NCBI RefSeq assembly: GCF_004138135.1
Contig: NZ_RYFD01000002.1
Span: 124,001 to 188,000 of the forward strand
DNA length: 64,000 nt
Reading direction: 5' to 3'
Source: Candidatus Oscillochloris fontis
Lineage (GTDB): Bacteria; Chloroflexota; Chloroflexia; Chloroflexales; Chloroflexaceae
The position numbers were made by a program, and so were the translations under genes. Each line of letters starts with the position of its first letter. The stretch's first letter is position 1. Below the pieces are notes generated by a model. It saw nothing but the letters and a program-made list of their open reading frames with translations, searched no databases and was not told the origin of the DNA. Positions 1 to 64,000 of the stretch are shown piece after piece.

Positions 1-558
1 CACCATAGCCAGGATGGCGCACACGCCATAGCGCACCGGGTGCGGAGCCTTGCGGAAGGCCCAGGTCAGGTAGAGCAGGATCACCAATGAGGCGCCCAAC
101 ACGGCGATGAACGCGCTGCGCGTACTCTCCTGGCTCACGGTGGGGCCAACGCTCTCCAGACGTTCACGTGAGACTGGCCCAAACGTGGTTTGGAGTGCCG
201 TCGTCACGGCCTCAATCTGGCTATTCGGATCAATCGAACTAAGGGCGGCAGTACGTACCAACACCCCAGCGATAGTCTTCCCCTCCACCTCCACCGGGCT
301 GAGTTTCACCAGCGCATTCTCAAAACCCTGTTCGGCAAAGACCCGCGCCACCGCATCGGTGGACACATCTGGCGGAGCCTTTTCCAAGAAGCGCAATTCC
401 CAGAACGCACCACCACTAAAGTCAATACTGGGATGCAAGCCGATGCCCAAGCGCCCGGTCGTTACAAGCGGGTGCAAGAGGAGAAAATAGAGTCCCGGCA
501 GGATCAACACCAACGAGACCGCAAACCACCAATAGCGGCGGCGAACAAGCTGTTCCAT
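1..558 (-). CDS. secF: Protein translocase subunit SecF (C-terminus cut by window edge)
   Basis: SecF works with SecD as the proton-driven membrane component that helps pull proteins through the SecYEG channel. Reading the minus strand from an ATG at 558 gives 186 open codons running to the window edge. They begin MEQLVRRRYWWFAVSLVLIL, a first membrane helix, then a periplasmic P1-like part with the family signature IDFSGGAFWELRF and, near the edge, the start of the C-terminal membrane domain (SRERLESVGPTVSQEST, then a helix). A ribosome site AGAGG lies about nine bases upstream. It follows secD by 18 bp, the usual secDF order, so the two are almost certainly cotranscribed. The C-terminal helices lie outside the window. 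Confidence 0.93.
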   Translation of the reverse strand, partial: MEQLVRRRYWWFAVSLVLILPGLYFLLLHPLVTTGRLGIGLHPSIDFSGGAFWELRFLEKAPPDVSTDAVARVFAEQGFENALVKLSPVEVEGKTIAGVLVRTAALSSIDPNSQIEAVTTALQTTFGPVSRERLESVGPTVSQESTRSAFIAVLGASLVILLYLTWAFRKAPHPVRYGVCAILAMV

Positions 559-576
559 AACACAAACCTCTCTGGG

Positions 577-1998
577 CTAGAGCGAGTTAGCCGCCGCTGA
601 ATCGGTCGTCACGGGTGTTCGGCGATCAATCCCGAAGAGCCAGGCTCGTTGCTCGCTGAAGAGCGGAGCCGCGAGACGCAGGAAGGTGCGCGTCACCACA
701 ATCGCCGTAAAGAGGCTGACCACAATCCCCAGGCCCAGTGTCACCGCGAAGCCTTTGATGATGCTGACCCCAAAGCTGTTGCCAAAGAGGAACAGCACAA
801 TACTGGTGATCAGGGTCGAAACACTTGAATCGCGGATGGCCGGCCACGATTCAACAAAACCCATCTCCAACGCACTGCGGATATCGCGCCCACGCCGATA
901 CTCCTCGCGCAAACGGGCGAAGATCAGTACGTTGGCGTCAACCGCCAAACCGATGGAGAGAATGAAACCGGCAATCCCTGGCAAGGTGAGCGTGATCGGG
1001 ATGAGCCGATAGATCGAAAAGCTGATCAGAGTATAGATCACCAGCGCCAATGCTGCCAACAGCCCTGGTAGACGATAGAAGACGATCATGAAGACCGCCA
1101 CCACCACCAAACCAGCAAGCCCGGCAACAATACTCGTCTCAACCGAGGCTTGACCGAGGGTTGCTGAGACTGTGCGGCTCGTCTCGACTTCGAGCGGAAT
1201 CGGCAGCGCACCAAACTTGAGTTGGTTGAAGATGCGGTCACGATCTTCGTTACTATTGGTCTCGATCACCCCGGAACCATCGTTGAGCGCACCGTTGATC
1301 ACCGGGCAACTCACCACCGCACTATCGAGCACAATACACATCGGTTGGCCAATATTGGTGGCGGTAAACTGAGCCAGATTGGTGGCCGATTGGCCCCGGA
1401 AGGCAAAGGAGACTGCCGGACGGCTACCGAGCGTCCCACCCTGCGAGAAGACCGGCGACACCTGACTAGTATCCAAATCGCGGCCATCGGTGATGCTCTG
1501 GAAGATCGGGCCAAGCGCGGTCGTATCGGTCATGAGGCTCGTATCACCGAGTTGGGGAGGATTCGGCTCACCAGTGGTACGGACAACCGTCCCCTCTGGA
1601 ATGTATTGCCCCTGCGAGTTAATAAACTCCAGCCGCCCGGTACCACGTAACGTCTCCACCGCCTGTTCGGGATTATCAATGCCGGGCAACTCGACAATGA
1701 TCCGATCACTGCCCGCCAACTGCACCACCGTCTCACCCACACCCAAGCCATTCACACGGCGCTCGATCACGCCCGCCGCCGTCTCGACATCTGCCTCAGT
1801 TGCCGTAGCACTCGTGGTACGTAACAAGACCTGAATACCACCCTGAAGGTCAAGACCTAAGCGAAAACGCACATCACGCCCAAAAAAGTTCTGGCTGGGG
1901 GCGAGGTTGATCACAAGCGCAAGAACCGCAATCGCGGCGATCAACAGCAGAGAATAGAGATCTCGACTACGCACGATAAGCCACCCGGTTCCGTTCAT
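577..1998 (-). CDS. secD: Protein translocase subunit SecD
   Basis: SecD is the larger half of the SecDF motor. The protein has one N-terminal membrane helix (about residues 8-28), the conserved FRLGLDLQGGIQVLL segment just after it, a periplasmic P1 domain, and a C-terminal block of five to six helices with the RND-type stretch ending in FARLREEYRRGRD. The length of about 473 residues is normal for a compact SecD. I prefer the ATG at 1998 over the in-frame TTG at 2019, because the extra seven residues are unconserved in character and neither start has a strong ribosome site. A dispersed repeat and a DsbA-like gene lie upstream; secF follows after 18 bp. Confidence 0.94.
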   Translation of the reverse strand: MNGTGWLIVRSRDLYSLLLIAAIAVLALVINLAPSQNFFGRDVRFRLGLDLQGGIQVLLRTTSATATEADVETAAGVIERRVNGLGVGETVVQLAGSDRIIVELPGIDNPEQAVETLRGTGRLEFINSQGQYIPEGTVVRTTGEPNPPQLGDTSLMTDTTALGPIFQSITDGRDLDTSQVSPVFSQGGTLGSRPAVSFAFRGQSATNLAQFTATNIGQPMCIVLDSAVVSCPVINGALNDGSGVIETNSNEDRDRIFNQLKFGALPIPLEVETSRTVSATLGQASVETSIVAGLAGLVVVAVFMIVFYRLPGLLAALALVIYTLISFSIYRLIPITLTLPGIAGFILSIGLAVDANVLIFARLREEYRRGRDIRSALEMGFVESWPAIRDSSVSTLITSIVLFLFGNSFGVSIIKGFAVTLGLGIVVSLFTAIVVTRTFLRLAAPLFSEQRAWLFGIDRRTPVTTDSAAANSL

Positions 1999-2048
1999 TT
2001 CTGCTTCTAAACCGCGCAATTATAGTCGTGTCAAAGATAGGTGTCAAT

Positions 2049-2189
2049 GTAACTGTTCACACTTGCTTGGGGTAAAAGAAACGTTATTGTTCACACGAAG
2101 GCGCGAAGACACGAAGGTTTTGTTATAGACTTTGCGCCTTGGCGTCTTTGCGTCAAAACCTGGAGGCTAGGAGAAGTGTGAACCGTTAC
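2049..2189. repeat. MITE-like palindromic repeat, family A (copy 1)
   Basis: The ends are GTAACTGTTCACACTT and, inverted, GTGTGAACCGTTAC. The interior carries complementary arms rich in GCGCGAAG/GACGCAAAG and CTTTGCGCCTTGGCGTC. The same design recurs at about 18.64, 38.4, 50.4-50.9, 52.9 and 57.9 kb. This copy ends directly against the stop codon of the DsbA-like gene, so it may act as its transcription terminator. It contains no gene. Confidence 0.8.
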
Positions 2190-2897
2190 TTACTGCCCAG
2201 CGGCGGCCAACGCTGCCCGAATGGCACGATCCAACTCGCTCGCCTTAACCCGTTGCCCATTCACCTCAAAGGTCGGGGTGGCCTCAACCCCGGTAGCCAG
2301 CGCCACTTGTAGCGCTGCCTCGATAGCTGCCGTATGGGTGCTATTGGTCAGGCAGGTGGTGAGCGCATTGCGGTCCATCCCCAGTTGGCCCGCATAACTG
2401 GCAAAGATATTCTGGGCGGTACTGACGCTGGCCCACTGATCCTGGTTGATGTAGATCATATCGTGCATCTTCCAGAAGTTCTCGACGCCCTGATCTCCGG
2501 CGCAACGCACAGCCTCAGCCGCTACTTGCGCGTTGCGGTGAGTGTTAATGAGCGGCAGTTCATGGTAGATAAACTGGATCTTGCCGGTATTCACATAGTC
2601 ACGATCAATCAGTGGGGCGAGGTTGCGGTCATACTCGGCACAGGAAGGACACTGGTAATCGGCATATTCGATCACCTTCACCACCGCATTGGGGTTGCCC
2701 TTGTAGTAATAGCCATCGGCAGTACGCCCCATCGGCGCGGTTACGGGTGTTACTTCGCGCGAAAAACCACCTAAACCGCTAAAGACCCCCACAAAACCTA
2801 TGGCAAAGACCAGCACGGCCGCAATGCCCATGTAAAAGGTACGCAGAGTTCGATTGTTGCGCGAAACTCGGCGTCCACGCTGGTTTGAGGTGCTCAT
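2190..2897 (-). CDS. Membrane-anchored DsbA-like thioredoxin-fold protein
   Basis: A 235-residue protein with a basic N-terminus, one membrane helix (about residues 20-45) and a DsbA/Com1-type thioredoxin domain facing outward. The redox motif CPSC sits in YADYQCPSCAEYDRNL (near residue 82), followed by the helical insert and the cis-Pro region VEATPTFEVNG. It most likely oxidises or isomerises disulfides in exported proteins; the multihaem cytochrome lipoprotein nearby would be one plausible client (inference). An AAGGAGAG ribosome site precedes the ATG at 2897. It is transcribed toward secDF but separated from secD by a palindromic repeat, so it is probably its own unit. Confidence 0.88.
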   Translation of the reverse strand: MSTSNQRGRRVSRNNRTLRTFYMGIAAVLVFAIGFVGVFSGLGGFSREVTPVTAPMGRTADGYYYKGNPNAVVKVIEYADYQCPSCAEYDRNLAPLIDRDYVNTGKIQFIYHELPLINTHRNAQVAAEAVRCAGDQGVENFWKMHDMIYINQDQWASVSTAQNIFASYAGQLGMDRNALTTCLTNSTHTAAIEAALQVALATGVEATPTFEVNGQRVKASELDRAIRAALAAAGQ

Positions 2898-2984
2898 GAA
2901 ACGCTCTCCTTCGACATGCGATTGGCCAAACTTGGAGCATTATAGCGGCCTCAGATACGCCCGGTCAAACCCTTGGGGTTCTAT

Positions 2985-3057
2985 GTAGGGGCGAAGCATC
3001 GCCCTCCATGCAGCAGGGGAACCCGAACGAGGTTGGAGAGCGATGCTTCGCCCCTAC
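2985..3057. repeat. Palindromic repeat, family B (GTAGGGGCGAAGCATCGC ends)
   Basis: Inverted ends GTAGGGGCGAAGCATCGC and GCGATGCTTCGCCCCTAC enclose about 35 bp of variable sequence. Other copies lie at 13270-13600 (tandem) and 44569-44636. It is intergenic between the divergent DsbA-like and radical SAM genes. No coding content is seen. Confidence 0.8.
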
Positions 3058-3174
3058 AAGCCACTGCCATACCTTTGCCCCATCTATGCACAACTTGTGA
3101 TTTTACAAAAGCGGCGCGATAATGGGGATATGCCCTATTTCGCAAAAAAGAAACGGTTTTACTTACAAAACCCT

Positions 3175-3203
3175 TGGACATATAGGGCAGCCTGTTGTAT
3201 AAT
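3175..3203 (+). promoter_or_regulatory. Sigma-70-type promoter for the radical SAM gene pair
   Basis: A TGGACA -35 box at 3175-3180 and a perfect TATAAT at 3198-3203 are 17 bp apart. Transcription would start near 3210, leaving a leader of about 155 nt before the ATG at 3365. The leader contains GCGGTACCGC-type complementarity and a small TCCTCG/CGAGGA hairpin just upstream of the ribosome site, so control at the RNA level is possible but not shown. Confidence 0.65.
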
Positions 3204-3364
3204 TATCAAAGCATGCGAACTCTTTCTCTCCTCGGCAACGTGGAAGCCATGGCGGTACCGCAGCCTCATTCCTGCCTGCGGGCGGGATCATGTGCCTTGC
3301 GATTCGCGGCTAACGCGGTACCTAAAGCTACTCCTCGCCTACGAGGATGTCTAGGGAGGTCACG

Positions 3365-4909
3365 ATGACCAGTGCCGGTACGCCCCCAGTCACTCCGCCT
3401 CGTCGTGCAGGAACCACCACGAATGGCGCAGTCAAACCAACCCCCGATGGGTCGCTGCAATCACTCCGCCCCGTCGAGTCGATTCGGCCCCTCAAGATTT
3501 TACTCATCACCCCCAAAGGCAATAAGGAAGAGGAGAGCAGTCAGAAGGCACTCTTCTCGATGGCCGTGGGCGTGATCGTGAGCATCACCCCACCACAGCA
3601 CCAGATTGAACTTGCCGATGAGCTCTTCGGCGATCCGATCAACTATGCTGGCGATTATGATCTGGTCGGGATCACGACCCGCTCGTTGAATGCCAATCGC
3701 GCCTACGAGATTGCCGACGAGTTTCGTCGCCATGGCAAGAAGGTTGTGTTGGGTGGGGTTCACGTCTCATTCAACTACATGGAGGCGCTCGATCACGCTG
3801 ATTGTGTGGTCAGTGGCGAGGCCGAGAATCTGTGGGCGCAGGTCATCCAGGATGTGGCCGATGGCACGCTCCAGCGCCGCTACGATTCCAAGGATTTTGC
3901 GCCCGTCAATCAGGTGCCAGAGATTGATTATGAGCGCATCTTCCGCGCCAGTAAGCGCGGGAAGGTAGATGCACGCAAATCCATCCCGATCTATATCACC
4001 CGTGGCTGCCCCTTCGTCTGCTCCTTCTGCGTCACGCCCAACTTCACTGGTCGCCTCTACCGTATTCAGTCCACCGAAGCAGTGCGGCGCCAAGTCCTCG
4101 AAGCCAAGCGAGTCTGGTTCCGCGAATCACGCTATGGCAAGACGCCCTGGTTCATGTTTACCGATGAGAACCTGGGGGTGAATAAGCAGAGCATGTGGGA
4201 GACGATGGAGGAACTGGCGAAGCTGAATATTCGCTTTAGTAGCTTCATTAGCCTCAAATTCCTTGACGACCGTAAGACGGTTGATCTGCTGGTCAAGGCG
4301 GGCTGTGCAATGGCGCTGGTCGGCTTTGAGTCGATCAACCAGGAGACGCTCAAGGCGTATAACAAGGGGCGCATCAACACTGCCGCCGACTATGCGCGCA
4401 TCATTGAGGCGTGCCGCACGTCGGGTCTGCCCATTCAGTGCAACTTCTTGGTCAATCCGGCGATTGATACCTATGAGGATATGGACGCCACCATGAAGTT
4501 TGTGGTCGAGAATGCGTTGGTGATGCCGATCTACTCGATCCTGACACCCTACCCCGGCACGCAACTCTACAAGGACTACAAGGCCCAAGATCTGATTGTT
4601 GATGAGGATTGGGATAAGTATACGGCGAATAATCTGGTAGTGCGCTGTGAGCGCTATGATCCCTACGATTACCAGATCAAGTATTTGGAGCACTTCCTGG
4701 GAATGTTCACCTGGAAGGCGATTGCTCGGCGCGTGATGCTCAACAAGAACAAGCTGATTACGACCGTGACCAGCCTGCTGTTCCGTCGCAATCTTGAGGA
4801 GCAACTCGAAAACTGCAAGCAGGGTGTGCGTCGCCCGGTAGCCCAGGATAACCTGCCTCCACCACCAGTGACGAATGAATCCGTCGAGACGGTCGTGGAA
4901 GCCCATTGA
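3365..4909 (+). CDS. B12-binding radical SAM protein (first of a pair)
   Basis: The protein has about 514 residues. After a proline/threonine-rich start there is a cobalamin-binding-type Rossmann domain (about residues 40-170, ending KVVLGGVHVSFNYMEAL), then a radical SAM domain whose cluster motif CPFVCSFC (CxxxCxxC) sits near residue 217, then a helical C-terminal domain. Such enzymes usually catalyse radical methylation or ring and lipid modification with S-adenosylmethionine and cobalamin. The substrate cannot be read from sequence: it does not resemble BchE closely enough to assign, and a hopanoid or tetrapyrrole substrate is only a possibility. The ATG at 3365 is chosen because AGGGAGGT sits just before it; the ATG at 3347 would lie upstream of that ribosome site. 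The paralogous gene follows after 13 bp. Confidence 0.88.
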   Translation: MTSAGTPPVTPPRRAGTTTNGAVKPTPDGSLQSLRPVESIRPLKILLITPKGNKEEESSQKALFSMAVGVIVSITPPQHQIELADELFGDPINYAGDYDLVGITTRSLNANRAYEIADEFRRHGKKVVLGGVHVSFNYMEALDHADCVVSGEAENLWAQVIQDVADGTLQRRYDSKDFAPVNQVPEIDYERIFRASKRGKVDARKSIPIYITRGCPFVCSFCVTPNFTGRLYRIQSTEAVRRQVLEAKRVWFRESRYGKTPWFMFTDENLGVNKQSMWETMEELAKLNIRFSSFISLKFLDDRKTVDLLVKAGCAMALVGFESINQETLKAYNKGRINTAADYARIIEACRTSGLPIQCNFLVNPAIDTYEDMDATMKFVVENALVMPIYSILTPYPGTQLYKDYKAQDLIVDEDWDKYTANNLVVRCERYDPYDYQIKYLEHFLGMFTWKAIARRVMLNKNKLITTVTSLLFRRNLEEQLENCKQGVRRPVAQDNLPPPPVTNESVETVVEAH

Positions 4910-4922
4910 GAAGAGGTTCTGC

Positions 4923-6308
4923 ATGAGCAGCGTGATTGCGCCCGAGACGACGGAGATTCCCCATAAGCCGTTCGTCGCGCCCACCAAGCGCAAAAAGTGG
5001 CTCCTGATTCAGCCGAAGAGTAGCACCCCCCTGATGGTCGATTCGGGGAAGGTGAGTATGCCACTCAACCTGATGATGGTCGCCACAATGGCGAATAACC
5101 ACTTTGATATTGATTTCATTGATGAGCGAATCGGTGACTCTGTCCCACAGGATTTTAGTGCGTATGATGTGGTGGCGATTACGTCACGCACGCTCAACGC
5201 CAGCCGCACCTATGCGATTGGCGACCGGGCACTCGCACAGGGTAAGAAGGTGATCCTCGGTGGGGTGCATCCGACGATGTTGCCCGAAGAGGCGTCGCAG
5301 CACGCCAGTACGGTCATCTTCGGCGAGATTGAGTCGATCTATGATGAACTGACCCAGGACATCTACGAGAATACGCTCAAGCCGATCTATAAGCCAGATC
5401 CAAGTGCGGGCTGGAAGCCGCTGAATGAGATGCCGCGCACGGATTTCCGCTTTGCACGTAGCTCAAAGAACGCTCGCAATTATTCCGAGCGCTTGCCCCT
5501 GCTGGCGACTAAGGGCTGTCCGGTGGGGTGTAACTTCTGCTGTACCCCACGCATCTATGGCAAGACCTTCCGCATCCGCGAGTCTGACCAGATGATTGAT
5601 GAGATCAAGACGCATCAGAACTTCGCAGGCAAGCAGGATGTGCGCTTCTCGTTCATGGATGACAACATCTGCTTCAAACCGGCCTATGCCAACGAGCTGT
5701 TCAATGCCATGGTCGAGCTAGGTGTGCATTGGAATGCCAATATCTCGATGAACTTCCTCGAAAAGCGTGAGTTTGTCGAGTTGGCCGCTGCTGCTGGCTG
5801 CGAGATGTTTAATGTGGGCTTTGAGTCGGTAGACCCTGAGACCATTAAGCATGTCCATAAAGGTTCAAATCGTGTCTCTCACTATGGTGATGTCGTAGCC
5901 AATGTCCACAAACAGGGTATCGCGATCCAGGGCTATTTCATCTTCGGGTTTGATACCGATACGAATAGTAGCTTCCAGCATACCTTCGACTTCATCATGA
6001 AGAATCGGATCGAGTTCCCGGTCTTCACGATTGCGACGCCCTTCCCCGGTACGCCCTGGTTTGAAGAGGTGAAGCCGCGCTTGGCACATTTCGATTGGGA
6101 CAAGTACGATACGTTCCACTACATGTACGAGCCGGCCAAGATGGAGCGTGAGCAGTTCCTCAAGAACTTCATCAAGGTGCAGCGGGCGGTCTACTCGTGG
6201 CCGGGGATTATGCAGCGCATGGCCGGGCGCAAGCTCGATTGGGTCTGGTTGGTGAATCTGGCGATGCACAACTTTACCCAGCGGCTGACGGTGGATATGT
6301 TGATGTAG
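4923..6308 (+). CDS. B12-binding radical SAM protein (second of a pair)
   Basis: This 461-residue protein shares the architecture of its upstream neighbour: a B12-type domain (DVVAITSRTLNASRTYAIGD, then KKVILGGVHPTMLPEEA), the radical SAM cluster motif CPVGCNFC near residue 200, SAM-binding strands, and a C-terminal helical part ending in a tryptophan/methionine-rich stretch. The start at 4923 has AGAGG about six bases upstream; an earlier in-frame ATG would run back into the previous gene. The 13-bp spacing shows cotranscription. The two proteins are diverged paralogues, so they probably act in sequence or as partners on one pathway (inference). Substrate unknown. Confidence 0.88.
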   Translation: MSSVIAPETTEIPHKPFVAPTKRKKWLLIQPKSSTPLMVDSGKVSMPLNLMMVATMANNHFDIDFIDERIGDSVPQDFSAYDVVAITSRTLNASRTYAIGDRALAQGKKVILGGVHPTMLPEEASQHASTVIFGEIESIYDELTQDIYENTLKPIYKPDPSAGWKPLNEMPRTDFRFARSSKNARNYSERLPLLATKGCPVGCNFCCTPRIYGKTFRIRESDQMIDEIKTHQNFAGKQDVRFSFMDDNICFKPAYANELFNAMVELGVHWNANISMNFLEKREFVELAAAAGCEMFNVGFESVDPETIKHVHKGSNRVSHYGDVVANVHKQGIAIQGYFIFGFDTDTNSSFQHTFDFIMKNRIEFPVFTIATPFPGTPWFEEVKPRLAHFDWDKYDTFHYMYEPAKMEREQFLKNFIKVQRAVYSWPGIMQRMAGRKLDWVWLVNLAMHNFTQRLTVDMLM

Positions 6309-6316
6309 TTAGTTTG

Positions 6317-6470
6317 TAGAGGCGCATCACGGTGCGCCCCCTATACACCTCTTGGGGCTGCGCCCCAAACCCATATTTGTGCTGGTGTGGTTGGCCGCGA
6401 AGCGGCCAACCACACCAGCACAATATTCGTTTTCATGGGAGCCTGCGGGCCCCACACCCCCGATTCCCGT
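6317..6470. repeat. Intergenic palindromic repeats, including family C hairpin with its own arm sequence
   Basis: First comes a short GAGGCGCATCACGGTGCGCCCC palindrome-like stretch (given here only by its ends at 6319-6341). Then a family C unit: GGGGCTGCGCCCC, followed by a long near-perfect hairpin at 6373-6425 (arms with GTGCTGGTGTGGTTGGCCGC, loop GAA). It lies between convergent genes and could terminate both. Nothing coding is seen. Confidence 0.7.
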
Positions 6471-6472
6471 CT

Positions 6473-8020
6473 CTACTTCTTCACCTCCACCCCTAACAGG
6501 CCCAAGAGGACATGGTAAGGCGGCGCATTCTCCGGGTGCGACTCGAAGCGGGCGCGCTCGAACCATTGGACGGTGTAGCTCTTACCGTCGCTGAGAACTT
6601 CGGTCTGTGGCTCGCTGAGCGGCATGCCAAACAGCGCGAGGCTTTCACCATAGCTGTAGCCGGAGCGGCCATCAAATTCGAGGCCGTGGGTCCTCCAGTA
6701 GGTGAGGAACGGCTCACACAGCGAGTGGCCAGTATCGGCGAAGTAGAGGCAGCCATTGGGGGCCGCCGTCACCTTGGCGAACTGCTGCCAGTCGCGGCTC
6801 TGGCGAACGAGCACGTCAACCCCTAAACGCCCCAGCAACACATCATAGGGGCGCGCATTCTCCGGGTGTAGTTCGAGCCGGTTGCGCTCAAACTCCTGCG
6901 CCTGGAACGGTTTGCCCTCGATCATCACCATCTGCTGCGGGCCAATCGGGTAGCCGAAGACGGGTAGGCCGCCATTCTGCTGCCAGTATTCGAGAATGCG
7001 GCCACAGACACTAAACCCGGTTTCGGGGAAGGTCTGGCATGTGCCACGGCCTACCTCGGCACGGAACTTGTCGCTCAGTTCCTTGGTCAGCCGTAGGTAG
7101 AGATCGCCAAACTGGACACTGGGTTCAATGTGGCTGCCCTCGAAGAACTCGTTAAAGCTGGTCAGCACAACCGCCTGGGCATTGCGGTCAATCGCGGTCT
7201 GCCACGTGCCCCGGTAATACTCGCCGCCCTGGCGATCACGGGCATGGCCGTTGCGGTACTTGATGTCGTCATACCCCGGCATGACCGTGGCAATAAAGGG
7301 GCGATTCTGGCCATTGGCCTTATTGTAGCGATCCAGGCGTCCGGCATAGGAGGCCATGGCCGCACCGGGCCGCGACTCCCAGGTGATGTCAAAGTAGTAG
7401 AGCGCGTCATACGCCTCAAGGAAACTGAAGTCATCGGTGCCACCGAACCAGTATTGCTGGCGATTAGGATCGGCTTTGGCACGCAGTTGCTTCCATGTAT
7501 CGAGATTACCGAGCGAGGGCGGGTAGAACCAGAAGAGCGAAGGCTTGCCCTGGAAGGTGAGATAATTGGGCTTGCTCATGAAGTCGCGCTGGAGCACGCC
7601 AATCGCACGGGCCAGATTATCCACGTTCTGCAAGGTACCCCAAGCCGATTGATCGGGAATGATCGCAAATTGCAGATCACGCCCCATCTGCTGCGAGAGT
7701 TCCATAATCCGCAGACAGCGCTTATTCAAACGCTCCTCATCGGGGCCGAACCAGGTACAGATCAGGGCATCAATCCCGGCATCATCGGCCTGTTGGATGT
7801 GGCGCTTGAGCGTCTCGTCATCGCCACCCGAATAGGTCGGCGCGGGCAGGTCGCTCATGCGGCTGTAGTTCCAATCGCTCGTCTCCCACCAAGGGTAGTA
7901 GAAGGCCATGATCGGGCGGTCGGAGACGGCACGGGCAGGTGGCGGAGCAGCGAGAAAGGCGGCGAACGCAGCAAGGACGAGGAGCGGGGAGAGCCAACCA
8001 ACCAGACGTTGCGGGTTCAT
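6473..8020 (-). CDS. Secreted GH99-like glycoside hydrolase with two C-terminal repeat units
   Basis: A 515-residue exported protein. It has a signal peptide (residues 1-31, ending PARA), then a TIM-barrel domain resembling glycosyl hydrolase families 71/99 (starts IMAFYYPWWETSDWN; AGIDALICTWFGPDEERLN; LTSFNEFFEGSHIEPS). The last 190 residues hold two copies of a module with the pattern TGFSVCG...YWQQNGG...FGYPIGP...QEFERNRLELHPEN...YDVLLGRLG. This module is frequent on secreted Chloroflexota proteins and may bind cell-wall or polysaccharide. An endo-acting mannan or related activity is a guess. A ribosome site AAGGAG precedes the ATG. Confidence 0.8.
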   Translation of the reverse strand: MNPQRLVGWLSPLLVLAAFAAFLAAPPPARAVSDRPIMAFYYPWWETSDWNYSRMSDLPAPTYSGGDDETLKRHIQQADDAGIDALICTWFGPDEERLNKRCLRIMELSQQMGRDLQFAIIPDQSAWGTLQNVDNLARAIGVLQRDFMSKPNYLTFQGKPSLFWFYPPSLGNLDTWKQLRAKADPNRQQYWFGGTDDFSFLEAYDALYYFDITWESRPGAAMASYAGRLDRYNKANGQNRPFIATVMPGYDDIKYRNGHARDRQGGEYYRGTWQTAIDRNAQAVVLTSFNEFFEGSHIEPSVQFGDLYLRLTKELSDKFRAEVGRGTCQTFPETGFSVCGRILEYWQQNGGLPVFGYPIGPQQMVMIEGKPFQAQEFERNRLELHPENARPYDVLLGRLGVDVLVRQSRDWQQFAKVTAAPNGCLYFADTGHSLCEPFLTYWRTHGLEFDGRSGYSYGESLALFGMPLSEPQTEVLSDGKSYTVQWFERARFESHPENAPPYHVLLGLLGVEVKK

Positions 8021-8058
8021 GCAAAGCTCCTTGGTGCGGCGAATACGGTATGATCATT

Positions 8059-8086
8059 GTTATACCAGACACAAGATATTTGTCTA
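8059..8086 (-). promoter_or_regulatory. Likely promoter of the GH99-like gene
   Basis: On the minus strand TAGACA (8086-8081) and TATAAC (8064-8059) are 16 bp apart, about 40 bp before the ATG at 8020. The -35 region is part of an imperfect inverted repeat (AGACA near 8069, TGTCT near 8085) that could be an operator. Confidence 0.45.
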
Positions 8087-8089
8087 GCC

Positions 8090-10090
8090 CTACCTCACCG
8101 CCCAAACCTCGATCATCCCCATACTCGACCCAACCACAATGGTGGTAGAGTTGGCCGCTAGGCGGTTGAAGCCCGGCACCGGCACTTCGGCGTAGCGGGC
8201 GAGCGCACTGAGTGGCCCGCGCCACACCTGGAAGGTTCCGCCGCCCAATGTCACGATTCCCGCGTCACCGAGCAGAGCGTAGGAACTGATAGTGGTGTCG
8301 AGCAATACCACAGGGCTACCTGCGGCCCAGGCCAGGATCTTGCCGCTGGCGGTGCGCGCCAGCAGGCTACTCTGAGGCGTGAAGCTGAGTTGCAGGGCAC
8401 GATCTGGCTCGATGCTGCGGCGCTCGATCTGGGTAAGATCGGCACTGCGCCACAGACTGATCTCACCGGCACTGCTGGCCACGGCAATCTGCTGACCATC
8501 GGGCGCAAACGCCACATGGTAGAGCGCCGTCGCGCTGATACCATCACTCTGGAGCACCGGCGTTACCCGCTCAGCCACGCCACTAGTCCGCCACAGACGC
8601 AACGTACCATCGTCGCCCACCGTGGCCACCCGTTGCCCGTCGGGGCTGAAGGCGAGGCTGAAGATCGGGCCTTCGTGGCCGGAGAGTTCGCTCTGGAGTT
8701 CGCCACTCGGCAGATTCCAGAGGCGCAGGGTACCATCGGCGCTGCCACTCGCCAACAGGCTGGCATCGGGGCTGAGCGCGAGGGTGCGTAGACTCCCCCC
8801 AGGACTCTGGATCTGAGTAACCAGAGTCGCATCGGGCTGGTGGATGCTGATCTGGCCGCCCTCATCACCACTGATAATCAGGCTACCATCAGGACTCAGC
8901 ACCAACGCCGCAATCGCCCCCGCATCGCTGAGCGTGTCGGCGGGGCTGCCGTCGGGATTCCATGTACGCAGACTGCCATCACGCGATGCCGTGAGAATAC
9001 GCCCATCTTGGGTCATAGCCAGCGCCGTGATGGCTGCGGTATGCCCCATCAACTCCTGCGCCAACGTAGAAGTATCGGCCAGCCGCCAGCGCAGCAGGCT
9101 CCCATCGGCCAAGCCCATCAGCACCTCGCTACCATCAGGGTGGAAGGCGAGGCGCTGCGCCGGAGCCAAAAAGCGGGACTCATCAGCAATACCGAGCCAG
9201 TGTTTTTCTTCACCCGTAGCCACATCCCAGATCCAGATCGCGCCCGGTTCGCTGCGCCAACCCTCAGAGGCGGCGGCGATCTGCTGGCTGTTGGGTGAGA
9301 AGGCCACATCGGCCACCACGCGCACACCCACACTCAAGACTTGCAGCGCCACCAGATCGCTCATGGCCCACACGCCCACATTGCCACCATCATCACCGGC
9401 GGCGAGGAACTGGTTGTCGGGGGAGAAGGCAACACTGGTAAAGCTGCCGGGAACGATCATGCCCGCCTCGTCCAGCGGCAAACGCAGCGTCGTCAGGTTG
9501 GAGCGTTCGGCCACATCCCAGAGCGAGAGCACCTGATCGGCCTGGGCTGCGGCCAACAAACGCCCATCGGGCGAGATGGCAAGCGCGGCAATTGGCGAGC
9601 CAAGGCCGGGAATCCGGCCCAGGAAGCGGCCATCCTCACTAGCATAGAGATCCACCACCGCACCGACACTCACCGCTAGGGTGCTGCCATCCGGCGTAAC
9701 AGCCAGCGCACTCGGTGGGATCGCCAGCGGCACCCGCCAGCGCAGATCGGCAAGGCGGGTGGCGGCACGCAGTTCGAGGGCGAGCGGGCGCAGCACGACC
9801 ACGCTCTGGCCATCGGGGAGGTAGGTGGCAGCCAGGGGTATACCAGCACCCCATGTCGCCACGCGACTCAACGGGCCGCCCGGTGTGGGCGAGGGTAAGG
9901 GCGGCGGCGCGGTGGGAATCGGTGTTTCCGTAGGCACAACCAGGGTCGGTTGCGGGGTTGGTAATGCAGTCGGAGCCTCCTCAAGCAATGCTGCCGGAGA
10001 CGGAGAGCGCGCCGCTTCCGGTGGGGCAGGCGGTGCAGCACAGGCGCTGAGGAGCAGCAGAATGATGATCAGTAGGATTCGGTATGGCAT
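8090..10090 (-). CDS. WD40-repeat lipoprotein
   Basis: A protein of about 667 residues with a lipoprotein signal (LLLSACAAPP, lipobox Cys near 17), a proline-rich linker, then at least ten WD40 blades marked by phrases such as LALSPDASLLASGSADGTLRLWNLPSGEL and FSPDGQRVATVGDDGTLRLWR (each given here as a blade example only). It should fold as one or two beta-propellers on the outer face of the membrane and act as a protein-binding platform; no enzymatic domain is visible. The ATG at 10090 starts the signal peptide. A longer reading frame back to 10204 would place 38 unlikely residues before it. An extended -10 box sits only seven bases upstream. Confidence 0.85.
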   Translation of the reverse strand: MPYRILLIIILLLLSACAAPPAPPEAARSPSPAALLEEAPTALPTPQPTLVVPTETPIPTAPPPLPSPTPGGPLSRVATWGAGIPLAATYLPDGQSVVVLRPLALELRAATRLADLRWRVPLAIPPSALAVTPDGSTLAVSVGAVVDLYASEDGRFLGRIPGLGSPIAALAISPDGRLLAAAQADQVLSLWDVAERSNLTTLRLPLDEAGMIVPGSFTSVAFSPDNQFLAAGDDGGNVGVWAMSDLVALQVLSVGVRVVADVAFSPNSQQIAAASEGWRSEPGAIWIWDVATGEEKHWLGIADESRFLAPAQRLAFHPDGSEVLMGLADGSLLRWRLADTSTLAQELMGHTAAITALAMTQDGRILTASRDGSLRTWNPDGSPADTLSDAGAIAALVLSPDGSLIISGDEGGQISIHQPDATLVTQIQSPGGSLRTLALSPDASLLASGSADGTLRLWNLPSGELQSELSGHEGPIFSLAFSPDGQRVATVGDDGTLRLWRTSGVAERVTPVLQSDGISATALYHVAFAPDGQQIAVASSAGEISLWRSADLTQIERRSIEPDRALQLSFTPQSSLLARTASGKILAWAAGSPVVLLDTTISSYALLGDAGIVTLGGGTFQVWRGPLSALARYAEVPVPGFNRLAANSTTIVVGSSMGMIEVWAVR

Positions 10091-10097
10091 GGGGGCT

Positions 10098-10105
10098 ATT
10101 ATAGC
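10098..10105 (-). promoter_or_regulatory. Extended -10 promoter implying a leaderless mRNA
   Basis: On the minus strand TGCTATAAT (10106-10098) is an extended -10 element. It ends seven bases before the ATG of the WD40 lipoprotein at 10090, and there is no ribosome site between. Transcription would start at or next to the start codon. No clear -35 box is seen. Confidence 0.5.
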
Positions 10106-10251
10106 ATTTTGGTTTGGGGGTTTTGGGTTTTGGATTGCTGATTGGGGATTTCTCCGACCAAATTTAGTCTCGGCTTCAAAAACTATTAAACGTCGCTTAA
10201 TCAACGCCTCCTACTATGGCAGGGGTATCGAGACGTGTTCTGGAGTGATGC

Positions 10252-11313
10252 ATGATCTCCATGCGGTGGCGATCACGAGTCTTGTCTGCGTTGATGGCAC
10301 TGATTTCGGTTTGGGTATTGGCTGCATGTGGTTCACAAAGCGTGGTGGCGACGGATGTTGTAACGAGTACAACGACAGCGTTACCTACAGTCCATCCTGA
10401 TCAGGGCAAAGCCATTTTCAACGGCCAAGTCGAGATTGATGGCTTTGTCGCCTGCCTCAACTGCCACCCGATCAATCCCCATGCTCCGAGTGGTGTCGGG
10501 CCAAACTTGGCTGGCATTGCCCTGCGTGCTTCGGAACGTGTGCCGGAGTTGAGCGCCGCAACATATATTCAACGTTCGATCCGTATTCATGATGAATATG
10601 TCGTACCGGGCTATACCGCAGGGATTGCGCGATCATTTGTTGGGCGTGATTTTGATGACGTGTTGAGTGATGAGCAGGTGACACAGTTGGTTGCCTATCT
10701 GCTCACGCTCGATCAGCCGCCGGTGAACCCCTACGCCCTGAGTATTGCGCGACATCCAAGTGCTACGCCAGCCCCATCTAGTGCTGTATCTCCGAGCGTG
10801 GCGGCAACCACACGGCCAACAATTCCTCCCCCGACTCCTAGCCGGATTGCTGATGCAACCGCTACGCTCACATCTAGCCCGACCCTTATGGCGGCGCCCA
10901 CATCCAGCCCGACCCTCACGGCGGTGGTTGATACACCCATCCCGACCTTCACGGCCACCCTGCTGCCAACGAGCGAAGCCACACTGCCAGCGCCAACCGC
11001 GACGCCTGCGCCTGTACCAACACCAACGCTTGTACCGCCAACGGTTGAGCCGACCCCCACCGCTGAACCCACCGTGGAGGAGCTACCGAGTGCGCCGAAT
11101 GACCCCGGTATCGCCCGGTATGCACCCTGCGTGACGTGTCATAACCAGCACCCACTCCAGGTGCTGATGCCGCATCCGCTCAATCCAACCTGCAACCAGT
11201 GTCATCGTGGTTCACCCAACCAGATCGGCTGTCCATCGTGCCACAGCATGCATGGCATTGACAACAAACACGAAGCAACACCGGATTTGCCATGTGCTTC
11301 GTGCCATACATAG
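10252..11313 (+). CDS. Five-haem cytochrome c lipoprotein
   Basis: A 353-residue lipoprotein (signal with lipobox VLAACG, Cys near 26) that should carry electrons on the outer face of the membrane. The N-terminal domain has a single class-I-like haem site CLNCH (near residue 68) followed by a mono-haem fold. A long Pro/Thr/Ala-rich linker (about 165-285) separates it from a compact C-terminal module with four haem sites: CVTCH, CNQCH, CPSCH and CASCH in the last 65 residues. The four-haem end resembles a small multihaem domain. Start is supported by GGAG seven bases upstream. The PhoX-type gene follows after 45 bp and may be cotranscribed. Confidence 0.85.
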   Translation: MISMRWRSRVLSALMALISVWVLAACGSQSVVATDVVTSTTTALPTVHPDQGKAIFNGQVEIDGFVACLNCHPINPHAPSGVGPNLAGIALRASERVPELSAATYIQRSIRIHDEYVVPGYTAGIARSFVGRDFDDVLSDEQVTQLVAYLLTLDQPPVNPYALSIARHPSATPAPSSAVSPSVAATTRPTIPPPTPSRIADATATLTSSPTLMAAPTSSPTLTAVVDTPIPTFTATLLPTSEATLPAPTATPAPVPTPTLVPPTVEPTPTAEPTVEELPSAPNDPGIARYAPCVTCHNQHPLQVLMPHPLNPTCNQCHRGSPNQIGCPSCHSMHGIDNKHEATPDLPCASCHT

Positions 11314-11358
11314 ATGGTATCTGTCACGTAAGTTCTGAAGTGTAAGGAGCTACTGGTT

Positions 11359-13269
11359 ATGTCTCAGCAACATGAGAACAAGACTCTCTCTCTGGGCGAA
11401 ACGATTGAGGAGATCATGAATCGGCGGATGAGCCGCCGTGATCTGCTCAAGGGCGCAGTAGGTGTCACCTCGGCGGCCATGTTGGGTGCGCTAGGCTTGC
11501 GGGCGACGAATGCGGCAGCCGCCCCCACTCCGGCGCTACGCTTCGCGTCTGTTACACCAACTGCACCGACCTTCGATGATGTGGTTGTGCCGGAGGGCTA
11601 CTATGCGCGAACCCTCATTCGTTGGGGTGAGCCATTGACCACCAGCGCTCCTACGCATAATGTCTGGGAGCAGACGCCGCAGGCGCAGGCGGAACAATTT
11701 GGCTACAACTGCGACTTTGTGGGTTTCCTGCCCCTGCCCTTTGGTTCAAATGTTTCGGATCATGGTCTGCTCTTCGTCAGCCACGAGTACACCAACCCTG
11801 AGTTGATGTTCCCCAACTACGACTTTAACGCACCCACCCGCAACCAGGTGGATATCGAACTTGCAGCGCATGGTGTCTCGGTTGTTGAGGTGCGACGCGC
11901 CTATGACGGTACCTGGAACTATGTGCGGAACTCACAGTATAATCGCCGCATCACCGGCGAGACCCCCATTCGGATCAGTGGGCCTGTGGCTGGTCACGAG
12001 TGGCTGAAGACCAGTGAAGATCCGACGGGGACGCTGGTGCGCGGGACGCTCAACAATTGTGCGGGTGGCAAGACCCCCTGGGGGACGGTGCTGACCGCCG
12101 AAGAGAACTTCCATCAGTACTTCGGCAATCTCAGCAAGTTGAGCAGCAGCGACCCGCGTGTGGCGGTGCATAAGCGCTATGGCGTTCCGGCTGAGACGAC
12201 CGAGTTGCACTGGGAAGCGTTCCACGCCCGCTTTGATGTCTCCCAGGAACCCAACGAGGTCTTCCGCTTTGGCTGGATGGTTGAAATTGATCCCTACGAT
12301 CCGACATTTACGCCGGTGAAGCGCACCGCGCTGGGGCGTTTCCGCCACGAGGCGGCAACGATTGGGATCGCCAAGAATGGCCAGGTGGTGGCCTATAGTG
12401 GCGATGACCAGCAGTTTGAGTATGTCTACAAGTTCATCACCAAGGGCACCTACAACGCCAAGGATCGCAAGGCCAACTTTGGCATCCTTGACGAAGGTAC
12501 GCTCTATGTCGCGAAATTCAATGATGATGGGAGCGGCGTTTGGATGCCGTTGGTCTATGGTCAGGGGCCATTAACGGCAGCCAACGGCTTTACCTCGCAG
12601 GCGGATGTGCTGATCAACACGCGCAAGGCAGCCGATCTTCTGGGTGCAACGAAGATGGATCGCCCGGAGGACATCGAGCCAAATCCGGTGAACAAGAAGA
12701 TCTACATCGCGCTGACGAACAACAGCGCCCGTGGCACCGAGGGTAAGCCAGGGGTGGATGCAGCCAACCCACGCGCCAAGAACCGCACGGGTCAAGTGAT
12801 CGAACTGACCGAAGCCGGGGATGACTATGCCAGCCTGACCTTCAAGTGGGAACTGTTGCTCCTGTGTGGCCTGCCCAGCGATGAGAGTACCTACTTTGCC
12901 GGGTACGACAAGAGCAAGGTCAGCCCCATCGCCTGCCCCGATAATGTCATGTTCGACAACGCGGGCAACCTTTGGATCGCAACCGATGGTGCGGCCAATG
13001 GGATCAAGTACAACGATGGGCTCTTTGTGGTGCCGGTAAGTGGGAAAGAGCGCGGCCATGTGCAGCAGTTCTTCTCCAGCGTGGCAGGTTCGGAGGTGTG
13101 TGGGCCAGAGTTGACCCCCGACAACCGCACGGTCTTCCTGGCTATTCAGCACCCTGGCGAGGGTGGCACCTTTGAAAGCCCGGTCAGCACATGGCCGGAT
13201 CGGGTCGGTCTCCCGCGCCCCAGCGTACTGACCATCCAGGCGTTTGATAGCCGGGTGATCGGGAGTTAG
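11359..13269 (+). CDS. PhoX-type phosphatase (DUF839), Tat-exported
   Basis: A 636-residue protein with a twin-arginine signal (SRRDLLKG near residue 24, then a hydrophobic stretch ending NAAAAP). The rest matches the PhoX/DUF839 family: FLPLPFGSNVSDHGLLFVSHEY, the NCAGGKTPWGTVLTAEENF block, and the C-terminal FDNAGNLWIATDGAANG. The family includes calcium- and iron-dependent alkaline phosphatases that release phosphate from organic esters outside the cytoplasm. A role in phosphorus scavenging would fit the phn locus in the same window, but some DUF839 proteins have no proven phosphatase activity. An AAGGAG ribosome site precedes the ATG. The stop codon abuts a tandem repeat. Confidence 0.82.
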   Translation: MSQQHENKTLSLGETIEEIMNRRMSRRDLLKGAVGVTSAAMLGALGLRATNAAAAPTPALRFASVTPTAPTFDDVVVPEGYYARTLIRWGEPLTTSAPTHNVWEQTPQAQAEQFGYNCDFVGFLPLPFGSNVSDHGLLFVSHEYTNPELMFPNYDFNAPTRNQVDIELAAHGVSVVEVRRAYDGTWNYVRNSQYNRRITGETPIRISGPVAGHEWLKTSEDPTGTLVRGTLNNCAGGKTPWGTVLTAEENFHQYFGNLSKLSSSDPRVAVHKRYGVPAETTELHWEAFHARFDVSQEPNEVFRFGWMVEIDPYDPTFTPVKRTALGRFRHEAATIGIAKNGQVVAYSGDDQQFEYVYKFITKGTYNAKDRKANFGILDEGTLYVAKFNDDGSGVWMPLVYGQGPLTAANGFTSQADVLINTRKAADLLGATKMDRPEDIEPNPVNKKIYIALTNNSARGTEGKPGVDAANPRAKNRTGQVIELTEAGDDYASLTFKWELLLLCGLPSDESTYFAGYDKSKVSPIACPDNVMFDNAGNLWIATDGAANGIKYNDGLFVVPVSGKERGHVQQFFSSVAGSEVCGPELTPDNRTVFLAIQHPGEGGTFESPVSTWPDRVGLPRPSVLTIQAFDSRVIGS

Positions 13270-13600
13270 TAGGGGCGAAGCATCGCATCCCCAACATGAT
13301 TGGGGTTTCCCCGGTCATCTGGCGGGCGATGCTTCGCCCCTACGGGATGACGGGGCATGGCGGGGGCATGTAGGGGCGAAGCATCGCATCCCCAACATGA
13401 TTGGGGTTTCCCCGGTCATCTGGCGGGCGATGCTTCGCCCCTACGGGGGATGACGGGGCATGGCGGGGGCATGTAGGGGCGAAGCATCGCATCCCCAACA
13501 TGATTGGGGTTTCCCCGGTCATCTGGCGGGCGATGCTTCGCCCCTACGGGATGACGGGGCATGGCGGGGTAGCCGTTGGCGGGCGATGCTTCGCCCCTAT
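13270..13600. repeat. Tandem array of a ~102-bp unit built on the family B palindrome
   Basis: Units start at 13270, 13371 and 13474 (periods 101 and 103 bp), with a partial fourth copy at about 13578-13600. Each has TAGGGGCGAAGCATCGC at one end and GCGATGCTTCGCCCCTA near the other, an internal ACCGG/CCGGT-flanked section and a GATGACGGGGCATGGCGG tail. The units are almost identical, so the expansion is recent. The array fills the whole gap between two convergent genes, and its last TAG is the stop codon of btuD. Confidence 0.9.
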
Positions 13601-14376
13601 TCCTCCACCAGACTCACCAACGGCGAGCCATCCAAGGGATGCCGACACACCACCACCGGCACCTCGTAGGTCGCGCTAATCAACTCGGCAGTTAGCACCT
13701 CGTTGGGGGTACCCACGGCCAGCACGCGCCCGTGCGCAAGGAGCGCCATGCGGTCGGCGACGCCAGCGGCTTGGTTGAGATCGTGCAGCGTGATCACCAC
13801 CGAGAGGCCGTCGTCGTGGGCGAGGCGGCGGGCCAGGCCGAGGATGGCAGATTGGTATTTGAGATCGAGCGCAGCGGTTGGCTCGTCGAGCAGCAGGATA
13901 CGCGGCTGTTGGGCCAGTGCGCGCGCCAAAATAACGCGGCGTTGCTCGCCGCCGGAGAGCTCGGTCACTTGGCGTTCGCGTAGCGGGATGAGGCCGGTAC
14001 GTTCAAGTGCGGCCTGCACTACTTGATGATCATCTGTGTTGAGGGGGAGGAGCCAACCCCGATGCGGGGCGCGACCCAGCCCCACAAACTGCTCGACCGT
14101 CAACGGCCACATCTCGGCGCCTTGGGGGGCCAGCGCCAAGCGCCGCGCCAACGGGCGTGGGCGCATATGCCAGACATCCTCACCTTCCAGCGTCACCGTC
14201 CCGGCGAGCGGGCGAAGCAGCCGCGAAAGCGCCCGCAGCAGCGTCGTCTTCCCGGCACCGTTGGGGCCAATCAGCGCCAAGACCTCGCCGGGGCGCACAT
14301 GCAGGCCCACCCCATCGAGGACGGGGCGCCCGGAGAGTGCACAACGCAGCCCCTCAGCAGCAAGCATATCACTCAT
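13597..14376 (-). CDS. btuD: Cobalamin (B12) ABC importer, ATP-binding protein
   Basis: An ABC ATPase of the FecE/BtuD class, about 259 residues. Walker A is GPNGAGKTT (near residue 38), the signature is LSGGEQRRV, Walker B is ILLLDEPTAAL, and the switch His is in VITLHDLNQ. It energises uptake through the BtuC-like permease. I start it at the ATG at 14376, which overlaps the btuC stop as ATGA, instead of at an earlier in-frame codon. B12 rather than haem or siderophore specificity is inferred from the cobalamin riboswitch that heads this operon. Its stop codon is formed by the end of the adjacent repeat. Confidence 0.85.
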   Translation of the reverse strand: MSDMLAAEGLRCALSGRPVLDGVGLHVRPGEVLALIGPNGAGKTTLLRALSRLLRPLAGTVTLEGEDVWHMRPRPLARRLALAPQGAEMWPLTVEQFVGLGRAPHRGWLLPLNTDDHQVVQAALERTGLIPLRERQVTELSGGEQRRVILARALAQQPRILLLDEPTAALDLKYQSAILGLARRLAHDDGLSVVITLHDLNQAAGVADRMALLAHGRVLAVGTPNEVLTAELISATYEVPVVVCRHPLDGSPLVSLVEE

Positions 14377-15377
14377 CGCTGGCCACCCCAACCCAACATC
14401 CAGAGGAAGAAGGGGCCACCCAGGAGGGCGGTGAGGACACCCACCGGCAGTTCAATTGGAGCCAGAGCGGTACGGGCGATGCTATCGGCTAGTACGAGCA
14501 GGAGCGCACCTACCAAGGCACTGGCGGGCAGCAAGCGCGCATGGCTAGAGCCGCAGAAGAGCCGTGCAATATGCGGCGCGGCGAGGCCAATAAAGCCGAT
14601 CAGGCCACCCGCTGCGACCGCCGCCGCTGTGGTGAGGCTGGCCGCCGCGACTACCGCTGCGCGCGCTGCATTGAGCGGCAAACCCAGGCTACGCGCCGAC
14701 TCCTCACCACCGGTGAGCGCATCGAGCGGGCGCGCAAAGAACCACAGGCCAATCAGACCGAGGATGAGTGGCGGGCCACTCATCAGCAACTGGGGCCAGC
14801 TACGCCCAGAGAGACCACCGAGCAACCAGCTAAAGATCTCGTGCATATCACGATCACTCATCAGCATGAGCAACGAGACAATCGCGGAGAGGATCGTACT
14901 CAACGCCGCCCCCGCAAGCAACAAGGCAGTCGCCGAACTAGCCCCACTGGCGATAGTGATCCCATACACCAGCAGCACCGCCAACATGGCCCCGGCAAAA
15001 GCAGCGAAGGGCACCCCCACCCCACCAATTCTCCCGATGATCGCCAGCGTGGCCCCCAAGGAGGCTCCGCCAGACGCCCCGATCACAAACGGGTCGGCCA
15101 GAGGCGTGCGGAACATCCCCTGGAACGCCGCACCCGCCCCGGCCAACCCGGCCCCGACCAGCGCCGCCAACAGCACCCGCGCCAAACGCAGATCCCATAC
15201 AATCGTGACCGCAGTGGGGCGCGTCTCCGGGCTATTGGGGGCCAAAAGCGCCTGCGAGACCTCTTCGGGCGATAACCAGACTGCGCCCACACCCAGGCTG
15301 AGGATACCAACGAGGATGAGGATCAAGATCAGCAGTGGTGCCCAGACAATTGGGCGCAGGCGCAGTCGGCTCATCAT
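14373..15377 (-). CDS. btuC: Cobalamin ABC importer, permease
   Basis: A 334-residue FecCD/BtuC-type permease with about ten membrane helices and the family phrases SGASLGATLAIIG, FSWLLGGLSGRSW and GFIGLAAPHIARLF (the ATPase-coupling loop). It overlaps btuF upstream by one base (TGATG) and btuD downstream by four (ATGA), so the three are translated together. Specificity for cobalamin is inferred from the upstream riboswitch. Confidence 0.85.
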   Translation of the reverse strand: MMSRLRLRPIVWAPLLILILILVGILSLGVGAVWLSPEEVSQALLAPNSPETRPTAVTIVWDLRLARVLLAALVGAGLAGAGAAFQGMFRTPLADPFVIGASGGASLGATLAIIGRIGGVGVPFAAFAGAMLAVLLVYGITIASGASSATALLLAGAALSTILSAIVSLLMLMSDRDMHEIFSWLLGGLSGRSWPQLLMSGPPLILGLIGLWFFARPLDALTGGEESARSLGLPLNAARAAVVAAASLTTAAAVAAGGLIGFIGLAAPHIARLFCGSSHARLLPASALVGALLLVLADSIARTALAPIELPVGVLTALLGGPFFLWMLGWGGQR

Positions 15378-16387
15378 CAGAATTGCTCCGGGTAGAGGAT
15401 TTTAGCCAGTGACTCAAGCACATCTACCAAGCGTGGCCCAGCCCGCGAGGCCATATCGCCATCGAGCAGGTAGATACGCTTGTTCTGCACCGCGTTGATG
15501 CGCTCCCAACCGGGACGCAACGCCAACTGTTCAGGTGTCAGTTTATCACCGTGTGAGTCGGGGCCGACGATAGCATCGGGGTTACGATCCACAATCGCCT
15601 CGGCGCTGACCACCGGGTACTCCTCGCTCGTATCAGCGAAGATGTTGGTTGCCCCGACCAGCGTAATCATCTGGCCAATAAAGGTATTGGGGCCAGCCGA
15701 AAGCAGCGGCTCATCAAAGACCTCGTAGAAGATTGACGGACGCTGCTCGACAGGAATCGTAGCGACCGTAGCCTCAACCGCCGCCACCCGCGCCTGCATG
15801 TCGGCCACGACAGCCTCGGCCTCAGCGCTATGACCAGTAGCAAGGCCAACTTGGATGATATTGGCATAGACATCCTCAAACGACTTCGGCTCAAAAATGA
15901 TCGTCGGGATGCCCATAGGAGCCAGCGCCTCGGCGACACTCGCCTGGGCGGTACTACCACCGATCACGAGGTCAGGATTGAGCGCCACCAGCGACTCGAT
16001 GCTGATCGTCTTGGCCGAAAAGCCACCAATCTCCGGGAGCGCATCGGCCTCAGGTGGATAGTTACAGTACTGGGTATCACCAACCACCTGGGAGCCAGCA
16101 CCCACCGCAAAGAGGATCTCGGTAATCGAGGGGGCGAGCGAGACAATCCGCTGCCCCGGCGCGGCCAGGGTAATCTCGCGCCCCAGCGCATCGGTGATCT
16201 GGATCGCCCCATTGGTCGCTTCAACAACCAGCGTCGCCGTCGGCTCAGGAGCAGGAACCGCAGCAGCGGGAGTCGTCGCCGCAGCGGTAGGAACAACAGC
16301 AGTAGAAACCGCCGTAGGGGCGCTAGAACAAGCGGCCAGTACCAGCACGATCAGAACAAGGGTAAAGCTATGGAAGAGACGCAACAT
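15377..16387 (-). CDS. btuF: Cobalamin ABC importer, substrate-binding lipoprotein
   Basis: A 336-residue lipoprotein (lipobox VLAACS, Cys near 20) followed by an Ala/Pro-rich linker and a BtuF/FecB periplasmic-binding fold. Recognisable are ITDALGREITLAAPGQRIVS, SLAPSITEILFAVGAGSQVVG and VGDTQYCNYPPEA. It captures the ligand outside the membrane and delivers it to BtuC. GAGGAG lies upstream of the ATG. The leader carries a cobalamin riboswitch and a terminator hairpin, which makes B12 or a cobinamide precursor the probable ligand. Confidence 0.86.
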   Translation of the reverse strand: MLRLFHSFTLVLIVLVLAACSSAPTAVSTAVVPTAAATTPAAAVPAPEPTATLVVEATNGAIQITDALGREITLAAPGQRIVSLAPSITEILFAVGAGSQVVGDTQYCNYPPEADALPEIGGFSAKTISIESLVALNPDLVIGGSTAQASVAEALAPMGIPTIIFEPKSFEDVYANIIQVGLATGHSAEAEAVVADMQARVAAVEATVATIPVEQRPSIFYEVFDEPLLSAGPNTFIGQMITLVGATNIFADTSEEYPVVSAEAIVDRNPDAIVGPDSHGDKLTPEQLALRPGWERINAVQNKRIYLLDGDMASRAGPRLVDVLESLAKILYPEQF

Positions 16388-16415
16388 CGAAACAACTCCT
16401 CAACAGATACAACAC

Positions 16416-16441
16416 AAAAACCCCAACCTGACAGGCTGGGG
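16416..16441 (-). terminator. Riboswitch-controlled intrinsic terminator
   Basis: On the minus strand CCCCAGCCTG and CAGGTTGGGG form a stem with a very short loop, followed by TTTTTGTG. It lies between the B12 aptamer and btuF and is the obvious expression platform: B12 binding would favour this hairpin and stop transcription. Confidence 0.8.
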
Positions 16442-16535
16442 CGACAAACACTCACGAACTGGACGTACACACGATCAAAACGTGTACGGCATGTTTGTCC
16501 TCCTTAGCGCGAGAAGGCAGAAACGATCAACAACG

Positions 16536-16670
16536 AGGCAGGCTTCCTGGCTTCTGACCTGATTATCGGTCAGTCACAGTTGCGGCACAGCGCTGGACTC
16601 ACACCAGCTTCCACCTTTACGCCCTAGCATCCGGGCTGTTACGGGTCACCTCGTCGGTATCAACTTGGAT
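16536..16670 (-). promoter_or_regulatory. Cobalamin (B12) riboswitch aptamer
   Basis: Read on the minus strand the leader holds, in order, GGTGGAAGCTGGTGTGAGTC, then CAGCGCTGTGCCGCAACTGT (the B12 box core), then GTCAGAAGCCAGGAAGCCTG. These are the conserved pieces of the cobalamin aptamer in the right order and spacing. With the terminator at 16416-16441 it should shut off btuFCD when B12 is abundant. Confidence 0.92.
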
Positions 16671-16757
16671 AAGGTACCTTGAGACGCTCCAGTATACCAT
16701 ATCTTCGCGTCACCCCACTTATCAGGGGGTATGCAACGATACTTCCGGTGGGGGTTT

Positions 16758-17125
16758 GGGGGCGGCTTCGCCGCATAGGCATTCGGTTAAACCCGAAGGT
16801 AGCACCGGCTTCCAGTCGGTCGGTGGCGCATCGTAATCGGCGAGAAGCCGGTGCTACCTTCGGGCGTGCGTAGGGGCGCGTCGCGACGCGCCCCCCGGCG
16901 CGATGATCGGGCTACCGCACCGCTTGGGAATGCCATGGGGCGCGTCGTGACGCGCCCCTACGCGGTATTCCTTAACCGAACGCCTATGCGGCTTCGCCGC
17001 CCCCGAAAATCTTTTTTGTTGTTTTTTGGCGGCTACGCCGCCAAAAAACAACAAAAATTGGGGTTTGGGGCGCAGCCCCGTGGAAGGCACAAACACGGGG
17101 CGAGCATCACGCTCGCCCCGTATCC
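16758..17125. repeat. Nested composite of palindromic repeats
   Basis: The gap between the B12 riboswitch and the next gene holds no gene. A 33-bp inverted repeat (16758-16790 and 16972-17004, ending TTCGGTTAA) encloses a perfect 21-bp inverted repeat (16792-16812 and 16844-16864, core GGTAGCACCGGCTTC) and two GGGGCGCGTCG palindromes (16874-16894, 16937-16959). It is followed by a family C hairpin (17012-17056) and a GGGGCGAGC palindrome (17098-17120). It looks like successive insertions of repeats into repeats. Confidence 0.75.
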
Positions 17126-17136
17126 TATCATAGCAC

Positions 17137-17544
17137 CTACAGACGCTCCATCGAACCATCAGGGAGCCAACGAATACGTACCCCCCCAACGTCCGTCCAC
17201 GGCTCTTCCGCAATCTCGTCCTCATCTTCGGGAACAAGTACCGGGCCAGATCCACGCGCCCAGAGCATCAATTCGTCTATCGTATACCAGCCGGACTGAT
17301 AACGCAGCTGATCGGTCGGGTTCAACCAGAAACGGATCTTACCATCCATCCACTGCCAGCGCTCCAACGAACGCCACTCCTTACCCTGATCCGTCAGCGT
17401 GACCTTCAAATCCTCTAGCATCCGCAGCAACTCGGGGAGGGAATGCCGATTGCTATAGCGCAGTTCCAGCAACCGCTGGTTGATTGCATCTCGCAGACGC
17501 TCCAGATCCGCAACACTCATGCCCTCGATGTCAATCTCGGTCAC
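17137..17544 (-). CDS. Hypothetical protein
   Basis: I do not recognise this 135-residue protein. It is acidic, starts with a helical segment (VADLERLRDAINQRLLELRY) that could be a short coiled coil, and continues with a region containing WRSLERWQWMDGKIRFWL and an acidic patch VLVPEDEDEIAEE. There is no signal peptide or membrane helix. I start it at the GTG at 17544, because AAAGGAC lies seven bases upstream. A longer frame to 17640 would add 32 residues with no better ribosome site. Repeats surround it on both sides, so it is an isolated transcription unit. Confidence 0.55.
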   Translation of the reverse strand: MTEIDIEGMSVADLERLRDAINQRLLELRYSNRHSLPELLRMLEDLKVTLTDQGKEWRSLERWQWMDGKIRFWLNPTDQLRYQSGWYTIDELMLWARGSGPVLVPEDEDEIAEEPWTDVGGVRIRWLPDGSMERL

Positions 17545-17754
17545 GATGAGTCCTTTCTGTGGATATCGGTCAGCCATGCGCGTATGCGCAAAACCCTGGA
17601 TGCAAATCGTCGTTGATGGCTGTTCCGCCTCGATACCCAACCCAGAGCGGAGAACGCGGGTGACACTCGGCCTGTACTGCGGTGTACGGGCTGGCCAAGG
17701 GTTTGTCGCCCATATCTATGATACATCACTTTTGTTACAACAACCTACGACCTC

Positions 17755-17890
17755 TAGTGGGGGTTCGGGGGCGGCTGTGCCGCCCCCGAAAATCTTTTTT
17801 GTTGTGTGTTGGCGGCTACGCCGCCAACACACAACAAAAATTAGGGTTGGGGCGTAGCCCCAAGGGCTTTGCCCATGCCCTGTACGCAGG
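17755..17890. repeat. Palindromic repeat, family C (copy with GTTGTGTGTT arms)
   Basis: It contains CGGGGGCGGCTGTGCCGCCCCCG, a hairpin at 17795-17840 with arms GTTGTGTGTTGGCGGC and their exact complement, then GGGGCGTAGCCCC and the partial end GGGCTTTGCCCATGCCC. It is intergenic and has no coding content. Confidence 0.8.
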
Positions 17891-17925
17891 ACTATAGATA
17901 ATACGCAAAAAGTGGAGCTTTTGGT

Positions 17926-18612
17926 TCACCCAGAAGAAGGAATCCGCTCAACTTCGGCGCGCACAATCGGGCGACCCCGCGCCTCCCAGCGCCGCTGGTA
18001 GTGCGAGGCGAGCAGGTCACGCCGGATGGCCGCCTGTTCTTCCACTGCCCGCAGCCGCAACCCAGGGTACCCCGCCAATAGGCGCAGGAACTCGGTGTAC
18101 AAGTCGGGCTGATCGGTCATGAAACTGAGGCTCCCCATGGGGGCGAGGGTGCGCTGCATGTGTTCGAGCAGCGCGGGGGCCACCAGACGCTGTTTGCGCT
18201 GGCGGGTGCGCAGAAGTGGGGCGGGGAAGTGGACATAGGCCGCATCGAGGCTGGCATCCGCGATGCGCCCGTAGGCCAAGAGCATATCGCTCTGCAAGAA
18301 CTTGACGTTGCTGAGGCCGCGCTGCGCCGCGATCTCTACCGCACGGTAGAGCGGCTTGAGCGCAATATCTACCCCCAGGTAGTTGTGCTCAGGCTGCGCT
18401 GCCGCCAGCGCACACACCAACTCACCGGTAGCGCAGCCAATGTCTACCTCAAATGGGCGATCATTGCCAAAGAGGGCGGCAGAACAGAGAAGCGGGAATA
18501 GCTCCGGGGCGGCGTAGACTTCGCGCCCCGGCCAGATCATCAGATACTGCGCGGCAATTTCGGCACTCGGTGGCAAAACCTGAAGCCGCGCAGGGTAACG
18601 CCCACGGCCCAT
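17926..18612 (-). CDS. TrmB-like methyltransferase, catalytic Asp apparently missing
   Basis: A 228-residue class I SAM methyltransferase related to TrmB, the tRNA (guanine-N7) methyltransferase acting at position 46. It has the SAM loop VDIGCATGELVCALA (near residue 55), the acidic end of strand 2 in YLGVDIALKPLYRAV, and a TrmB-like C-terminus (HYQRRWEARGRPIVR). The hallmark active-site block FPDPWxK of TrmB is FPAPLLRTRQRKQRLV here, so the catalytic Asp has become Ala. It may be a divergent TrmB or a protein with another job. A diverged family A repeat lies just upstream. Confidence 0.7.
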   Translation of the reverse strand: MGRGRYPARLQVLPPSAEIAAQYLMIWPGREVYAAPELFPLLCSAALFGNDRPFEVDIGCATGELVCALAAAQPEHNYLGVDIALKPLYRAVEIAAQRGLSNVKFLQSDMLLAYGRIADASLDAAYVHFPAPLLRTRQRKQRLVAPALLEHMQRTLAPMGSLSFMTDQPDLYTEFLRLLAGYPGLRLRAVEEQAAIRRDLLASHYQRRWEARGRPIVRAEVERIPSSG

Positions 18613-18642
18613 ACAGCAACCTCAACCATACCTACTATTTAT

Positions 18643-18793
18643 ACTTGGGGTAAACGGATTGCCCACTTATGATCGGAGCCTTTTTTGACGCAAAGGCGCG
18701 AAGACGCAAAGGTTGTGATTGGTCATGGTGTTGAACACTTTGCGCCTTTGCGTCTTTGCCTCACAATCGGGAGTCTCGGTGAAGTGCTCAACC
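18643..18793. repeat. Palindromic repeat, family A (diverged copy)
   Basis: The internal arms TTGACGCAAAGGCGCGAAGACGC (18685-18707) and CTTTGCGCCTTTGCGTCTTTG (18738-18758) are complementary, but the terminal repeats have decayed (ACTTGGGGTAAA at one end, GTGAAGTGCTCAAC at the other). It ends four bases from the stop codon of the rhodanese gene. Confidence 0.65.
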
Positions 18794-18796
18794 CTC

Positions 18797-19654
18797 TCAC
18801 CGCTGGTACGGCTTGCTGATTGGCAAGCCCACCCCATTCCCCCACTCGGTCCAACTGCCATCATAGTTACGCACCCGTGGGTAGCCCAACAAGTAGGTCA
18901 GCAGGAACCAGGTGTGCGAGGAGCGTTCACCAATCCGGCAGTAGGTGATCACGTCCTTGTCGGGTGTGACGCCCTGGGTGCCATAGAGCGCGGCCAGTTC
19001 ATCAGCACTCTTGAAGGTGCCATCGTCACATATCGCCATAGACCACGGAATATTCACGGCAGTTGGAATATGCCCACCGCGCAGCGTCCCCTCCTGGGGG
19101 TACTCAAGCATGTGGGTGCGCTCGCCGGTATACTCCTGGGGGCTACGCACATCCACCAACGCCACGCCCTCATGGCGAATATGCTGGAAGACCTGATCAC
19201 GGAAGGCGCGAATGGCCGCATCGTCACGGGTTGGGGCGGGGTACTCGGTTGGTTCAAAGCTCGGCACCACCCGGCTCAGATCGCGCTTTTCGGCGATCCA
19301 CTTAGCGCGCCCACCATTCATGATGCGCACATCCTGATGGCCAAAGAGCTTCATCACCCAGAAGGCATACGTCGCCCACCAGTTGTGCTTGTCGCCATAC
19401 AGCACCACGGTCGTCTGCGGGGTGATCGCCTTGCGCGCCATCAACCCAGCAAAACGCTCGGCATCCAGGTAGTCACGGATCACCGGGTCATTCAGATCTT
19501 CCACCCAGTCAATCTTGAGCGCAGTGGGAATATGCCCAAGGTCATAGAGCAGAATATCTTCATCGCTCTCCAACAAGCGCACCTGGGGATCGTGCATGTG
19601 CGCGGCAACCCAATCGGTCTCGACCAGCACTTCGGGATGGGTGTAGGTAGCCAT
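18797..19654 (-). CDS. Thiosulfate/3-mercaptopyruvate sulfurtransferase (two-domain rhodanese)
   Basis: The 285-residue protein contains two tandem rhodanese domains; only the second carries the active cysteine, in [13 protein letters not shown] near residue 238. This loop is typical of the CysA/SseA branch that moves sulfane sulfur from thiosulfate to an acceptor. The inactive first domain starts [21 protein letters not shown] choose the ATG at 19654, which has GGAAGAGAGG upstream. It follows the Rieske gene by 18 bp and lies downstream of the suf operon, so a role in sulfur supply or detoxification is plausible. Confidence 0.88.
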
Positions 19655-19672
19655 CAGAACCTCTCTTCCCAA

Positions 19673-19984
19673 TCAGACCTCAATCAGCACCCCATCGTCC
19701 TCCACCCACACTCGATAGGTGGCAACCGGCTTGAAGGCCGGTAGAGTACGCGCTTGGCCACTGCGCAGATCGAAGATCGCGCTATGCGCTGGGCAAGCCA
19801 CACAATGGGTATCGGTATCGAGTTCACCCTGGCTCAACGAGGCTTGGCCATGCGAGCACGTGTCATCAATCGCGTAGAGATCCGTACCAACCCGAAAGAC
19901 CGCCACAAACTTACCGTTGACAACGAAACGATTCGCACCATTCTCTGGCACATCGGCCAGATTGGCGATCCGCATTGCGGGCAT
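19673..19984 (-). CDS. Rieske [2Fe-2S] ferredoxin
   Basis: A 103-residue soluble Rieske protein of the dioxygenase-ferredoxin/NirD type. The cluster ligands are in CSHGQASL (near residue 44) and CVACPAHSAIFD (CxxH, near residue 64). There is no membrane anchor or cytochrome bc signature, so it is a small electron carrier and not a bc-complex subunit. AAGGAGG precedes the ATG. It is cotranscribed with the rhodanese gene behind it. The SUF operon upstream, across a repeat-filled 287-bp gap, would supply its cluster. Confidence 0.88.
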   Translation of the reverse strand: MPAMRIANLADVPENGANRFVVNGKFVAVFRVGTDLYAIDDTCSHGQASLSQGELDTDTHCVACPAHSAIFDLRSGQARTLPAFKPVATYRVWVEDDGVLIEV

Positions 19985-20010
19985 GGATACCTCCTTCTAC
20001 ACGCCGTCGG

Positions 20011-20111
20011 CTTCGACAGGCTCAGCTTCGACAGGCTCAGCTTCGACAGGCTCAGCTACCGCCAACGGCTCCCCAATGCCGCAGCCCGCGCTGGCTGAGC
20101 TTGTCGAAACC
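20011..20111. repeat. REP-like element with three tandem 15-mers
   Basis: CTTCGACAGGCTCAG is repeated three times head to tail (20011-20055). Its inverted partner CTGGCTGAGCTTGTCGAAAC follows at 20091-20110. A related single palindrome lies at 40251-40301. This is the common REP motif seen in many bacterial genomes. Confidence 0.8.
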
Positions 20112-20173
20112 AGCGCGAGAACGAGAGGCATATTCATAGGCATTCGGTTAAGCATCCTCTTGCGCCCCGGTTT

Positions 20174-20264
20174 TTGACCGCAGAGGACGCAGAGGTACGC
20201 AGAGGGATGGGTTTCGCGATACCTACGGTTCTTCCTCTGCGTCCTCTGTGTCCTCTGCGGTTGA
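20174..20264. repeat. Inverted repeat (CCGCAGAGGACGCAGAGG family)
   Basis: TTGACCGCAGAGGACGCAGA and, inverted, TCTGTGTCCTCTGCGG flank about 45 bp. It sits eight bases downstream of the sufB stop codon and may terminate the suf transcript. Confidence 0.75.
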
Positions 20265-20271
20265 AGAATCC

Positions 20272-21687
20272 CTACCCGACCGAACCTTCCATCTCCATCT
20301 GGATCAGGCGGTTCAGTTCGACCGCATACTCCATCGGCAGCTCGCGGGTGAAGGGTTCCATAAAGCCCAACACGATCATCGAGAGTGCATCGGCCTCCGG
20401 CAAACCACGGCTCATCAGGTAGAAGAGTTGCTCCGCCCCGATGCGCCCGACGGTGGCCTCGTGGGCCAATGTGCAGCGATCCTCCTCAATCTCGATGAAG
20501 GGAATCGTGTCTGAGGCCGAACGCTCATCCAGGATCAGCGCGTCACAATTGACATTGACCTTCGCCCCATACGCACCCGCCGCCACCTTGGCCAAGCCCC
20601 GGTAGGTGGTCTTACCACCATCCTTACTCACCGACTTATTGGTGATCCGGCTGGTCGTCTCTGGTGCCACATGCACCATCTTGGCCCCGGCATCCTGATG
20701 CTGGCCCTTACCCGCGTAGGCCACCGAGAGCACCTCACCGCGCGCCTTACGCCCCATCAGATAGACCGAGGGGTACTTCATGGTCAACTTCGAGCCGATG
20801 TTGCCATCCACCCACTCCATGCTCGCCTCTTCGAGCGCCACCGCCCGCTTGGTGACGAGGTTGTAGATGTTGTTGGCCCAATTCTGGATCGTCGTATAGC
20901 GGAACTTGCCGCCCTTCTTGATCATGATCTCGACAACTGCCGAGTGGAGTGAGTTGGTCGAGTAGACCGGCGCGGTACAGCCCTCGATATAGTGCGCCTC
21001 GGCCCCCTCCTCAATGATGATCAGGGTGCGCTCAAACTGGCCCATACTCTCCGCATTGATGCGGAAATAGGCTTGCAGCGGAATATCAACCTTCACCCCA
21101 GCCGGCACATACACAAACGAGCCACCCGACCAGACGGCGGTATTGAGCGCGGCATATTTGTTATCCGCCGAGGGGATGATGGTACCGAAATACTGCTTGA
21201 ACAGCTCCGGGTACTCCTTGAGCGCCGTATCGGTATCAAGGAAGATCACGCCCAACTTCTGCCACTCTTCGCGGAGCGAGTGGTATACCACTTCGCTTTC
21301 ATACTGCGCACCCACGCCAGCCAAAAACTTGCGCTCGGCTTCAGGGATACCCAGGCGCTCAAAGGTGTTCTTGATCTCCGCCGGAACGGCATCCCAATCG
21401 CTCTGCGGGCGCTCACCGGCACGCACAAAGTAGTGGATACTGTCATAGTCAAGATCAGCCAACTCAGGGTTGCCCCACATCCCGGCCAGCGGAACCGGCT
21501 TCTGGTTGAAGATCTCCAGCGCCTTGAGCCGCCGCTGGAGCATCCACTCCGGCTCGCCCTTCATCCCCGAAAGCTCGCGCACCACCTTCTCGCTCAGCCC
21601 CTTGGGGGCTTTGAAGAGGTAGTTTTCCTCCTGACGAAAGCCGTACTTGGAGTAATCAAATTGCAGATTGTTTGGCTCAGCGGCCAT
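20272..21687 (-). CDS. sufB: Fe-S cluster scaffold protein SufB
   Basis: SufB is the scaffold core of the SufBCD complex that assembles iron-sulfur clusters. The 471-residue protein has the normal length and signature text ([40 protein letters not shown]; the C-terminal [20 protein letters not shown]). The last gene of the operon, it begins three bases after sufU, whose 3' end supplies GAGGAGGAG as ribosome site. Placing sufB last, after sufU, differs from the common sufB-first order. Confidence 0.96.
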
Positions 21688-21689
21688 AT

Positions 21690-22091
21690 CTACTCCTCCT
21701 CATCATCGTCGTGAATATGGCCCACGCCATAGAGGCCCGCCTTGAGCGCCTTCAGCGACAGTAATGCACACTTGAGACGCACCGGGTTCTTCGCTAGAGG
21801 AATGCCGATCAATTCCAGCAGATCCTCTTTGCGATACACCTTGGCATCCTCCACCTTCATCCCGCGCAGTTCGTCGGTGAGTAACGAGGCACTCGCCTGG
21901 CTGATCGCACACCCGCGCCCACTAAAGCGCACATCGGTGATCACTCCGTCGGTGATCTGCAAATCCATCCGCACCCGATCCCCACACAAGGGGTTGAACT
22001 CCTCGCGTGAGACCGAAGGCTCCTCCAATGTCCCGAAGTTGTGCGGGTGCTTGGAGTGTTCGAGGATCTGCTCACGGTACATGTCGTCCAT
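21690..22091 (-). CDS. sufU: SufU, sulfur-transfer/Zn-dependent partner of SufS
   Basis: A 133-residue SufU (IscU-like fold). Ligand cysteines are in [18 protein letters not shown] and [12 protein letters not shown], the arrangement of Gram-positive SufU proteins that take persulfide from SufS with the aid of zinc. The acidic tail HIHDDDEEE is unusual but harmless. It lies 35 bp after sufS. Confidence 0.93.
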
Positions 22092-22126
22092 ATACGACCT
22101 ATCACAAATGGGGCAATCCCCATGTA

Positions 22127-23365
22127 TTACTGAAACAGCTTACGCGCCTTCTCCAACCCCGCCGCCAGCCGGTCTACCTCCTCGGCTGTGTTGTAGATGT
22201 AGAAACTGGCGCGCGTGGTGGCCGGAACATCATAGAAGCGGTGCAGCGGCTGGGTGCAGTGGTGCCCGGCGCGCACCGCCACCCCCTCGCCATCCAGGAT
22301 CGCGGCCACATCATGCGGATGCACCCCCTCCAGGGTGAAACTGAGCGCCGCGCCACGCTGCTCGGTCGTGTGCGGGCCGATGATGTGCAACCCCTCCACG
22401 CTGGCTAAACGATCCAGTGCGTGGCCGAGCAACTCCTGCTCGTGCTGGAAGATCGAATCCATGCCGATCCCAGCCAAGAAATCGCACGCTTCACCCAACG
22501 CAATCGCCTCACCAATTGCGGGCGTTCCAGCCTCAAAACGCGCCGGAACCCCCGCGTAGGTGCTCGATTCCAGGTCAACCACCTCGATCATCGAGCCACC
22601 ACCCAGGAAGGGCGGCATCGCTTCGAGGATCTCACGCCGCGCCCACAGCACCCCAATCCCGGTTGGGCCACACATCTTATGGCCACTAAAGGCCAGAAAA
22701 TCGCAACCCAGCGCCCGCACATCCACCGGCATATGCGGCACACTCTGCGCTCCGTCAATCAGGATCTTGGCCCCCACGGCATGCGCCCGCTCGGCCAATA
22801 GCGCCACCGGGTTGATCGTCCCCAGCACATTCGACTGCTGCGTGACTGCAAGCAACTTGACTCCCGGCGTCAGTTTCTGCTCCAGATCATCCAGGCACAA
22901 ACGCCCCTCGGCATCAATGCCGATATAGTCGAGCGTGGCTCCGGTGCGCTGGGCCAACATCTGCCAGGGCACGATATTGGAGTGGTGCTCCATCATCGTG
23001 AGCAGGATGCGATCCCCAGCGCGAATATTCGCCCCACCCCAGGCATAGGCCACCAGATTGATCGCCTCGGTCGTGTTGCGGGTGAAGATCACCTCGCGCT
23101 TACTGGAGGCACCAATAAAACGGGCCACTTTGCCCCGCGCTCGCTCGTAGGCAAACGTTGCCTCCTCGCTGAGCTTATACACGCCTCGGTGTACGTTGGC
23201 GTTGTAGCGGCGGTAATAATCATCCAGCGCCTCGATCACACAGCGTGGCTTCTGCGATGAAGCCCCGCTGTCGAGGAAGGCCAGTGGCTTACCGTTCACC
23301 TGCTGCTGCAAGATCGGAAACTCGCGGCGCAGGGCGAGCACGTCAAAGGTGGAGAGTGTGGCCAT
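22127..23365 (-). CDS. sufS: Cysteine desulfurase SufS
   Basis: A 412-residue class II PLP-dependent cysteine desulfurase that supplies sulfur for cluster assembly. Visible landmarks are the N-terminal FPILQQQVNGKPLAFLDSGA, the PLP lysine in AFSGHKMCGPTGIGVL (near residue 227) and the active cysteine in VAVRAGHHCTQPL (near residue 364). The position between sufD and sufU matches the pairing of SufS with SufU. Confidence 0.96.
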   Translation of the reverse strand: MATLSTFDVLALRREFPILQQQVNGKPLAFLDSGASSQKPRCVIEALDDYYRRYNANVHRGVYKLSEEATFAYERARGKVARFIGASSKREVIFTRNTTEAINLVAYAWGGANIRAGDRILLTMMEHHSNIVPWQMLAQRTGATLDYIGIDAEGRLCLDDLEQKLTPGVKLLAVTQQSNVLGTINPVALLAERAHAVGAKILIDGAQSVPHMPVDVRALGCDFLAFSGHKMCGPTGIGVLWARREILEAMPPFLGGGSMIEVVDLESSTYAGVPARFEAGTPAIGEAIALGEACDFLAGIGMDSIFQHEQELLGHALDRLASVEGLHIIGPHTTEQRGAALSFTLEGVHPHDVAAILDGEGVAVRAGHHCTQPLHRFYDVPATTRASFYIYNTAEEVDRLAAGLEKARKLFQ

Positions 23366-23395
23366 AATACTGTACTATTCAGCAGGCAAAATAGA

Positions 23396-24604
23396 TTAGA
23401 TCTTGCCCTCAATAATCCCTGCCAACTCGTCGCGCAGATCCTCAACCGGAATGCGGTTCAGGGCCGGCTCGAAGAAGCCCATCACGATCATGTGCTTGGC
23501 ATCATCACGCTTAATGCCACGCGCCTGCATATAGAAGAGCTGCATATCGTCCAGATCGCCACTGGTCGAAGCATGGCCACCCTTCAGCACATCGTTGGTA
23601 TCAATCTTCAGCCCAGGGATCGAGTCATTACGCGCATCAGGACTCAGGTGCAGCGCATGCTCCTCAAGCCGGGTGCTGGTCGCCTTCGACTCATGCTCGA
23701 TCTTGATCATGCCATCAAAGACGCTATAGCCGGAGTCATTCACCACCGTCTTAAACTGCATAAAGCTCTCGGCATTGTGGCCGACATGGCGCAACCAGGG
23801 CGCGATGACCAGATTCTGCGTACCATTGGCAAAGGTCGCACCCAGCCAATTGACCTGTGAGCCGTTACCTTCTAGGCGCGTCTCGGCCTCGATATGCTGC
23901 ACCTGGCCCCCCAGCGCCACCGAGGTCCATTCGGCGTTGGCATCGCGGCCCAAAATGAGCTTCTGGCCACCAATATGGTAGACCCCCGCGCCCCAATGTT
24001 GCACACTGGCAAAGCGCAGGCTACTCCCCGGTCCAGCGAAGATCTCGGTGATCGGCCCGGCCAACGCCGGTTCGGCATGGTCGTGGGAAATGAACTCCTC
24101 GATCAGCGTGACGCTGGCCTGCTCTTCGAGGATAACCAAGGTGCGCGGGAAGATCGCCTGCTTGCTATCGGCCAGGGTATAGCAAACCCGCAGCGGGCGT
24201 TCAATTGCCACACCCTTTGGCACATACAAGAAGGCTCCATCCTGCCACAACGCAGCACGCAGTGCACTAAACTTATGCTCCAACGCCAGCACCGCCTGAT
24301 CCATCTTGGACTGAATCAGATCGCTATGGGTCTTGAGCGCGGCGGCCATGGTGGTAAAGATCACCCCCGCCGGGGCGAGCTCGGCATCCCACTGGATGGC
24401 GGTGCCCTGCGGTACTGCCGCTGGCACCAGCACCTCTGGGTCAAGCTCACGCAGATTAGTCCGCCGCCACTCCGGCGGGATTGACTGGAGAAAGTAGTTC
24501 CATGCGTCACGGCGGCGCTCCGCCAGCCACGCTGGCTCACCAGCCGCCGCCGAGCGGGCCACAATCTCTTCGGCGGTCATGTCTTTGAGGGTAAGAGTTG
24601 TCAT
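23396..24604 (-). CDS. sufD: Fe-S cluster assembly protein SufD
   Basis: A 402-residue SufD, the second beta-helix partner of SufB in the SufBCD scaffold. It shows the SufBD core phrases (DGAFLYVPKGVAIERPLRV; SDHAEPALAGPITEIFAG is the region after the helix start; ATSTRLEEHALHLSPDAR) and the C-terminal VMGFFEPALNRIPVEDLRDE. GGTGAGC upstream of the ATG at 24604. It follows sufC by 14 bp. Confidence 0.95.
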   Translation of the reverse strand: MTTLTLKDMTAEEIVARSAAAGEPAWLAERRRDAWNYFLQSIPPEWRRTNLRELDPEVLVPAAVPQGTAIQWDAELAPAGVIFTTMAAALKTHSDLIQSKMDQAVLALEHKFSALRAALWQDGAFLYVPKGVAIERPLRVCYTLADSKQAIFPRTLVILEEQASVTLIEEFISHDHAEPALAGPITEIFAGPGSSLRFASVQHWGAGVYHIGGQKLILGRDANAEWTSVALGGQVQHIEAETRLEGNGSQVNWLGATFANGTQNLVIAPWLRHVGHNAESFMQFKTVVNDSGYSVFDGMIKIEHESKATSTRLEEHALHLSPDARNDSIPGLKIDTNDVLKGGHASTSGDLDDMQLFYMQARGIKRDDAKHMIVMGFFEPALNRIPVEDLRDELAGIIEGKI

Positions 24605-24618
24605 GGATTGCTCACCAC

Positions 24619-25398
24619 CTACGCTGCACCGGCCAACTCCTCACGGAGCCAGTCGTAACCCTTCTCCTCCAGCTCCAGCGCCAACTCCGGGCCACCCTCG
24701 CGCACAATCCGCCCCTCCATCATCACCGACACAAACTGCGGCTTGATGTAGTTGAGCAGGCGCTGGTAGTGGGTTATCACCAATGCACCCATCTGCGGGC
24801 CAGAGAGACGGTTGACACCGTTGGCCACAATGCGCAGCGCGTCAATATCGAGGCCCGAATCGGTCTCATCCATGATCGCCATAGTCGGGGCGAGCAGCGT
24901 CATCTGAAGGATCTCCAGGCGCTTCTTCTCACCACCACTGAAACCCTCGTTCAGGTAGCGGCGCGCAAAACCTTCGTCCATCTCCAAGGTGGCCATGCCC
25001 TCACGCAGCAGCTTGCGGAACTGCGCCACCGGAATTGAGGTATCCTTGGGGTCCTTACCCTCCTCGGCGCGGTGCGCATTCAGCGCCGCCCGCAGGAAGT
25101 TGGCCACCGTTACCCCCGGCACCGAGACCGGGTACTGGAAGGCGAGGAAGAGGCCCAGTTTGCTGCGCTCATCCACATCCAGTTCCAGCACATTCTGGCC
25201 CTTGTACCAGATCTCACCGCCGGTCACTTCATACCCCGGATGACCGGCAATAATATGCGCCAGGGTGCTCTTGCCACTCCCGTTCGGCCCCATGATGGCG
25301 TGTACCGTACCATGCTGGATCGTCAAGTTCACACCCTTGAGGATCTCCTTATTATCGATCTTGGCCTGAAGATCCCGGATCACTAGATCGTTGCTCAT
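24619..25398 (-). CDS. sufC: Fe-S cluster assembly ATPase SufC
   Basis: A 259-residue ABC-type ATPase without membrane parts; it drives conformational change in SufBD. Walker A is GPNGSGKST (near residue 36), the signature is [15 protein letters not shown] and Walker B is [16 protein letters not shown], both typical of SufC. The start ATG at 25398 is preceded by GAGGAG; a longer frame to 25416 is unlikely. It follows the regulator by 24 bp. Confidence 0.96.
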
Positions 25399-25422
25399 GT
25401 GCTCCTCATCAAACAAATTGGC

Positions 25423-26094
25423 TCAACCCTCAAGCGGGATAATCACCCGCTTCTCAGGCATCTCCGTCGCTGGCTCACGCACGGTAAAGCTACAACTATG
25501 GGCACCCTCGCGGATACGGTTCTGGACATCCAGCTTCTCGCCGAGGACATACTCGATCATTTGGCGCTCCATTGCGCAGACTTGGGGATGGAGGTGGGCG
25601 ACATCGTAGTAGGGGCAGGCGAAGAGATTAATCCCATCGCCATCGGGGGCCACCTCAGCCGGAACGCCACGCTGTTCCAGCAGACGGCGCAGCTCGGCGA
25701 GGCGCTGCGTTACATCAGTGCCCGCCATACGGTCGGCATACTCACTCGCCAAGCGCTGGCTCACCCGCGCCAGGATCTCGTCGAGCTTATCGGCCCCTTC
25801 AAGGGCGATTAGCTCGCGCAGCAAGAGCGAGATCAGCCGATCATACTGCTTGGGAAAGAGGCTCTGCGCCTTCTCACTCAAACAGTAGATGAGCCGTGGA
25901 CGCCCCGGCCCACGCCGCTCGGCGCGCGCAACCACGAGGCCATCCGCTTGAAGGTGGAGCAGATGCTCGCGCACCGCCGTATCGCTCACGTCGAGACAAG
26001 CCGCGAAATCCTTCACGGTGCCTTCGCCGTGGCGCTGGAGGTATTCGATGATCTTGCCCGCCCCACTCTCCGGGGCATACCCCATGTTGGACAT
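25423..26094 (-). CDS. sufR: SufR-type iron-sulfur transcription regulator
   Basis: A 223-residue winged-helix protein of the ArsR/DeoR-like SufR family. The N-terminal HTH (GTVKDFAACLDVSDTAVREH, residues 25-45) is followed by a dimerisation region and a C-terminal cysteine cluster: NLFACPYYDVAH, PQVCAMERQ and AHSCSFTV. In cyanobacterial and actinobacterial SufR similar cysteines bind a [4Fe-4S] cluster that senses cluster status and represses suf. As first gene of the operon it should autoregulate. I do not see a clear copy of the cyanobacterial CAAC-N6-GTTG operator. Confidence 0.85.
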   Translation of the reverse strand: MSNMGYAPESGAGKIIEYLQRHGEGTVKDFAACLDVSDTAVREHLLHLQADGLVVARAERRGPGRPRLIYCLSEKAQSLFPKQYDRLISLLLRELIALEGADKLDEILARVSQRLASEYADRMAGTDVTQRLAELRRLLEQRGVPAEVAPDGDGINLFACPYYDVAHLHPQVCAMERQMIEYVLGEKLDVQNRIREGAHSCSFTVREPATEMPEKRVIIPLEG

Positions 26095-26121
26095 CCGCAG
26101 CCTCCTCTAGAACTATGATGC

Positions 26122-26150
26122 AGTCTAGCAGGGCTACGGGATATTGTCAA
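26122..26150 (-). promoter_or_regulatory. Promoter of the suf operon
   Basis: On the minus strand TTGACA (26150-26145), a 17-bp spacer and TAGACT (26127-26122) form a near-consensus sigma-70 promoter, about 28 bp before the sufR ATG. GAGGAGG follows as ribosome site. TCTAGA and CTAGAC-like words around the -10 might be operator parts. Confidence 0.7.
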
Positions 26151-26180
26151 TAAACAAGGGAAAAACCGTGTTTATTCGCT

Positions 26181-27407
26181 TTAGCGCCCCTCGTGGCGCT
26201 TGGGTGGGGTAATGCGCGGCCCGCGTGCGCCCCCGAATGGCCCCGCCGAGGCTGAACTCTCGGCGGCATTGCCACGCTCACTCGACAAGCTGACGCTGGG
26301 TGGCTGGGGGCCATCAGTCGCCCCGACCGCAAAACGACCCACCTCGGCGGCACGCAACTCTTCGGCCTGACGCAACAACTCTGGCGCTTGCTCAAAGTAG
26401 AATTCGAGCGCCTGACCATGCACATCCACCCCACTGTAGGCCACGAGTACCCGGCTACCGCTCGGTATCCCCCCCGAAGCGAGCAGATCGGCGAGTGGCG
26501 CATCCACATCCTTGAGCAGGCGCTGGCGTAGCGGGCGCGCCCCGAAGCGTGGGTCGAAGCCCTTATCGAGCAAATACTCCTTCGCCTCAAGGGTTACATC
26601 CACCTGGATGCCCTGGCGTAGATACTGCTCGTTACTCTCTAGCAGCATATGATCGAGTACCTGGCGCAGCACATCACTGGAGAGTGGGCGGAAGGCGACG
26701 ATCTCGTCAAGACGGTTGATCCATTCGGGCTGAAACACCTTTTGCAGCGACTCAAAGCCGATCTGGTAGATCTGTTGCCCCGTCGCCTCAACATCCTGAT
26801 GCGGGGTGCGAAAACCAATCGTGCGCCGGTCGAGAAAATCAACCATCTCCTTCGCACCCACATTGGTCGTAAAGATCACAATACTATTCTGGAAACTGAC
26901 CCGCCGCCCGCCATTAAGCAGCAGAATCTCGCCATCCTCCATAATCTGGAGCATCAGGTTCCACAATTCGGGCTGGCCCTTCTCGATCTCGTCGAAGAGC
27001 ACCACACTATTCTCTTGCTCAATAATGTCTGGGTTGAGCAGCGGCTTCTGATCACGCCCAACATACGATGGCGGCGCACCCACCAACGCGCTCACCTCGT
27101 GGCCCTGGCTAAAGAGTGAACAATCAATTTTGAGAAATGCCTCACCATCAGGGCGCACCAACTGAGCCAGGGATCGCGCTGTAGCCGTCTTCCCCACCCC
27201 AGTCGGCCCAAGAAAGAGCAAGGTCGCCCGTGGACGACGCGGATTGCCCGCTGAAAAGCCGAAGCGTGCCCGATTTAGCACCCGGATCACACTCTCAATG
27301 GCACGCTCCTGACCAAAGATCTGCTCGCGTAGCCGCCCCTCGACCACATCAAGCGGGTTCTGATCGCCACGCCGTGCAAGTGACATCCCGTAGATACTAT
27401 TGGTCAT
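26181..27407 (-). CDS. Stand-alone AAA+ ATPase resembling the second ClpB domain
   Basis: This 408-residue protein contains one AAA+ module of the ClpA/ClpB D2 type: Walker A GPTGVGKTATA (near residue 69), Walker B VVLFDEIEKGQ, sensor region IVIFTTNVGAKEM, arginine finger near FQPEWINRLDEIV, and the sensor-2 GFDPRFGARPLRQRL. A normal ClpB has an N domain, a first AAA domain and a middle coiled coil; all are missing, and a 65-residue low-complexity tail ends the protein. It is a complete reading frame, not a truncation. It may remodel a specific partner. No protease gene is next to it. Confidence 0.82.
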   Translation of the reverse strand: MTNSIYGMSLARRGDQNPLDVVEGRLREQIFGQERAIESVIRVLNRARFGFSAGNPRRPRATLLFLGPTGVGKTATARSLAQLVRPDGEAFLKIDCSLFSQGHEVSALVGAPPSYVGRDQKPLLNPDIIEQENSVVLFDEIEKGQPELWNLMLQIMEDGEILLLNGGRRVSFQNSIVIFTTNVGAKEMVDFLDRRTIGFRTPHQDVEATGQQIYQIGFESLQKVFQPEWINRLDEIVAFRPLSSDVLRQVLDHMLLESNEQYLRQGIQVDVTLEAKEYLLDKGFDPRFGARPLRQRLLKDVDAPLADLLASGGIPSGSRVLVAYSGVDVHGQALEFYFEQAPELLRQAEELRAAEVGRFAVGATDGPQPPSVSLSSERGNAAESSASAGPFGGARGPRITPPKRHEGR

Positions 27408-27492
27408 CGCCCTGCCCCTTTAGATTACTCTCTACCTACTCCCAACCAATGCATACAACAAACGTTATGCTTGCCTCTTTTTGAAGCGGAGC

Positions 27493-28326
27493 CTAGCGTA
27501 AGCGCGTAACCGCCGTGGCCAATGCAGCAATGGTGAAGATGAGGAGTGCAATATTGAAAAAGAAGGCGACGACTGGCAGTGCCCCTAGGCCATAACAGAC
27601 CCCGACCATGATCTGCATACTACGTCCACGCTTACGATTGAGTCGCTCCAGTAGCCGTACCAGCAATTCACCTGCCGACGGCCCCAGGATGAATGCGAGG
27701 ATGATACTGAAAAAGCCGATCAGGGCCAAACCAAACCCAGCGACAATACTCATCAGGAAGGCGAAGAAGAATGTCACCGCACCATTGATCAGCAGATCGC
27801 TCGCCCCCACCTGATAGTTCACCGGACGGCGCGCCCGCGCACATTCCGGGCAGAGCTGGCCCACCGCTGCCGGGCGCACACAATCGGCACAGATCGGGCG
27901 ATCACAACTCGTGCAGCGCAGCCCCGTCTCGCGGTTAGGGTGGTTGACACAGACATCAAGAATCGGCCCCACGTCACTCGGCAGCGCCAACAGTGCGCTA
28001 GGCGCACTTGGCTCCGGCTCATTCCCGCCAATCCCCGTGGGAGCCAGCACCTCACCGGCAGCTAAACGCGCCTCAACTTGGTTCAATGCCACCCGCACCT
28101 CATGATGGAGCGGATCAATACTCAACGCCCGCAGCAAGTAGTCGCGCTTGTCGCGGTAGGCACGCACGGTTCCCGCCATGCCGATCAACGCCTCAACCGA
28201 ATTCGGGTTCAATTCGAGCGCATGACGAAAACTCTGGCGCGCCGCATAGGTATCACCGGCCATCAGCGCTGCCCGCCCCTCCTGGACAAGGACAGGCGCA
28301 TCACCGATTGTGGTACATTCTGCCAT
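27493..28326 (-). CDS. TPR and B-box zinc-finger membrane protein
   Basis: A 277-residue protein with three parts. Residues 10-75 form tetratricopeptide-like helices (AALMAGDTYAARQSFRHALE; ALELNPNSVEALIGMAG). Residues 115-160 form a B-box-type zinc finger with CVNHPNRETGLRCTSCDRPI and CADC/CPEC pairs. The C-terminal 110 residues hold three or four membrane helices. A function cannot be assigned. GGAGGTG lies before the ATG. Downstream is the AAA+ ATPase gene in the same direction, 85 bp away. Confidence 0.7.
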   Translation of the reverse strand: MAECTTIGDAPVLVQEGRAALMAGDTYAARQSFRHALELNPNSVEALIGMAGTVRAYRDKRDYLLRALSIDPLHHEVRVALNQVEARLAAGEVLAPTGIGGNEPEPSAPSALLALPSDVGPILDVCVNHPNRETGLRCTSCDRPICADCVRPAAVGQLCPECARARRPVNYQVGASDLLINGAVTFFFAFLMSIVAGFGLALIGFFSIILAFILGPSAGELLVRLLERLNRKRGRSMQIMVGVCYGLGALPVVAFFFNIALLIFTIAALATAVTRLR

Positions 28327-28390
28327 CAGAAGACACCTCCTCCAATGGCATTATACCCCGTAGCATGGTGTGGGGCAAAGGGATATTGCG

Positions 28391-28500
28391 GTAGCGACGC
28401 AATATCTTGCGTCGCCGTTGCGTCGCCGTAGGTAGAGACGCAATATCTTGCGTCGCCGTTGCGTCGCCGTAGGTAGAGACGCAATATCTTGCGTCTCTAC
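28391..28500. repeat. 41-bp tandem repeat ending in a palindrome
   Basis: Two copies of a 41-bp unit (28391-28431, 28432-28472) are followed by a partial third (28473-28500). Each begins GTAGAGACGCAATATCTTGC; the last copy is the complete palindrome GTAGAGACGC...GCGTCTCTAC. The stop codon of the peptidase gene (28501-28503) directly touches it. Confidence 0.88.
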
Positions 28501-29676
28501 CTACGGCATTGCCACCGTGATCGTGCGTATCGTCGTCCACGGCCCGGCGTTGCCCACCTGATCCAGGGGTTGTACGCGCACCACATAGGTACCCGGTGCA
28601 AGGGTTGGGGTTTTGACCAATGCCTCTTCGCTGAACCAGACATCCTCACCTTCGGGGTCGGTGCCCACATAAATGCGGTACCCGGCTAACCCGGAGTGAG
28701 CATCCTCAACGTCAGGCCAGACGACAATCGTTTGGCTACCCGCATTGAGTTGCAGATCGGGTTGGGCTTGCGGGCTGGTCGGCGGGGTTATATCGTAGCC
28801 TACCGGGCCATAACTCGCCACGGTCTGCTTCCCATCTGGCCCCCAGACGCGCACGTAGAGCGTGTGCATGCCCTCACCTACCATACTCAGGTCTGCGTAG
28901 CCATCAACATTCTGCGGGAACATGGGTGCATCGGCGCTCGGTTCCACATCCCACATCTGGCTGAGACCGCCACCGGCCCAATTGGTGGTAAAGGCGATCC
29001 GCTGATCCTGGTTGTACCAGGTGTTAGGCTGGGCATCGGTCAGAAAGGTGATTTCAGGTGGCTGAATCGCCATCGCCGTCATCACCGTGCCCTGATGCTG
29101 ACTACAGCCACCAACTTCGGGCAGGACGTAGCCCTCGGCAAAACTGAGCGGCACCGACTTTTTGCCACTCCAGCCATCACGATTGGCGGTATAAGCGGTA
29201 AAATGGAGGTGGGGAATCCCCGGTGAACCACGGTCGCCCGCGTAGCCGAGAACTTCACCAGCCTGAAAGACCCGACCCGATTCGGTACTGACCGCACGGC
29301 TCAGGTGGGTATACATCGTAAAGAAGCGGTCGCCGTGGCTCAGAATGAGCGTCCCACTCCGGGCCTCCCAGTGCCAAATTTGGCCAGATGCCGCAGCACG
29401 GATCGGGGCATCATAGGTTGGGCCATTCACCTGGACAAGATCGAGCGAGTAGCGATCCCAGGCATTGTGGGTGCCACAGGCATAGCCCTGGATGATCTTC
29501 CATTCTTCGCCCGGCGGAGTAGGTAGAATGAGTTGTGGGGCAGCGGAAACTGATGTGGGAAGGGCCAGCGTACTGAAGGCGAACAGGGCCGTCAGCCAGA
29601 GGAGCAGTGAAGTAAAGTGTGTGCGACGAAGCTGGGGGGCGCGACTGCTCGCAAGAGTCATACGGAGACTCAGCAA
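28501..29676 (-). CDS. Secreted M23 (LytM) family metallopeptidase
   Basis: A 391-residue exported protein: signal peptide (about 1-45, ending SVSA), an M23 peptidase domain (residues 50-190: GTHNAWDRYSLDLV, ILSHGDRFFTMYTHL, and the zinc-binding HLHF), and two C-terminal Ig/fibronectin-like segments (WYNQDQRIAFTTNWAGGG; GYRIYVGTDPEGE). It probably cuts peptidoglycan peptides or acts as a non-catalytic cell-wall binder. I keep the TTG start at 29676 because AGGAGG sits exactly six bases upstream; the next ATG, five codons in, has no such site. Confidence 0.82.
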   Translation of the reverse strand: MLSLRMTLASSRAPQLRRTHFTSLLLWLTALFAFSTLALPTSVSAAPQLILPTPPGEEWKIIQGYACGTHNAWDRYSLDLVQVNGPTYDAPIRAAASGQIWHWEARSGTLILSHGDRFFTMYTHLSRAVSTESGRVFQAGEVLGYAGDRGSPGIPHLHFTAYTANRDGWSGKKSVPLSFAEGYVLPEVGGCSQHQGTVMTAMAIQPPEITFLTDAQPNTWYNQDQRIAFTTNWAGGGLSQMWDVEPSADAPMFPQNVDGYADLSMVGEGMHTLYVRVWGPDGKQTVASYGPVGYDITPPTSPQAQPDLQLNAGSQTIVVWPDVEDAHSGLAGYRIYVGTDPEGEDVWFSEEALVKTPTLAPGTYVVRVQPLDQVGNAGPWTTIRTITVAMP

Positions 29677-29766
29677 TACGTACCTCCTGGGGTAATAGGG
29701 AAGTCGATCAATCTGGGATCGACGCTGTGACGGTCAGGGTCAGCAGCGCGGTGAAGATACCATAGA

Positions 29767-29794
29767 CTGACGATTTGGTCAAGTGACCTATAAT
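29767..29794 (+). promoter_or_regulatory. Promoter placed for leaderless transcription
   Basis: CTGACG (29767-29772) and a perfect TATAAT (29789-29794) are 16 bp apart. The ATG of the nucleotidyltransferase gene comes only six bases after the -10 box, so transcription would start at the start codon or a base away. No ribosome site is present. Confidence 0.55.
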
Positions 29795-29800
29795 CAAACT

Positions 29801-30391
29801 ATGTCTATTCCATACCTCGATGATCTACGTTGTGGGCGAATTGGCAGCCTCAGCATCAGCGCCGAGGGCCAGTATGCGGTTGACGCCCCACCCTACGGGC
29901 CGATTCTCTCCGGCTCATTCAACCCGTTGCACGCCGGGCATCGTGGGATGTCCGCTGCCGCAGCGACGATCTGTGGTGCGCCAACGGCCTTCGAGTTGCC
30001 CCTGCGCAATGCCGACAAGGGCGAACTTCCCGGCGACGAAGTCATACGCCGGGCGCGCCAATTTCAGGGCTGGGCGACGCTCATCCTCTCCTGCGCACCC
30101 TTCTTCGCCCAGAAGGCGCGGCTCTACCCTGGGCGCACCCTCGTCCTCGGTTATGACACCGCCGCCCGCCTGCTTGATCCGGCATACTATGGAGGGGTAT
30201 CGGGGCTGTGTGATGCACTCGATCAGATCCGCGCTGCCGGTTGCCGTCTGCTCGTCGCTGGTCGCCTCGTTCATGGCCGTTTCCACACCCTAGCCGACCT
30301 CAACCTGCCCAGTGAGTACGTCGATCTGGTGCGTGCCATTCCGGTGCAACAATTTCGGATGGATATTTCGTCAACTAAGTTACGAAGATAA
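29801..30391 (+). CDS. Cytidylyltransferase-family (NMN adenylyltransferase-like) protein
   Basis: A 196-residue protein with the nucleotidyltransferase signature GSFNPLHAGH (HxGH motif, near residue 42) and the C-terminal ISSTKLR, the counterpart of the ISSTxIR motif that binds ATP phosphates. These two motifs define the NadD/NadM/CoaD superfamily. It could adenylate nicotinamide mononucleotide or a related phosphate ester. The central part is diverged from NadD, so substrate is open. Start at ATG 29801, six bases after a -10 box (see promoter entry). Confidence 0.7.
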   Translation: MSIPYLDDLRCGRIGSLSISAEGQYAVDAPPYGPILSGSFNPLHAGHRGMSAAAATICGAPTAFELPLRNADKGELPGDEVIRRARQFQGWATLILSCAPFFAQKARLYPGRTLVLGYDTAARLLDPAYYGGVSGLCDALDQIRAAGCRLLVAGRLVHGRFHTLADLNLPSEYVDLVRAIPVQQFRMDISSTKLRR

Positions 30392-30500
30392 GGGGGTTTT
30401 TCTCTGATGTTGGCGGCTTCGCCGCCAACATCAGAGAAAATAGCGGGTCTGGGGCGCAGACCCAACCGTGGGTTTGAAGGTGGCAGCCCCAAGAACGTTG
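30391..30500. repeat. Palindromic repeat, family C (copy with CTCTGATGTT arms)
   Basis: A hairpin at 30397-30440 has arms TTTTCTCTGATGTTGGCGGC and their complement with a TTC loop, followed by GGGTCTGGGGCGCAGACCC. It separates the nucleotidyltransferase gene from the FHA gene and may terminate the former. Confidence 0.8.
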
Positions 30501-30526
30501 CACATGCCAAAAAAGAGGAAAAACCG

Positions 30527-31276
30527 ATGCTCGACCGCACAGCAATCGAAAAAGAGACCCAAGACACACGCAAACAGTTGGCCGCCATGGAGAAGGAGGT
30601 CAAACAACTGCGTGATTGGATGGCCAGCAATGAGCGTGCCCTAGCCGGGATGAATGAGACGCTGCGCCGCATCACCGAGGATGGTATCACCAAGGCACGG
30701 GCGGATCTCGCTGTACGTGAGGGCGATCTGCAACGTATGCGCGGCATTATTGCGCACAACGAGAAGATCCTGACCCGCATCAGCGATATTGCACGCAAAC
30801 GCAAGGATATTGCCACCCTTGAACAGGAACAAGAGCGGCTGATTGTGCTACTCGAACGCCACCGCACCGAGCTACGCCAGCTTGAGCACGAGTATGAGGA
30901 GATGATCCGTCCGGCCAGTGCGCCAGCCGCCCTCGTGCCCTGCGAGGTTGTCTTGCCGAACAACTACCGCATCCCGCTCGATCCCGGCAAGGGCAGCTAC
31001 ATGATCGGCTGGTACGACGCCGCAGCCGGCACCGCCCCCGATATTGACCTGCATCCGGTCGGTGGCAGTGCGCAGGGTGTCAGCCGCCAACACGCCGTCA
31101 TCCGCCTGATTGATGGCCAATGGGTGATTACCGACCTAGGCAGCACCAACGGCACCTTCCTCAACGACATGCGAATGTCGCCCAATAGCAGCACCGTCAT
31201 CCAGGATCGCACCCGTATTCGGCTGGGGAATGTGATCATCTTTTTTCGCTACATCACCCAGACCACCCGGTTATAA
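30527..31276 (+). CDS. Coiled-coil FHA-domain protein
   Basis: A 249-residue protein. The first 125 residues are one long charged coiled coil (heptads such as QLAAMEKEVKQLRDWMASNE). Residues 155-235 form an FHA domain with GVSRQHAVIRL and ITDLGSTNGTFLND, the Ser/Arg/His and Asn residues that contact phosphothreonine. It should bind a partner phosphorylated by a Ser/Thr kinase; no kinase gene is in this window. The start at 30527 has GAGGA upstream; a longer frame to 30407 would read through a repeat. Confidence 0.82.
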   Translation: MLDRTAIEKETQDTRKQLAAMEKEVKQLRDWMASNERALAGMNETLRRITEDGITKARADLAVREGDLQRMRGIIAHNEKILTRISDIARKRKDIATLEQEQERLIVLLERHRTELRQLEHEYEEMIRPASAPAALVPCEVVLPNNYRIPLDPGKGSYMIGWYDAAAGTAPDIDLHPVGGSAQGVSRQHAVIRLIDGQWVITDLGSTNGTFLNDMRMSPNSSTVIQDRTRIRLGNVIIFFRYITQTTRL

Positions 31277-31532
31277 TTTGGGGCTACGCCCCACACCCAC
31301 AGGGCATGTGCAAAGTCCTTGGGGCTGCGCCCCAAACCCCAATTTTTGTGGTGTTTTGGCGGCTTCGCCGCCAAAACACCACAAAAAAAGATCTTCGGGG
31401 GCAGCGCAGCCGCCCCCGAACCTCCACCGGAGGTGACTTTGCACATGCCCTGCCCACACCAGCACAACGCTCTTTTTTCGTGGGGGCCGCAGGCCCCCAC
31501 GCTCCCGCTACGGCGGTATTCCTTAACCGAAC
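31277..31532. repeat. Palindromic repeat, family C (best-preserved copy) plus short neighbours
   Basis: The element proper runs 31302-31450 between inverted ends GGGCATGTGCAAAGTC and GACTTTGCACATGCCC. Inside are GGGGCTGCGCCCC, a perfect hairpin at 31343-31388 (arms GTGGTGTTTTGGCGGC), and GGGGGCAGCGCAGCCGCCCCC. Further small palindromes (GGGGCCGCAGGCCCC) and a CGGTATTCCTTAACCGAAC word follow. It lies between convergent genes. Confidence 0.85.
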
Positions 31533-31534
31533 CC

Positions 31535-32353
31535 CTACGCCACGGCACGGATCGAACTCCGTTTGGCCCCGTAGTAGAGCGCCACGATATTGAAGACCAT
31601 GTGGAAGAGGTACGTAAAGGGGAAGAGCGTAAAGAGTGCCAAGCCCAGCGCGGCATGCACAAAGACAATGCCGTTAATCAGTTCCAGGCGGGCGAACAAC
31701 TCAGTCCAGATGATCGAGAAGATCAGCAGACGCACCGCGAGGCGATCCCAGGTGATGCGGCCCTTGATCCGCACGCCCTTGGATGCCGCATCAATATCGG
31801 CCAAGACCGCCGAATTGCGCCGGGTGAGCAATGTATAGACGAGGTGCAGGTTGCCCACCACCGCAAAGCCTACCGCCACCCAGGTGACATTCACAAAGAT
31901 CGGGGCGAAGCTGCCAAAGAGGAACTGCGAGGCCAGACTCTCGCCATTTCCAAAGACAATCGCCAACAGGTTGGACGGGGCGTAGTTGAAACTCTGGGCC
32001 GTATGGTGGGCAATATTGGGCACCGGCTGGCCCATGGCCATACGCACAAACAGGATCAGCGCTGAGAGGCTATAACCAGTCACCTCGGTGATGATGGCGA
32101 TATGGTAGAGCATGTAGCCCCGGCTCCAGACCCGGTTGGCGGGCTTGTGGAAGCGCTGCACCGGGCCAGCAAGCACATCCGTGGCCCCCTTGAACAGCCC
32201 CAGATCGGCCATATGCACCGGGAAGGTCGCATTGCGGCCTCGCACGCTCCGATGGATCACCAACGCCTTGGCCCAACGGCCCATTCGCAACGCCAAGCCG
32301 CCAAAAAAGATGATCAACGCAATCGGGGCATAGATATTGAGAAAGGTCTCCAT
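31535..32353 (-). CDS. DsrM-like membrane cytochrome b subunit
   Basis: A 272-residue integral membrane protein with five to six helices and histidines in pairs suited to bind b-type haem (MLYHIAIITEV, NLHLVYTLL, FVHAALGLAL, YLFHMVF). It belongs to the NarI/DsrM/TmcC group that exchanges electrons with menaquinol at the membrane. It is the second gene after the HdrD-like iron-sulfur protein, 32 bp apart, and no nitrate reductase alpha or beta gene is present. So a quinone-linked DsrMK-like module is the best reading. The start ATG at 32353 has GGAAGGAG upstream. Confidence 0.8.
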   Translation of the reverse strand: METFLNIYAPIALIIFFGGLALRMGRWAKALVIHRSVRGRNATFPVHMADLGLFKGATDVLAGPVQRFHKPANRVWSRGYMLYHIAIITEVTGYSLSALILFVRMAMGQPVPNIAHHTAQSFNYAPSNLLAIVFGNGESLASQFLFGSFAPIFVNVTWVAVGFAVVGNLHLVYTLLTRRNSAVLADIDAASKGVRIKGRITWDRLAVRLLIFSIIWTELFARLELINGIVFVHAALGLALFTLFPFTYLFHMVFNIVALYYGAKRSSIRAVA

Positions 32354-32385
32354 AGTCGCTCCTTCCTGCATCAGTTGTTGGGAAA

Positions 32386-33972
32386 TCAGGCCACCACCGC
32401 ATCCGGCACGCGGCGCTGAATGTTGGGGCAGAGTTCGATCTTGTCACCACGCTCGGCCCAGCGGGCATGCACCGCCTTAAACTCCTCAAGCTTCGCCACC
32501 GCATCGGGATGTGCCTTGAAGTAGCGCTTGACCACCTCATCGTTGTCGAGCCAGGTCAGGATCTGGGGCGCCACCGAACTCTGGAGGAACTGAACGACCT
32601 TGCCCGATGAGCTATGCGAGCGCAGGAACTCCTCGTTACGGCCCCGCAATTGCTTGGGCGTGCGCAAGCGATCAAGCTGGCCCGTGCGCTCCAGCGCATG
32701 GCGCACCGCCTCATACACCACCTCAAACATCATGATCGCGGTGCGCTCACCTTCAGCCTGCTTGCCGAGGTTGTAGGTCTTACACACATCATCTAGGGTC
32801 AGCATACAGACCACGCAAGGAGTAGTGACATAGTCGGCTTCAGTGTTCTTGATCTGGTTGGCCTTAAAGACCGAGACTTGACGCCGCACCGGGGCATTCT
32901 CTGGTAGACGCAAACCACCGGCTCCGCCGTTACAGCAGTAGTTGTACTCGCGGTTGGGCGTCATCTCGATGAAGTTGGTGGTACATGCATGCAGCAACTC
33001 GCGCATCAGATCACCCTGGCCCGCCAGACGGGTGGAGTGGCAAGGGTCGTGCAGGGTAATGCTCTTATCGGTCTTATCAATCGGCAAGACCCCCTTCTCA
33101 ATCGCTTCGAGCAACACTGCATCAAAGAGTACCACCGGGAACTTGAAGGGCCGCCCCAGGATCTCTTGGGCCTCAAAGAAGAGCGAGCGCGTATCGCAGC
33201 CACACTCAGCCACCATCACCTGTTTGACACCGAGGCGCTCGGCTTCGTTCTCCCAATCCTCCAGAATCTTGCGCGCTAACTCATGATGCACCACAATATG
33301 ATCGGCCTCGGTGCCGGTCTCGGCAATCTGCGAGGAGACGGTGTAGTCCACATTGGCCGCATTGAGCAGTTCCATCACCTGGGTCGCATAATCGGGGATG
33401 CGCGTATTGGCCGCCGACGGACAGACAAAGAGCGTCTCGGCACCCTGAATATCAACCGGGAGTTCAATATCTTGATGGCAGAGGAAGAGGCTATAACGCA
33501 CCAGCACATGCGGGATCGTCAGACCAAAACTATGGTTGACCGTCTCAAGATTTTTAATAATCGAATTGAGAGTTGCATTTTCCTGGCTCAAACCTGAATC
33601 GGTGTAAGCAGAGCGGGCCATGCGCACCAAGCTACGGGTACTCAGGCCCGCCGGGCACGAGAGAGTACAACGACCACACGCAGTACAGTGCCAAAACGAG
33701 GCCATATGCTCGCGCAGATCATCAGTTGTGGGGGTAGGAATAAGACCGAGCGAACCAGCAATCTTGCCCTCTAAGGTCATATAACGGCGGTAGATGTCGC
33801 GTACAAAATTGGTTTTATAGGTTGGATGGAGCTTCTCTTCGCCGGTTCCCAGATACCACGCACACGCATCACCACAGCGCTTGCAATCCATACACGCTTC
33901 AAGATTCACCACATCTTCGGCAGTCATGTGGGCTTCAAGCGATGCGACGAAACGCTCCATCGTTGCATCCAT
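32386..33972 (-). CDS. HdrD/DsrK-like iron-sulfur oxidoreductase
   Basis: A 528-residue cytoplasmic protein with two [4Fe-4S] ferredoxin motifs (CMDCKRCGDAC near residue 27; CTACGRCTLSCPAG near residue 96) and two CCG domains (AECGCDTRSLF; TLHDPCHSTR and YNYCCNGGAGG; TTPCVVCML). CCG domains hold the noncubane cluster in heterodisulfide reductase HdrB/D and DsrK. It probably couples menaquinol, via the adjacent cytochrome b, to a disulfide or sulfur-carrier substrate. The last 100 residues are a helical extension not typical of DsrK. GAGGAGG precedes the ATG. The upstream promoter carries two palindromic operator candidates. Confidence 0.83.
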   Translation of the reverse strand: MDATMERFVASLEAHMTAEDVVNLEACMDCKRCGDACAWYLGTGEEKLHPTYKTNFVRDIYRRYMTLEGKIAGSLGLIPTPTTDDLREHMASFWHCTACGRCTLSCPAGLSTRSLVRMARSAYTDSGLSQENATLNSIIKNLETVNHSFGLTIPHVLVRYSLFLCHQDIELPVDIQGAETLFVCPSAANTRIPDYATQVMELLNAANVDYTVSSQIAETGTEADHIVVHHELARKILEDWENEAERLGVKQVMVAECGCDTRSLFFEAQEILGRPFKFPVVLFDAVLLEAIEKGVLPIDKTDKSITLHDPCHSTRLAGQGDLMRELLHACTTNFIEMTPNREYNYCCNGGAGGLRLPENAPVRRQVSVFKANQIKNTEADYVTTPCVVCMLTLDDVCKTYNLGKQAEGERTAIMMFEVVYEAVRHALERTGQLDRLRTPKQLRGRNEEFLRSHSSSGKVVQFLQSSVAPQILTWLDNDEVVKRYFKAHPDAVAKLEEFKAVHARWAERGDKIELCPNIQRRVPDAVVA

Positions 33973-33992
33973 GCCGTTCCTCCTCTGTTGAG

Positions 33993-34057
33993 CATACCCC
34001 TTAGGGGTATGTAATTGATATACAGATATTATAAGTATGAGATCTCATATATGTCAA
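33993..34057 (-). promoter_or_regulatory. Promoter with two operator-like palindromes for the DsrMK-like genes
   Basis: On the minus strand a perfect TTGACA (34057-34052) and TATAAT (34033-34028) are 18 bp apart. The spacer contains a perfect 14-bp palindrome TATGAGATCTCATA (34036-34049). Just after the expected start site lies a 19-bp palindrome CATACCCC-TTA-GGGGTATG (33993-34011), which has the form of CsoR/CstR-family operators (copper or persulfide sensors). Both sites are well placed for repression. No matching regulator gene is in the window. From here to 34216 the DNA is A+T-rich and I see nothing else. Confidence 0.7.
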
Positions 34058-34216
34058 TGTTGCATAAAAAAGTACAAAAAAAGCCCATTTTACTGGACAT
34101 GCAACCCCAATTACGGGTGTAGCATCCCAATAAAATGGACACCAAGCGGGCTAGTCTGGCTATCCAACAACCAAAATAATAGGTAGCGGCAAGGATCGAA
34201 GCGAAAGAGCGAACCG

Positions 34217-35551
34217 TCACCGAAACTCGTGGCTCCCCACATCATCGCGATAGATGCGACCGGGGAAACTGATTCGCTCGGCGTTGAGCAACACCCGCCC
34301 GCGTGCGCCATTCAGGGTTGCCCCCAGGCCCACCACCGTCACCACATGCCCGCCGGTCATGGTGGTATCGGGCACCGCCGTGCCACCCCCCATGAGCAAG
34401 TTGTTGAACATTCCCGTCCCCGTGCGGGCTACTGGGGTATAACGCAGCGCCGCCGGGTTATGGGTCTGGTTGTGGAAGACGAGCACCCCCTCGTCTATAT
34501 CGGTCAGACCACGAATGGCCCCACCGACCCCAAAGTGGTTGGGGTAGCCCTGAGCCACCAGCGCGATCCCCACGCTGGCCTCGTCGCGCCAGTGAAGGGG
34601 GGGGATCTGGTGCAGTTTGCGGTTAATCGCGGCCTCGATTATTGGCACCAGATCGTCTTTGAGGCGCGGCAGCACCACCTGGGCCTCCATGTCACGCAGG
34701 CTACAGCGGAGCGTCGTAATCCGTGGCCCCTGATCGGTGATGATGCAGTCTACCCCCAAGACACCCCAGTAGGGCAAGTTCTCTTGACTCAGCGCGGCCA
34801 CAATCGGGCGGATGAGATGGGTGTGCATGTGGGTACCGAGGCGTTGGGCATAGCTGGAGTTGCCGGTGATCGCGCCCATTCCCGGTGCCCAGGTGCTCTC
34901 TGGGGTTGCATCCAGACGATCATAGATGCGTACCGGCAGTAAGGGCAAGGCGGTGCTACCGTCTATGATCGCCGAGAAGCTGACGCTAATTCCACTCAGG
35001 TACTCTTCAATGACCACCCCATGGCTACTACTCTCGATTGGGCGGTTAATGAAGAGGGTACGTAAGCCCTCCAACGCCGCGTAGCGATCATGGTACACCC
35101 CGCCGCCACCCGCCGGGTGATCCGCCTTAAGCACCACCGGCAAATTCTGGCTGGCCAAGTACTTTTCGGCGTTCGAGAGGCTAGTGAAGGTGCGCCCGCG
35201 TGCGGTGGGCAGGCCGTAGCGTTGTAGAAATTCCTTGGCGTAACAGCGGCTCCATTCGAGCCGCGTGCCACGTTGCGAAGCACCAAAGACCCCCATGTGC
35301 ATAGAGACGACTTCGTCTACCATGCCGATCCACAGACTACCGCTCTCGGCAGGGACGATCATGTCGATCTGTTCGCTAAAGGCCCAGCGCGCCACTTCGG
35401 ACGGCTGGCTCAGATCCAGGTCTACTTGGGGAGCCAGCAGACCGGCCCCGCCATTCCCCGGCGCACAGAAGATTTCGGCGTTGGGGCTGGAGAAGAGTTT
35501 CCAGACCAGCGCGTGGGTTCGACCGTCACTGCCAAGAACGAGTATTTTCAT
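34217..35551 (-). CDS. purD: Phosphoribosylamine-glycine ligase PurD
   Basis: PurD makes glycinamide ribonucleotide in step two of purine synthesis. The 444-residue ATP-grasp protein has the expected order: N-terminal [33 protein letters not shown], the glycine-rich ATP loop [27 protein letters not shown], and a C-terminal [19 protein letters not shown]. The usual GxGGREHA start is GSDGRTHA here, a mild change. It overlaps folD by four bases (ATGA) as the last gene of fchA-folD-purD. Confidence 0.9.
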
Positions 35552-36405
35552 AGGTGGTGTAGGGTATGTGCTGCGGCAACCAAGTTGCGCATCAGCATGA
35601 CATTGGTCATTGGGCCGGTGCCGCCCGGTACCGGAGTGATCGCCCCGGCAACTTCAGCACTCGCGGCAAAATCCACATCGCCCACCAAACTCCCGTCGGC
35701 CCCCACATTGGTGCCGAAGTCCACCACGACTGCGCCGGGGCGGAGCATATCCGCCGTGACCAAGCCGGGGCGCCCGGCGGCCACACAGACGATCTCGCAT
35801 TCGCGCAGCACCGCGCCAAGGTCGGGGGTGCGCGAGTGGCAGACGGTGACGGTCGCATCGGCTTGGATGAGCAATTGGGCCATGGGCCGCCCCACAATTG
35901 CCGAGCGTCCCACCACAGCGGCGCGCTTCCCACGCAACTCGATCTGATAGTGGCGCAGCAACTCCATCCCCCCGGCGGGCGTGTTAGCCACCAGGGCATC
36001 GCGGCCCTGCGCCAGTAACCCGGCATTGATCGGGTGAACCCCGTCAACATCTTTGCGGTGGTCAATCTGCATGATCGCCGCGTTGGCATTCAGAGGGGCC
36101 GGAAGCGGGAGCTGGAGCAAGATCCCATCTACTTCGTGATCCGCATTGAGCGCGGTGATGTGTGCCTCTAGCTCGGCCTGTGTCGTTTCGGGTGCCAGGG
36201 CAATCAGGCGGAACCCCGCGCCCAGCGTTGCGCACAACTTCTCGATACTGCGTACATACCGAGTTGATGCAGCATCACCCAGCACCTGCACCACCGCCAA
36301 GCCAGGGGCGCGACCAAGTGCGGTACTCAGATTGGCGATCTCGGTCTGGGTGGCGGTGCGCAGTTCTTGGGCTAGCGCACGGCCATCAAGGATCGTGGCA
36401 GTCAT
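35548..36405 (-). CDS. folD: Methylene-tetrahydrofolate dehydrogenase/cyclohydrolase FolD
   Basis: A 285-residue FolD that interconverts methylene-, methenyl- and formyl-tetrahydrofolate. Recognisable are [17 protein letters not shown] (catalytic Tyr and Lys), the signature [13 protein letters not shown] and the C-terminal [19 protein letters not shown]. It overlaps purD by four bases and follows fchA by 36 bp, giving one-carbon units for purine synthesis. Confidence 0.95.
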
Positions 36406-36441
36406 ACGTACAATCTCATCTCCACAAATGGGCCGTAGCCC

Positions 36442-37080
36442 TTACTGATTGATTCGCTGGCGAACAATCGCCAAAATCCCCTCGGCCTCTTCGCCCAACC
36501 CGACGCTCAGATCTTCAAGCTGGGCGCGGGTTTCGCGCACAAAGATCGTATCCTCAAGCCCGGCGAGATTGATCTCCACATTGAGGATAGCGCTCTGCAC
36601 GGTGGCACGGGCGAGGAGTGCCGCCACCCCCACATCACTCACGATCAGGCGGGCGCAACGGTTGGAGAGCGAGGTGCAGAGTGGGATGATCGCCGCTGCT
36701 GCCTGGGCGATGCGCAGTGGAACATCCGCCGCACTACGGGTCACCTGCTGGATAGCCGCTTTGCGGGTCGCCGCATCGGCATCGGTGGTGCGCGGCAGCT
36801 TGTAGGCTGCCGAAAGCCGCCCAAAGACCTCGATATCGGCCTGGGCTAAGTCCTGAAGTTCCCGGCGTAATGCTTCGGAACGATCATGGATGCCACGAAC
36901 TTCGTCTTCGATCTCGGCGAATTGCTTCTTGCCAATGGTGAGCGAACAGACCATACTGACCAGACCAGCCGCCATTGCGCCACTGGTTCCGGCGACACTC
37001 CCTCCACCAGGTGTGGGTGCGCTCGATGCTAAGGCATCCAGGAAGGTTGCAATACTCTGTTCGTTGAGGTTCTCTGTCAT
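36442..37080 (-). CDS. fchA: Methenyltetrahydrofolate cyclohydrolase (FTCD-N/FchA family)
   Basis: A 212-residue helical protein of the formiminotransferase-cyclodeaminase family. Typical text is FLDALASSAPTPGGGSVAGTSGAMAAGLVSMV (positions 11-42, shown partly), with a conserved helix bundle and the end RAQLEDLSVGLGEEAEGIL. As a free-standing protein it hydrolyses methenyl-tetrahydrofolate; it overlaps in function with FolD, next in the operon. First gene of fchA-folD-purD. Confidence 0.87.
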   Translation of the reverse strand: MTENLNEQSIATFLDALASSAPTPGGGSVAGTSGAMAAGLVSMVCSLTIGKKQFAEIEDEVRGIHDRSEALRRELQDLAQADIEVFGRLSAAYKLPRTTDADAATRKAAIQQVTRSAADVPLRIAQAAAAIIPLCTSLSNRCARLIVSDVGVAALLARATVQSAILNVEINLAGLEDTIFVRETRAQLEDLSVGLGEEAEGILAIVRQRINQ

Positions 37081-37232
37081 GGTACTCAGTTCCTCTTCTG
37101 CTGCCGAACGCTGCGGCTGACGCCTTTCATTATAGCAGGCTATGACAAGGTGATACCGCCCCTATGACACAAAAAGCATGCTACACTGCATGTTGTCTGA
37201 TGTCCCAAGTATCAAAAATCTCTCGAAATGAT

Positions 37233-38366
37233 ATGATTCTCATCTTTGTGGGAAGTGGTGGGGGCGCAACTGCCACCGCCGCCGCTGCCACCGCTGCCAC
37301 CGCCGCCGCTGCCGGTCGCCGCGCTCTGATCGCCAGTGTTGGTCCGTCACATAGCATTCACGCTCTGGTGGGGGTGGCTTCGGCTACTGCGCCGCATCCG
37401 ATTGCACCGGGGCTAGATTTTTGGACTCTTGATGCGCTCAACGATCTGAGTGCGGTCTGGGGTGAATTACGCAATCGGGTGAGTACCCTGGCCAACTTGC
37501 CGATCAATGGCGATGAATTGCCGATCATTCCGGGGAGTGATCTCTTTTTGGCCGTGGCGCGTTTGCGATTGATGGCGGCGAACTATGATCTGATCTGTCT
37601 TGATGCTGGCCATCACGATAGCCTCCTGCGAGCGCTCGTGGTGCCCGACACCTTCCGTTGGGTGGTGCGCTTGCTTTTGGGGCTAGATCGTGGCCCTGGT
37701 CGTTCGAGTGCTTCGATCTCGCGGGCGTTGTTACCAAGTGCGCTCATGCCCTTCGACTGGATCGCGCAGGTGCAGGATGCCCGCGTTCAGTTGGAACACC
37801 TGCGTGATGAGACGGTCAATCCGGCGGCCTTGCGGGTGCGCTACGTGTTACGTCCCGACCGCAGCGGGCTAGAAGAGGCGCTCAACGCACTGCCGGCCAT
37901 CCAGCTCTTTGGCTTACTGGTCGAGCAGATCATTGCTGGCCCGCTCCTTCCCGAAGGGGTGTTGGCACTTGGCCCACTCATCGCCGAGCAGCGCCAGGTT
38001 CTAGCGGATGTGGCGCGGTTCTGGGGCGGGTTGCCCCTGCGCCGCCTTGAAGCTGCGGCGACCCCCGGTAGTGTACCGGGGCTGGCCACCTTGGGTGCCG
38101 CGCTCTACCCCGATGGCCAAGTTATTCCCACGCAGGATGCCGTTCCTCCGCTGCGTGTGGTCGGGCCACCCGATCCCCACGTGGCGATCGATCTGCCCGG
38201 TCTGCGCCGCGAGGCACTGGGGCTTACCGTCAGTGGCGACGAGTTGATTGTGCGCGCCGGGCCATATCGCCGCCACATCCTGATGCCAGAGGGGCTACGC
38301 GATGGAACCGCGATCCGTGCGGCACGTCAGGGCGATACCCTGATTGTGCGCCCGCGAACAGGGTAG
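37233..38366 (+). CDS. ArsA-family protein with degenerate P-loop (pseudo-ATPase) and HSP20-like tail
   Basis: This 377-residue protein follows ArsA/GET3 ATPases along its length: N-terminal strand MILIFVG, then the P-loop region, LIASVGPSHSIHAL, YDLICLDAGHHDSLLRAL, and a C-terminal ArsA-HSP20 domain (LPGLRREALGLTVSGDELIV; YRRHILMPEGLRD). The P-loop GKGGVGKTT is replaced by GSGGGATAT, so both lysines are lost, and the switch Asp in DPAHS is Gly. The following helix is pure Ala/Thr, encoded by a GCC/ACC-rich run. It is unlikely to hydrolyse ATP. I start at ATG 37233, where the ArsA similarity begins. Confidence 0.75.
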   Translation: MILIFVGSGGGATATAAAATAATAAAAGRRALIASVGPSHSIHALVGVASATAPHPIAPGLDFWTLDALNDLSAVWGELRNRVSTLANLPINGDELPIIPGSDLFLAVARLRLMAANYDLICLDAGHHDSLLRALVVPDTFRWVVRLLLGLDRGPGRSSASISRALLPSALMPFDWIAQVQDARVQLEHLRDETVNPAALRVRYVLRPDRSGLEEALNALPAIQLFGLLVEQIIAGPLLPEGVLALGPLIAEQRQVLADVARFWGGLPLRRLEAAATPGSVPGLATLGAALYPDGQVIPTQDAVPPLRVVGPPDPHVAIDLPGLRREALGLTVSGDELIVRAGPYRRHILMPEGLRDGTAIRAARQGDTLIVRPRTG

Positions 38367-38372
38367 TCATGG

Positions 38373-38561
38373 GTACCTGTTCACAGTTTCTATTTACCCC
38401 AAGGGTGAATAGTTACAGGGATTGGTAACTGTTCACACTTCTCCTAGCTTCCAGTTTTTGACGCAAAGACGCAGAGGCGCAAAGCCTGCAACAAAACCTT
38501 TGCGTCCTTGCGCCTTTGCGTCAATACAAGATTTCTATTTACCCCAAGTGTGAATAGTTAC
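38373..38561. repeat. Palindromic repeat, family A: one short and one full copy
   Basis: A shortened copy (38373-38416) has only the terminal repeats. A full copy follows at 38425-38561 with ends GTAACTGTTCACACTT and AGTGTGAATAGTTAC and the GACGCAAAGACGC/GCGCCTTTGCGTC interior. Both are followed by AGGGATTGG, so the pair looks like a partial duplication. It fills the gap downstream of the ArsA-like gene. Confidence 0.88.
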
Positions 38562-38575
38562 AGGGATTGGAGATG

Positions 38576-38789
38576 TTGCGCCGATAGCGGATATCGGCTA
38601 TACTACGCAACGGTGTTCGCGGGCAGCTCTGCCCATCTGCAATCGGGGCCACACCAAATCCACGGTAAAGGGGGTGAGCAGAACGTATCGGTAGAAGGCG
38701 TATCGGGTCGGGGCGGTGCCCCACGCCAGTACCAGACCTGAGCCAGTTGGCTAAACCAGCGGTTCGTTCCCTACCGAACGTGCAGAGCG
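38576..38789 (+). promoter_or_regulatory. rpsU promoter and long structured leader
   Basis: TTGCGC (38576-38581) and TATACT (38599-38604) are 17 bp apart. The leader of about 180 nt contains several GC-rich hairpins (GGGCAGCTCTGCCC, GGGGCGGTGCCCC, GTTCG...CGAAC). Only a weak GCAGAG ribosome site precedes the rpsU ATG. A protein-binding or attenuating leader is possible; nothing here proves it. Confidence 0.45.
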
Positions 38790-38981
38790 ATGAAAGTTGA
38801 GCGTCGTGACGGTGAGACAGTCGAGCAGCTGATCCGCCGATTCAATAAGGGCGTCGTCTCCGAGCGCATCACGAAGACCTTCCGCGAGAAGATGCACTTC
38901 GTCTCGAAGAGCGAGCAGCGCAAAGAGAAGCGCCGCCGCGCTGAGCGCAACCGGCGTAAGAAGATCTCGAAGGGTTTCTAA
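38790..38981 (+). CDS. rpsU: 30S ribosomal protein S21
   Basis: A 63-residue basic protein with the S21 pattern: MKVERRDGETVEQLIRRFNK, then a long Lys/Arg helix (EQRKEKRRRAERNRRKK). S21 helps the small subunit initiate on mRNA. It has its own promoter and a terminator directly after the stop. Confidence 0.95.
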   Translation: MKVERRDGETVEQLIRRFNKGVVSERITKTFREKMHFVSKSEQRKEKRRRAERNRRKKISKGF

Positions 38982-38993
38982 CCCAACTTTCAG

Positions 38994-39038
38994 ACGGCAT
39001 GGGCTGGCGAGTAACACTCGCCCCTATGCCGTTTTGTT
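38994..39038 (+). terminator. Intrinsic terminator after rpsU
   Basis: ACGGCAT...GGCGAG, TAACA loop, CTCGCC...ATGCCGT form a long stem, followed by TTTTGTTAT. It is 12 bp after the rpsU stop codon. Confidence 0.75.
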
Positions 39039-39109
39039 ATGTCCAGTTACACTTGATACCCCATGCTATAATGGCGATCCATACAACATGTTAAGGATGA
39101 TAAAGACCC

Positions 39110-40195
39110 ATGTTCGATAAACTTTTGAGTGTCGTCGCTCGTTATGACGAGCTTGGCGAACTGATGGCCCAACCAGAGGTGGTTCATAACCACACGCTGC
39201 TTCAGCAATATGCACGAGAACAGCGCGAATTGGAGGCAGTTGTCAATGCCTTTCGTGAGTATCAGCATGCCCGGCAAGCCGCCGAAGAGGCGCATGCGAT
39301 GCTGAACGAGAGTGGCAGCGAGCCAGAACTGCGCGAGATGGCCCATGAGGAATTGGAGAGCCAGCGCACGCGCATCACCCAGCTTGAAGAAGAGATAAAG
39401 CTGCTGCTCCTTCCGCGTGATCCCAATGATGCCAAGGATGTGATCATCGAGATCCGCCAGGGCGAAGGTGGCGATGAAGCGGCGCTCTTTGCGGCCGATC
39501 TCTACCGGATGTATGTGCGTTATGCTGAACTACGTGGCTGGCGGGTTGAGGTTGATAGTATCACCGATAACGGGATCGGCGGCTTCAAAGAGGCGGTCTT
39601 TGAGATCCGGGGTGAGAATGCCTACAGCCAACTCAAGTACGAGGGCGGTGTCCACCGTGTGCAGCGCGTCCCTGCCACCGAGGCGCGTGGGCGTATCCAC
39701 ACCTCCACCGCCACGGTTGCGGTAATGCCAGAGGTGGAGCCGACGGTGATTGATATTAAGGACGAGGATGTACGCACCGATGTCTTCCGCAGTGGTGGCC
39801 ACGGTGGCCAGGGCGTGAATACGACCGACTCGGCGGTGCGGCTGGTCTATCGGGGTGGTACGCCGGATGAGATCGTGGTGACGTGTCAGGATGGCCGCTC
39901 GCAGATCAAGAACCGCGAGAAGGCCATGTCGGTGCTGCGCGCCAAGCTCTATGCGCGGGAGCAAGAGAAGCAGCAGCGTGCCCAAGGTGCATCGCGGTTG
40001 GCTCAGGTGGGTACCGGCGAGCGCGCCGAAAAGATCCGCACCTACAACTTCCCCCAGGATCGCATCACCGATCATCGGATTGGCCAGAACTTCTCCAATT
40101 TGCCGGGTGTTTTGGCCGGTGGGTTGGACAAGATCATTGATGCGTTGATCGTTTATGATAATGCCGAGCGCTTACAGGCATCAGGGATCGCATAG
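39110..40195 (+). CDS. prfA: Peptide chain release factor 1
   Basis: A 361-residue class I release factor recognising UAA and UAG. It has the RF1-type recognition phrase HRVQRVPATEARGRIHTS (PAT, not SPF) and the catalytic SGGHGGQGVNTTDSAVRL with GGQ near residue 233. The coiled N-terminal domain is normal. A TATAAT box lies at 39067-39072. The release factor methylase gene prmC, often next to prfA, is not here. Confidence 0.97.
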   Translation: MFDKLLSVVARYDELGELMAQPEVVHNHTLLQQYAREQRELEAVVNAFREYQHARQAAEEAHAMLNESGSEPELREMAHEELESQRTRITQLEEEIKLLLLPRDPNDAKDVIIEIRQGEGGDEAALFAADLYRMYVRYAELRGWRVEVDSITDNGIGGFKEAVFEIRGENAYSQLKYEGGVHRVQRVPATEARGRIHTSTATVAVMPEVEPTVIDIKDEDVRTDVFRSGGHGGQGVNTTDSAVRLVYRGGTPDEIVVTCQDGRSQIKNREKAMSVLRAKLYAREQEKQQRAQGASRLAQVGTGERAEKIRTYNFPQDRITDHRIGQNFSNLPGVLAGGLDKIIDALIVYDNAERLQASGIA

Positions 40196-40250
40196 AGCAC
40201 CCAATGCTCCAGCGGGTCAGTAATGCTGAGGGAAACGGCGTAGCGCCACA

Positions 40251-40301
40251 TGGCTTCGACAAGCTCAGCCAGCGGCGCGGTGGCTGAGCTTGCCGAAGCC
40301 A
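40251..40301. repeat. REP palindrome
   Basis: TGGCTTCGACAAGCTCAGCC and GGCTGAGCTTGCCGAAGCCA form an inverted pair. It lies in the 244-bp gap between prfA and the deaminase gene, in which I see nothing else. Confidence 0.8.
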
Positions 40302-40439
40302 CCGCAATCGCTCGGAATGACCAACTACTACCGATAATTCGCCTTATCGGCGTGAGAAGCAAGCAGCATAGGGAGATAGCGACAACGCTATGTCCCTTTT
40401 TTGCCCCCAACGCCAAGGTACGCACGAAGGAGGAACAGT

Positions 40440-41480
40440 GTGCTGACCGCAGAACTCGATGAGTTTATTGTGCGGATGCCGAAGGTGGAACTCCATCTGC
40501 ACCTTGAGGGTTCGATAACGCCCCAGACGTTGCTCGATCTGGCCCAGCAGAATAACTTCGATCTCCCCGCCCATGATGTTGCTGGGGTCGAGCAACTCTT
40601 CCACTACCAGCATTTTAGCCAGTTCATCAGCCTGTTTATGCAGATGACCCAGGTGATTGTGCGCGGCGAAGATTTTGCCCGCCTGGCCTACGAACTGGGC
40701 AGCGACCTCGCTACCCAAAACGTCCGCTATGCCGAGGTGATGATCTCGCCCATGCAGCACATCCGGCGCGGGATGGATCTCTACGAGGCGATCAGTGGGG
40801 CGGCGGCGGGCTTTGCCCAGGTGGCCCGCGAAACCGGCACCCAGATCCGTATCGCCCTAGACCACGGGCGGCAGTATGGCCCCGATCTGGGTTGGCAGGT
40901 ACTCGATGTGGCCCGGCGTGCCCAGCCCCTCGGCGTGGTGGGCTGGTCTATTGGCGGTAACGAGATTGACTACCCGCCCGAACCCTTCGCGGCGCTCTTC
41001 GCGGCGGCCCGCGAGGCTGGTTTGGGGCTGATGGCGCACGCCGGAGAGGTGGTGGGGCCAGCCAGTGTCTGGGGCGCGATCAATGCGTTGGGGGTACAGC
41101 GCATTGGCCACGGGGTGCGCAGTATTGAGGACCCCGCCCTGATCGCGGCGCTGATCGAGCGCGGGGTGATCCTTGATGTCTGCCCCAGTAGTAACCTGCG
41201 CACTGGCGCAGTCGCAAACTGGGAGGCGCATCCGTTACGCCAACTCTACGATGCCGGGGTGGTTGTGACGCTCAATTCCGATGATCCGGCCTTCTTCCAC
41301 ACGACCATTACCGAAGAATACCGCCACGCTGTGCAGCACTTCGGGTTCACGATTGATGACCTGATCCACGTCGTGCAGAATGCTGCGGCTGCCAGCTTTT
41401 TGCCCGTTGCAGAGCGCCAGCGGCTGCATGAACGGATTGCCCAAGAGGTTGCCATGCTGCGCAGTGAGATCGGCGTTTGA
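40440..41480 (+). CDS. add: Adenosine deaminase family protein
   Basis: A 346-residue metal-dependent deaminase with the family metal ligands: HLHLEGS near residue 18, GLMAHAGE near residue 205, and LNSDDPAFF near residue 283. It most likely deaminates adenosine or deoxyadenosine in purine salvage; adenine deaminase of the same family cannot be excluded. I start it at the GTG at 40440, which has AAGGAGGAACA upstream; the next upstream frame would run through unrelated sequence. Its stop codon overlaps the -35 box of the tRNA promoter. Confidence 0.85.
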   Translation: MLTAELDEFIVRMPKVELHLHLEGSITPQTLLDLAQQNNFDLPAHDVAGVEQLFHYQHFSQFISLFMQMTQVIVRGEDFARLAYELGSDLATQNVRYAEVMISPMQHIRRGMDLYEAISGAAAGFAQVARETGTQIRIALDHGRQYGPDLGWQVLDVARRAQPLGVVGWSIGGNEIDYPPEPFAALFAAAREAGLGLMAHAGEVVGPASVWGAINALGVQRIGHGVRSIEDPALIAALIERGVILDVCPSSNLRTGAVANWEAHPLRQLYDAGVVVTLNSDDPAFFHTTITEEYRHAVQHFGFTIDDLIHVVQNAAAASFLPVAERQRLHERIAQEVAMLRSEIGV

Positions 41481-41505
41481 CAAAAGTGGGAAGGGCGACT
41501 ATAAT
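41477..41505 (+). promoter_or_regulatory. Consensus promoter of the tRNA cluster
   Basis: A perfect TTGACA (41477-41482), 17 bp spacer and perfect TATAAT (41500-41505). The tRNA-Leu starts 15 bp later. The -35 box includes the stop codon of the deaminase gene. Confidence 0.85.
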
Positions 41506-41519
41506 ACCGACCGTGTTAA

Positions 41520-41609
<90 letters not shown>

Positions 41610-41622
41610 TCTCATTATCTGG

Positions 41623-41698
41623 GGGCGATTAGCTCAGTTGGTAGAGCACCTCGCTTACACCGAGGTTGTCGGCGGTTCGAGCCCGTCATCGCCCACCA
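41623..41698 (+). tRNA. tRNA-Val (anticodon TAC)
   Basis: A 76-nt tRNA: acceptor GGGCGAT with ATCGCCC, anticodon loop CTTACAC, TTCGAGC loop, encoded CCA. Confidence 0.95.
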
Positions 41699-41717
41699 GT
41701 GAGAGTGCCAGCACCAC

Positions 41718-41793
41718 GCCAAGGTAGCTCAGTTGGTAGAGCATCGCACTGAAAATGCGAGGGTCACCAGTTCAAGTCTGGTCCTTGGCACCA
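41718..41793 (+). tRNA. tRNA-Phe (anticodon GAA)
   Basis: A 76-nt tRNA: acceptor GCCAAGG with CCTTGGC, anticodon loop CTGAAAA, TTCAAGT loop, encoded CCA. Last of the cluster; a terminator follows after six bases. Confidence 0.95.
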
Positions 41794-41799
41794 GCAACA

Positions 41800-41833
41800 A
41801 GCCCCCCATCGTAACAACGATGGGGGGGCTTTG
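41800..41833 (+). terminator. Intrinsic terminator after the tRNAs
   Basis: AGCCCCCCATCGT, loop AACA, ACGATGGGGGGGCT, then TTGGGTTGTT. The symmetric stem may also serve the convergent propeller-protein gene. Confidence 0.85.
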
Positions 41834-41838
41834 GGTTG

Positions 41839-43305
41839 TTATGGCCAACGCGCCTGCGTCTCGCCGGTGGTCAGATCCACGGCGTAGAGCTCGTCGACTG
41901 CCAACCAGACACTCTGGTTGCCCCATGTGACCCCACGTAGCGAATCTCCGGCATCTTCGACACGTAGTTCTTTCTTCACCTGGCTGGTACCATTGTTCAG
42001 GTTGAGCAGTTCATAGCTGATCGCCTCTGGATCGGCTTGCTGCTCGATCAGGGCAACGCCGCTGGCGAGCAGATGTACGGCTGTGTCGCCCGAATCGTAG
42101 ATCGCATCTTCGACGAGATCATCACCGAGCAAGACGCGGCTCCAACGTTGCTGGCCACTCTGGGCATCGAGAAGCCAGAGTTCGTAACGCGAAGAACCAC
42201 GAGTACGCTGGGCGAGCACCAGCAGATCGCTGCCACGCGCTGCCAGTGGGCGGAGGTTATAGTCTTCAGCCTGGGTCAGTAGGCGGGCTTGGCCTTGGCC
42301 GTCGCTGGTGTAGATGGATTGATCGCTACTCAGATAGATGTGTCCATCAGCAACGAGGGTATTCTTGACCTCAAAGTTTTGAAATGCCGGGTTGAAGGTG
42401 CGCTCTTCACCACCGAAGCTGCCCATTCCCACCCGTAACAGACAGTTGACACTATCGAGCATCCAGTAGAGCGCTTCGCTCTGCGGATCGGCCAGGATGT
42501 AGTCGTAGTAGTGCGGTTGATCCACATAGCCCTGCGATTCGTGCTGACAGGTGGGGGCAATCGTGCGCACCAGTTGGCCATCGGCGGGATTGTAGATGAA
42601 GAGACCCGCCTCGGTTTCATCTGGCTCTAGGCTATCCGGCACCCCCACCATAGCGCCCACCCGCACCAGTTGGCGCGTGGTCTGATGCAGACGCACCACC
42701 CAGAGCGGGGTGCCCTTGTTGGCATTGAGGGCTTGGAGTTGACCATCGTCGCTCAATGCAACGACCACATCACCAAAGACCTGAAGGCAATCCTGGCAGC
42801 CATTGGAGAAGATACGGTCGGTGAGCGGCGCTTCCCAGACCTTGCTACCATCGGTGCGGCTCAAGCCAATCAGGCGCGCCTCATCGGCAACGATGATCGT
42901 CGCGGCACTGTAGGCAACCAGCCAGGAGGTACCATTCGTGCCCATGGGCGGGCTTTCCCAACGCACCCGGCCCTCAAGCGGGCTGAAGAGGAGCAGCGTA
43001 TCGCTATCGCGGTCGTAGTTGCGGCTAATCAGCAGCAACTCTGGTTCGCTCGTATCCGTATCCAGGGGAATGGGGGCGCGCCAGACCAGGCGGCGGCCAG
43101 GAGCGGCTCCGCCGACGGTGTGGAGTACAGGGGTTGGGGTGACTTCGATCAGGAGTGGGGCGGCCCGGCCTTGCATGCGGGCGATCACCTCGTTCATGCC
43201 CAGACCTAAAAAGCTGAGCATAGCGAAGGCTCCGCCCAGCACCCCGATCAGCAGCGCCACCACGGGGATGATCCAGCCCGCAGGGGGGCGACGTTCTTCT
43301 CGCAT
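41839..43305 (-). CDS. Membrane-anchored PQQ-like beta-propeller protein
   Basis: A 488-residue protein with a single N-terminal membrane helix (residues 11-35) and an outward beta-propeller of PQQ/Trp-docking type: LIGLSRTDGSKVWEAPL, LQALNANKGTPLWVVRL, LLDAQSGQQRWSRVLL. The C-terminal blade ends LYAVDLTTGETQARW. No methanol dehydrogenase catalytic residues stand out, so a binding or assembly role is more likely than an enzyme. Two cysteines in SNGCQDCLQVF may form a disulfide. Confidence 0.72.
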   Translation of the reverse strand: MREERRPPAGWIIPVVALLIGVLGGAFAMLSFLGLGMNEVIARMQGRAAPLLIEVTPTPVLHTVGGAAPGRRLVWRAPIPLDTDTSEPELLLISRNYDRDSDTLLLFSPLEGRVRWESPPMGTNGTSWLVAYSAATIIVADEARLIGLSRTDGSKVWEAPLTDRIFSNGCQDCLQVFGDVVVALSDDGQLQALNANKGTPLWVVRLHQTTRQLVRVGAMVGVPDSLEPDETEAGLFIYNPADGQLVRTIAPTCQHESQGYVDQPHYYDYILADPQSEALYWMLDSVNCLLRVGMGSFGGEERTFNPAFQNFEVKNTLVADGHIYLSSDQSIYTSDGQGQARLLTQAEDYNLRPLAARGSDLLVLAQRTRGSSRYELWLLDAQSGQQRWSRVLLGDDLVEDAIYDSGDTAVHLLASGVALIEQQADPEAISYELLNLNNGTSQVKKELRVEDAGDSLRGVTWGNQSVWLAVDELYAVDLTTGETQARWP

Positions 43306-43335
43306 AGACGCGACCTCCCATCCATACCGCTGCGG

Positions 43336-43914
43336 TTAGTGTGGGGGTTGGGGGGTATATTCCGTGCGCAAGCGGGCAAAGAGATGGGTATCCCGGCGGG
43401 TACCATCCACATGTATCCCATCAGATCGGAACGTCCCCTCTCGTATCATACCCGCTTTTTGGGCAGTATGCGCACTGGCCAGATTGCGCGTGTCGCAGCG
43501 CCAGAAGAGGCGTTGCCAGGGCCATTCACTGAAGCCCCAATCGAGCAGCGCCCGCAGGGTGCGCGTCCCTAAGCCCCGGCCCGCTTCGTGAGCGGCGATC
43601 CACATGCCGATCTCGGCATTGCCATGTTCTAGCCCCTGCTTGGGCAGATGGTAGCCGGTGCCTCCGACCAACGCATCCCCGCGCCAGATGCCCAGTGTGA
43701 AGCCCTGGTTGAGATGGTACTGGCCAGCAAAACGGCGGCAGATCGCCTCCGACTCTTCCAGTGACTGGTTGGGCTTGGCCCAGATCATCCACTGGCGTAG
43801 GTGCTCATACGAGGCATTTACCGTGTGTTGCAGTGCGGCTCCATCACCGGGGCGGTAGGCGCGTAGGGTGAAGGTGTCGTAGTGGTATTCGAGCGGCGGG
43901 ATGAAGGTGTCCAT
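43336..43914 (-). CDS. GNAT acetyltransferase (RimJ/RimL type)
   Basis: A 192-residue N-acetyltransferase with the RimJ/RimL layout: TLRAYRPGDGAALQHTVN at the start, GTGYHLPKQGLEHGNAEIGM, the acetyl-CoA loop EAGRGLGTRTLRALL (near residue 105), and LASAHTAQKAGMIREGTF. It acetylates a protein N-terminus or small amine; the substrate is unknown. The ATG at 43914 is chosen; an ATG at 43968 would overlap the upstream gene by 31 bases. Confidence 0.85.
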   Translation of the reverse strand: MDTFIPPLEYHYDTFTLRAYRPGDGAALQHTVNASYEHLRQWMIWAKPNQSLEESEAICRRFAGQYHLNQGFTLGIWRGDALVGGTGYHLPKQGLEHGNAEIGMWIAAHEAGRGLGTRTLRALLDWGFSEWPWQRLFWRCDTRNLASAHTAQKAGMIREGTFRSDGIHVDGTRRDTHLFARLRTEYTPQPPH

Positions 43915-43937
43915 AAGAGAACGTGTTGCTTTCAGAT

Positions 43938-44447
43938 CTACACTACCGGATTCTTCTTGGGCTTCCATGGCTTTAACACCGAGATAAAGATGATTGAGAG
44001 CAGGGTCAACAACTGCGGGCCAACCGCATAGGACATGAGTTGGTGGTTGGTGAGAAACTGCGGGTTCTGTACGGCAAGCTGCGGATCAGTGGCTGTCAGT
44101 GCCTCCATCCCATTGAGCCACGGGCCAAGGAAGAAGGTGCCGAAGAGAATGATGGCGATGGTGAGAACCCACTTGACCGTCACCCATGCCCACTTGAAGA
44201 AGCCCCAAGGCGTGAGAGCGCTGATCAGAACACTAGTGATGAGGGTGGCAATCGCTGAAGGAATAATCACCCAGTCGTCAATGCGCTTGAGGATGCTCAG
44301 AATGGTATGGGTCTCACTACTACTACTCGGTTGGTAGCTGAAATGGAGCAGCACCATACACAGAGCTGCGCCTACCCAAGTGGATGAGAAGAGGATGTGG
44401 AAGCCTTTGAGCCATGCACGACCTTGGGGGGTGAGTTTGGCGGCCAT
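43938..44447 (-). CDS. Four-helix membrane protein (DUF2269/CopD-like)
   Basis: A 169-residue integral membrane protein with four helices. It begins GRAWLKGFHILFSSTWVGAA, a His-containing first helix typical of DUF2269/CopD-like proteins, and has ISALTPWGFFKWAWVTVKWV and the C-terminal LLTLLSIIFISVLKPW. Family members are poorly characterised; haem or copper handling is only a possibility. It lies 23 bp upstream of the acetyltransferase gene. Confidence 0.7.
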   Translation of the reverse strand: MAAKLTPQGRAWLKGFHILFSSTWVGAALCMVLLHFSYQPSSSSETHTILSILKRIDDWVIIPSAIATLITSVLISALTPWGFFKWAWVTVKWVLTIAIILFGTFFLGPWLNGMEALTATDPQLAVQNPQFLTNHQLMSYAVGPQLLTLLSIIFISVLKPWKPKKNPVV

Positions 44448-44568
44448 AAAGAGGTTTACTTTCGGTATGGGAGAGCGATGTCGGCAGCTATTGTAGCACT
44501 TGATGCTAGTCTACGGATCACCCTTGGGGTCAGGAAACCCCATCATCGCCGGGTTCCCCGATCATCCC

Positions 44569-44636
44569 GTAGGGGCGAAGCATCGCCCACTGGTTCGGGT
44601 TCCCATGCTCCATGGCAGGCGATGCTTCGCCCCTAC
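44569..44636. repeat. Palindromic repeat, family B (single copy)
   Basis: GTAGGGGCGAAGCATCGCC and, inverted, GGCGATGCTTCGCCCCTAC. It is in the gap before the phn operon. Between it and phnG, TTTAACA, TTAGTCA and CTTACAC (44669, 44681, 44694) form loose direct repeats spaced 11-13 bp that recall Pho boxes. Confidence 0.78.
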
Positions 44637-44717
44637 TTCACCCAAATCCCCTCTGCCCTTGACCGCGATTTAACACCCCCTTAGTCAACCCCGCTTACAC
44701 TTGCGCCGCAGCGTGTG

Positions 44718-45170
44718 ATGGCTTTGCCTACATGGGATGACTTCTCCATGTCCTACCCCGATCAATCTTTCTCCCTGAGTGTCCTCAGCCGTAGTCCGGC
44801 TACGCTGGTTAAGGATTTTGTTGAGAGCTTGTTGCCCGCTCTGGAACCAGTGGAGGTGTTGTACAACGCCACTGGCTTGGTCATGCTGCCGATGCAGGAT
44901 ACGGCCAAGGGTACGACCTTCTATGTGGGTGAGGTGTTGGTGGCCTCGGCGCGGGTGCGGTTGGCGGGTGGCGAGGGCTATGCCGCCTGTCTGGGCCGTG
45001 ATCTGACCCAGGCGTTGGCGCTGGCGTTGCTTGATGCGGCCTGCGCGGCGGGGTGTTGTCGTGCCGAGATTGCCGCGTTTGTGCAGGCGCAAGCAGCGGC
45101 GCTGGAGGCGGAGGATCTGGCGCTGCGGCACCAGATTGAGGCTACTCGTGTGGAGCTAGAGACATTCTGA
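44718..45170 (+). CDS. phnG: C-P lyase core subunit PhnG
   Basis: PhnG is part of the PhnGHIJ core that joins alkylphosphonate to ATP ribose and then breaks the carbon-phosphorus bond. The protein matches PhnG over its length: LSVLSRSPATLVKDFVESLL, the beta-strand block GTTFYVGEVLVASARVRLAG, GYAACLGRDLTQALALAL and a C-terminal RVELETF. The start is unsure: ATG 44718 is used, but ATG 44748 (MSYPDQ) aligns better with other PhnG N-termini. It is the first gene of the operon and overlaps phnH by one base. Confidence 0.88.
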   Translation: MALPTWDDFSMSYPDQSFSLSVLSRSPATLVKDFVESLLPALEPVEVLYNATGLVMLPMQDTAKGTTFYVGEVLVASARVRLAGGEGYAACLGRDLTQALALALLDAACAAGCCRAEIAAFVQAQAAALEAEDLALRHQIEATRVELETF

Positions 45171-45718
45171 TGATTACTCCTCAGTTGACGGCGTTTGAGG
45201 CCCAGAGTCAGCAGACGTTCCAGGCGCTCATGTGGGCGCTGAGTTACCCGGGGCGAGCGCAGCGCATCGCCGAGGTGGGTGTGGCAGCCTTCGCGGCGGT
45301 CGGGGCGACCCTGATCGATCTGGAGACGAGTTACTACACCAACCATGCTGGCTTGGTCCAGTTGCTGGCACATAGTGGGGCGCGGGCGTTGGGGCCGCAG
45401 CATGCCCACTACCAGTTCTACCCCGATCTGCCCAGCACGGCGCTCGATGATCTGGCGCTGGCCCCGGTCGGTACGTACCTTGACCCCGACTCTTCGGCGA
45501 CGTTGGTGCTGAGTTGCCACCTGGGTGCGGGTGAACGGCTGCGCCTGAGTGGGCCGGGTATCCCCGCACCGTTCATGGTGAATCTGGGTGGCTTGCCGCC
45601 GGGGTTCTGGGAGTTGCGCACCAATGTGTGCCAGTTCCCGCTTGGGTGGGACATCTTCTTCATTGCGCACGACCAACTGATCGGTCTGCCGCGTACAACC
45701 AAGGTTGAGGTGCTTTAG
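45170..45718 (+). CDS. phnH: C-P lyase core subunit PhnH
   Basis: A 182-residue PhnH, a PLP-transferase-like fold without the cofactor that completes the core complex. Family landmarks are QQTFQALMWALSYPGRAQR at the start, GATLIDLETSYYT, GTYLDPDSSATLVLSC and the end FIAHDQLIGLPRTTKVEV. It overlaps phnG and phnI by one base each, which shows translational coupling. Confidence 0.93.
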   Translation: MITPQLTAFEAQSQQTFQALMWALSYPGRAQRIAEVGVAAFAAVGATLIDLETSYYTNHAGLVQLLAHSGARALGPQHAHYQFYPDLPSTALDDLALAPVGTYLDPDSSATLVLSCHLGAGERLRLSGPGIPAPFMVNLGGLPPGFWELRTNVCQFPLGWDIFFIAHDQLIGLPRTTKVEVL

Positions 45719-46785
45719 TGGCCTATGTTGCGGCACGTGGCGGTGAAGCGGCGATCCAAGAGGCTGAGGCGCTCTTTCGCCGTCTGAATGGGACGCTTGA
45801 TGCCGGTTTGGTGCAGCAGATCGAGCGCCAGTTGCCCTATCTGGTGGATCGGGTGATGAGTGAAGGCTCGCTCTATGCGCCGGAGTTGGCCGCGTTGGCC
45901 ATCGCGCAGACCGGGGGTGATCTGTATGAGGCGATCTTGTTGCTGCGCGCCTACCGTTCGACGCAGCCACGGGTGGCCTATGCTGCGCCGGTTGATCCGG
46001 CAACTATGCAGACGCTGCGGCGCATCTCGGCGGCGTTTAAGGATATTCCCGGTGGCCAGATTCTTGGCCCGACCCTCGATTATAGCCACCGTCTCTTGCG
46101 CACGGATCTGCTTGATGGTGATGCGCAGGGAGAGGTAGCGAGCGAACAGCCCACAACCTCCGAATTGCCCGTGCTCCCCGATCTGCCCATCCCTCCCGTC
46201 ACCGAATGGCTACGCCTCAACGGGCTGCTGGAGGCGCTCCCGCCTCAGCCCCCCGCCGACCCGGCGCTCCTGCCCGATGTGACTCGTGAGGCGGTGCGTT
46301 TCCCGGCGCCGCGTGCGCAACGCTTACAGTCGCTTGCCCGCGCCGATACGGGTGGAGTGCTGGCGCTTGGGTATGCCAGTATGCGCGGTTATGGCCTCAT
46401 CCATCCTACGGTGAATGAGGTGCGCCTGGGCTATGCCGATGTGCTGCTCGAACATCCTATCAGTGGGGAGCGCTTTAGTGCGGGGCGGGTGCGGGTGAGT
46501 ATGGCCGAGGTGGTGAGTAGCCACGGCGATACACTGGAGTTGGGCTATGCGGCCACGTTGGGGTGGAATGAGGTGAAGGTGATTGCTGGCGCGATGCTCG
46601 ATCTGGAGATGGATAAGCCCAATCCGCACCCGGCGCATGACGAGGAGTTCGTGCTCTACCATACCGAGCCGGTTGAGTCGTCGGGGTTCTGTATTCACTA
46701 CAAACTACCCCATTATGTCACCTTCAGCAGCAACCTGGACGCACTGCGCCGGGCACGCGAGGCTGCGGCGGAGGATACCGAATGA
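45718..46785 (+). CDS. phnI: C-P lyase core subunit PhnI
   Basis: A 355-residue PhnI, the nucleosidase that with PhnG, H and L replaces adenine of ATP by the phosphonate. It has the expected length and blocks: YVAARGGEAAIQEAEALFRR, GYASMRGYGLIHPTVNEVRL, and CIHYKLPHYVTFSSNLD. In E. coli His328 and His333 of this last block help form a metal site at the contact with PhnJ; both are present here as His327 and His332. GTG start; four-base ATGA overlap with phnJ. Confidence 0.95.
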   Translation: MAYVAARGGEAAIQEAEALFRRLNGTLDAGLVQQIERQLPYLVDRVMSEGSLYAPELAALAIAQTGGDLYEAILLLRAYRSTQPRVAYAAPVDPATMQTLRRISAAFKDIPGGQILGPTLDYSHRLLRTDLLDGDAQGEVASEQPTTSELPVLPDLPIPPVTEWLRLNGLLEALPPQPPADPALLPDVTREAVRFPAPRAQRLQSLARADTGGVLALGYASMRGYGLIHPTVNEVRLGYADVLLEHPISGERFSAGRVRVSMAEVVSSHGDTLELGYAATLGWNEVKVIAGAMLDLEMDKPNPHPAHDEEFVLYHTEPVESSGFCIHYKLPHYVTFSSNLDALRRAREAAAEDTE

Positions 46786-47723
46786 GCCTCCAACAACTTG
46801 CGCATCCGCGCCATGACTATAGTTATGCCTTTTTGGATGAGTTTGCCAAGCGCGAATTGCGCCGCCGTATCCTCAAGGCCATCGCCATCCCCGGCTATCA
46901 GGTGCCATACGCCAGCCGCGAATTGCCGATGGCGCGCGGTTGGGGTACCGGCGGTCTGCAAGTGACCCTGGCCGCCGTCGGGCCGACAGACACGGTCAAG
47001 GTGATTGACCAGGGCGCGGATGACTCGGTCAATGCGGCCAACCTGCGCCGCTTTATTGCGCGTATGGCCGGCGTGCAGACCACCACCGATGTGTTGGCGG
47101 CGACGATCATCCAGAGTCGCCACCGTATCCCCGAAGAGCGGCTGCGCGAGGGGCAACTGTTGGTGTTGCAGGTGCCGGTGCCCGAACCACTGACCCATGT
47201 GGAACCGAGTGTCACCCGTGCGCGCCAGATGCATGCCGACGCCGATTATGCGCTGATCTGGCTTGAACTGCACGAGCAGTTGGTACGTTACCGCACCTTT
47301 ACCGGCGGAGCCGACTACCCGGTGGTGGTACACGGGCGCTACCTGATGGCTCCGAGTCCTATTCCGCGCTGGGATACCCCGATGCTGCACCAGGCTGCTC
47401 ACCTGACCCTGCTCTCGGCGGGGCGTGAGAAGCGCTTGTATGCGGTGCCGCCCTATACCGATGTGCGCCCGATTGAGTTCGAGGATGTCCATTTTCAGGT
47501 TGAGAACCAAGCGGGCCGGGTGTGTGCGCAGACCGGCGCGATCAACCGCTTTATGAATGAAGTCCCCCAGCCCGATGGCAGTTCGCGCTACATCCTCTCC
47601 GACACCGGCTATGCGGCAAAGCTCGTGCAGCGGGCGCAGGGTGAAGGAGTCGAGATCGGTGCGACCTACTATGACGATCAGGGCCGGTTCTACCATACGG
47701 GATTCTTGCACCATGATGACTAG
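46782..47723 (+). CDS. phnJ: PhnJ-family C-P lyase subunit lacking most catalytic cysteines
   Basis: PhnJ normally is the radical SAM subunit that breaks the C-P bond. This 313-residue protein aligns well over residues 12-245: ILKAIAIPGYQVPYASRELP (with the conserved Gly38), GWGTGGLQVTLAAVG, KVIDQGADDSVN, PSPIPRWDTPML, GREKRLYAVPP. The cysteine region is different. E. coli has CAIC...FVCSDTDYC; here the same block reads VCAQTG (248-252) and YILSDTGYA (270-278). So only the first cysteine (C248) remains; the second is Thr251, the third Leu272, and the proposed thiyl-radical Cys272 is Ala278. A 35-residue C-terminal extension is also unusual. The reading frame is intact and coupled to its neighbours. 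Confidence 0.93.
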   Translation: MSLQQLAHPRHDYSYAFLDEFAKRELRRRILKAIAIPGYQVPYASRELPMARGWGTGGLQVTLAAVGPTDTVKVIDQGADDSVNAANLRRFIARMAGVQTTTDVLAATIIQSRHRIPEERLREGQLLVLQVPVPEPLTHVEPSVTRARQMHADADYALIWLELHEQLVRYRTFTGGADYPVVVHGRYLMAPSPIPRWDTPMLHQAAHLTLLSAGREKRLYAVPPYTDVRPIEFEDVHFQVENQAGRVCAQTGAINRFMNEVPQPDGSSRYILSDTGYAAKLVQRAQGEGVEIGATYYDDQGRFYHTGFLHHDD

Positions 47724-48519
47724 ACCGAGCCTTGATCAGCCGCGCTTGGTGCGCGATGTACCACTGCTCCAAGCGCGTGGGTTGAGCCGCCGTTATGGCG
47801 CGATTACGGCGATTGATGGGGTGGATCTGAGTGTCTACCGGGGTGAAGTGTTGGGGATCGTGGGCGAATCGGGGTCGGGCAAATCCACGGTGCTGCGGCT
47901 GCTCAACCTCGAAGAGCCAGCCGATGCAGGCACGTACTACCTCGATCTGCCGGGCTATACCGATCAGAATCTCTTCACCATGGATCGCTACTTCCGTCGC
48001 CAAATTCAGATCCGGCATATCGGCATTGTCTACCAGAACCCCTACCTGGGGCTGCGCATGCGCCATACCAGTAGCGGCAATGTGGCCGAGCGGCTGATCA
48101 TGGCGGGCGAGCGCAACTTTGGCACGCTGCGCCATGCGGCCAAGACCGCGCTCAGCGCCTCGGAGTTTCCGCTGGAGCGCATGGACGATCTACCGATCCG
48201 GCTCTCTGGCGGTATGCAGCAGCGCGTCCAACTGGCACGGGCGCTGGCACTGCGGCCCATGCTCCTGCTGCTCGATGAACCCACCACCGGCCTTGATGTC
48301 TCGGTACAGGCGTTGGTGCTGGATACCCTGGCGCGTATTCAGCGTGAACTCCAGATCGCTACCGTGATCGTCTCGCATGATCTGGGAGTCATCCGGGCGC
48401 TCGCCGACCGGGTGATGGTGATGCGCCATGGGCGTGTGATCGAGCATGGCCTGACCGACCAGATCCTCGAAGATCCGCAAGAGGCATACACACAGCAACT
48501 GGTTTACGCAAAACTATGA
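47713..48519 (+). CDS. phnK: C-P lyase ABC-type subunit PhnK
   Basis: A 268-residue ABC protein that docks on the PhnJ-PhnI core. Walker A GESGSGKSTVL (near residue 50), signature RLSGGMQQRVQLA, Walker B LLLLDEPTTGLDVS, and the PhnK-typical IGIVYQNPYLGLRMRHTSSG. It overlaps phnJ by about ten bases and phnL by four. ATG 47713 or 47716 may be used. Confidence 0.94.
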   Translation: MMTRPSLDQPRLVRDVPLLQARGLSRRYGAITAIDGVDLSVYRGEVLGIVGESGSGKSTVLRLLNLEEPADAGTYYLDLPGYTDQNLFTMDRYFRRQIQIRHIGIVYQNPYLGLRMRHTSSGNVAERLIMAGERNFGTLRHAAKTALSASEFPLERMDDLPIRLSGGMQQRVQLARALALRPMLLLLDEPTTGLDVSVQALVLDTLARIQRELQIATVIVSHDLGVIRALADRVMVMRHGRVIEHGLTDQILEDPQEAYTQQLVYAKL

Positions 48520-49217
48520 GCATACTCGATGTTCAGGGCTTCAGCAAACAGTTCTTCGTTCACCACCTGCAACGCCAGATCCCGGCCTTTAACGAGGTTG
48601 ACTTCCGGCTGCACGCGGGTGAGTTCTTACTGGTGCGTGGTGTCAATGGGGTGGGCAAATCCACCCTACTGCGCTGTCTCTACCGTTCCTACCTGCCCAC
48701 AGCGGGGCGGGCGATCTACCACGCCCATGCGGGCCTGATCGATCTGGCATGCGCCGCCGATGTGGATATTGCCGCCCTGCGTCGCACCGAGATCGGCCAT
48801 GTCACCCAGTTCCTGCGGGCGCGTCCGCGTGTCAGTGCGATAGATGTGGTGATAGAGCCACTGCTCAGCCAAGGCCACAGCCGCGCCGAGGCGCACCAAA
48901 TCGCCGCTGAGTGGTTGGATGCCTTCGGTCTCAAAGCGGATATTTGGGACGCCTACCCAAGCACCTTCTCTGGGGGTGAGCAGCAGAAGGTGAATCTGGT
49001 GCGCGCCTTGATCGTGCCGCGCCGTCTGTTGCTGCTCGACGAACCCACCGCCTCACTCGATGCCAGTGCGCGGGCCGCATTGGTGGCGCGACTGGCCCAG
49101 ATCAAAGCGCAGGGTGTGGCGATGATCGGTGTCTTCCACCACCCGGAGGACGTGCGCGATCTGGTTGATGGTGAACTGCACTTAACGAATGTACAGGTAG
49201 ATTATGTGGCTAACTGA
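48516..49217 (+). CDS. phnL: C-P lyase ABC-type subunit PhnL
   Basis: A 233-residue ABC protein, second ATPase of the pathway, needed with PhnG, H and I for the first step. Walker A is GVNGVGKSTLLRCLY, signature FSGGEQQKVNLVRAL, Walker B LLLLDEPTASLDAS. Text GHVTQFLRARPRVSAIDVV is typical of PhnL. Overlaps phnK by four and phnM by 14 bases. Confidence 0.94.
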   Translation: MSILDVQGFSKQFFVHHLQRQIPAFNEVDFRLHAGEFLLVRGVNGVGKSTLLRCLYRSYLPTAGRAIYHAHAGLIDLACAADVDIAALRRTEIGHVTQFLRARPRVSAIDVVIEPLLSQGHSRAEAHQIAAEWLDAFGLKADIWDAYPSTFSGGEQQKVNLVRALIVPRRLLLLDEPTASLDASARAALVARLAQIKAQGVAMIGVFHHPEDVRDLVDGELHLTNVQVDYVAN

Positions 49218-50418
49218 TCTTCAGATCGTGCTTCCAGACGGGGTGATCGAGCGCGGTGCCCTACAGATCAATGATGGTCGGATCGCCCAGATTGTGGAGG
49301 GCGATGCGTTGCTGGATCGGGCGGGCAGTGTGGTGGATGGCAGTGGCCTCATCCTCATGCCGGGCATGATTGATATGCACGGTGATATGTTGGAGAGCGA
49401 GGTTGAACCGCGTCCGGGGGTGCATTTCCCGATAGACATGGCGGTCTTTGAGTTGGATAAGCGCCTAGCGGCAAATGGCATCACCACCGCCTACGCGGCA
49501 CTCTCCTTTTGGGATGGGATGTCGGGGCGTAGCGCCAACCACCGTTCGGGTGAACACGCCCACCGCATGAGTAGCGCCGTCTACAACCTGCGCAACCAGT
49601 TGCTGATTGACCTGCGCATCCATGCCCGCTACGAGGTACCGACGCCATCGGTAGCTCCGGCGCTGGTTGATCTGCTGGATCGTGGGATGGTGCATATGGT
49701 CTCGCTGATGGATCACACCCCCGGCCAGGGTCAGTACCGCGACATGGAGCAATATGTCTCCTTCATTGCCAAGTGGCGCAACGCCAGCCCCGCCGAGGTA
49801 GAAGCCGAAACCCACGAACGTATCCAGAACGCCAAGAACGACCCGCACATCTGGCGCACAGCGGCGGATATTGTCACCCAGGCATTGTCGAAGCACCTCC
49901 CGATTGCCTCGCACGATGACGACACCGTGCAGAAGATTGACCAGATGGCCGACTTCTCGGTGACAATTAGCGAGTTCCCCGTCACCCTAGCGGCGGCGCA
50001 GGAGGCGCGGCGGCGCGGGATGGCGGTGGTGATGGGCGCACCCAATATTCTGCGCGGCGGCTCACATTCGGGCAACCTGAGCGCCATCGAGGCGGTGCTG
50101 GCTGGGGTAGTGGATATGCTGGCCGCCGACTATGCGCCCGCTGCACTGCTTCAGGCGATCTTTATTCTGGTGGACAAGGGCATCCTGCCGTTGCACGCGG
50201 CGGTCAATCTGGTGAGCCAGAACGTCGCCACAGCCCTCGGCCTGCTTGATCGCGGGCGGATCGCAGCCGGTCTGAGCGCCGATCTGATCCTGGTTGAGCC
50301 GGGGCCACGCCCACGGGTACGCGGGACGATCCGGCGCGGGGTGCCAATCTACTGGGATGCGGCAATGGCGCTGCGCACGAGCGTTCACGATTGGGGGAAA
50401 CGGGTTGGGTATTCTTGA
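49204..50418 (+). CDS. phnM: Ribose-1-methylphosphonate triphosphate diphosphatase PhnM
   Basis: PhnM removes pyrophosphate from the ribose 1-phosphonate 5-triphosphate, giving the substrate for PhnJ. The 404-residue amidohydrolase shows LILMPGMIDMHGDMLESEVE (HxD metal ligands near residue 60), HMVSLMDHTPGQGQYRD, the SHDDDT motif and VVMGAPNILRGGSHSGN. Full length. It ends eight bases before a cluster of family A repeats. Confidence 0.95.
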   Translation: MWLTDLQIVLPDGVIERGALQINDGRIAQIVEGDALLDRAGSVVDGSGLILMPGMIDMHGDMLESEVEPRPGVHFPIDMAVFELDKRLAANGITTAYAALSFWDGMSGRSANHRSGEHAHRMSSAVYNLRNQLLIDLRIHARYEVPTPSVAPALVDLLDRGMVHMVSLMDHTPGQGQYRDMEQYVSFIAKWRNASPAEVEAETHERIQNAKNDPHIWRTAADIVTQALSKHLPIASHDDDTVQKIDQMADFSVTISEFPVTLAAAQEARRRGMAVVMGAPNILRGGSHSGNLSAIEAVLAGVVDMLAADYAPAALLQAIFILVDKGILPLHAAVNLVSQNVATALGLLDRGRIAAGLSADLILVEPGPRPRVRGTIRRGVPIYWDAAMALRTSVHDWGKRVGYS

Positions 50419-50425
50419 GCGGAAC

Positions 50426-50927
50426 GTAACTGTTCACACTTCTCCTAGCTTCCAGTTTTTGACGCAAAGACGCAGAGGCGCAAAGCCTGCAACAAAACCT
50501 TTGCGTCTTTGCGCCTTTGCGTCAATCAGAAGCTTCCTTTACCCCAAGTGTGAACAGTTACAGCGGAACCTCTGGTTGACGCAAAGACGCCAAGGCGCAA
50601 AGCCGACAACAGTAACTGTTCACAGTTCTCCTAGCATTCCGGTTTTGACGCAAAGGCGCAAAGGCGCAAAGCCGACAACAAAACCTTGGCGTCTTTGCGC
50701 CTTTGCGTCAATCAGAAGCTTCCTTTACCCCAAGTGTGAACAGTTACCGGCAACAAAACCTTTGCGTCCTTGCGCCTTTGCGTCAATACGAGATTTCTTT
50801 TACCCCAAGTGTGAATAGTTACACGTCTTAGTGCCTTTGCGTCAAGAAGAGAATGCTATTTACTCCATAAAGTGAACAGATACGCGCCTTGGCGTCTTTG
50901 CGTTAAAGCCGTGATGCTAGGAGAAGA
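50426..50927. repeat. Cluster of family A palindromic repeats
   Basis: The 513-bp gap between phnM and the next gene holds no gene and is almost all repeat. Full copies lie at 50426-50561 and 50612-50747 and are nearly identical. Partial copies occupy 50571-50611, 50748-50822, 50823-50883 and 50884-50927. Ends are GTAACTGTTCACACTT and AAGTGTGAACAGTTAC. The last piece supplies CTAGGAGA, which acts as ribosome site of the next gene. Confidence 0.9.
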
Positions 50928-50931
50928 GACC

Positions 50932-51588
50932 ATGGGCCGCTACTTCGAAGCCTTCCCGCCCCAGACCCGCCACTACAGCCCCCAACTGAGTGTTGAGCCA
51001 AGCATTGATCCCACGGCTCAGATCTTCAACTCGCACCTGGGCAGTTGGAGCGAGATCGGCCCACGGGTGGTGGTGAGCGAGAGCAACATTGGCGACTACA
51101 CCTACGCCTCGAACGATACTCAGATCGCCTACAGTGAGATCGGCAAGTTCGGCTCGATTGCCGCCCACGTGCGCATCAACCCGGTCAACCACCCCATGCA
51201 GCGCGTAACCCAGCACCACTGCACCTACCGTCGGGTGGCTTACGGCTTCGATACGGCGGATGATGCTGAGATCTTCGCTTGGCGGCGGGCGGCACGCTGC
51301 GTGATCGGCCCTGATGTCTGGATCGGCCATGGGGCGATCATCATGCCGGGGGTGACGATAGGAACCGGGGCGGTGGTGGGGTCGGGGGCGGTGGTAACGA
51401 AAGACGTAGAACCCTACATGATCGTGGTGGGTGTGCCCGCCCACCCGGTGCGCCCGCGCTTTGATGCTGAGACGGTGGCGCAGTTGCTGGCGATTGCGTG
51501 GTGGGATTGGGACCACGCCACGCTGACTGAGCGCTTTCATGATCTGCTCGATATGCCTACGTTTTTGCAAAAATATGCAAAAACGTAG
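50932..51588 (+). CDS. Phosphonate-locus hexapeptide transferase
   Basis: A 218-residue left-handed beta-helix protein. It matches the hexapeptide acyltransferase family often found beside phn genes (TIGR03308 type): opening SVEPSIDPTAQIFNSHLGSW, repeats with IGD/IGK turns, ARCVIGPDVWIGHGAIIMPG, GAVVTKDVEPYMIVVGVPA. It may acetylate an aminoalkylphosphonate or a related intermediate, the role PhnO has in E. coli (inference). The ATG at 50932 has AGGAGA upstream, which comes from the preceding repeat. Confidence 0.85.
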   Translation: MGRYFEAFPPQTRHYSPQLSVEPSIDPTAQIFNSHLGSWSEIGPRVVVSESNIGDYTYASNDTQIAYSEIGKFGSIAAHVRINPVNHPMQRVTQHHCTYRRVAYGFDTADDAEIFAWRRAARCVIGPDVWIGHGAIIMPGVTIGTGAVVGSGAVVTKDVEPYMIVVGVPAHPVRPRFDAETVAQLLAIAWWDWDHATLTERFHDLLDMPTFLQKYAKT

Positions 51589-51619
51589 CCATATTTAATC
51601 ATCATAGTATGTGTGAATT

Positions 51620-51710
51620 TTTTAGGGCTACGCCCAAAACCCCGATTTTTGTTGTTGTGTGGCGGCTACGCCGCCCCCAAACCTCCACCGAAGGTGATGT
51701 TTTCAAACAT
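51620..51710. repeat. Family C repeat, half copy
   Basis: GGGCTACGCCC, then one hairpin arm (GATTTTTGTTGTTGTGTGGC) and GGCGGCTACGCCGCC, but the second arm is missing. The end CCTCCACCGAAGGTGATGT matches the end of other copies. To the phnD gene the DNA is A+T-rich (51710-51790) and may hold a promoter (CATAAT near 51763). Confidence 0.7.
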
Positions 51711-51822
51711 TGATTTGATCACGAATTTTAATAATTATAAATAAACGATTTAATATCTGCATAATATGACCAGATTAAACTCACGGAGCGATAGTGTGGC
51801 TTTTTATAGACCCGGAGGGATT

Positions 51823-52893
51823 ATGCGGTTGCGTTCGCTAATGAGTCTCTTCACCCTGATCTTCGTCTTGTCGGCATGTTCTAGTACACCGGCATCCACC
51901 CCCTCTTCCAGCGCTCCGGCACCCAGCGCGGCTGCCGACACCTCCCCGATCATTATGGCCTGGTACCCCAACGAGTCGGGGTCGGAACTCGGCGCTGCGC
52001 GTGATGCCTTGGCGGCGGTGGTGAGTGAGGCGCTCAAGCGCCCGGTGCAGCACCAGACCACTACCGACTACATCATTGCGATTGAGGCCATGGCCAACAA
52101 CAACGCTCACCTCGCCTTCTTTGGTGCCGAGGGCTATGTGCAGGCTCACGATAAGAACCCCAAGGTACTGCCACTGGTTCTTCCGAGCGGCACCGATGGC
52201 ACCCTGAATGGCGCGGTCTACTATAGCTGGCTGGCCGTTATGCGTGGACAGGAAGGCAACTACCAGGAGAACGGTGCCTTCAAGCTCGACAACATCCAGG
52301 GCCAGCGCTTCTCCTTCGTCTCGAACAGCTCCACCTCTGGCTTCCGCGTGCCCTCGGCAAACATCCTCAATTACTTCTCGGCTCAGGAGAAGTGGAAGGA
52401 TCTGACCTCAGATGATCTGATCGAGGGCGGTGCGGACAACTTCTTCTCCGAAGTGCAGTTTGGTGGCTCGCACCAGGGTTCGGCGGTCAACCTGATCTCC
52501 GGCAAGGTGGATGTGGCCGCCTTCTGCGATACCTGTGTCGAGAACTATGTCACTCTGGTCGAAGGTACCGCCAACACGGCTGGCGCGGTCTATCGTGTCA
52601 ACGAGAAGGCCGACGAGCCATTCACGCAGTATGCGGGCGCCGAGTTTGTGATCATCTCGGCCACCCCGGTGCTGAACGCGCCCTTTGTGGTGAATACCAC
52701 GATGCTCACCGAGGCCGAGATCCAGACACTGAAGGACGCGCTTACCTCGGATGCGGTGGCTCAGAACACCCAGATCTTCGCCCCCAAGGAGGTGGTCGAG
52801 GCGGGTTATAAGCCGCTCTTCCGCAAGACCAAAGACGAGCGCTTCGTGCTGGTCGAGGACGCCTTCTTTGACCCGATCCGGGCGCTGCGCTAA
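51823..52893 (+). CDS. phnD: Phosphonate ABC transporter, substrate-binding lipoprotein PhnD
   Basis: A 356-residue lipoprotein (lipobox VLSACS near residue 20, then a Ser/Pro-rich linker) with a PhnD-type binding domain: IIMAWYPNESGSELGAARDA, the ligand loop RFSFVSNSSTSGFRVPSANI, and VNLISGKVDVAAFCDTCVEN. It should bind phosphonates or phosphite outside the membrane. The ATG at 51823 has GGAGG upstream; the longer frame lacks this. A family A repeat sits three bases after its stop. Confidence 0.93.
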   Translation: MRLRSLMSLFTLIFVLSACSSTPASTPSSSAPAPSAAADTSPIIMAWYPNESGSELGAARDALAAVVSEALKRPVQHQTTTDYIIAIEAMANNNAHLAFFGAEGYVQAHDKNPKVLPLVLPSGTDGTLNGAVYYSWLAVMRGQEGNYQENGAFKLDNIQGQRFSFVSNSSTSGFRVPSANILNYFSAQEKWKDLTSDDLIEGGADNFFSEVQFGGSHQGSAVNLISGKVDVAAFCDTCVENYVTLVEGTANTAGAVYRVNEKADEPFTQYAGAEFVIISATPVLNAPFVVNTTMLTEAEIQTLKDALTSDAVAQNTQIFAPKEVVEAGYKPLFRKTKDERFVLVEDAFFDPIRALR

Positions 52894-52895
52894 GG

Positions 52896-53044
52896 GTAAC
52901 TGTTCACACTTATCCTAGCATCTCGGTTTTGACGCCAAGACGCCAAGACGCCAAGCCTTCAAGATAAACACCCATCAAAACCTTTGCGTCTTTGCGCCTT
53001 TGCGTCAACCAAAGGCTTTGTTTACCCCAAGGGTGAACAGTTAC
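52896..53044. repeat. Palindromic repeat, family A (between phnD and phnC)
   Basis: GTAACTGTTCACACTT opens and GGTGAACAGTTAC closes; the interior has GACGCCAAGACGCC and CTTTGCGCCTTTGCGTC arms. It starts three bases after the phnD stop codon, inside the phnDCEE operon, and may lower downstream transcription relative to phnD. Confidence 0.88.
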
Positions 53045-53068
53045 CTACTCCACCCGAAGGAGACTCCG

Positions 53069-53857
53069 ATGCACCTGCTCCAAGTGGACTCGCTCACCAA
53101 GCGCTATGGCCACGAGACCCTCGCACTGAACGAGATCAGTTTTGATGTGCGCCCCGGCGAGTTTGTGGCCATCATTGGCCCCTCTGGGGCGGGCAAATCC
53201 ACGCTGCTGCGCTGCCTCAATCGGCTGATTGACATTAGTAGTGGCCAGGTACACTTCGATGGGGTGAATGTCTCGTCGCTACGCGGTGCGGCCCTGCGCC
53301 GTCAGCGCACCCAGATCGGGATGATCTTTCAACACTACAACCTCGTCAACCGGCTGAGCGTGATCGAGAACGTGCTGCACGGACGGCTGGGCTATAAGGG
53401 CACCTTCGCGGGCATCCTGGGCCTCTATAGTGAGCAGGAGAAGCAGGACGCCGTGCGCATCATCGAGAGTGTCGGACTGGGCGAGCAGATCTACAAACGC
53501 TGCGACCAACTCAGCGGCGGGCAGAAGCAGCGCGTCGGGATTGCGCGGGCACTGGTGCAGCAGCCCAAGATGCTGTTGTGTGACGAGCCGATTGCCTCGC
53601 TTGACCCCAATTCTTCCAAGATCATCATGGATACGCTGCGCGAGATCAACCAGAACCTCGGCATTACCGTGCTGGTCAATCTGCACCAAGTAGATGTGGC
53701 CCTGCGCTATGCCGACCGCCTGATCGGGATTAAGCGCGGCCAACTCGTCTTTGATGGCGACCCCAACCTCATCACTGACCACCAGATCCATCAGATCTAC
53801 GGCTCCGAGTCGGGTGATCTGATGCTCAACCCGCGTGAACGTTATGCAGCCGCTTGA
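53069..53857 (+). CDS. phnC: Phosphonate ABC transporter ATPase PhnC
   Basis: A 262-residue ABC ATPase: Walker A GPSGAGKSTLLRCLN, the PhnC-specific IGMIFQHYNLVNRLSVIENV, signature QLSGGQKQRVGIARAL, Walker B LLCDEPIASLDPNSS. The start at 53069 has AAGGAG upstream. It overlaps phnE by 14 bases. Confidence 0.95.
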   Translation: MHLLQVDSLTKRYGHETLALNEISFDVRPGEFVAIIGPSGAGKSTLLRCLNRLIDISSGQVHFDGVNVSSLRGAALRRQRTQIGMIFQHYNLVNRLSVIENVLHGRLGYKGTFAGILGLYSEQEKQDAVRIIESVGLGEQIYKRCDQLSGGQKQRVGIARALVQQPKMLLCDEPIASLDPNSSKIIMDTLREINQNLGITVLVNLHQVDVALRYADRLIGIKRGQLVFDGDPNLITDHQIHQIYGSESGDLMLNPRERYAAA

Positions 53858-54632
53858 CATCTTCCAACTCCGCCGCCGCCACGCGATCTTCTTCTTTCTC
53901 GTGCTGGTCGCGCTGACCTACGGGGCCGTCTTGGTGACGGAGTATGATACGGTGCGCGGCTTGACCGCACTGCCACGCGCCGCAACCTGGGCGGCGAGTA
54001 ACTTTGTCCCCGATGCGGAGGCCTTCCGCCGCCTACCCCGCATCCTCGCCAAGTTGCTCGATACGGTGCTGATGGCGATCTCATCGGCAACGGTGGCCTC
54101 GGCATGTGGGTTGGTGGTGGCGCTGATGGGGGCCACGACGACGCGCTTGCACCCCTGGTTGAGCCTGCCTGCCCGTGGGATTGCCAGCGTCTTCCGCAAT
54201 ATTGATGTGTCGGCCTGGGCACTCATTCTGCTCTTCTCGTTTGGCCAAAGCTCCTACACCGGCTATTTTGCCCTCTTCTTTGTCACCTTCGGCTTCATCG
54301 TGCGCGTGATGATCGAGACCATAGACGAAGTCAGTACCGATTCGGTCGAGGCGCTGCGGGCGACCGGAGCGGGCTACCTGGCGATCATCAGCCAGAGCAT
54401 CATCCCGGCCTGTCTGCCGCAACTGATCAGTTGGGTACTCTTCATGATCGAGACCAACATCCGCAGCGCCACCCTGGTCGGTATTCTCACCGGCACCGGG
54501 ATCGGCTTTGCCTTCGACCTCTACTTCAAGAGCTTCAACTACAGTTCGGCCAGTCTGGTGGTGCTCGTGATTGTGGTAGCCGTATTGTTGATAGAATCGC
54601 TATCGAATGCCATCCGACGGGCGGTGTTGTAA
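53844..54632 (+). CDS. phnE: Phosphonate ABC transporter permease PhnE (1)
   Basis: A 262-residue permease with about six helices and the EAA loop VEALRATGAGYLAIISQSII. VRVMIETIDEVSTDSVEAL is typical of PhnE. It overlaps phnC and, by one base, the second permease gene. Confidence 0.92.
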   Translation: MQPLDIFQLRRRHAIFFFLVLVALTYGAVLVTEYDTVRGLTALPRAATWAASNFVPDAEAFRRLPRILAKLLDTVLMAISSATVASACGLVVALMGATTTRLHPWLSLPARGIASVFRNIDVSAWALILLFSFGQSSYTGYFALFFVTFGFIVRVMIETIDEVSTDSVEALRATGAGYLAIISQSIIPACLPQLISWVLFMIETNIRSATLVGILTGTGIGFAFDLYFKSFNYSSASLVVLVIVVAVLLIESLSNAIRRAVL

Positions 54633-55456
54633 TGGCAGTAACGACTCACTCTGGGCGTATTCGGGTGCGCCCGCTCACCAAGGCTAACCTGAGCATTCAG
54701 GTGACATTGATCGGCCTGACGCTGCTGACAATCTATAGCTTTACCACCTTTGACGCCCGCAATATCAATCTCGTCGAGGCGCTGGGCGAGATGTTGAACA
54801 GCTTTCGCCTACTCTTCTTCGAGCCGCACCTAAAGAATACCGGCTGGGTTGAGTTGTGGCACGTCCTCTTGGTGACGATAGGGCTAGGCTTTCTGACCAC
54901 CATTTTCGGCGCGATCATCGCCTTCTTTCTGGCGCTGCTGGCGGCCCAGAACCTCGCCCCGCGCTGGCTGGCCCAGGTGATCCGCGCTGGCACCGCCGTT
55001 GTCCGTGCCGTCCCCACCGTCCTTTGGGTACTCTTCTTTGCCGTCTCGGCGGGTCTCGGCAGCGTCGCCGCTGTCCTCGGCATGACCTTTCACTCGGCGG
55101 GCTACTTGATCAAAGCCTACTCTGAGTCGTTCGAGGAGATCGAACCGGGGGTGCTCGAAGCCCTGCGGGCGAGTGGCGCAAGTTGGTGGCAGACGATCTT
55201 CCAGGCGGTGTTGCCCGCCTCTGCCTCGGCGCTGCTCTCGTGGACCTTTGTGCGCTTTGAGATCAACTTCTCGACTGCGATTGCCATGGGCGCGACGGCG
55301 GGTGCCGGTGGGATCGGCTACAACATGTTTATGGCGAGTGTCTATTACCTCGATCTGCGCGAACTCGGCGCACTAAGTTATGCCATCTTGCTCTTCGCCA
55401 TGCTGCTAGAGTGGCTGGCCACCCGGATGAAGGCGAATTTGGGAGCGAAATCGTGA
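54632..55456 (+). CDS. phnE: Phosphonate ABC transporter permease PhnE (2)
   Basis: A 274-residue second permease with the same EAA pattern (LEALRASGASWWQTIFQAVL) and end region GATAGAGGIGYNMFMASVYY. The two permeases probably form a heterodimer. Last gene of the phn locus; only 14 bp separate its stop from that of the convergent menE. Confidence 0.92.
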   Translation: MAVTTHSGRIRVRPLTKANLSIQVTLIGLTLLTIYSFTTFDARNINLVEALGEMLNSFRLLFFEPHLKNTGWVELWHVLLVTIGLGFLTTIFGAIIAFFLALLAAQNLAPRWLAQVIRAGTAVVRAVPTVLWVLFFAVSAGLGSVAAVLGMTFHSAGYLIKAYSESFEEIEPGVLEALRASGASWWQTIFQAVLPASASALLSWTFVRFEINFSTAIAMGATAGAGGIGYNMFMASVYYLDLRELGALSYAILLFAMLLEWLATRMKANLGAKS

Positions 55457-55470
55457 GAGGTTACACTTCG

Positions 55471-56928
55471 TCACCCCATCTCCTCGCGCAACCGCGCCCG
55501 CTGCAACTTGCCCGATGCGGTACGTGGGAGCGCCTCGCGCACTACAATGTCGCGCGGCAGTTTGTAACTGGCAAGCCGCTCACGCACAAAGGCGAGCAGT
55601 TCGGTGGCCGCAACCGGCTGCCGCAGCACCACCGCCGCCACCGGGCGCTGCCCCCACTGCGCATCGGGCATGCCCACCACCCCCGCCTCCACAACGGCGG
55701 GGTGAGCCAGGAGTGCCGCCTCGACCTCCGCCGGGTAGATGTTCTCGCCCCCGGAGATGATCAGGTCGCTGCGGCGCTCGACCACGTACAGGTAGCCCTC
55801 GGCGTCGCGGTAGCCCAGATCGCCCGTGTGCAGCCAGCCGCCGCGCAAGGCCGCCGCGCTGGCTGCGGGTTGCCCCACATAGCCGCTAGTGATGGTCGGG
55901 CCACTCAGCAGGATCTCGCCCACCTCGCCCGCTGCCGCCTCGCGCTCCACGGTGCCGATGCGTAGCCCCACTGGCAGGAGCGCGTGCCCCGCCGAGCCGA
56001 GTTTGCGCAGCGCGTCACCGGGGGCCAGCGTGGCCGCCTGCGAGGCACTCTCGGTCATGCCGTAGGTCTGGGCGACCGGCACGCCCATAGATGCGCAGCG
56101 CTCCAGCAGCGGGCGCGGGGCCGGGCCACCGCCGAGCAGCGCACAGCGGAAGTGCTGCGGGTAGGGCGTTGCGCCACGTGCATCGAGCATGCGTTGCAGC
56201 GTCGTGGCCACCACGGAGATGATCGTGACCCGTTCGGTTTCGATGGCGGTATTGACCGCATGGGCCTCGAAGCGTTCGTGCAGCACGATTGGGATGCCAT
56301 AGATCGCCCCGCGCAGAATAATTGCCAGCCCGCCAACATGGAACAGGGGCAACACGGCTAGCCAGCAGTCATCGGCGTGCAGTCCCAGGTTGAGTGCCGA
56401 GGCAGTCGCGTTCCACCAGTGGTTGCCGCAACTGAGCATAGCGCCTTTGGGGCTGCCGGTGGTGCCGGAGGTGTAGATGATGCTGTGCAGGGCGTTCAGG
56501 TCAAGATGCCGGGTTCCTCCCCCCAGCGGGGGGAGGTTAGGCGGGGGGAGATCATCCACGCCGTGGCTCCCCCCAGGCACGCTAAGGTGCGCCGCAAGAT
56601 CGCGGTGCGCGGCATCATAGAGTAGTGCCCGCGCACCACTATCGTTCAGTTGAAACTGTAACTCGCTCGCCGTCAGCCGGGTGTTGAGCAGCACCAGTGC
56701 CGCGCCGCAGCGCGGCGCGGCGTGGATCAGGCTGACATATTCAACCGAATTGCGCGCCAGCACCGCCACGCGCTCGCCCGGTTGCAGCCCCAGCGCCACC
56801 AACTGAGCCGCCAGCAGGTTGGCGCGCTGCTCAAGTTCGGCAAATGACCAGCGCCCAGCGGCGCTGATCAGTGCAGTACGTGCAGGATGCGCAGCGGCAC
56901 GCTGGGCGAGCCAATCAGGAATGTGCAT
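55471..56928 (-). CDS. menE: O-succinylbenzoate-CoA ligase MenE
   Basis: A 485-residue acyl-adenylating enzyme that activates o-succinylbenzoate in menaquinone synthesis. The AMP-binding loop is SIIYTSGTTGSPKGAMLSCG, followed by QTYGMTESASQ and a hinge GDLGYRDAEGYLYVVERRSD; the catalytic Lys lies in LPRTASGKLQRARL. Assignment to MenE over other CoA ligases rests on the men operon. Last gene, two bases after menA. Confidence 0.9.
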   Translation of the reverse strand: MHIPDWLAQRAAAHPARTALISAAGRWSFAELEQRANLLAAQLVALGLQPGERVAVLARNSVEYVSLIHAAPRCGAALVLLNTRLTASELQFQLNDSGARALLYDAAHRDLAAHLSVPGGSHGVDDLPPPNLPPLGGGTRHLDLNALHSIIYTSGTTGSPKGAMLSCGNHWWNATASALNLGLHADDCWLAVLPLFHVGGLAIILRGAIYGIPIVLHERFEAHAVNTAIETERVTIISVVATTLQRMLDARGATPYPQHFRCALLGGGPAPRPLLERCASMGVPVAQTYGMTESASQAATLAPGDALRKLGSAGHALLPVGLRIGTVEREAAAGEVGEILLSGPTITSGYVGQPAASAAALRGGWLHTGDLGYRDAEGYLYVVERRSDLIISGGENIYPAEVEAALLAHPAVVEAGVVGMPDAQWGQRPVAAVVLRQPVAATELLAFVRERLASYKLPRDIVVREALPRTASGKLQRARLREEMG

Positions 56929-56930
56929 GG

Positions 56931-57836
56931 TTATCCCAACAACAGCCCCAAGGTCAACAAGCTACCAAAGATCAGATGCAAGCGCCCGGTGTCGCGCAGG
57001 GCCAGATTGAGCGTCTTACCGCGCTGCTTGCCCACCCGATCCAGCAGGTTGAGTCCTATCGGTGCGCTGATCCAGGTGAGTAGCACAAAGGGCGACGCGC
57101 CACCCCACATCCAGGGCAGTGCGGCGGTCAGGTAGGCCATGAGTACCAGAATGGCAAACTCGCTGCGCGCAAAGAGTTCACCATAGATCACCGCCAGCGT
57201 GCGCTTGCCCACCCGCTTATCGGTGGGGGCGTCGCGTAGGTTATTAACCACCAGAATCGCGGTGACGAGCATGGCGACCGGGAGTGCGGCCAGGAAGGCG
57301 ACCAGACGGAACTCAAGGGTGTGCAGGTAGTCGGTGCCAACCACAGCCACGATGCCAAAGAAGATGAAGGTGAAGACATCGCCCAGGCCGTTATAGCCGA
57401 GCGGGTAGGGGCCACCCGTGTAGAGGATGCCCGATGCAATCGAGAGCAGCCCGATGAGCAGAATCGGCCAGCCGCCGACCCAGATCAGGTAGGCTCCGCA
57501 GAGGGCAGCCAGCCCGAAACTGGCCAGCATCGCCGCACGCACCGTACCGGGGGGCACCAAGCCACTCTGGGTGACGCGCGTTGGCCCCAGGCGGTCGGGG
57601 GTGTCGGCCCCCTTCTGGTGGTCGAAGTAGTCGTTGGCCAGGTTGGTGCCGATCTGAATCAGCAGGCTGGCAAAAAAGGCCGCGAAGAAGGCTCCAATAT
57701 TGATCTTGCGATCCGCGAGTGCGGTGGCGGTTCCCACTAACACCGGCACAACCGCAGCGGGGAGCGTGGGGACGCGGATGGCCATCAGCCAGACCTTGAG
57801 CGGGCTGAGTTCGGCAGTTTCGGTCGTTGAGTGCAT
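56931..57836 (-). CDS. menA: 1,4-Dihydroxy-2-naphthoate polyprenyltransferase MenA
   Basis: A 301-residue UbiA-family membrane prenyltransferase with eight to nine helices. The first Asp-rich site is NLANDYFDHQKGADTPDR (near residue 67) and the second NLRDAPTDKRVGKRTLAV (near residue 200). It attaches the polyprenyl tail to dihydroxynaphthoate. A family A repeat lies between it and menB. Confidence 0.93.
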   Translation of the reverse strand: MHSTTETAELSPLKVWLMAIRVPTLPAAVVPVLVGTATALADRKINIGAFFAAFFASLLIQIGTNLANDYFDHQKGADTPDRLGPTRVTQSGLVPPGTVRAAMLASFGLAALCGAYLIWVGGWPILLIGLLSIASGILYTGGPYPLGYNGLGDVFTFIFFGIVAVVGTDYLHTLEFRLVAFLAALPVAMLVTAILVVNNLRDAPTDKRVGKRTLAVIYGELFARSEFAILVLMAYLTAALPWMWGGASPFVLLTWISAPIGLNLLDRVGKQRGKTLNLALRDTGRLHLIFGSLLTLGLLLG

Positions 57837-57857
57837 GGATCAATACCTTATGCTGGG

Positions 57858-57985
57858 GTAACTTTTCACACTTCTCCTAGCATCCAGATTTTGACGCAAA
57901 GACGCCAAGACGCAAAGCCTTCAAGAGAAACCCCTATCACAATCTTTGCGTCTTTGCGCCTTGGCGTCAACACGAGGATTCTGTT
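57858..57985. repeat. Palindromic repeat, family A (inside men operon, one end lost)
   Basis: GTAACTTTTCACACTTCTCC opens, with GACGCAAAGACGCC and CTTTGCGCCTTGGCGTC arms. The second terminal repeat is missing and the element stops at the menB stop codon (57986-57988). Confidence 0.82.
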
Positions 57986-58813
57986 CTACGGATAGCGCCG
58001 GAAGCGCCGGAAGTTGGGCTTACGCTTCTCCAGGAACGCCTTCTTACCCTCCTGGGCCTCTTCACTCAGATAGTAGAGCAGCGTGGCATCACCGGCGAGT
58101 TGCTGCAACCCGGCGTGGCCGTCGGCGGCGGCGTTGATGGCCGCCTTGAGGAAGCGGATGGCCATGGGACTCTTATCCAGAATCTCGCGTGCCCACTGCA
58201 CCCCTTCATCCTCTAGGCGCTCTAGCGGCACCACCGTATTCACCAGCCCCATGTCGAGCGCCTGCTGGGCGTTGTACTGGCGGCACATGTACCAGATCTC
58301 ACGCGCCTTCTTGTCGCCAACCATGCGGGTGAGCAGGTTGGAGCCATAGCCAGCATCGAAACTACCCACCTTCGGCCCGGTCTGGCCAAAGATCGCGTTC
58401 TCCGCCGCAATCGTCAGGTCGCACACCACATGCAACACATGCCCGCCACCAATCGCGTAGCCCGCCACCAGCGCGATGACCGGCTTGGGAATGACGCGGA
58501 TCAGGCGTTGCAGATCGAGGACGTTCAGGCGCGGTACCTTATCGCCCCCGACATAACCGCCCTCCCCGCGCACACTCTGGTCGCCGCCGGAGCAGAAGGC
58601 CATGTCGCCCGCGCCGGTAAAGAGGATCACCCCGATGCTCTCATCATCACGGGCAAGGGAGAATGCCTCAAGAAGCTGGGTGGTGGTCTCCGGGCGGAAG
58701 GCGTTGCGCTTCTCAGGCCGGTTGATGGTGATCTTGGCGATCCCCTCACCACCAGCGTCGTGTTCGTACAGAATATCGCTATAGTTACCGACGTTCTTCC
58801 ACTCGATGGGCAT
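57986..58813 (-). CDS. menB: 1,4-Dihydroxy-2-naphthoyl-CoA synthase MenB
   Basis: A 275-residue crotonase-fold enzyme that closes the naphthoate ring. Family text: [57 protein letters not shown] and [20 protein letters not shown]. The end [14 protein letters not shown] is the classic MenB C-terminus. Confidence 0.97.
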
Positions 58814-58823
58814 GGACGCCTCC

Positions 58824-59621
58824 TTATTGCTGGGCTTCGTTTGGGTTCAATTCCGTCAGAAATCCTACCACAAGTTGGGCAAAGGCTTGGGGCTGTTCCA
58901 AATGAATGGCATGGCCAACATCGGGCATGTTCTCATGGCGTGCATTGGGCATCAACTCGACCATCTGCTGGTTGATGCGGGTGAATTTGTGATCGAGCAT
59001 CCCGCTGATGAGCAGGGTACGCATGGGGAGCGTGTTGAGCCGATTCCAGAGCGACGCTTGGCGGCCAGTCCCCATATTGCGCAACGCAGCGGCCAAGCCC
59101 TCTGGGCGGCAGCGCAGGCGGCGCGCATAGAGCGCGGCGCGGGTGGCGGCGGGCAGCCGCGCTTGGTTGGCAAAGAGGGCAATATTCTGCCAGTAGTCGG
59201 CGAACCAGGCAATGCCCCGGCTGGTAATCTGGTCAGCCAGATCATCATCGGCGGCGGCGCGCGCCACCCGCTCGGCGGGATCGGACAACCCCGGCGAAGC
59301 GCTCTCTAGGATCAGGCTGCGGATGCGCTGGGGGGCGGCGGCGGCGAGGTGCAACGCCACCCGCCCACCCATTGAGTAGCCCAGCAGATCGATCTGCGCC
59401 AGCCCCAGATCATCAAGCGTGGCCAGCAGATCATCCACACAACGCGGCATGGTGCGATCTGTCAGCGCAGATGCCCGCCCATGCCCCGGCAGATCGACCG
59501 CAATCACGCGGCGGTACGGAGTCAGGTGCGGAATCACCTCGGCCCACTCTTCGGCACTCCCTGTAAAACCGTGCAACAACACCAGAACCGGGCCATCACC
59601 ATAACTATCCAACGGATACAT
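58824..59621 (-). CDS. menH: SHCHC synthase MenH
   Basis: A 265-residue alpha/beta hydrolase: [20 protein letters not shown], nucleophile elbow [14 protein letters not shown] (Ser near 99), and [16 protein letters not shown] with the catalytic His. It removes pyruvate from SEPHCHC. One-base overlap with menD. Confidence 0.92.
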
Positions 59622-61360
59622 CAGCGCAACCCCGCCCTCTCCAGACGTTCGGCAACCAACGGCCAGATCGCCCGGTGGTCACGCACATTGCGGGTACGCT
59701 CAGTACGCACCTCAACGATATGTAGGCCCGCGCCATCCACTCCCCGCAGCACGCCATGGCGGAAGGTGGCCCAGTCTTCGGCGCGGGTGTAGTGGGCAGC
59801 ATAGCATGCCGCCAGCGGTTCAAAATCGAGGCCGTGCGGTGTGCCAAAGAGCGTCTCGAACTGATCGCTCTCGCTCGCCTGGGGCAAAAAGGAGAAGATG
59901 CCGCCACCATCATTGTTGATCAGCACGATGGTGGCGCTGAGGGCGTGCAGTTTGGCCGCCAGCAGGCCGTTCGAGTCGTGGAAGAACGAGAGATCACCCG
60001 TAACAAAGACCACTGGCCCGTAGCCACCCGCTGCTAACCCCAGGGCGGTCGAGGTGAGGCCATCAATCCCGTTGGCCCCGCGATTACCGAGCAGACGCAG
60101 TGGGGTTTCACTGGGCGGGAAGAAGGTGTCGAGGTCGCGGATGGGCATCGAATTGGCCGCAAACAGCGTCGCATTGGCGGGCAGGATACGCGCCAATGCA
60201 GCAAACACCCCCGGCTCACTGATCTGCTCCTGGCCGCGCAGATGCTCGGCAATCACCGCCTGGGTACCTCGCTCCGCCTCGATCCAAGCCGCGCTCCATG
60301 CCCCAGCGGGGCGCGGTTCGGGCAGCGCCGCCGCGAGGCGCAGACAGAGATCGATCTCATCGGCAAAGAGGTGCTGGGCCGCCAGACTGGTCGGTTCGCG
60401 CCAACCGGCCCCACCGTCAACCACGATCTGGCGCGGTTGGGGGCTGCGGGTGAGGAACTGGAGCAGCGGCTTGGCGGTGGGCATCGCGCCCAGCCGCAGC
60501 ACCAGATCGGGGCGGTAGCGCGCCGCGAAGTGCTCATCGCGCAGGAAGGCATCATAGCCTCCGATCACCAACTCGTGGACATGCGCGCCACAACGCACCT
60601 GGGAGATCGGATCGGCCAACAACGGCCAACCGAGCCGCTCGGCCAGTTGCGCGGCTGCCGGAGCCAGCGCCGGATCATCCTGGGGGCCACAGACGATCAT
60701 GCCGCGCTCGGTAGTTTGCAGCAGCGCAGCCAGATCGGCAATCTGCTGCGCATCGGCGCGGCGTGGCGCAACCTGCACCTGGGGCAACGGGGCCGGATCA
60801 GCAAAGAGCGCCGCCAAGCGGGAACGATCCGGCAGCAGTGGCTCGCGCAGCGGGCAGTTGAGATGCACCGGTCCAGCCGGTGCGCCCCTGGCTGCCGCAA
60901 TCGCCCGTGCCACCAGCGACTGTAGGTAGGGTAAGAGACCCTCGGTTGGCACCGGCAGATCACTGGCCCAGCGCGTATTACCGCCATACATCGCAATCTG
61001 ATCGATCGTCTGGGGGGCACCATTATCGCGCAACTCGTGGGGCCGGTCAGCGGTGAGCAGGATGAGCGGCACCCGCGCAAGATGCGCCTCGGCAACAGCG
61101 GGCCAGTAGTTGGCCGCCGCCGTCCCAGAGGTACACAGCAGCACCACCGGGGCGCGCCGCGCACGCGCCATCCCCAGCGCGAAGAAACCCGCCGAGCGCT
61201 CATCATAGTGCATCCAGATGCGCGCCTGCGGGTGGCGCGCCGCCGCCAGCGCCAGCGGCGTACTGCGCGAGCCGGGGCTAATCACCAGATCGGCGGCTCC
61301 GCCGCGCACCAGGCCATCAATCAGCGTCGCCACCCAATCGGTAAGGAGTGCCTGACTCAT
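59621..61360 (-). CDS. menD: SEPHCHC synthase MenD
   Basis: A 579-residue thiamine-diphosphate enzyme joining 2-oxoglutarate to isochorismate. Family text: DLVISPGSRSTPLALAA, HYDERSAGFFALGMARA, LLGNRGANGIDGLTSTALG and DLSFFHDSNGLLAAK with the ThDP/Mg site. Overlaps menF by four bases and menH by one. Confidence 0.97.
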   Translation of the reverse strand: MSQALLTDWVATLIDGLVRGGAADLVISPGSRSTPLALAAARHPQARIWMHYDERSAGFFALGMARARRAPVVLLCTSGTAAANYWPAVAEAHLARVPLILLTADRPHELRDNGAPQTIDQIAMYGGNTRWASDLPVPTEGLLPYLQSLVARAIAAARGAPAGPVHLNCPLREPLLPDRSRLAALFADPAPLPQVQVAPRRADAQQIADLAALLQTTERGMIVCGPQDDPALAPAAAQLAERLGWPLLADPISQVRCGAHVHELVIGGYDAFLRDEHFAARYRPDLVLRLGAMPTAKPLLQFLTRSPQPRQIVVDGGAGWREPTSLAAQHLFADEIDLCLRLAAALPEPRPAGAWSAAWIEAERGTQAVIAEHLRGQEQISEPGVFAALARILPANATLFAANSMPIRDLDTFFPPSETPLRLLGNRGANGIDGLTSTALGLAAGGYGPVVFVTGDLSFFHDSNGLLAAKLHALSATIVLINNDGGGIFSFLPQASESDQFETLFGTPHGLDFEPLAACYAAHYTRAEDWATFRHGVLRGVDGAGLHIVEVRTERTRNVRDHRAIWPLVAERLERAGLR

Positions 61361-62778
61361 GCGCCACCTCCCAGCGCACTCAGCATGGGGCGCAACTTCA
61401 ACTGCGATTCCTGCTCTTCACGCGCCGGGTCAGAACCAGAGACAATCCCACAACCCGCAAACAGTGCCGCCTCGCGCTTACTCACCAGCGCCGAACGCAG
61501 CGCCACCGCAAACTCACCCTCACCACGCGCATCGAGCCAACCCACCGGCCCGGCATACCAGCCGCGATCCAAGCGCTCATTGGCCCTGATCCACTCCAGC
61601 GCCACATCGTTGGGCTTGCCCCCCACCGCTGGAGTCGGGTGCAGTGCCGCCACCAGATCAAGCACACTCCGCCCACCGGCGATGCGCCCGGTAACGGGGG
61701 TAAAGAGGTGCTGGATATTGCGCACCTTCATCAGCACCGGCTCACTCGGAGCCTCAACGTGGCTACACACATTGCCCAAGGCACTGCGGATCATCGTCAC
61801 CACCAGCGCATGCTCGCGGCGATCCTTCTCACTATTCAGCAACGCCGCACCCAGGCGATCATCATCTTCGGGCGTGGCCCCACGCGCCATCGAACCGGCC
61901 AGGCCACTCGCCGCAACCACCCCACCGCGCAGGCTCACCAAGCGCTCCGGCGAAGCGCCCAGGAAGGCGCGGCCACCGTGCGCCACCGCAAAGACGAAGG
62001 TATCCGGGTACTCGTTACGCAAGCGTTCAAGGGCAGCGGGAATATCGAAATCCTGCTCGGACTGCAACCGCACCTCGCGTGCCAGCACCACCTTCTCCAT
62101 CTTCGCCGCCCGCAGATCGGCCACCGCCTCGGCCACAATCGTGCGCCAGGTACTCGCAGGCAGCGCCTCCTCCACCGGCAGCGCCTCGGCGGGGTGGGCG
62201 GCGCGCCACGGGCCACCCAGCAGATCGCGCAGACGGCGCGCCGCCGAGAGGTAGAGATTCACCGAGGAGGTTTCGGGGCCAACCAGACCGTTAAACGTAA
62301 GACTCGCCAGATCACCCTGACGCGCCAAGATCATACGCGGCAGGAAGAGCAAGCCATCGGGGAAATCGGCCCACAAGCCACTCGTCGGACGCAACGGATC
62401 AAAGGCAAACCCCGCCGCCGCCACCGGGCCAGCAAAGGGCAGATTGGGGTCAGCATCAATACAAGCATGCGCAACCAAATCACGCCACGCCGCCGCCGCA
62501 CTCACAAAACGGCCCTCACCACTCGCCGCAATCTCCCAGGCGGCCCCCAGGCCCGTCACCGCCAACCCCTGGCTGGGTTGGCTCCAGAAGAAGCGATTAT
62601 GGGTTGCCCCCACCGCGCGCGCAAAGAGTGCGAGGGGATCATCGGGGCTAACCGGGGCGCTCACACTGACCAGCACCGGGCGACCCAGTTGGCGGGCGCG
62701 CTGGCGGGCAAGTTCGGCCATCTCTTCCATACGCCGCACATGGCGCAGGGCAGCCGTAGCAACACGAACGTGGATCAT
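61357..62778 (-). CDS. menF: Isochorismate synthase MenF
   Basis: A 473-residue chorismate-using enzyme of the MenF/EntC class: KVVLAREVRLQSEQ (catalytic Lys), FLGASPERLVSLRGG, NIQHLFTPVTGRI, ALHPTPAVGGKP, and the final AGCGIVSGSDPAREEQE. First gene of the operon. A TATAAT box (62825-62820, minus strand) lies about 42 bp before the ATG. Confidence 0.95.
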   Translation of the reverse strand: MIHVRVATAALRHVRRMEEMAELARQRARQLGRPVLVSVSAPVSPDDPLALFARAVGATHNRFFWSQPSQGLAVTGLGAAWEIAASGEGRFVSAAAAWRDLVAHACIDADPNLPFAGPVAAAGFAFDPLRPTSGLWADFPDGLLFLPRMILARQGDLASLTFNGLVGPETSSVNLYLSAARRLRDLLGGPWRAAHPAEALPVEEALPASTWRTIVAEAVADLRAAKMEKVVLAREVRLQSEQDFDIPAALERLRNEYPDTFVFAVAHGGRAFLGASPERLVSLRGGVVAASGLAGSMARGATPEDDDRLGAALLNSEKDRREHALVVTMIRSALGNVCSHVEAPSEPVLMKVRNIQHLFTPVTGRIAGGRSVLDLVAALHPTPAVGGKPNDVALEWIRANERLDRGWYAGPVGWLDARGEGEFAVALRSALVSKREAALFAGCGIVSGSDPAREEQESQLKLRPMLSALGGGA

Positions 62779-62872
62779 GGGCAGTCCATCCCTGGTAGTC
62801 TTGTGGTAACGTCATTCCTATTATACCAAGGTGAAAGATACTGTAGAGACGGCCCGGCGGGCCGTCTTAGAG

Positions 62873-63022
62873 CATGGGCAAAGTCCTTGCGGCTTCGCCG
62901 CTTGGGGCTACGCCCCAACCCTAATTTTTGTTGTGTGTTGGCGGCTACGCCGCCAACACACAACAAAAAAATATCTTCGGGGGCGGCTGCGCCGCCCCCG
63001 AACCCCCACCGGAGGTGACTTT
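62873..63022. repeat. Palindromic repeat, family C (full copy)
   Basis: Ends GGGCAAAGTCCTTG and GTGACTTTGCAGACGCCC. Inside: GGGGCTACGCCCC, a hairpin at 62924-62970 with arms TTTTTGTTGTGTGTTGGC, and CGGGGGCGGCTGCGCCGCCC. It fills most of the 335-bp gap between divergent menF and the next gene; no gene is seen there. Confidence 0.85.
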
Positions 63023-63113
63023 GCAGACGCCCCCCGAACCACCACCGTACTCTACTCACAGAAGCGTGTGTATGTGTATAATAGAGGGTAGTATAAACAT
63101 AGAGGAATCTTGC

Positions 63114-63806
63114 ATGCTCACCTATGAGAATTTTGTATCCATCCTGCTCGCCAGTATTGAGGAGGCCGAAATCAATATCGCCTATACTCAAGAACTGATA
63201 GACACCCACGCGCTTGGGCGCAGTCTGAGTATTACCTGCCTCCCCGATGGTGTCGAAGATCATCAGGAGCCGATTGAACCAGGCTTGCGAGCAGTCGTGG
63301 CGTTCCGCTGGTCGCCAGAGTTTACAATCTTCTCGCTACGTGGCAGCGCTTCCCTGGATAATATCGAGCGTTTTGTAGATGAACGCCTCTATGCAAACCC
63401 GCTCAGTGGCCCTTCACTTGATGTGGAGGTAACCTACCACATCCCACTGACCCAAGAGCAGCAGCGGGATGTGAATGGATTGCCGGGTTTGGCTAATACG
63501 ATCCACGAGATCTATGCTGCATTGGCAATCTCGGAGGATAGTATGCGCGTGAGTAGCCAGATCTCGTTTCTGGTTGGGCGAACCCCCAAGGTTGATAGTG
63601 TCCAGGCTGTTCGGGTCTGGAGCATTGATGATGCGCTGTATGATCCCGAACTGCTGGCTGTGGTCTTTGAGGAGTTGTGTAGCGAACTCCGTGCGATGCT
63701 GGAACTACTGCACGCTCACTATGAACTCTCGACCGATGAGGAGATTGCTAACCAAAACGAGATGTTGGCGCAGGATCGTCAATACCTCAAGCCACCTACG
63801 GCCTAG
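63114..63806 (+). CDS. Hypothetical protein
   Basis: I do not recognise this 230-residue acidic protein. It has no signal peptide or membrane helix. It shows mixed alpha/beta content (AFRWSPEFTIFSLRGSASLD; VEVTYHIPLTQEQQRD) and a helical end with an acidic run (LHAHYELSTDEEIANQNEML). ATG 63114 has AGAGGA eight bases upstream and TATAAT at 63077-63082. Its TAG stop overlaps by two bases the stop codon of the convergent crotonase gene. Confidence 0.6.
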   Translation: MLTYENFVSILLASIEEAEINIAYTQELIDTHALGRSLSITCLPDGVEDHQEPIEPGLRAVVAFRWSPEFTIFSLRGSASLDNIERFVDERLYANPLSGPSLDVEVTYHIPLTQEQQRDVNGLPGLANTIHEIYAALAISEDSMRVSSQISFLVGRTPKVDSVQAVRVWSIDDALYDPELLAVVFEELCSELRAMLELLHAHYELSTDEEIANQNEMLAQDRQYLKPPTA

Positions 63807-64000
63807 ACCATCCGCTGCACCAGGAGCGCGGGGAAGATCGGCTCCTCCTTAGCCGCAAAGGCCGCGAGACCGATCTGGTAATCCTCAGACGTAATCACCG
63901 CTCGCATCGCGCTGGTCTCATAGCGCTGGCCCTGTTCCAACGAACTCTCAAGGCCAATATCTATCGCCGCCTTGGCATAGGTGACGGCGAGTGGGCTGCG
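63803..64000 (-). CDS. Enoyl-CoA hydratase/isomerase family protein (C-terminus only)
   Basis: Only the last 65 residues are in the window, read from the right edge. They show the crotonase C-terminus: SPLAVTYAKAAIDIGLESSL, then SEDYQIGLAAFAAKEEPIFP, the usual trimerisation and acyl-pocket helices. Active-site residues lie outside. It could be a fatty-acid or other CoA ester hydratase and is separate from MenB. Confidence 0.8.
   Translation of the reverse strand, partial: RSPLAVTYAKAAIDIGLESSLEQGQRYETSAMRAVITSEDYQIGLAAFAAKEEPIFPALLVQRMV

Follow-up and report, generated by a model that had tools for sequence, protein, structure and literature searches.

The family C repeat that an earlier note placed at 31302-31450 of the window (the whole stretch of 64,000 nucleotides that was analysed) is the inside of a 153-bp element at 31300-31452. 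It is a MITE, a short mobile DNA element of a photosynthetic bacterium that codes for nothing, with 18-bp inverted ends (CAGGGCATGTGCAAAGTC), 10-bp target duplications and no gene. The element, its parts and the related copies in the window are the following.

31300..31452, + strand: complete element (MITE), 153 bp, the feature of the earlier note
31300..31317, + strand: left terminal inverted repeat, CAGGGCATGTGCAAAGTC, 18 bp
31435..31452, - strand: right terminal inverted repeat, complementary to the left one at 18/18 positions
31290..31299, strand not applicable: left target duplication, 8/10 identical to 31453-31462
31453..31462, strand not applicable: right target duplication, degraded
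31319..31335, strand not applicable: left GC hairpin, TTGGGG..CCCCAA
31343..31387, strand not applicable: central 21-bp hairpin (T5 + N10 + GGCGGC) with the 3-nt loop TTC
31348..31357, strand not applicable: variable 5' arm, N10 = GTGGTGTTTT
31373..31382, strand not applicable: variable 3' arm, N10, perfect complement of the 5' arm
31394..31420, strand not applicable: right GC hairpin, loop GCA
31420..31434, strand not applicable: small hairpin ACCTCC-ACC-GGAGGT adjoining the right end
62868..63034, + strand: second complete element, 167 bp, arms GTTGTGTGTT, left module 14 nt longer
17764..17882, - strand: element without its far end, with a right-type hairpin (17764-17790), central hairpin (17796-17840) and terminal repeat (17865-17882)
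17013..17057, strand not applicable: central hairpin (GTTGTTTTTT); the element is truncated and lacks terminal repeats
30397..30441, strand not applicable: central hairpin with C-type arms (CTCTGATGTT) and a single degraded end at 30495-30509
51646..51690, + strand: one-armed copy in which the right half of the right hairpin follows the left arm
6377..6423, strand not applicable: related perfect hairpin with a GGCCGC core, a partial relative only

The central hairpin has the layout T5-N10-GGCGGC-3-nt loop-GCCGCC-N10'-A5, and the 153-bp element is predicted, as single-stranded DNA, to be closed by its ends and to carry four hairpins (-67.3 kcal/mol, z -13.3). The hairpins described earlier at 17013-17057, 17796-17840, 30398-30440, 31343-31387 and 62925-62969 are all perfect, as are the proposed inverted ends, with 18-bp arms at 31300-31317 and 31435-31452, and the core GGCGGCNNNGCCGCC has 14 matches in the window at one mismatch or less (1.3 expected, maximum 4 in 100 shuffles). 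The core that was said to be common to seven loci is present at six of these; the hairpin at 6377-6423 has the core GGCCGC-GAA-GCGGCC and no T5/A5, and has only the left GC module in common with the elements. In addition, the earlier list of arms is corrected in that GTTGTGTGTT is present twice. A second palindrome type, with the core GGCCGC-NNN-GCGGCC and different perfect outer arms, is observed at 6377-6423 and around position 2068 of locus L014. A perfect 19-bp palindrome (GCCGTAGGTAGAGACGCAA..) is found at 28466-28507, and a similar sequence (AGACGCAAGATAT) occurs in other genome loci.

The genome of the window (G000) is a 4.46-Mb draft in 139 contigs and contains well over a hundred copies of the MITE. 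At least 40 near-full-length copies were recovered by DNA search (the best 40 of 418 first-look candidates), and the end motif has 85 + 85 matches in the whole genome at one mismatch or less, against 0 for the reversed-pattern control. Among the fetched loci, 66 elements have paired ends; 45 of these are 150-153 bp long, one is 167 bp (62868-63034) and the other 20 are 62-123, 196 or 380 bp. A direct repeat of 10 bp (11 bp in one case) with at most one mismatch flanks 44 of the 66, and for one insertion (L011) an empty counterpart was recognised by eye in an Oscillochloris MAG contig (L147). Since the variants have ends, modules and duplications in common, their origin from a few unrelated insertions, which the earlier note had held up against its own reading, is excluded. 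Element DNA is matched in 24 of the 61 genomes searched among relatives, G000 included, and the end pattern occurs in GTDB genomes mainly in Oscillochloris MAGs, with scattered single matches elsewhere, among the matches listed. The element is without a match in either the phage or the plasmid collection, and an origin from phage or plasmid was rejected on this ground. In the same way, a structured RNA family of Rfam was rejected, as no Rfam match is present at the element; four Rfam matches lie elsewhere in the window. A cobalamin riboswitch is seen at 16520-16668 on the minus strand (50.3 bits). An intrinsic terminator was also rejected, because the stem has T5 on its 5' side and A5 on its 3' side, the reverse of a terminator.

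The ends of the MITE point to the ISAs1 family of insertion sequences, which makes target duplications of 8-10 bp. Transposases of this family (NF033564) score over the cut-off in 15 of the 41 family genomes searched, and in nine of 30 fetched loci (L185-L189, L191, L199-L201) the transposase match lies between CAGGGCnnnnGCAAAGTC-like ends; many others of the 30 are without such ends. The ISAs1 element at L186 (1327 bp) has identical ends (CAGGGCTTGAGCAAAGTC) and a 10-bp duplication, and the MITE end matches both of its ends at 17 of 18 pattern positions, one position being free. An ISAs1 remnant in the Chloroflexales strain ZM16-3 (L167, 86.5 bits) has one end identical to the MITE end over 18/18 positions. 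The MITE thus has CAGGGCnnnnGCAAAGTC ends in common with ISAs1 insertion sequences and 10-bp target duplications in common with L186, and differs from them in being 150-153 bp long and non-coding, with no transposase found in its own genome. In the profile search of G000, a draft of 139 contigs, no ISAs1 transposase was matched, and the gene could lie in a gap of the assembly. To judge from these ends, the MITE was probably spread by an ISAs1-family transposase; as the transposase is found only in relatives, it is from these that we infer the parent.

Reading outward, the right end of the element (31420-31452) and of full copies has GGAGGTGA, followed by 8 nt and an ATG. The GGAGGT at this end sits in the small hairpin, and the arrangement resembles a possible outward translation start. 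Frames from this ATG have a median of 11 codons, compared with 20 in other frames, and seven of 43 reach 100 codons; by eye, some of these seven run into genes that probably start later. At L013, L015 and L019, elements lie just upstream of genes that are in frame with the element ATG; judged by eye, the products of these genes resemble a threonine dehydratase, MurE and a membrane protein. In addition, the -10-like motif TAYAAT occurs within 45 nt outside an element end in nine of 130 flanks, compared with 0.9 expected from sequence 150-600 nt away, a control that includes GC-rich coding sequence. Elements may lie near promoters at the loci of this genome.

The arms of the central hairpin match almost without exception. 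In an alignment of 45 copies from the window's genome (A1, with the 167-bp window element left out), the outer 15 pairs (T5 + N10) are Watson-Crick in 674 of 675 cells, while eight of the 15 pairs vary. In the same elements, mismatches occupy 72 of 810 cells of the terminal repeats and 35 of 536 cells of the right-hand hairpin. By pair counting, eight pairs of the central helix have changed on both sides with 99.6% of cells paired, and the whole structure has 81 cells changed on both sides, compared with 27.1 in shuffled alignments (0/500 reach 81) and at most 21 in slid controls, which upholds the earlier claim of covariation. G-U pairs are found in only one of 450 N10 cells.

This picture was extended with a pattern scan of the genome that was anchored on a single arm, giving 166 + 175 = 341 arm matches (control 1 + 1), of which the first 100 were listed, so that the hairpins of the genome are a sample. 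From 74 of these first 100 matches, 37 arm pairs were formed, all 37 with identical N10. When the second arm was left free, 67 of 102 hairpins were perfect over 21 bp, 16 had one mismatch, one had two and three had three. In the remaining 15 an arm is lost, cut, foreign or hybrid; these have at least five mismatches and were dropped from the mismatch rates, leaving 87. In these 87 hairpins with at most three mismatches, N10 is mismatched at 1/870 positions, the GC core at 10/522 (Fisher 4e-4 against N10) and T5/A5 at 16/435 (Fisher 2e-7), the core and T5 rates being underestimates, since one arm had to carry T5 and GGCGGC unchanged to serve as the anchor. The random arm mismatches that the earlier note took as speaking against its reading are thus rare in N10 and present in the core, the outer T5/A5 and the hybrid copy L215.

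The arms are also diverse, with 35 N10 types among 88 hairpins of this genome; five relatives add another 29, and their arm sequences are mostly different from those of G000. In 70 hairpins of these relatives (4/74 candidates with more than three mismatches were dropped), mismatches are found at 8/700 positions in N10, 8/420 in the core and 22/350 in T5; here, N10 is less clean and, the contrast being weak, not clearly below the core, though below T5. The 5' arms are rich in G and T (298 of 350 bases over the 35 types of this genome), and G or T makes up more than half in 61 of the 64 arm types of G000 and its relatives and fewer than half in none. Eight other perfect palindromes of the genome have no such skew (70/144). 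G/T-rich 5' arms occur on both DNA strands.

Target duplications are identical at the start, and the mismatches gathered since then give the age of each insertion. In the 33 copies whose duplications can still be recognised (13 of 46 elements have none and were left out), the duplications are mismatched at 16/330 positions and N10 at 1/330 (Fisher 2e-4), and N10 is perfect in 12 of the 13 copies that have one to three duplication mismatches. N10 is also perfect in 45/102 hairpins that have one or no recognisable end, and several of those without ends look, by eye, like plain truncations (L335, L328, L304, L306 and 17013 in the window); the 24 perfect-N10 hairpins without ends belong in part to a C-starting class whose ends may differ. 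As the arms are perfect in copies with diverged duplications or without ends, perfect arms do not need ongoing mobility. Among the fetched relatives, no insertion common to the species was found (L246 and L292 look like separate insertions), nor was a pedigree or common insertion in which one rewriting event could be seen directly.

The loop and the mutation spectrum give two further views of the process. The loop is TNC or its reverse complement GNA in all 46 oriented copies and in 86 of 91 hairpins of a second set. Among the 46, 28 have TNC and 18 have the inverted GNA, and both orientations occur within one arm type, as in GTGGTGTTTT, with TTC in six copies and GAA in six. GNA triloops are known to form mini-hairpins of high stability in DNA. 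In a minimum spanning network of the arm types, which is a minimal hypothesis only, 20 of 26 single-step double changes in this genome are of the transversion type, 13 of them G/T, and six are transitions. The background, taken as minor alleles in the ends and the right spacer, has 31 transitions and 11 transversions (Fisher 6e-5 against the double changes), and in the relatives 10 transversions and seven transitions are counted among double changes. On a tree of the elements without the hairpin, event counts are rough, as the tree is poorly supported, with 3/42 inner branches starred. Point mutations under which the structure is kept would leave G-U intermediates and transitions; transversions are seen instead, which argues against that route.

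Several copies deviate from the standard layout. The copy at 51644, described earlier as having lost an arm, does lack it and is not singular: it is one of eight one-armed elements (51646 in the window, L051, L216, L226, L230, L317, L318 and L319) in which the left arm runs directly into the right half of the right-hand hairpin. These carry eight different N10, seven of which are known from full elements, which suggests that deletion between the pair of GGCGGC..GCCGCC motifs has recurred; the 73-bp forms (L033) look as if they came from a deletion of this sort. In L215 the two arms, GGTGTTGTTT and one resembling GGTAGTGTTT, differ from each other and are uncorrected. Arms that start with C form a class at L325, L338, L321 and L333 whose flanking motif is another one (TTTAGGGCT..CCCTAAA-like), perhaps a different MITE that has the central hairpin in common.

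The earlier note had left the choice between selection for structure and a copying mechanism that makes perfect palindromes, for example template switching. A copying mechanism is favoured here and structure selection less so, because double changes occur without wobble intermediates, the loop is inverted and the arms of truncated copies are perfect. It has been described that template switching at short inverted repeats homogenises the arms and inverts the spacer, and that repeats with template switching have shorter spacers than other repeats, according to the available text (PMC8604942). It has also been proposed that intrastrand switching can give rise to compensatory changes of several bases at a time, with G and U found on the 5' side, as far as the accessible part of the source goes (PMC8794818). 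In the MITE, arms are homogenised while control pairs decay, and the spacer is inverted with the arms kept (18/46). As these are the two published marks of the process in the text available, replication template switching is favoured over selection for structure as what keeps the arms matched, and is considered somewhat more probable than all else together. From the perfect arms, the joint variation and the loop flips, we infer template switching as the agent.

In the proposed mechanism, a MITE with ISAs1-type ends would be spread by an ISAs1-family transposase, and in its single strand the terminal repeats would pair to close a stem that carries four hairpins. Replication template switching would be especially frequent at the central 21-bp hairpin with its 3-nt loop, in one of two modes. 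In one, the nascent strand would fold back through the GC core and copy its own 5' arm, making the 3' arm its exact complement; in the other, the polymerase would jump to the opposite strand before the loop, so that the loop is inverted too. Mutations in N10 would either be erased or be written into both arms, and mismatches would survive in the core that serves for priming and at the outer points of return. That core mismatches survive and those of N10 do not would follow from fold-back priming at the GC core. Some observations stand against template switching. The excess of transversions is not predicted by plain point mutation followed by copying; biased handling of G-T mispairs would give it. 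The right-hand hairpin, which also has a 3-nt loop, is much less corrected. In addition, the arms of L215 are uncorrected and the N10 of the relatives is less clean. As a possible extension, put forward tentatively, the hairpin may be a self-rewriting DNA unit, in which fold-back on the 5' arm combined with biased G-T mispair handling would let transitions cycle back, let the 5' arm drift to G/T and let only transversions become fixed jointly.

The main alternative is selection on the central hairpin as a structure, in RNA or in single-stranded DNA, with arms that drift by compensatory mutation and with removal of imperfect hairpins. The constant stem length, T5 and GGCGGC, the nearly invariable TNC/GNA loops, the covariation statistics and the stable DNA fold (z -13) all agree with this. 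However, G-U intermediates in N10 are almost absent (1/450 cells), the double changes are mostly unreachable via G-U, and the GC core is more often mismatched than N10, the opposite of selection for stability. Truncated remnants also keep perfect arms, and with 341 arm matches each hairpin would need selecting, which leaves this reading rather unlikely. Selection could instead act through mobility alone, if the hairpin must be perfect at transposition and the copies are young, as the perfect target duplications of many copies would allow. Against this, N10 is perfect in copies with diverged duplications and in remnants without ends, the ends and the right hairpin have diverged in copies with perfect N10, and no ISAs1 transposase is detectable in the genome, so that this explanation is improbable.

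Even less probable is that gene conversion or recombination moves a few old arm types around among the copies, the two arms travelling as a unit. The same arm types are indeed found on copies with different flanking modules, and L215 looks recombinant, but shuffling cannot make new perfect types, and the 88 hairpins of one genome comprise 35 types, those of five relatives mostly others. The REP-type element moved by a Y1 transposase (REP/RAYT), which the earlier note had suggested looking for, is given hardly any credence. Palindromes and a high copy number would fit it, but the genome has one partial, weak Y1_Tnp match (24.8 bits), and the element has 18-bp ends and 10-bp target duplications; to our knowledge, REP/RAYT (IS200/IS605-like) elements make no target duplication.

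In many respects the family resembles known systems. Prokaryotic MITEs, as described in the available text of a review, are likewise short, with inverted ends, direct repeats that wane with age and a stable fold; here, in contrast, the central palindrome varies freely in arm sequence yet stays perfect (PMC10969869). The same text contains no mention of ISAs1, hairpin or Chloroflexi. Quasipalindrome or template-switch mutation in yeast and Escherichia coli likewise homogenises arms and inverts spacers at short inverted repeats with short spacers, in the parts of these papers available, whereas many natural copies of one mobile element with dozens of arm types are seen here (PMC8604942, PMC7202029). 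Template switching as proposed for the evolution of RNA hairpins would likewise give multibase compensatory change in one event, and the model in the accessible text accounts for G-C and U-A pairs that have their G or U on the 5' side, as in the 5' arms of the MITE (PMC8794818). That proposal concerns rRNA and microRNA; the MITE is a mobile element of a bacterium, is non-coding and has G/T-rich 5' arms on both DNA strands. In the literature searched on ISAs1 MITEs, on Chloroflexales repeats or MITEs, on bacterial MITEs with compensatory hairpins and on bacterial template switching with spacer inversion, this MITE family was not found described. For the rewriting process, yeast and E. coli provide precedents; a covarying palindrome with many arm types in a MITE is judged to be new.

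The natural evidence for hairpin rewriting is the interesting part of this MITE. Covariation is the usual ground for accepting that an RNA structure is functional, and in this family it is better explained by a mutation mechanism, with the target duplications and end repeats as internal clocks in every copy. If the tentative self-rewriting reading is true, the perfect arms, the G/T-rich 5' arms and the transversion-heavy double changes would be explained at once, and perfect covarying palindromes could arise genome-wide in a bacterium without a selected structure. If template switching does keep the arms matched, covariation in bacterial intergenic palindromes would need a template-switching control, and the MITE family would be a natural test bed for the frequency and reach of template switches.

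Follow-up and report, generated by a model that had tools for sequence, protein, structure and literature searches.

The window, a stretch of 64,000 nucleotides from Candidatus Oscillochloris fontis, contains homologues of phnG to phnM in one operon, followed by the gene of a hexapeptide-repeat transferase known from C-P lyase operons and by importer genes (Table 1). The subunits and the gene order G-H-I-J-K-L-M are those of the Escherichia coli C-P lyase, and the PhnJ fold, the PhnI Zn site, and the ligand contacts of that enzyme are also found. Nevertheless, the window PhnG, PhnK, and PhnL score below the cut-offs of their NCBIfam equivalogs, and no NCBIfam model matches the window PhnI or PhnJ. 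In the following, operons are called type I if their PhnJ contains cysteines at all four positions 241, 244, 266, and 272 of the E. coli protein (CCCC) and type II if the last three of these are missing; both labels were coined here. The E. coli PhnJ reference used for the alignment matches PDB 4xb6 chain D over the shared residues 6-274. Imperfect tandem repeats with units of 75 and 61 bp lie between phnM and the transferase gene (window 50672-50903).

Table 1. Genes and functionally relevant residues of the phn operon in the window. Equivalent residues refer to E. coli PhnI and PhnJ.
Feature	Position	Strand	Evidence or conservation
phnG (type II)	44715..45170	+	Pfam PhnG 1.4e-21; TIGR03293 86.2 bits, just below cut-off 89
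phnH (type II)	45170..45718	+	Pfam PhnH 5.5e-34; TIGR03292 above cut-off
phnI (type II), nucleosidase/Zn-site subunit	45718..46785	+	Pfam PhnI 5e-118; E. coli PhnI 7z15_C 2.9e-67
PhnI His229 = His219, open-state Zn ligand (PMC9947105)	46402..46404	+	99/99 type II, 42/44 type I
PhnI Cys325, two residues before Zn ligand His327 (His328)	46690..46692	+	type-II-specific
PhnI His327 and His332 = Zn ligands His328 and His333	46696..46713	+	invariant in both types
phnJ (type II), 313 aa	46782..47723	+	Pfam PhnJ (PF06007) 1.6e-123; no NCBIfam match
PhnJ Gly38 (GGC) = Gly32, proposed glycyl-radical residue	46893..46895	+	invariant in both types
PhnJ loop GWGT 53-56, counterpart of the E. coli loop	46938..46949	+	conserved in both types; role PMC9947105
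PhnJ Arg113-His114 = Arg107-His108, ribose and cyclic phosphate contact	47118..47123	+	invariant in both types; role PMC9947105
PhnJ Gln130 = Gln124, ribose contact	47169..47171	+	invariant in both types
PhnJ Cys248 (TGT) = Cys241	47523..47525	+	type II: Cys 92/99, Asp 7/99
PhnJ Thr251 (ACC), replaces Cys244	47532..47534	+	Ser/Thr 99/99 type II; Cys 71/71 type I
PhnJ Leu272 (CTC), replaces Cys266	47595..47597	+	V/L/I/A/M in type II; Cys 71/71 type I
PhnJ Ala278 (GCG), replaces Cys272 (proposed thiyl)	47613..47615	+	Cys 0/99 type II; 71/71 type I
phnK (type II), without 4-Cys insert; start 47713 or 47716 inferred	47713..48519	+	TIGR02323 223.8 bits, below cut-off 302.85
phnL (type II)	48516..49217	+	TIGR02324 238.4 bits, below cut-off 256.3
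phnM, ribosyl-phosphonate triphosphate diphosphatase	49204..50418	+	NF011988 and TIGR02318 above cut-off
Hexapeptide-repeat transferase of C-P lyase operons	50872..51588	+	TIGR03308 279 bits, above cut-off
phnD-like substrate-binding lipoprotein	51766..52893	+	Pfam Phosphonate-bd 8.6e-37; nearest solved chain phosphite-binding PtxB 1e-7
phnC importer ATPase, true start probably later	53000..53857	+	TIGR02315 354.8 bits
phnE permease	53835..54632	+	ORF; BLAST homologues beside phnC/phnD in other type II operons
Second phnE permease, start inferred	54632..55456	+	ORF; BLAST homologues beside phnC/phnD in other type II operons

In the mechanism described for E. coli, PhnJ holds a cluster on Cys241, Cys244, and Cys266, Cys272 performs the attack, and a glycyl radical is placed at Gly32 (PMC7916636). 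The window PhnJ aligns unambiguously with the E. coli protein (4xb6 chain D, E 8e-84 with phmmer). Reading it codon by codon confirms that three of the four cysteines are absent, as a preliminary description of this DNA had reported, and that the motifs VCAQTG (247-252) and YILSDTGYA (270-278) are exactly as given there; the span of 47520-47612 given there ends just before the Ala278 codon. Cys248 is the sole cysteine of the 313 residues. The proposed glycyl-radical glycine is kept, as had also been noted, so that, of the features of the E. coli radical mechanism, the glycine is present while the cluster ligands and the thiyl cysteine are missing. The same holds in comparison with radical SAM and glycyl-radical enzymes: Gly38 is found within the segment proposed for the PhnJ glycyl radical, but the protein has neither a three-cysteine cluster motif nor a thiyl cysteine. 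Judged by its sequence, the window PhnJ cannot provide the three-cysteine [4Fe-4S] site or the Cys272 thiyl of E. coli from its own residues. Strictly speaking, a [4Fe-4S] cluster could still be bridged between subunits or held by non-cysteine ligands. The AlphaFold model of the window PhnJ superposes on 7z19_D over 274 residues at 1.6 Å (Z 38.2), including the cysteine domain, with a pLDDT of 87.7 and values of 94-95 across residues 251-300. Because this confident model matches E. coli PhnJ there, the domain appears to fold without metal ligands.

A canonical copy elsewhere in the genome, which the preliminary description had suggested to look for, was not found: the genome is 99.99% complete and contains a single PF06007 match. 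The alignment across phyla that it had also suggested was built from relatives in the own phylum, in 85,000 named genomes, on plasmids, and in Deinococcota. The resulting 170 distinct PhnJ sequences separate into 71 with CCCC and 99 without cysteines at positions 244, 266, and 272, and there are no intermediates. In the latter group, position 241 is Cys (92) or Asp (7), position 244 is always Ser or Thr, position 266 is aliphatic or Met, and position 272 is mostly Gly, Ala, or Val. Five of these sequences are entirely devoid of cysteines, and in four cases this is the only PhnJ of the genome (G404, G405, G602, and G629). A sequencing error as the cause of the pattern is ruled out because 98 other distinct sequences share it, including those from an Oscillochloris isolate and from finished replicons (Thermus thermophilus HB8 pVV8 and Haematobacter massiliensis pOT1-5).

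In a tree of the PhnJ core, from which the cysteine domain was excluded, the 99 type II sequences form a single clade (SH-aLRT 99.4, UFBoot 100, branch length 0.30), and the split between the types has a FastTree support of 0.997. PhnG, PhnH, PhnI, PhnK, PhnL, and PhnM show the same split without a single misplaced sequence, with small canonical samples (5-10) for PhnG, PhnH, and PhnM. Type II is thus a subtype of the whole operon. The picture of a single unusual protein among normal subunits, which the preliminary description had drawn, can therefore not be maintained, given that the other six subunits belong to the same separate branch and that this branch spans three phyla with at least 99 distinct sequences. 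As far as sequences can tell, the window operon represents a distinct, monophyletic whole-operon subtype rather than a degraded version of the E. coli operon. Because all type II sequences belong to one clade, the type II counts given here do not represent independent events, and each trait may have arisen in a single event. It had also been stated that PhnJ has lost its cysteines. Their absence is real but the direction was assumed: the PhnJ tree had no usable outgroup and is unrooted, and loss in type II as opposed to gain in type I is therefore only an inference.

Type II operons were found in Chloroflexota, Deinococcota (including T. thermophilus HB8), and Alphaproteobacteria, while the 71 canonical PhnJ include sequences from haloarchaea, beta- and gammaproteobacteria, and also Chloroflexota. 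One chloroflexotal genome (G281) encodes two complete canonical phn operons (L139 and L140) about 13 kb apart, both with CCCC. The genomes of 48 carriers were searched for PhnJ in full. The type II protein is the only PhnJ in the carriers from Chloroflexota and Deinococcota, including the Oscillochloris genomes. In contrast, a second PhnJ, canonical by score, is present in 36 of the 40 carriers tested from Alphaproteobacteria; such genome-level counts of canonical copies in alphaproteobacteria are mostly based on match scores, but all ten second copies read in sequence have CCCC. In several genomes the type I and type II operons are located on one contig, often about 14-20 kb apart. That both types coexist in alphaproteobacteria suggests that type II differs in its substrate range or in the conditions under which it is used. 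Because most of these carriers keep both types, type II may accept a narrower or a different range of substrates compared to the canonical enzyme.

The operon is intact and strongly constrained, which agrees with the earlier statement that the locus is not decaying. Compared to the closest relative, whose PhnJ is 92% identical, the dN/dS values are 0.058 for PhnJ, 0.094 for PhnI, 0.135 for PhnG, and 0.285 for PhnH, although these values are rough because synonymous sites are near saturation. PhnJ has the lowest value of the four genes. Together with the conserved cysteine pattern, the low dN/dS rules out a decaying locus. In E. coli, PhnJ contacts the ligand with Arg107, His108, Gln124, and the loop 47-50 (PMC9947105). 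All 88 type II PhnJ on which ligand-contact conservation was first scored have the equivalents of these residues and of Gly32, and 41 positions are invariant across both types in a reduced set.

This conservation bears on the proposal that PhnJ could be purely structural in type II, with the pathway ending at the ribosyl-phosphonate. PhnJ is indeed a subunit of the core complex, the cysteines would no longer be needed if catalysis were lost, and phnN is rarely found near type II operons, with neither phnN nor phnP matching above cut-off in the window genome. However, a scaffold would not be expected to be the most constrained of the subunits compared, nor to keep Arg107, His108, Gln124, and the loop 47-50 in 88 of 88 sequences. 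Because the pocket is so well kept, we regard this as the least likely of the alternatives and as very improbable. The preliminary description had offered three options, which are all still candidates: a different chemistry, another source of the radical, and a stop after ribosylation, the last of which fits poorly with the conserved pocket.

Another source of the radical would be a separate activase generating the radical at Gly38, with a PhnI cysteine acting as the thiyl, so that an ordinary radical C-P lyase would result. A separate activase has a precedent in the glycyl-radical enzyme pyruvate formate-lyase and its activating enzyme. Gly32 is invariant in type II, and a cysteine of PhnI (Cys325) is found two residues from a Zn ligand. 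However, a recurring gene for an Fe-S or radical SAM protein is absent from type II operons, and the sequences of the Thermus group have no cysteine at this PhnI position. Furthermore, in E. coli Gly32 is located about 30 Å from the Fe-S site and about 30-31 Å from the Zn site (PMC9947105). As type I shows the same invariance and the Zn site is 31 Å away, Gly32 may be structural, and because of its invariance in both types and the distance of about 30 Å to both E. coli sites its retention, to which the preliminary description had pointed, is a weak argument. An activase of this kind therefore seems quite unlikely to us. An Fe-S subunit encoded in the operon as replacement was also considered and rejected, as a recurring candidate is absent across the type II operons. 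Directly after the Gly32 equivalent, at E. coli position 33, a cysteine is found in 12 of 42 type II PhnJ of the reduced set and in none of 27 type I PhnJ (for example PGCQMPYASRE in alphaproteobacteria); the remaining type II sequences have Tyr or His there.

The ligand of the E. coli enzyme is located at a Zn site between PhnI and PhnJ (PMC9947105, PMC7916636). The model of the window PhnI superposes on 4xb6_C (Z 32.4), and the Zn-site histidines are kept in type II together with the ligand-contact residues and Gly32. Besides lacking PhnJ Cys244, Cys266, and Cys272, type II differs from the E. coli enzyme in the cysteine two residues before His328 of PhnI. Of 97 type II sequences, 94 have Cys at this position and the other three (Thermus group) have Ala, but all 66 type I sequences have V, L, T, or I. 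Cys325 is the sole cysteine of the window PhnI. The monomer model of PhnI shows a helix across residues 318-329 with a pLDDT of about 70, and the side chain of Cys325 can therefore not be placed by the Zn. Outside the Thermus group, Cys325 is the main candidate for a thiol that could act as replacement, be it as hydrogen donor, nucleophile, or Zn ligand. It cannot be a universal replacement because the Thermus group carries Ala there. Other recurring cysteines (in PhnG, PhnH, PhnK, and PhnM) were considered for this role but are found in only part of type II, so that PhnI 325 stands out.

On balance we think it somewhat probable that type II is a working complex cleaving its substrate at the Zn site between PhnI and PhnJ without the Fe-S/thiyl centre of E. 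coli. In this scheme the importer would bring in a phosphonate or a related phosphorus compound, PhnG, PhnH, PhnI, and PhnL would attach the phosphonate to ribose, PhnM would trim the triphosphate, and PhnK and PhnL would open the core complex. Cleavage of the bond to phosphorus by PhnJ and PhnI would follow at the Zn site through a chemistry independent of a PhnJ cluster, with the PhnI cysteine next to the Zn ligand His328 serving as replacement thiol except in the Thermus group. We propose only tentatively the far-reaching version, that a widespread C-P lyase cleaves at this site without a PhnJ [4Fe-4S] cluster, mostly via the PhnI cysteine, and that the mechanism based on the cluster and Cys272 either does not apply to all C-P lyases or does not describe the step in which the bond is broken. 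Biochemical or growth results on any type II complex were not found in the open literature.

The cysteines of PhnJ are not the only ones missing in type II. In PhnK, the Walker A motif is preceded by a CxxC...CxxC insert in 32 of 68 type I but in none of 96 type II sequences. The insert of the type I PhnK (e.g. L002, L010, and L153), an ABC ATPase without transport function, is likely a metal-binding knuckle. The joint absence of PhnJ Cys244, Cys266, and Cys272 and of this insert would be expected of an isoenzyme that performs the same C-P lyase reaction but has dropped its cysteine metal sites to spare metal. Among ribosomal proteins, zinc and zinc-free paralogues are known, which could serve as a model. 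The coexistence of both types in many alphaproteobacteria would fit, as would the arrangement in E. coli, where about 30 Å separate the cluster site from Gly32 and the ligand is located at the Zn site. If this were true, the PhnJ cluster would be non-catalytic even in E. coli, although the cluster and Cys272 have been described as catalytic there (PMC7916636). In addition, the insert-less type I PhnK (36 of 68), which include the alphaproteobacterial ones, are still paired with a CCCC PhnJ, and the two sets of cysteines are therefore not tightly linked. We consider a metal-sparing isoenzyme rather unlikely.

The neighbourhood of the operons, for which flanks of 7-10 kb of an uneven sample were counted, also differs between the types. 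The type II operons are complete and are accompanied by an importer and the TIGR03308 transferase. In these flanks phnN is found near about 6% of the type II but 66% of the type I operons (p 3e-9), and DUF1045 near 6% and 47%, respectively. The rarity of phnN implies that the exit route differs. The window genome also differs from E. coli in having no match above cut-off for PhnN (best match 58 bits, cut-off 156) or PhnP (best match 111 bits, cut-off 272), and unrelated enzymes could substitute in these steps. The canonical operons of Chloroflexota (for example L010 and L029) and the canonical alphaproteobacterial copies (L111-L120) contain the same pathway genes and importers but have a CCCC PhnJ, often phnN and DUF1045, and in many cases the PhnK insert. 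Within these limited flanks, 8 of 49 type II operons have a sugar-type (CUT1) ABC importer and calcineurin-like metallophosphoesterases nearby, compared to 0 of 38 type I operons (p 0.009). A minority of type II operons (L141, L121, and similar ones) also adjoins a xylose-isomerase-like TIM barrel. The operon on pVV8 of T. thermophilus HB8 belongs to the type II branch as well (PhnJ CRRTG...VSDGGYMEK) but differs from that of the window in the Ala at the PhnI cysteine and in adjoining genes for a sugar ABC importer, a YmdB-type phosphoesterase, and a sugar isomerase. Such neighbours are a possible hint at sugar-esterified phosphonates.

The same neighbours might point to cleavage of a different bond. 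A P-O, a P-N, or an activated P-C bond could be cleaved by polar transesterification, in which the 2'-OH of the ribose attacks and the leaving group is expelled, and type II would then scavenge organophosphates or special phosphonates instead of alkylphosphonates. This would explain why the substrate pocket and the Zn site are kept while only the radical residues are gone, and it agrees with the coexistence of type II with the canonical type I and with the 8 of 49 versus 0 of 38 operons next to CUT1 importers and metallophosphoesterases. However, phosphonate-type importers are still encoded in the operons, as is the TIGR03308 protein, the link to CUT1 importers and phosphoesterases concerns only a minority, and simple phosphatases would be a cheaper route to the same job. 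Cleavage of a different bond is thus unlikely in our view.

The importers themselves do not help with the substrate, as the solved binding proteins nearest to PhnD bind phosphonate or phosphite for both types and give no clear signal. The PhnD-like protein of the window is long (375 aa), and the only relatives with a solved structure that it matches at E 0.001 are PtxB proteins, which bind phosphite. A lead to glycerol-phosphate importers (GpxB/UgpB, PMC12718374) was abandoned, the accessible part of that text containing no link to phn. Reports of methane release by Sulfitobacter HI0054 (PMC5649143) and from the Rhodobacteraceae fosmid B3_TF_MPn_2 (PMC3840354) were set aside as evidence for type II function because canonical-scoring PhnJ are present in 94 of 150 sampled Rhodobacterales genomes, only six of which additionally have a full-length type II PhnJ, and the operon type in the two reports was unread.

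How C-P lyase breaks the highly stable C-P bond and thereby releases methane in oxic waters is unsettled, given that the cluster and Cys272 are about 30 Å away from Gly32 and the ligand is at the Zn site (PMC9947105, PMC7916636). The type II clade makes the question directly testable, as the Zn site and the pocket are kept and the cluster cysteines are absent; it can be regarded as nature's own test of whether the PhnJ cluster cysteines are needed. Cultured carriers such as T. thermophilus HB8 exist. The four cysteines have been reported as conserved in PhnJ of Methylotenera (PMC11978286) and have been used as a marker in Vibrio (PMC12413358). In one survey, sequences without catalytic residues were removed, and phnI was assigned to alphaproteobacteria and phnJ mostly to Actinomycetia (PMC9381506). 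Surveys filtering on catalytic residues may lose type II PhnJ. Type II records are named "alpha-D-ribose 1-methylphosphonate 5-phosphate C-P-lyase PhnJ", and not every phnJ should be counted as a methane-producing enzyme. Like the preliminary description, which knew of no such PhnJ, we found no paper on a PhnJ lineage without these cysteines in the open literature, although most subscription journals were outside this scope and the absence is therefore unproven.

Two other features were observed in the window. It contains three near-identical tandem copies of 103 bp (13269-13569), whose consensus unit carries GTAGGGGCGAAGCATCGC and its reverse complement. Three tRNA genes, for Leu(gag), Val(tac), and Phe(gaa), are clustered at 41520-41793.
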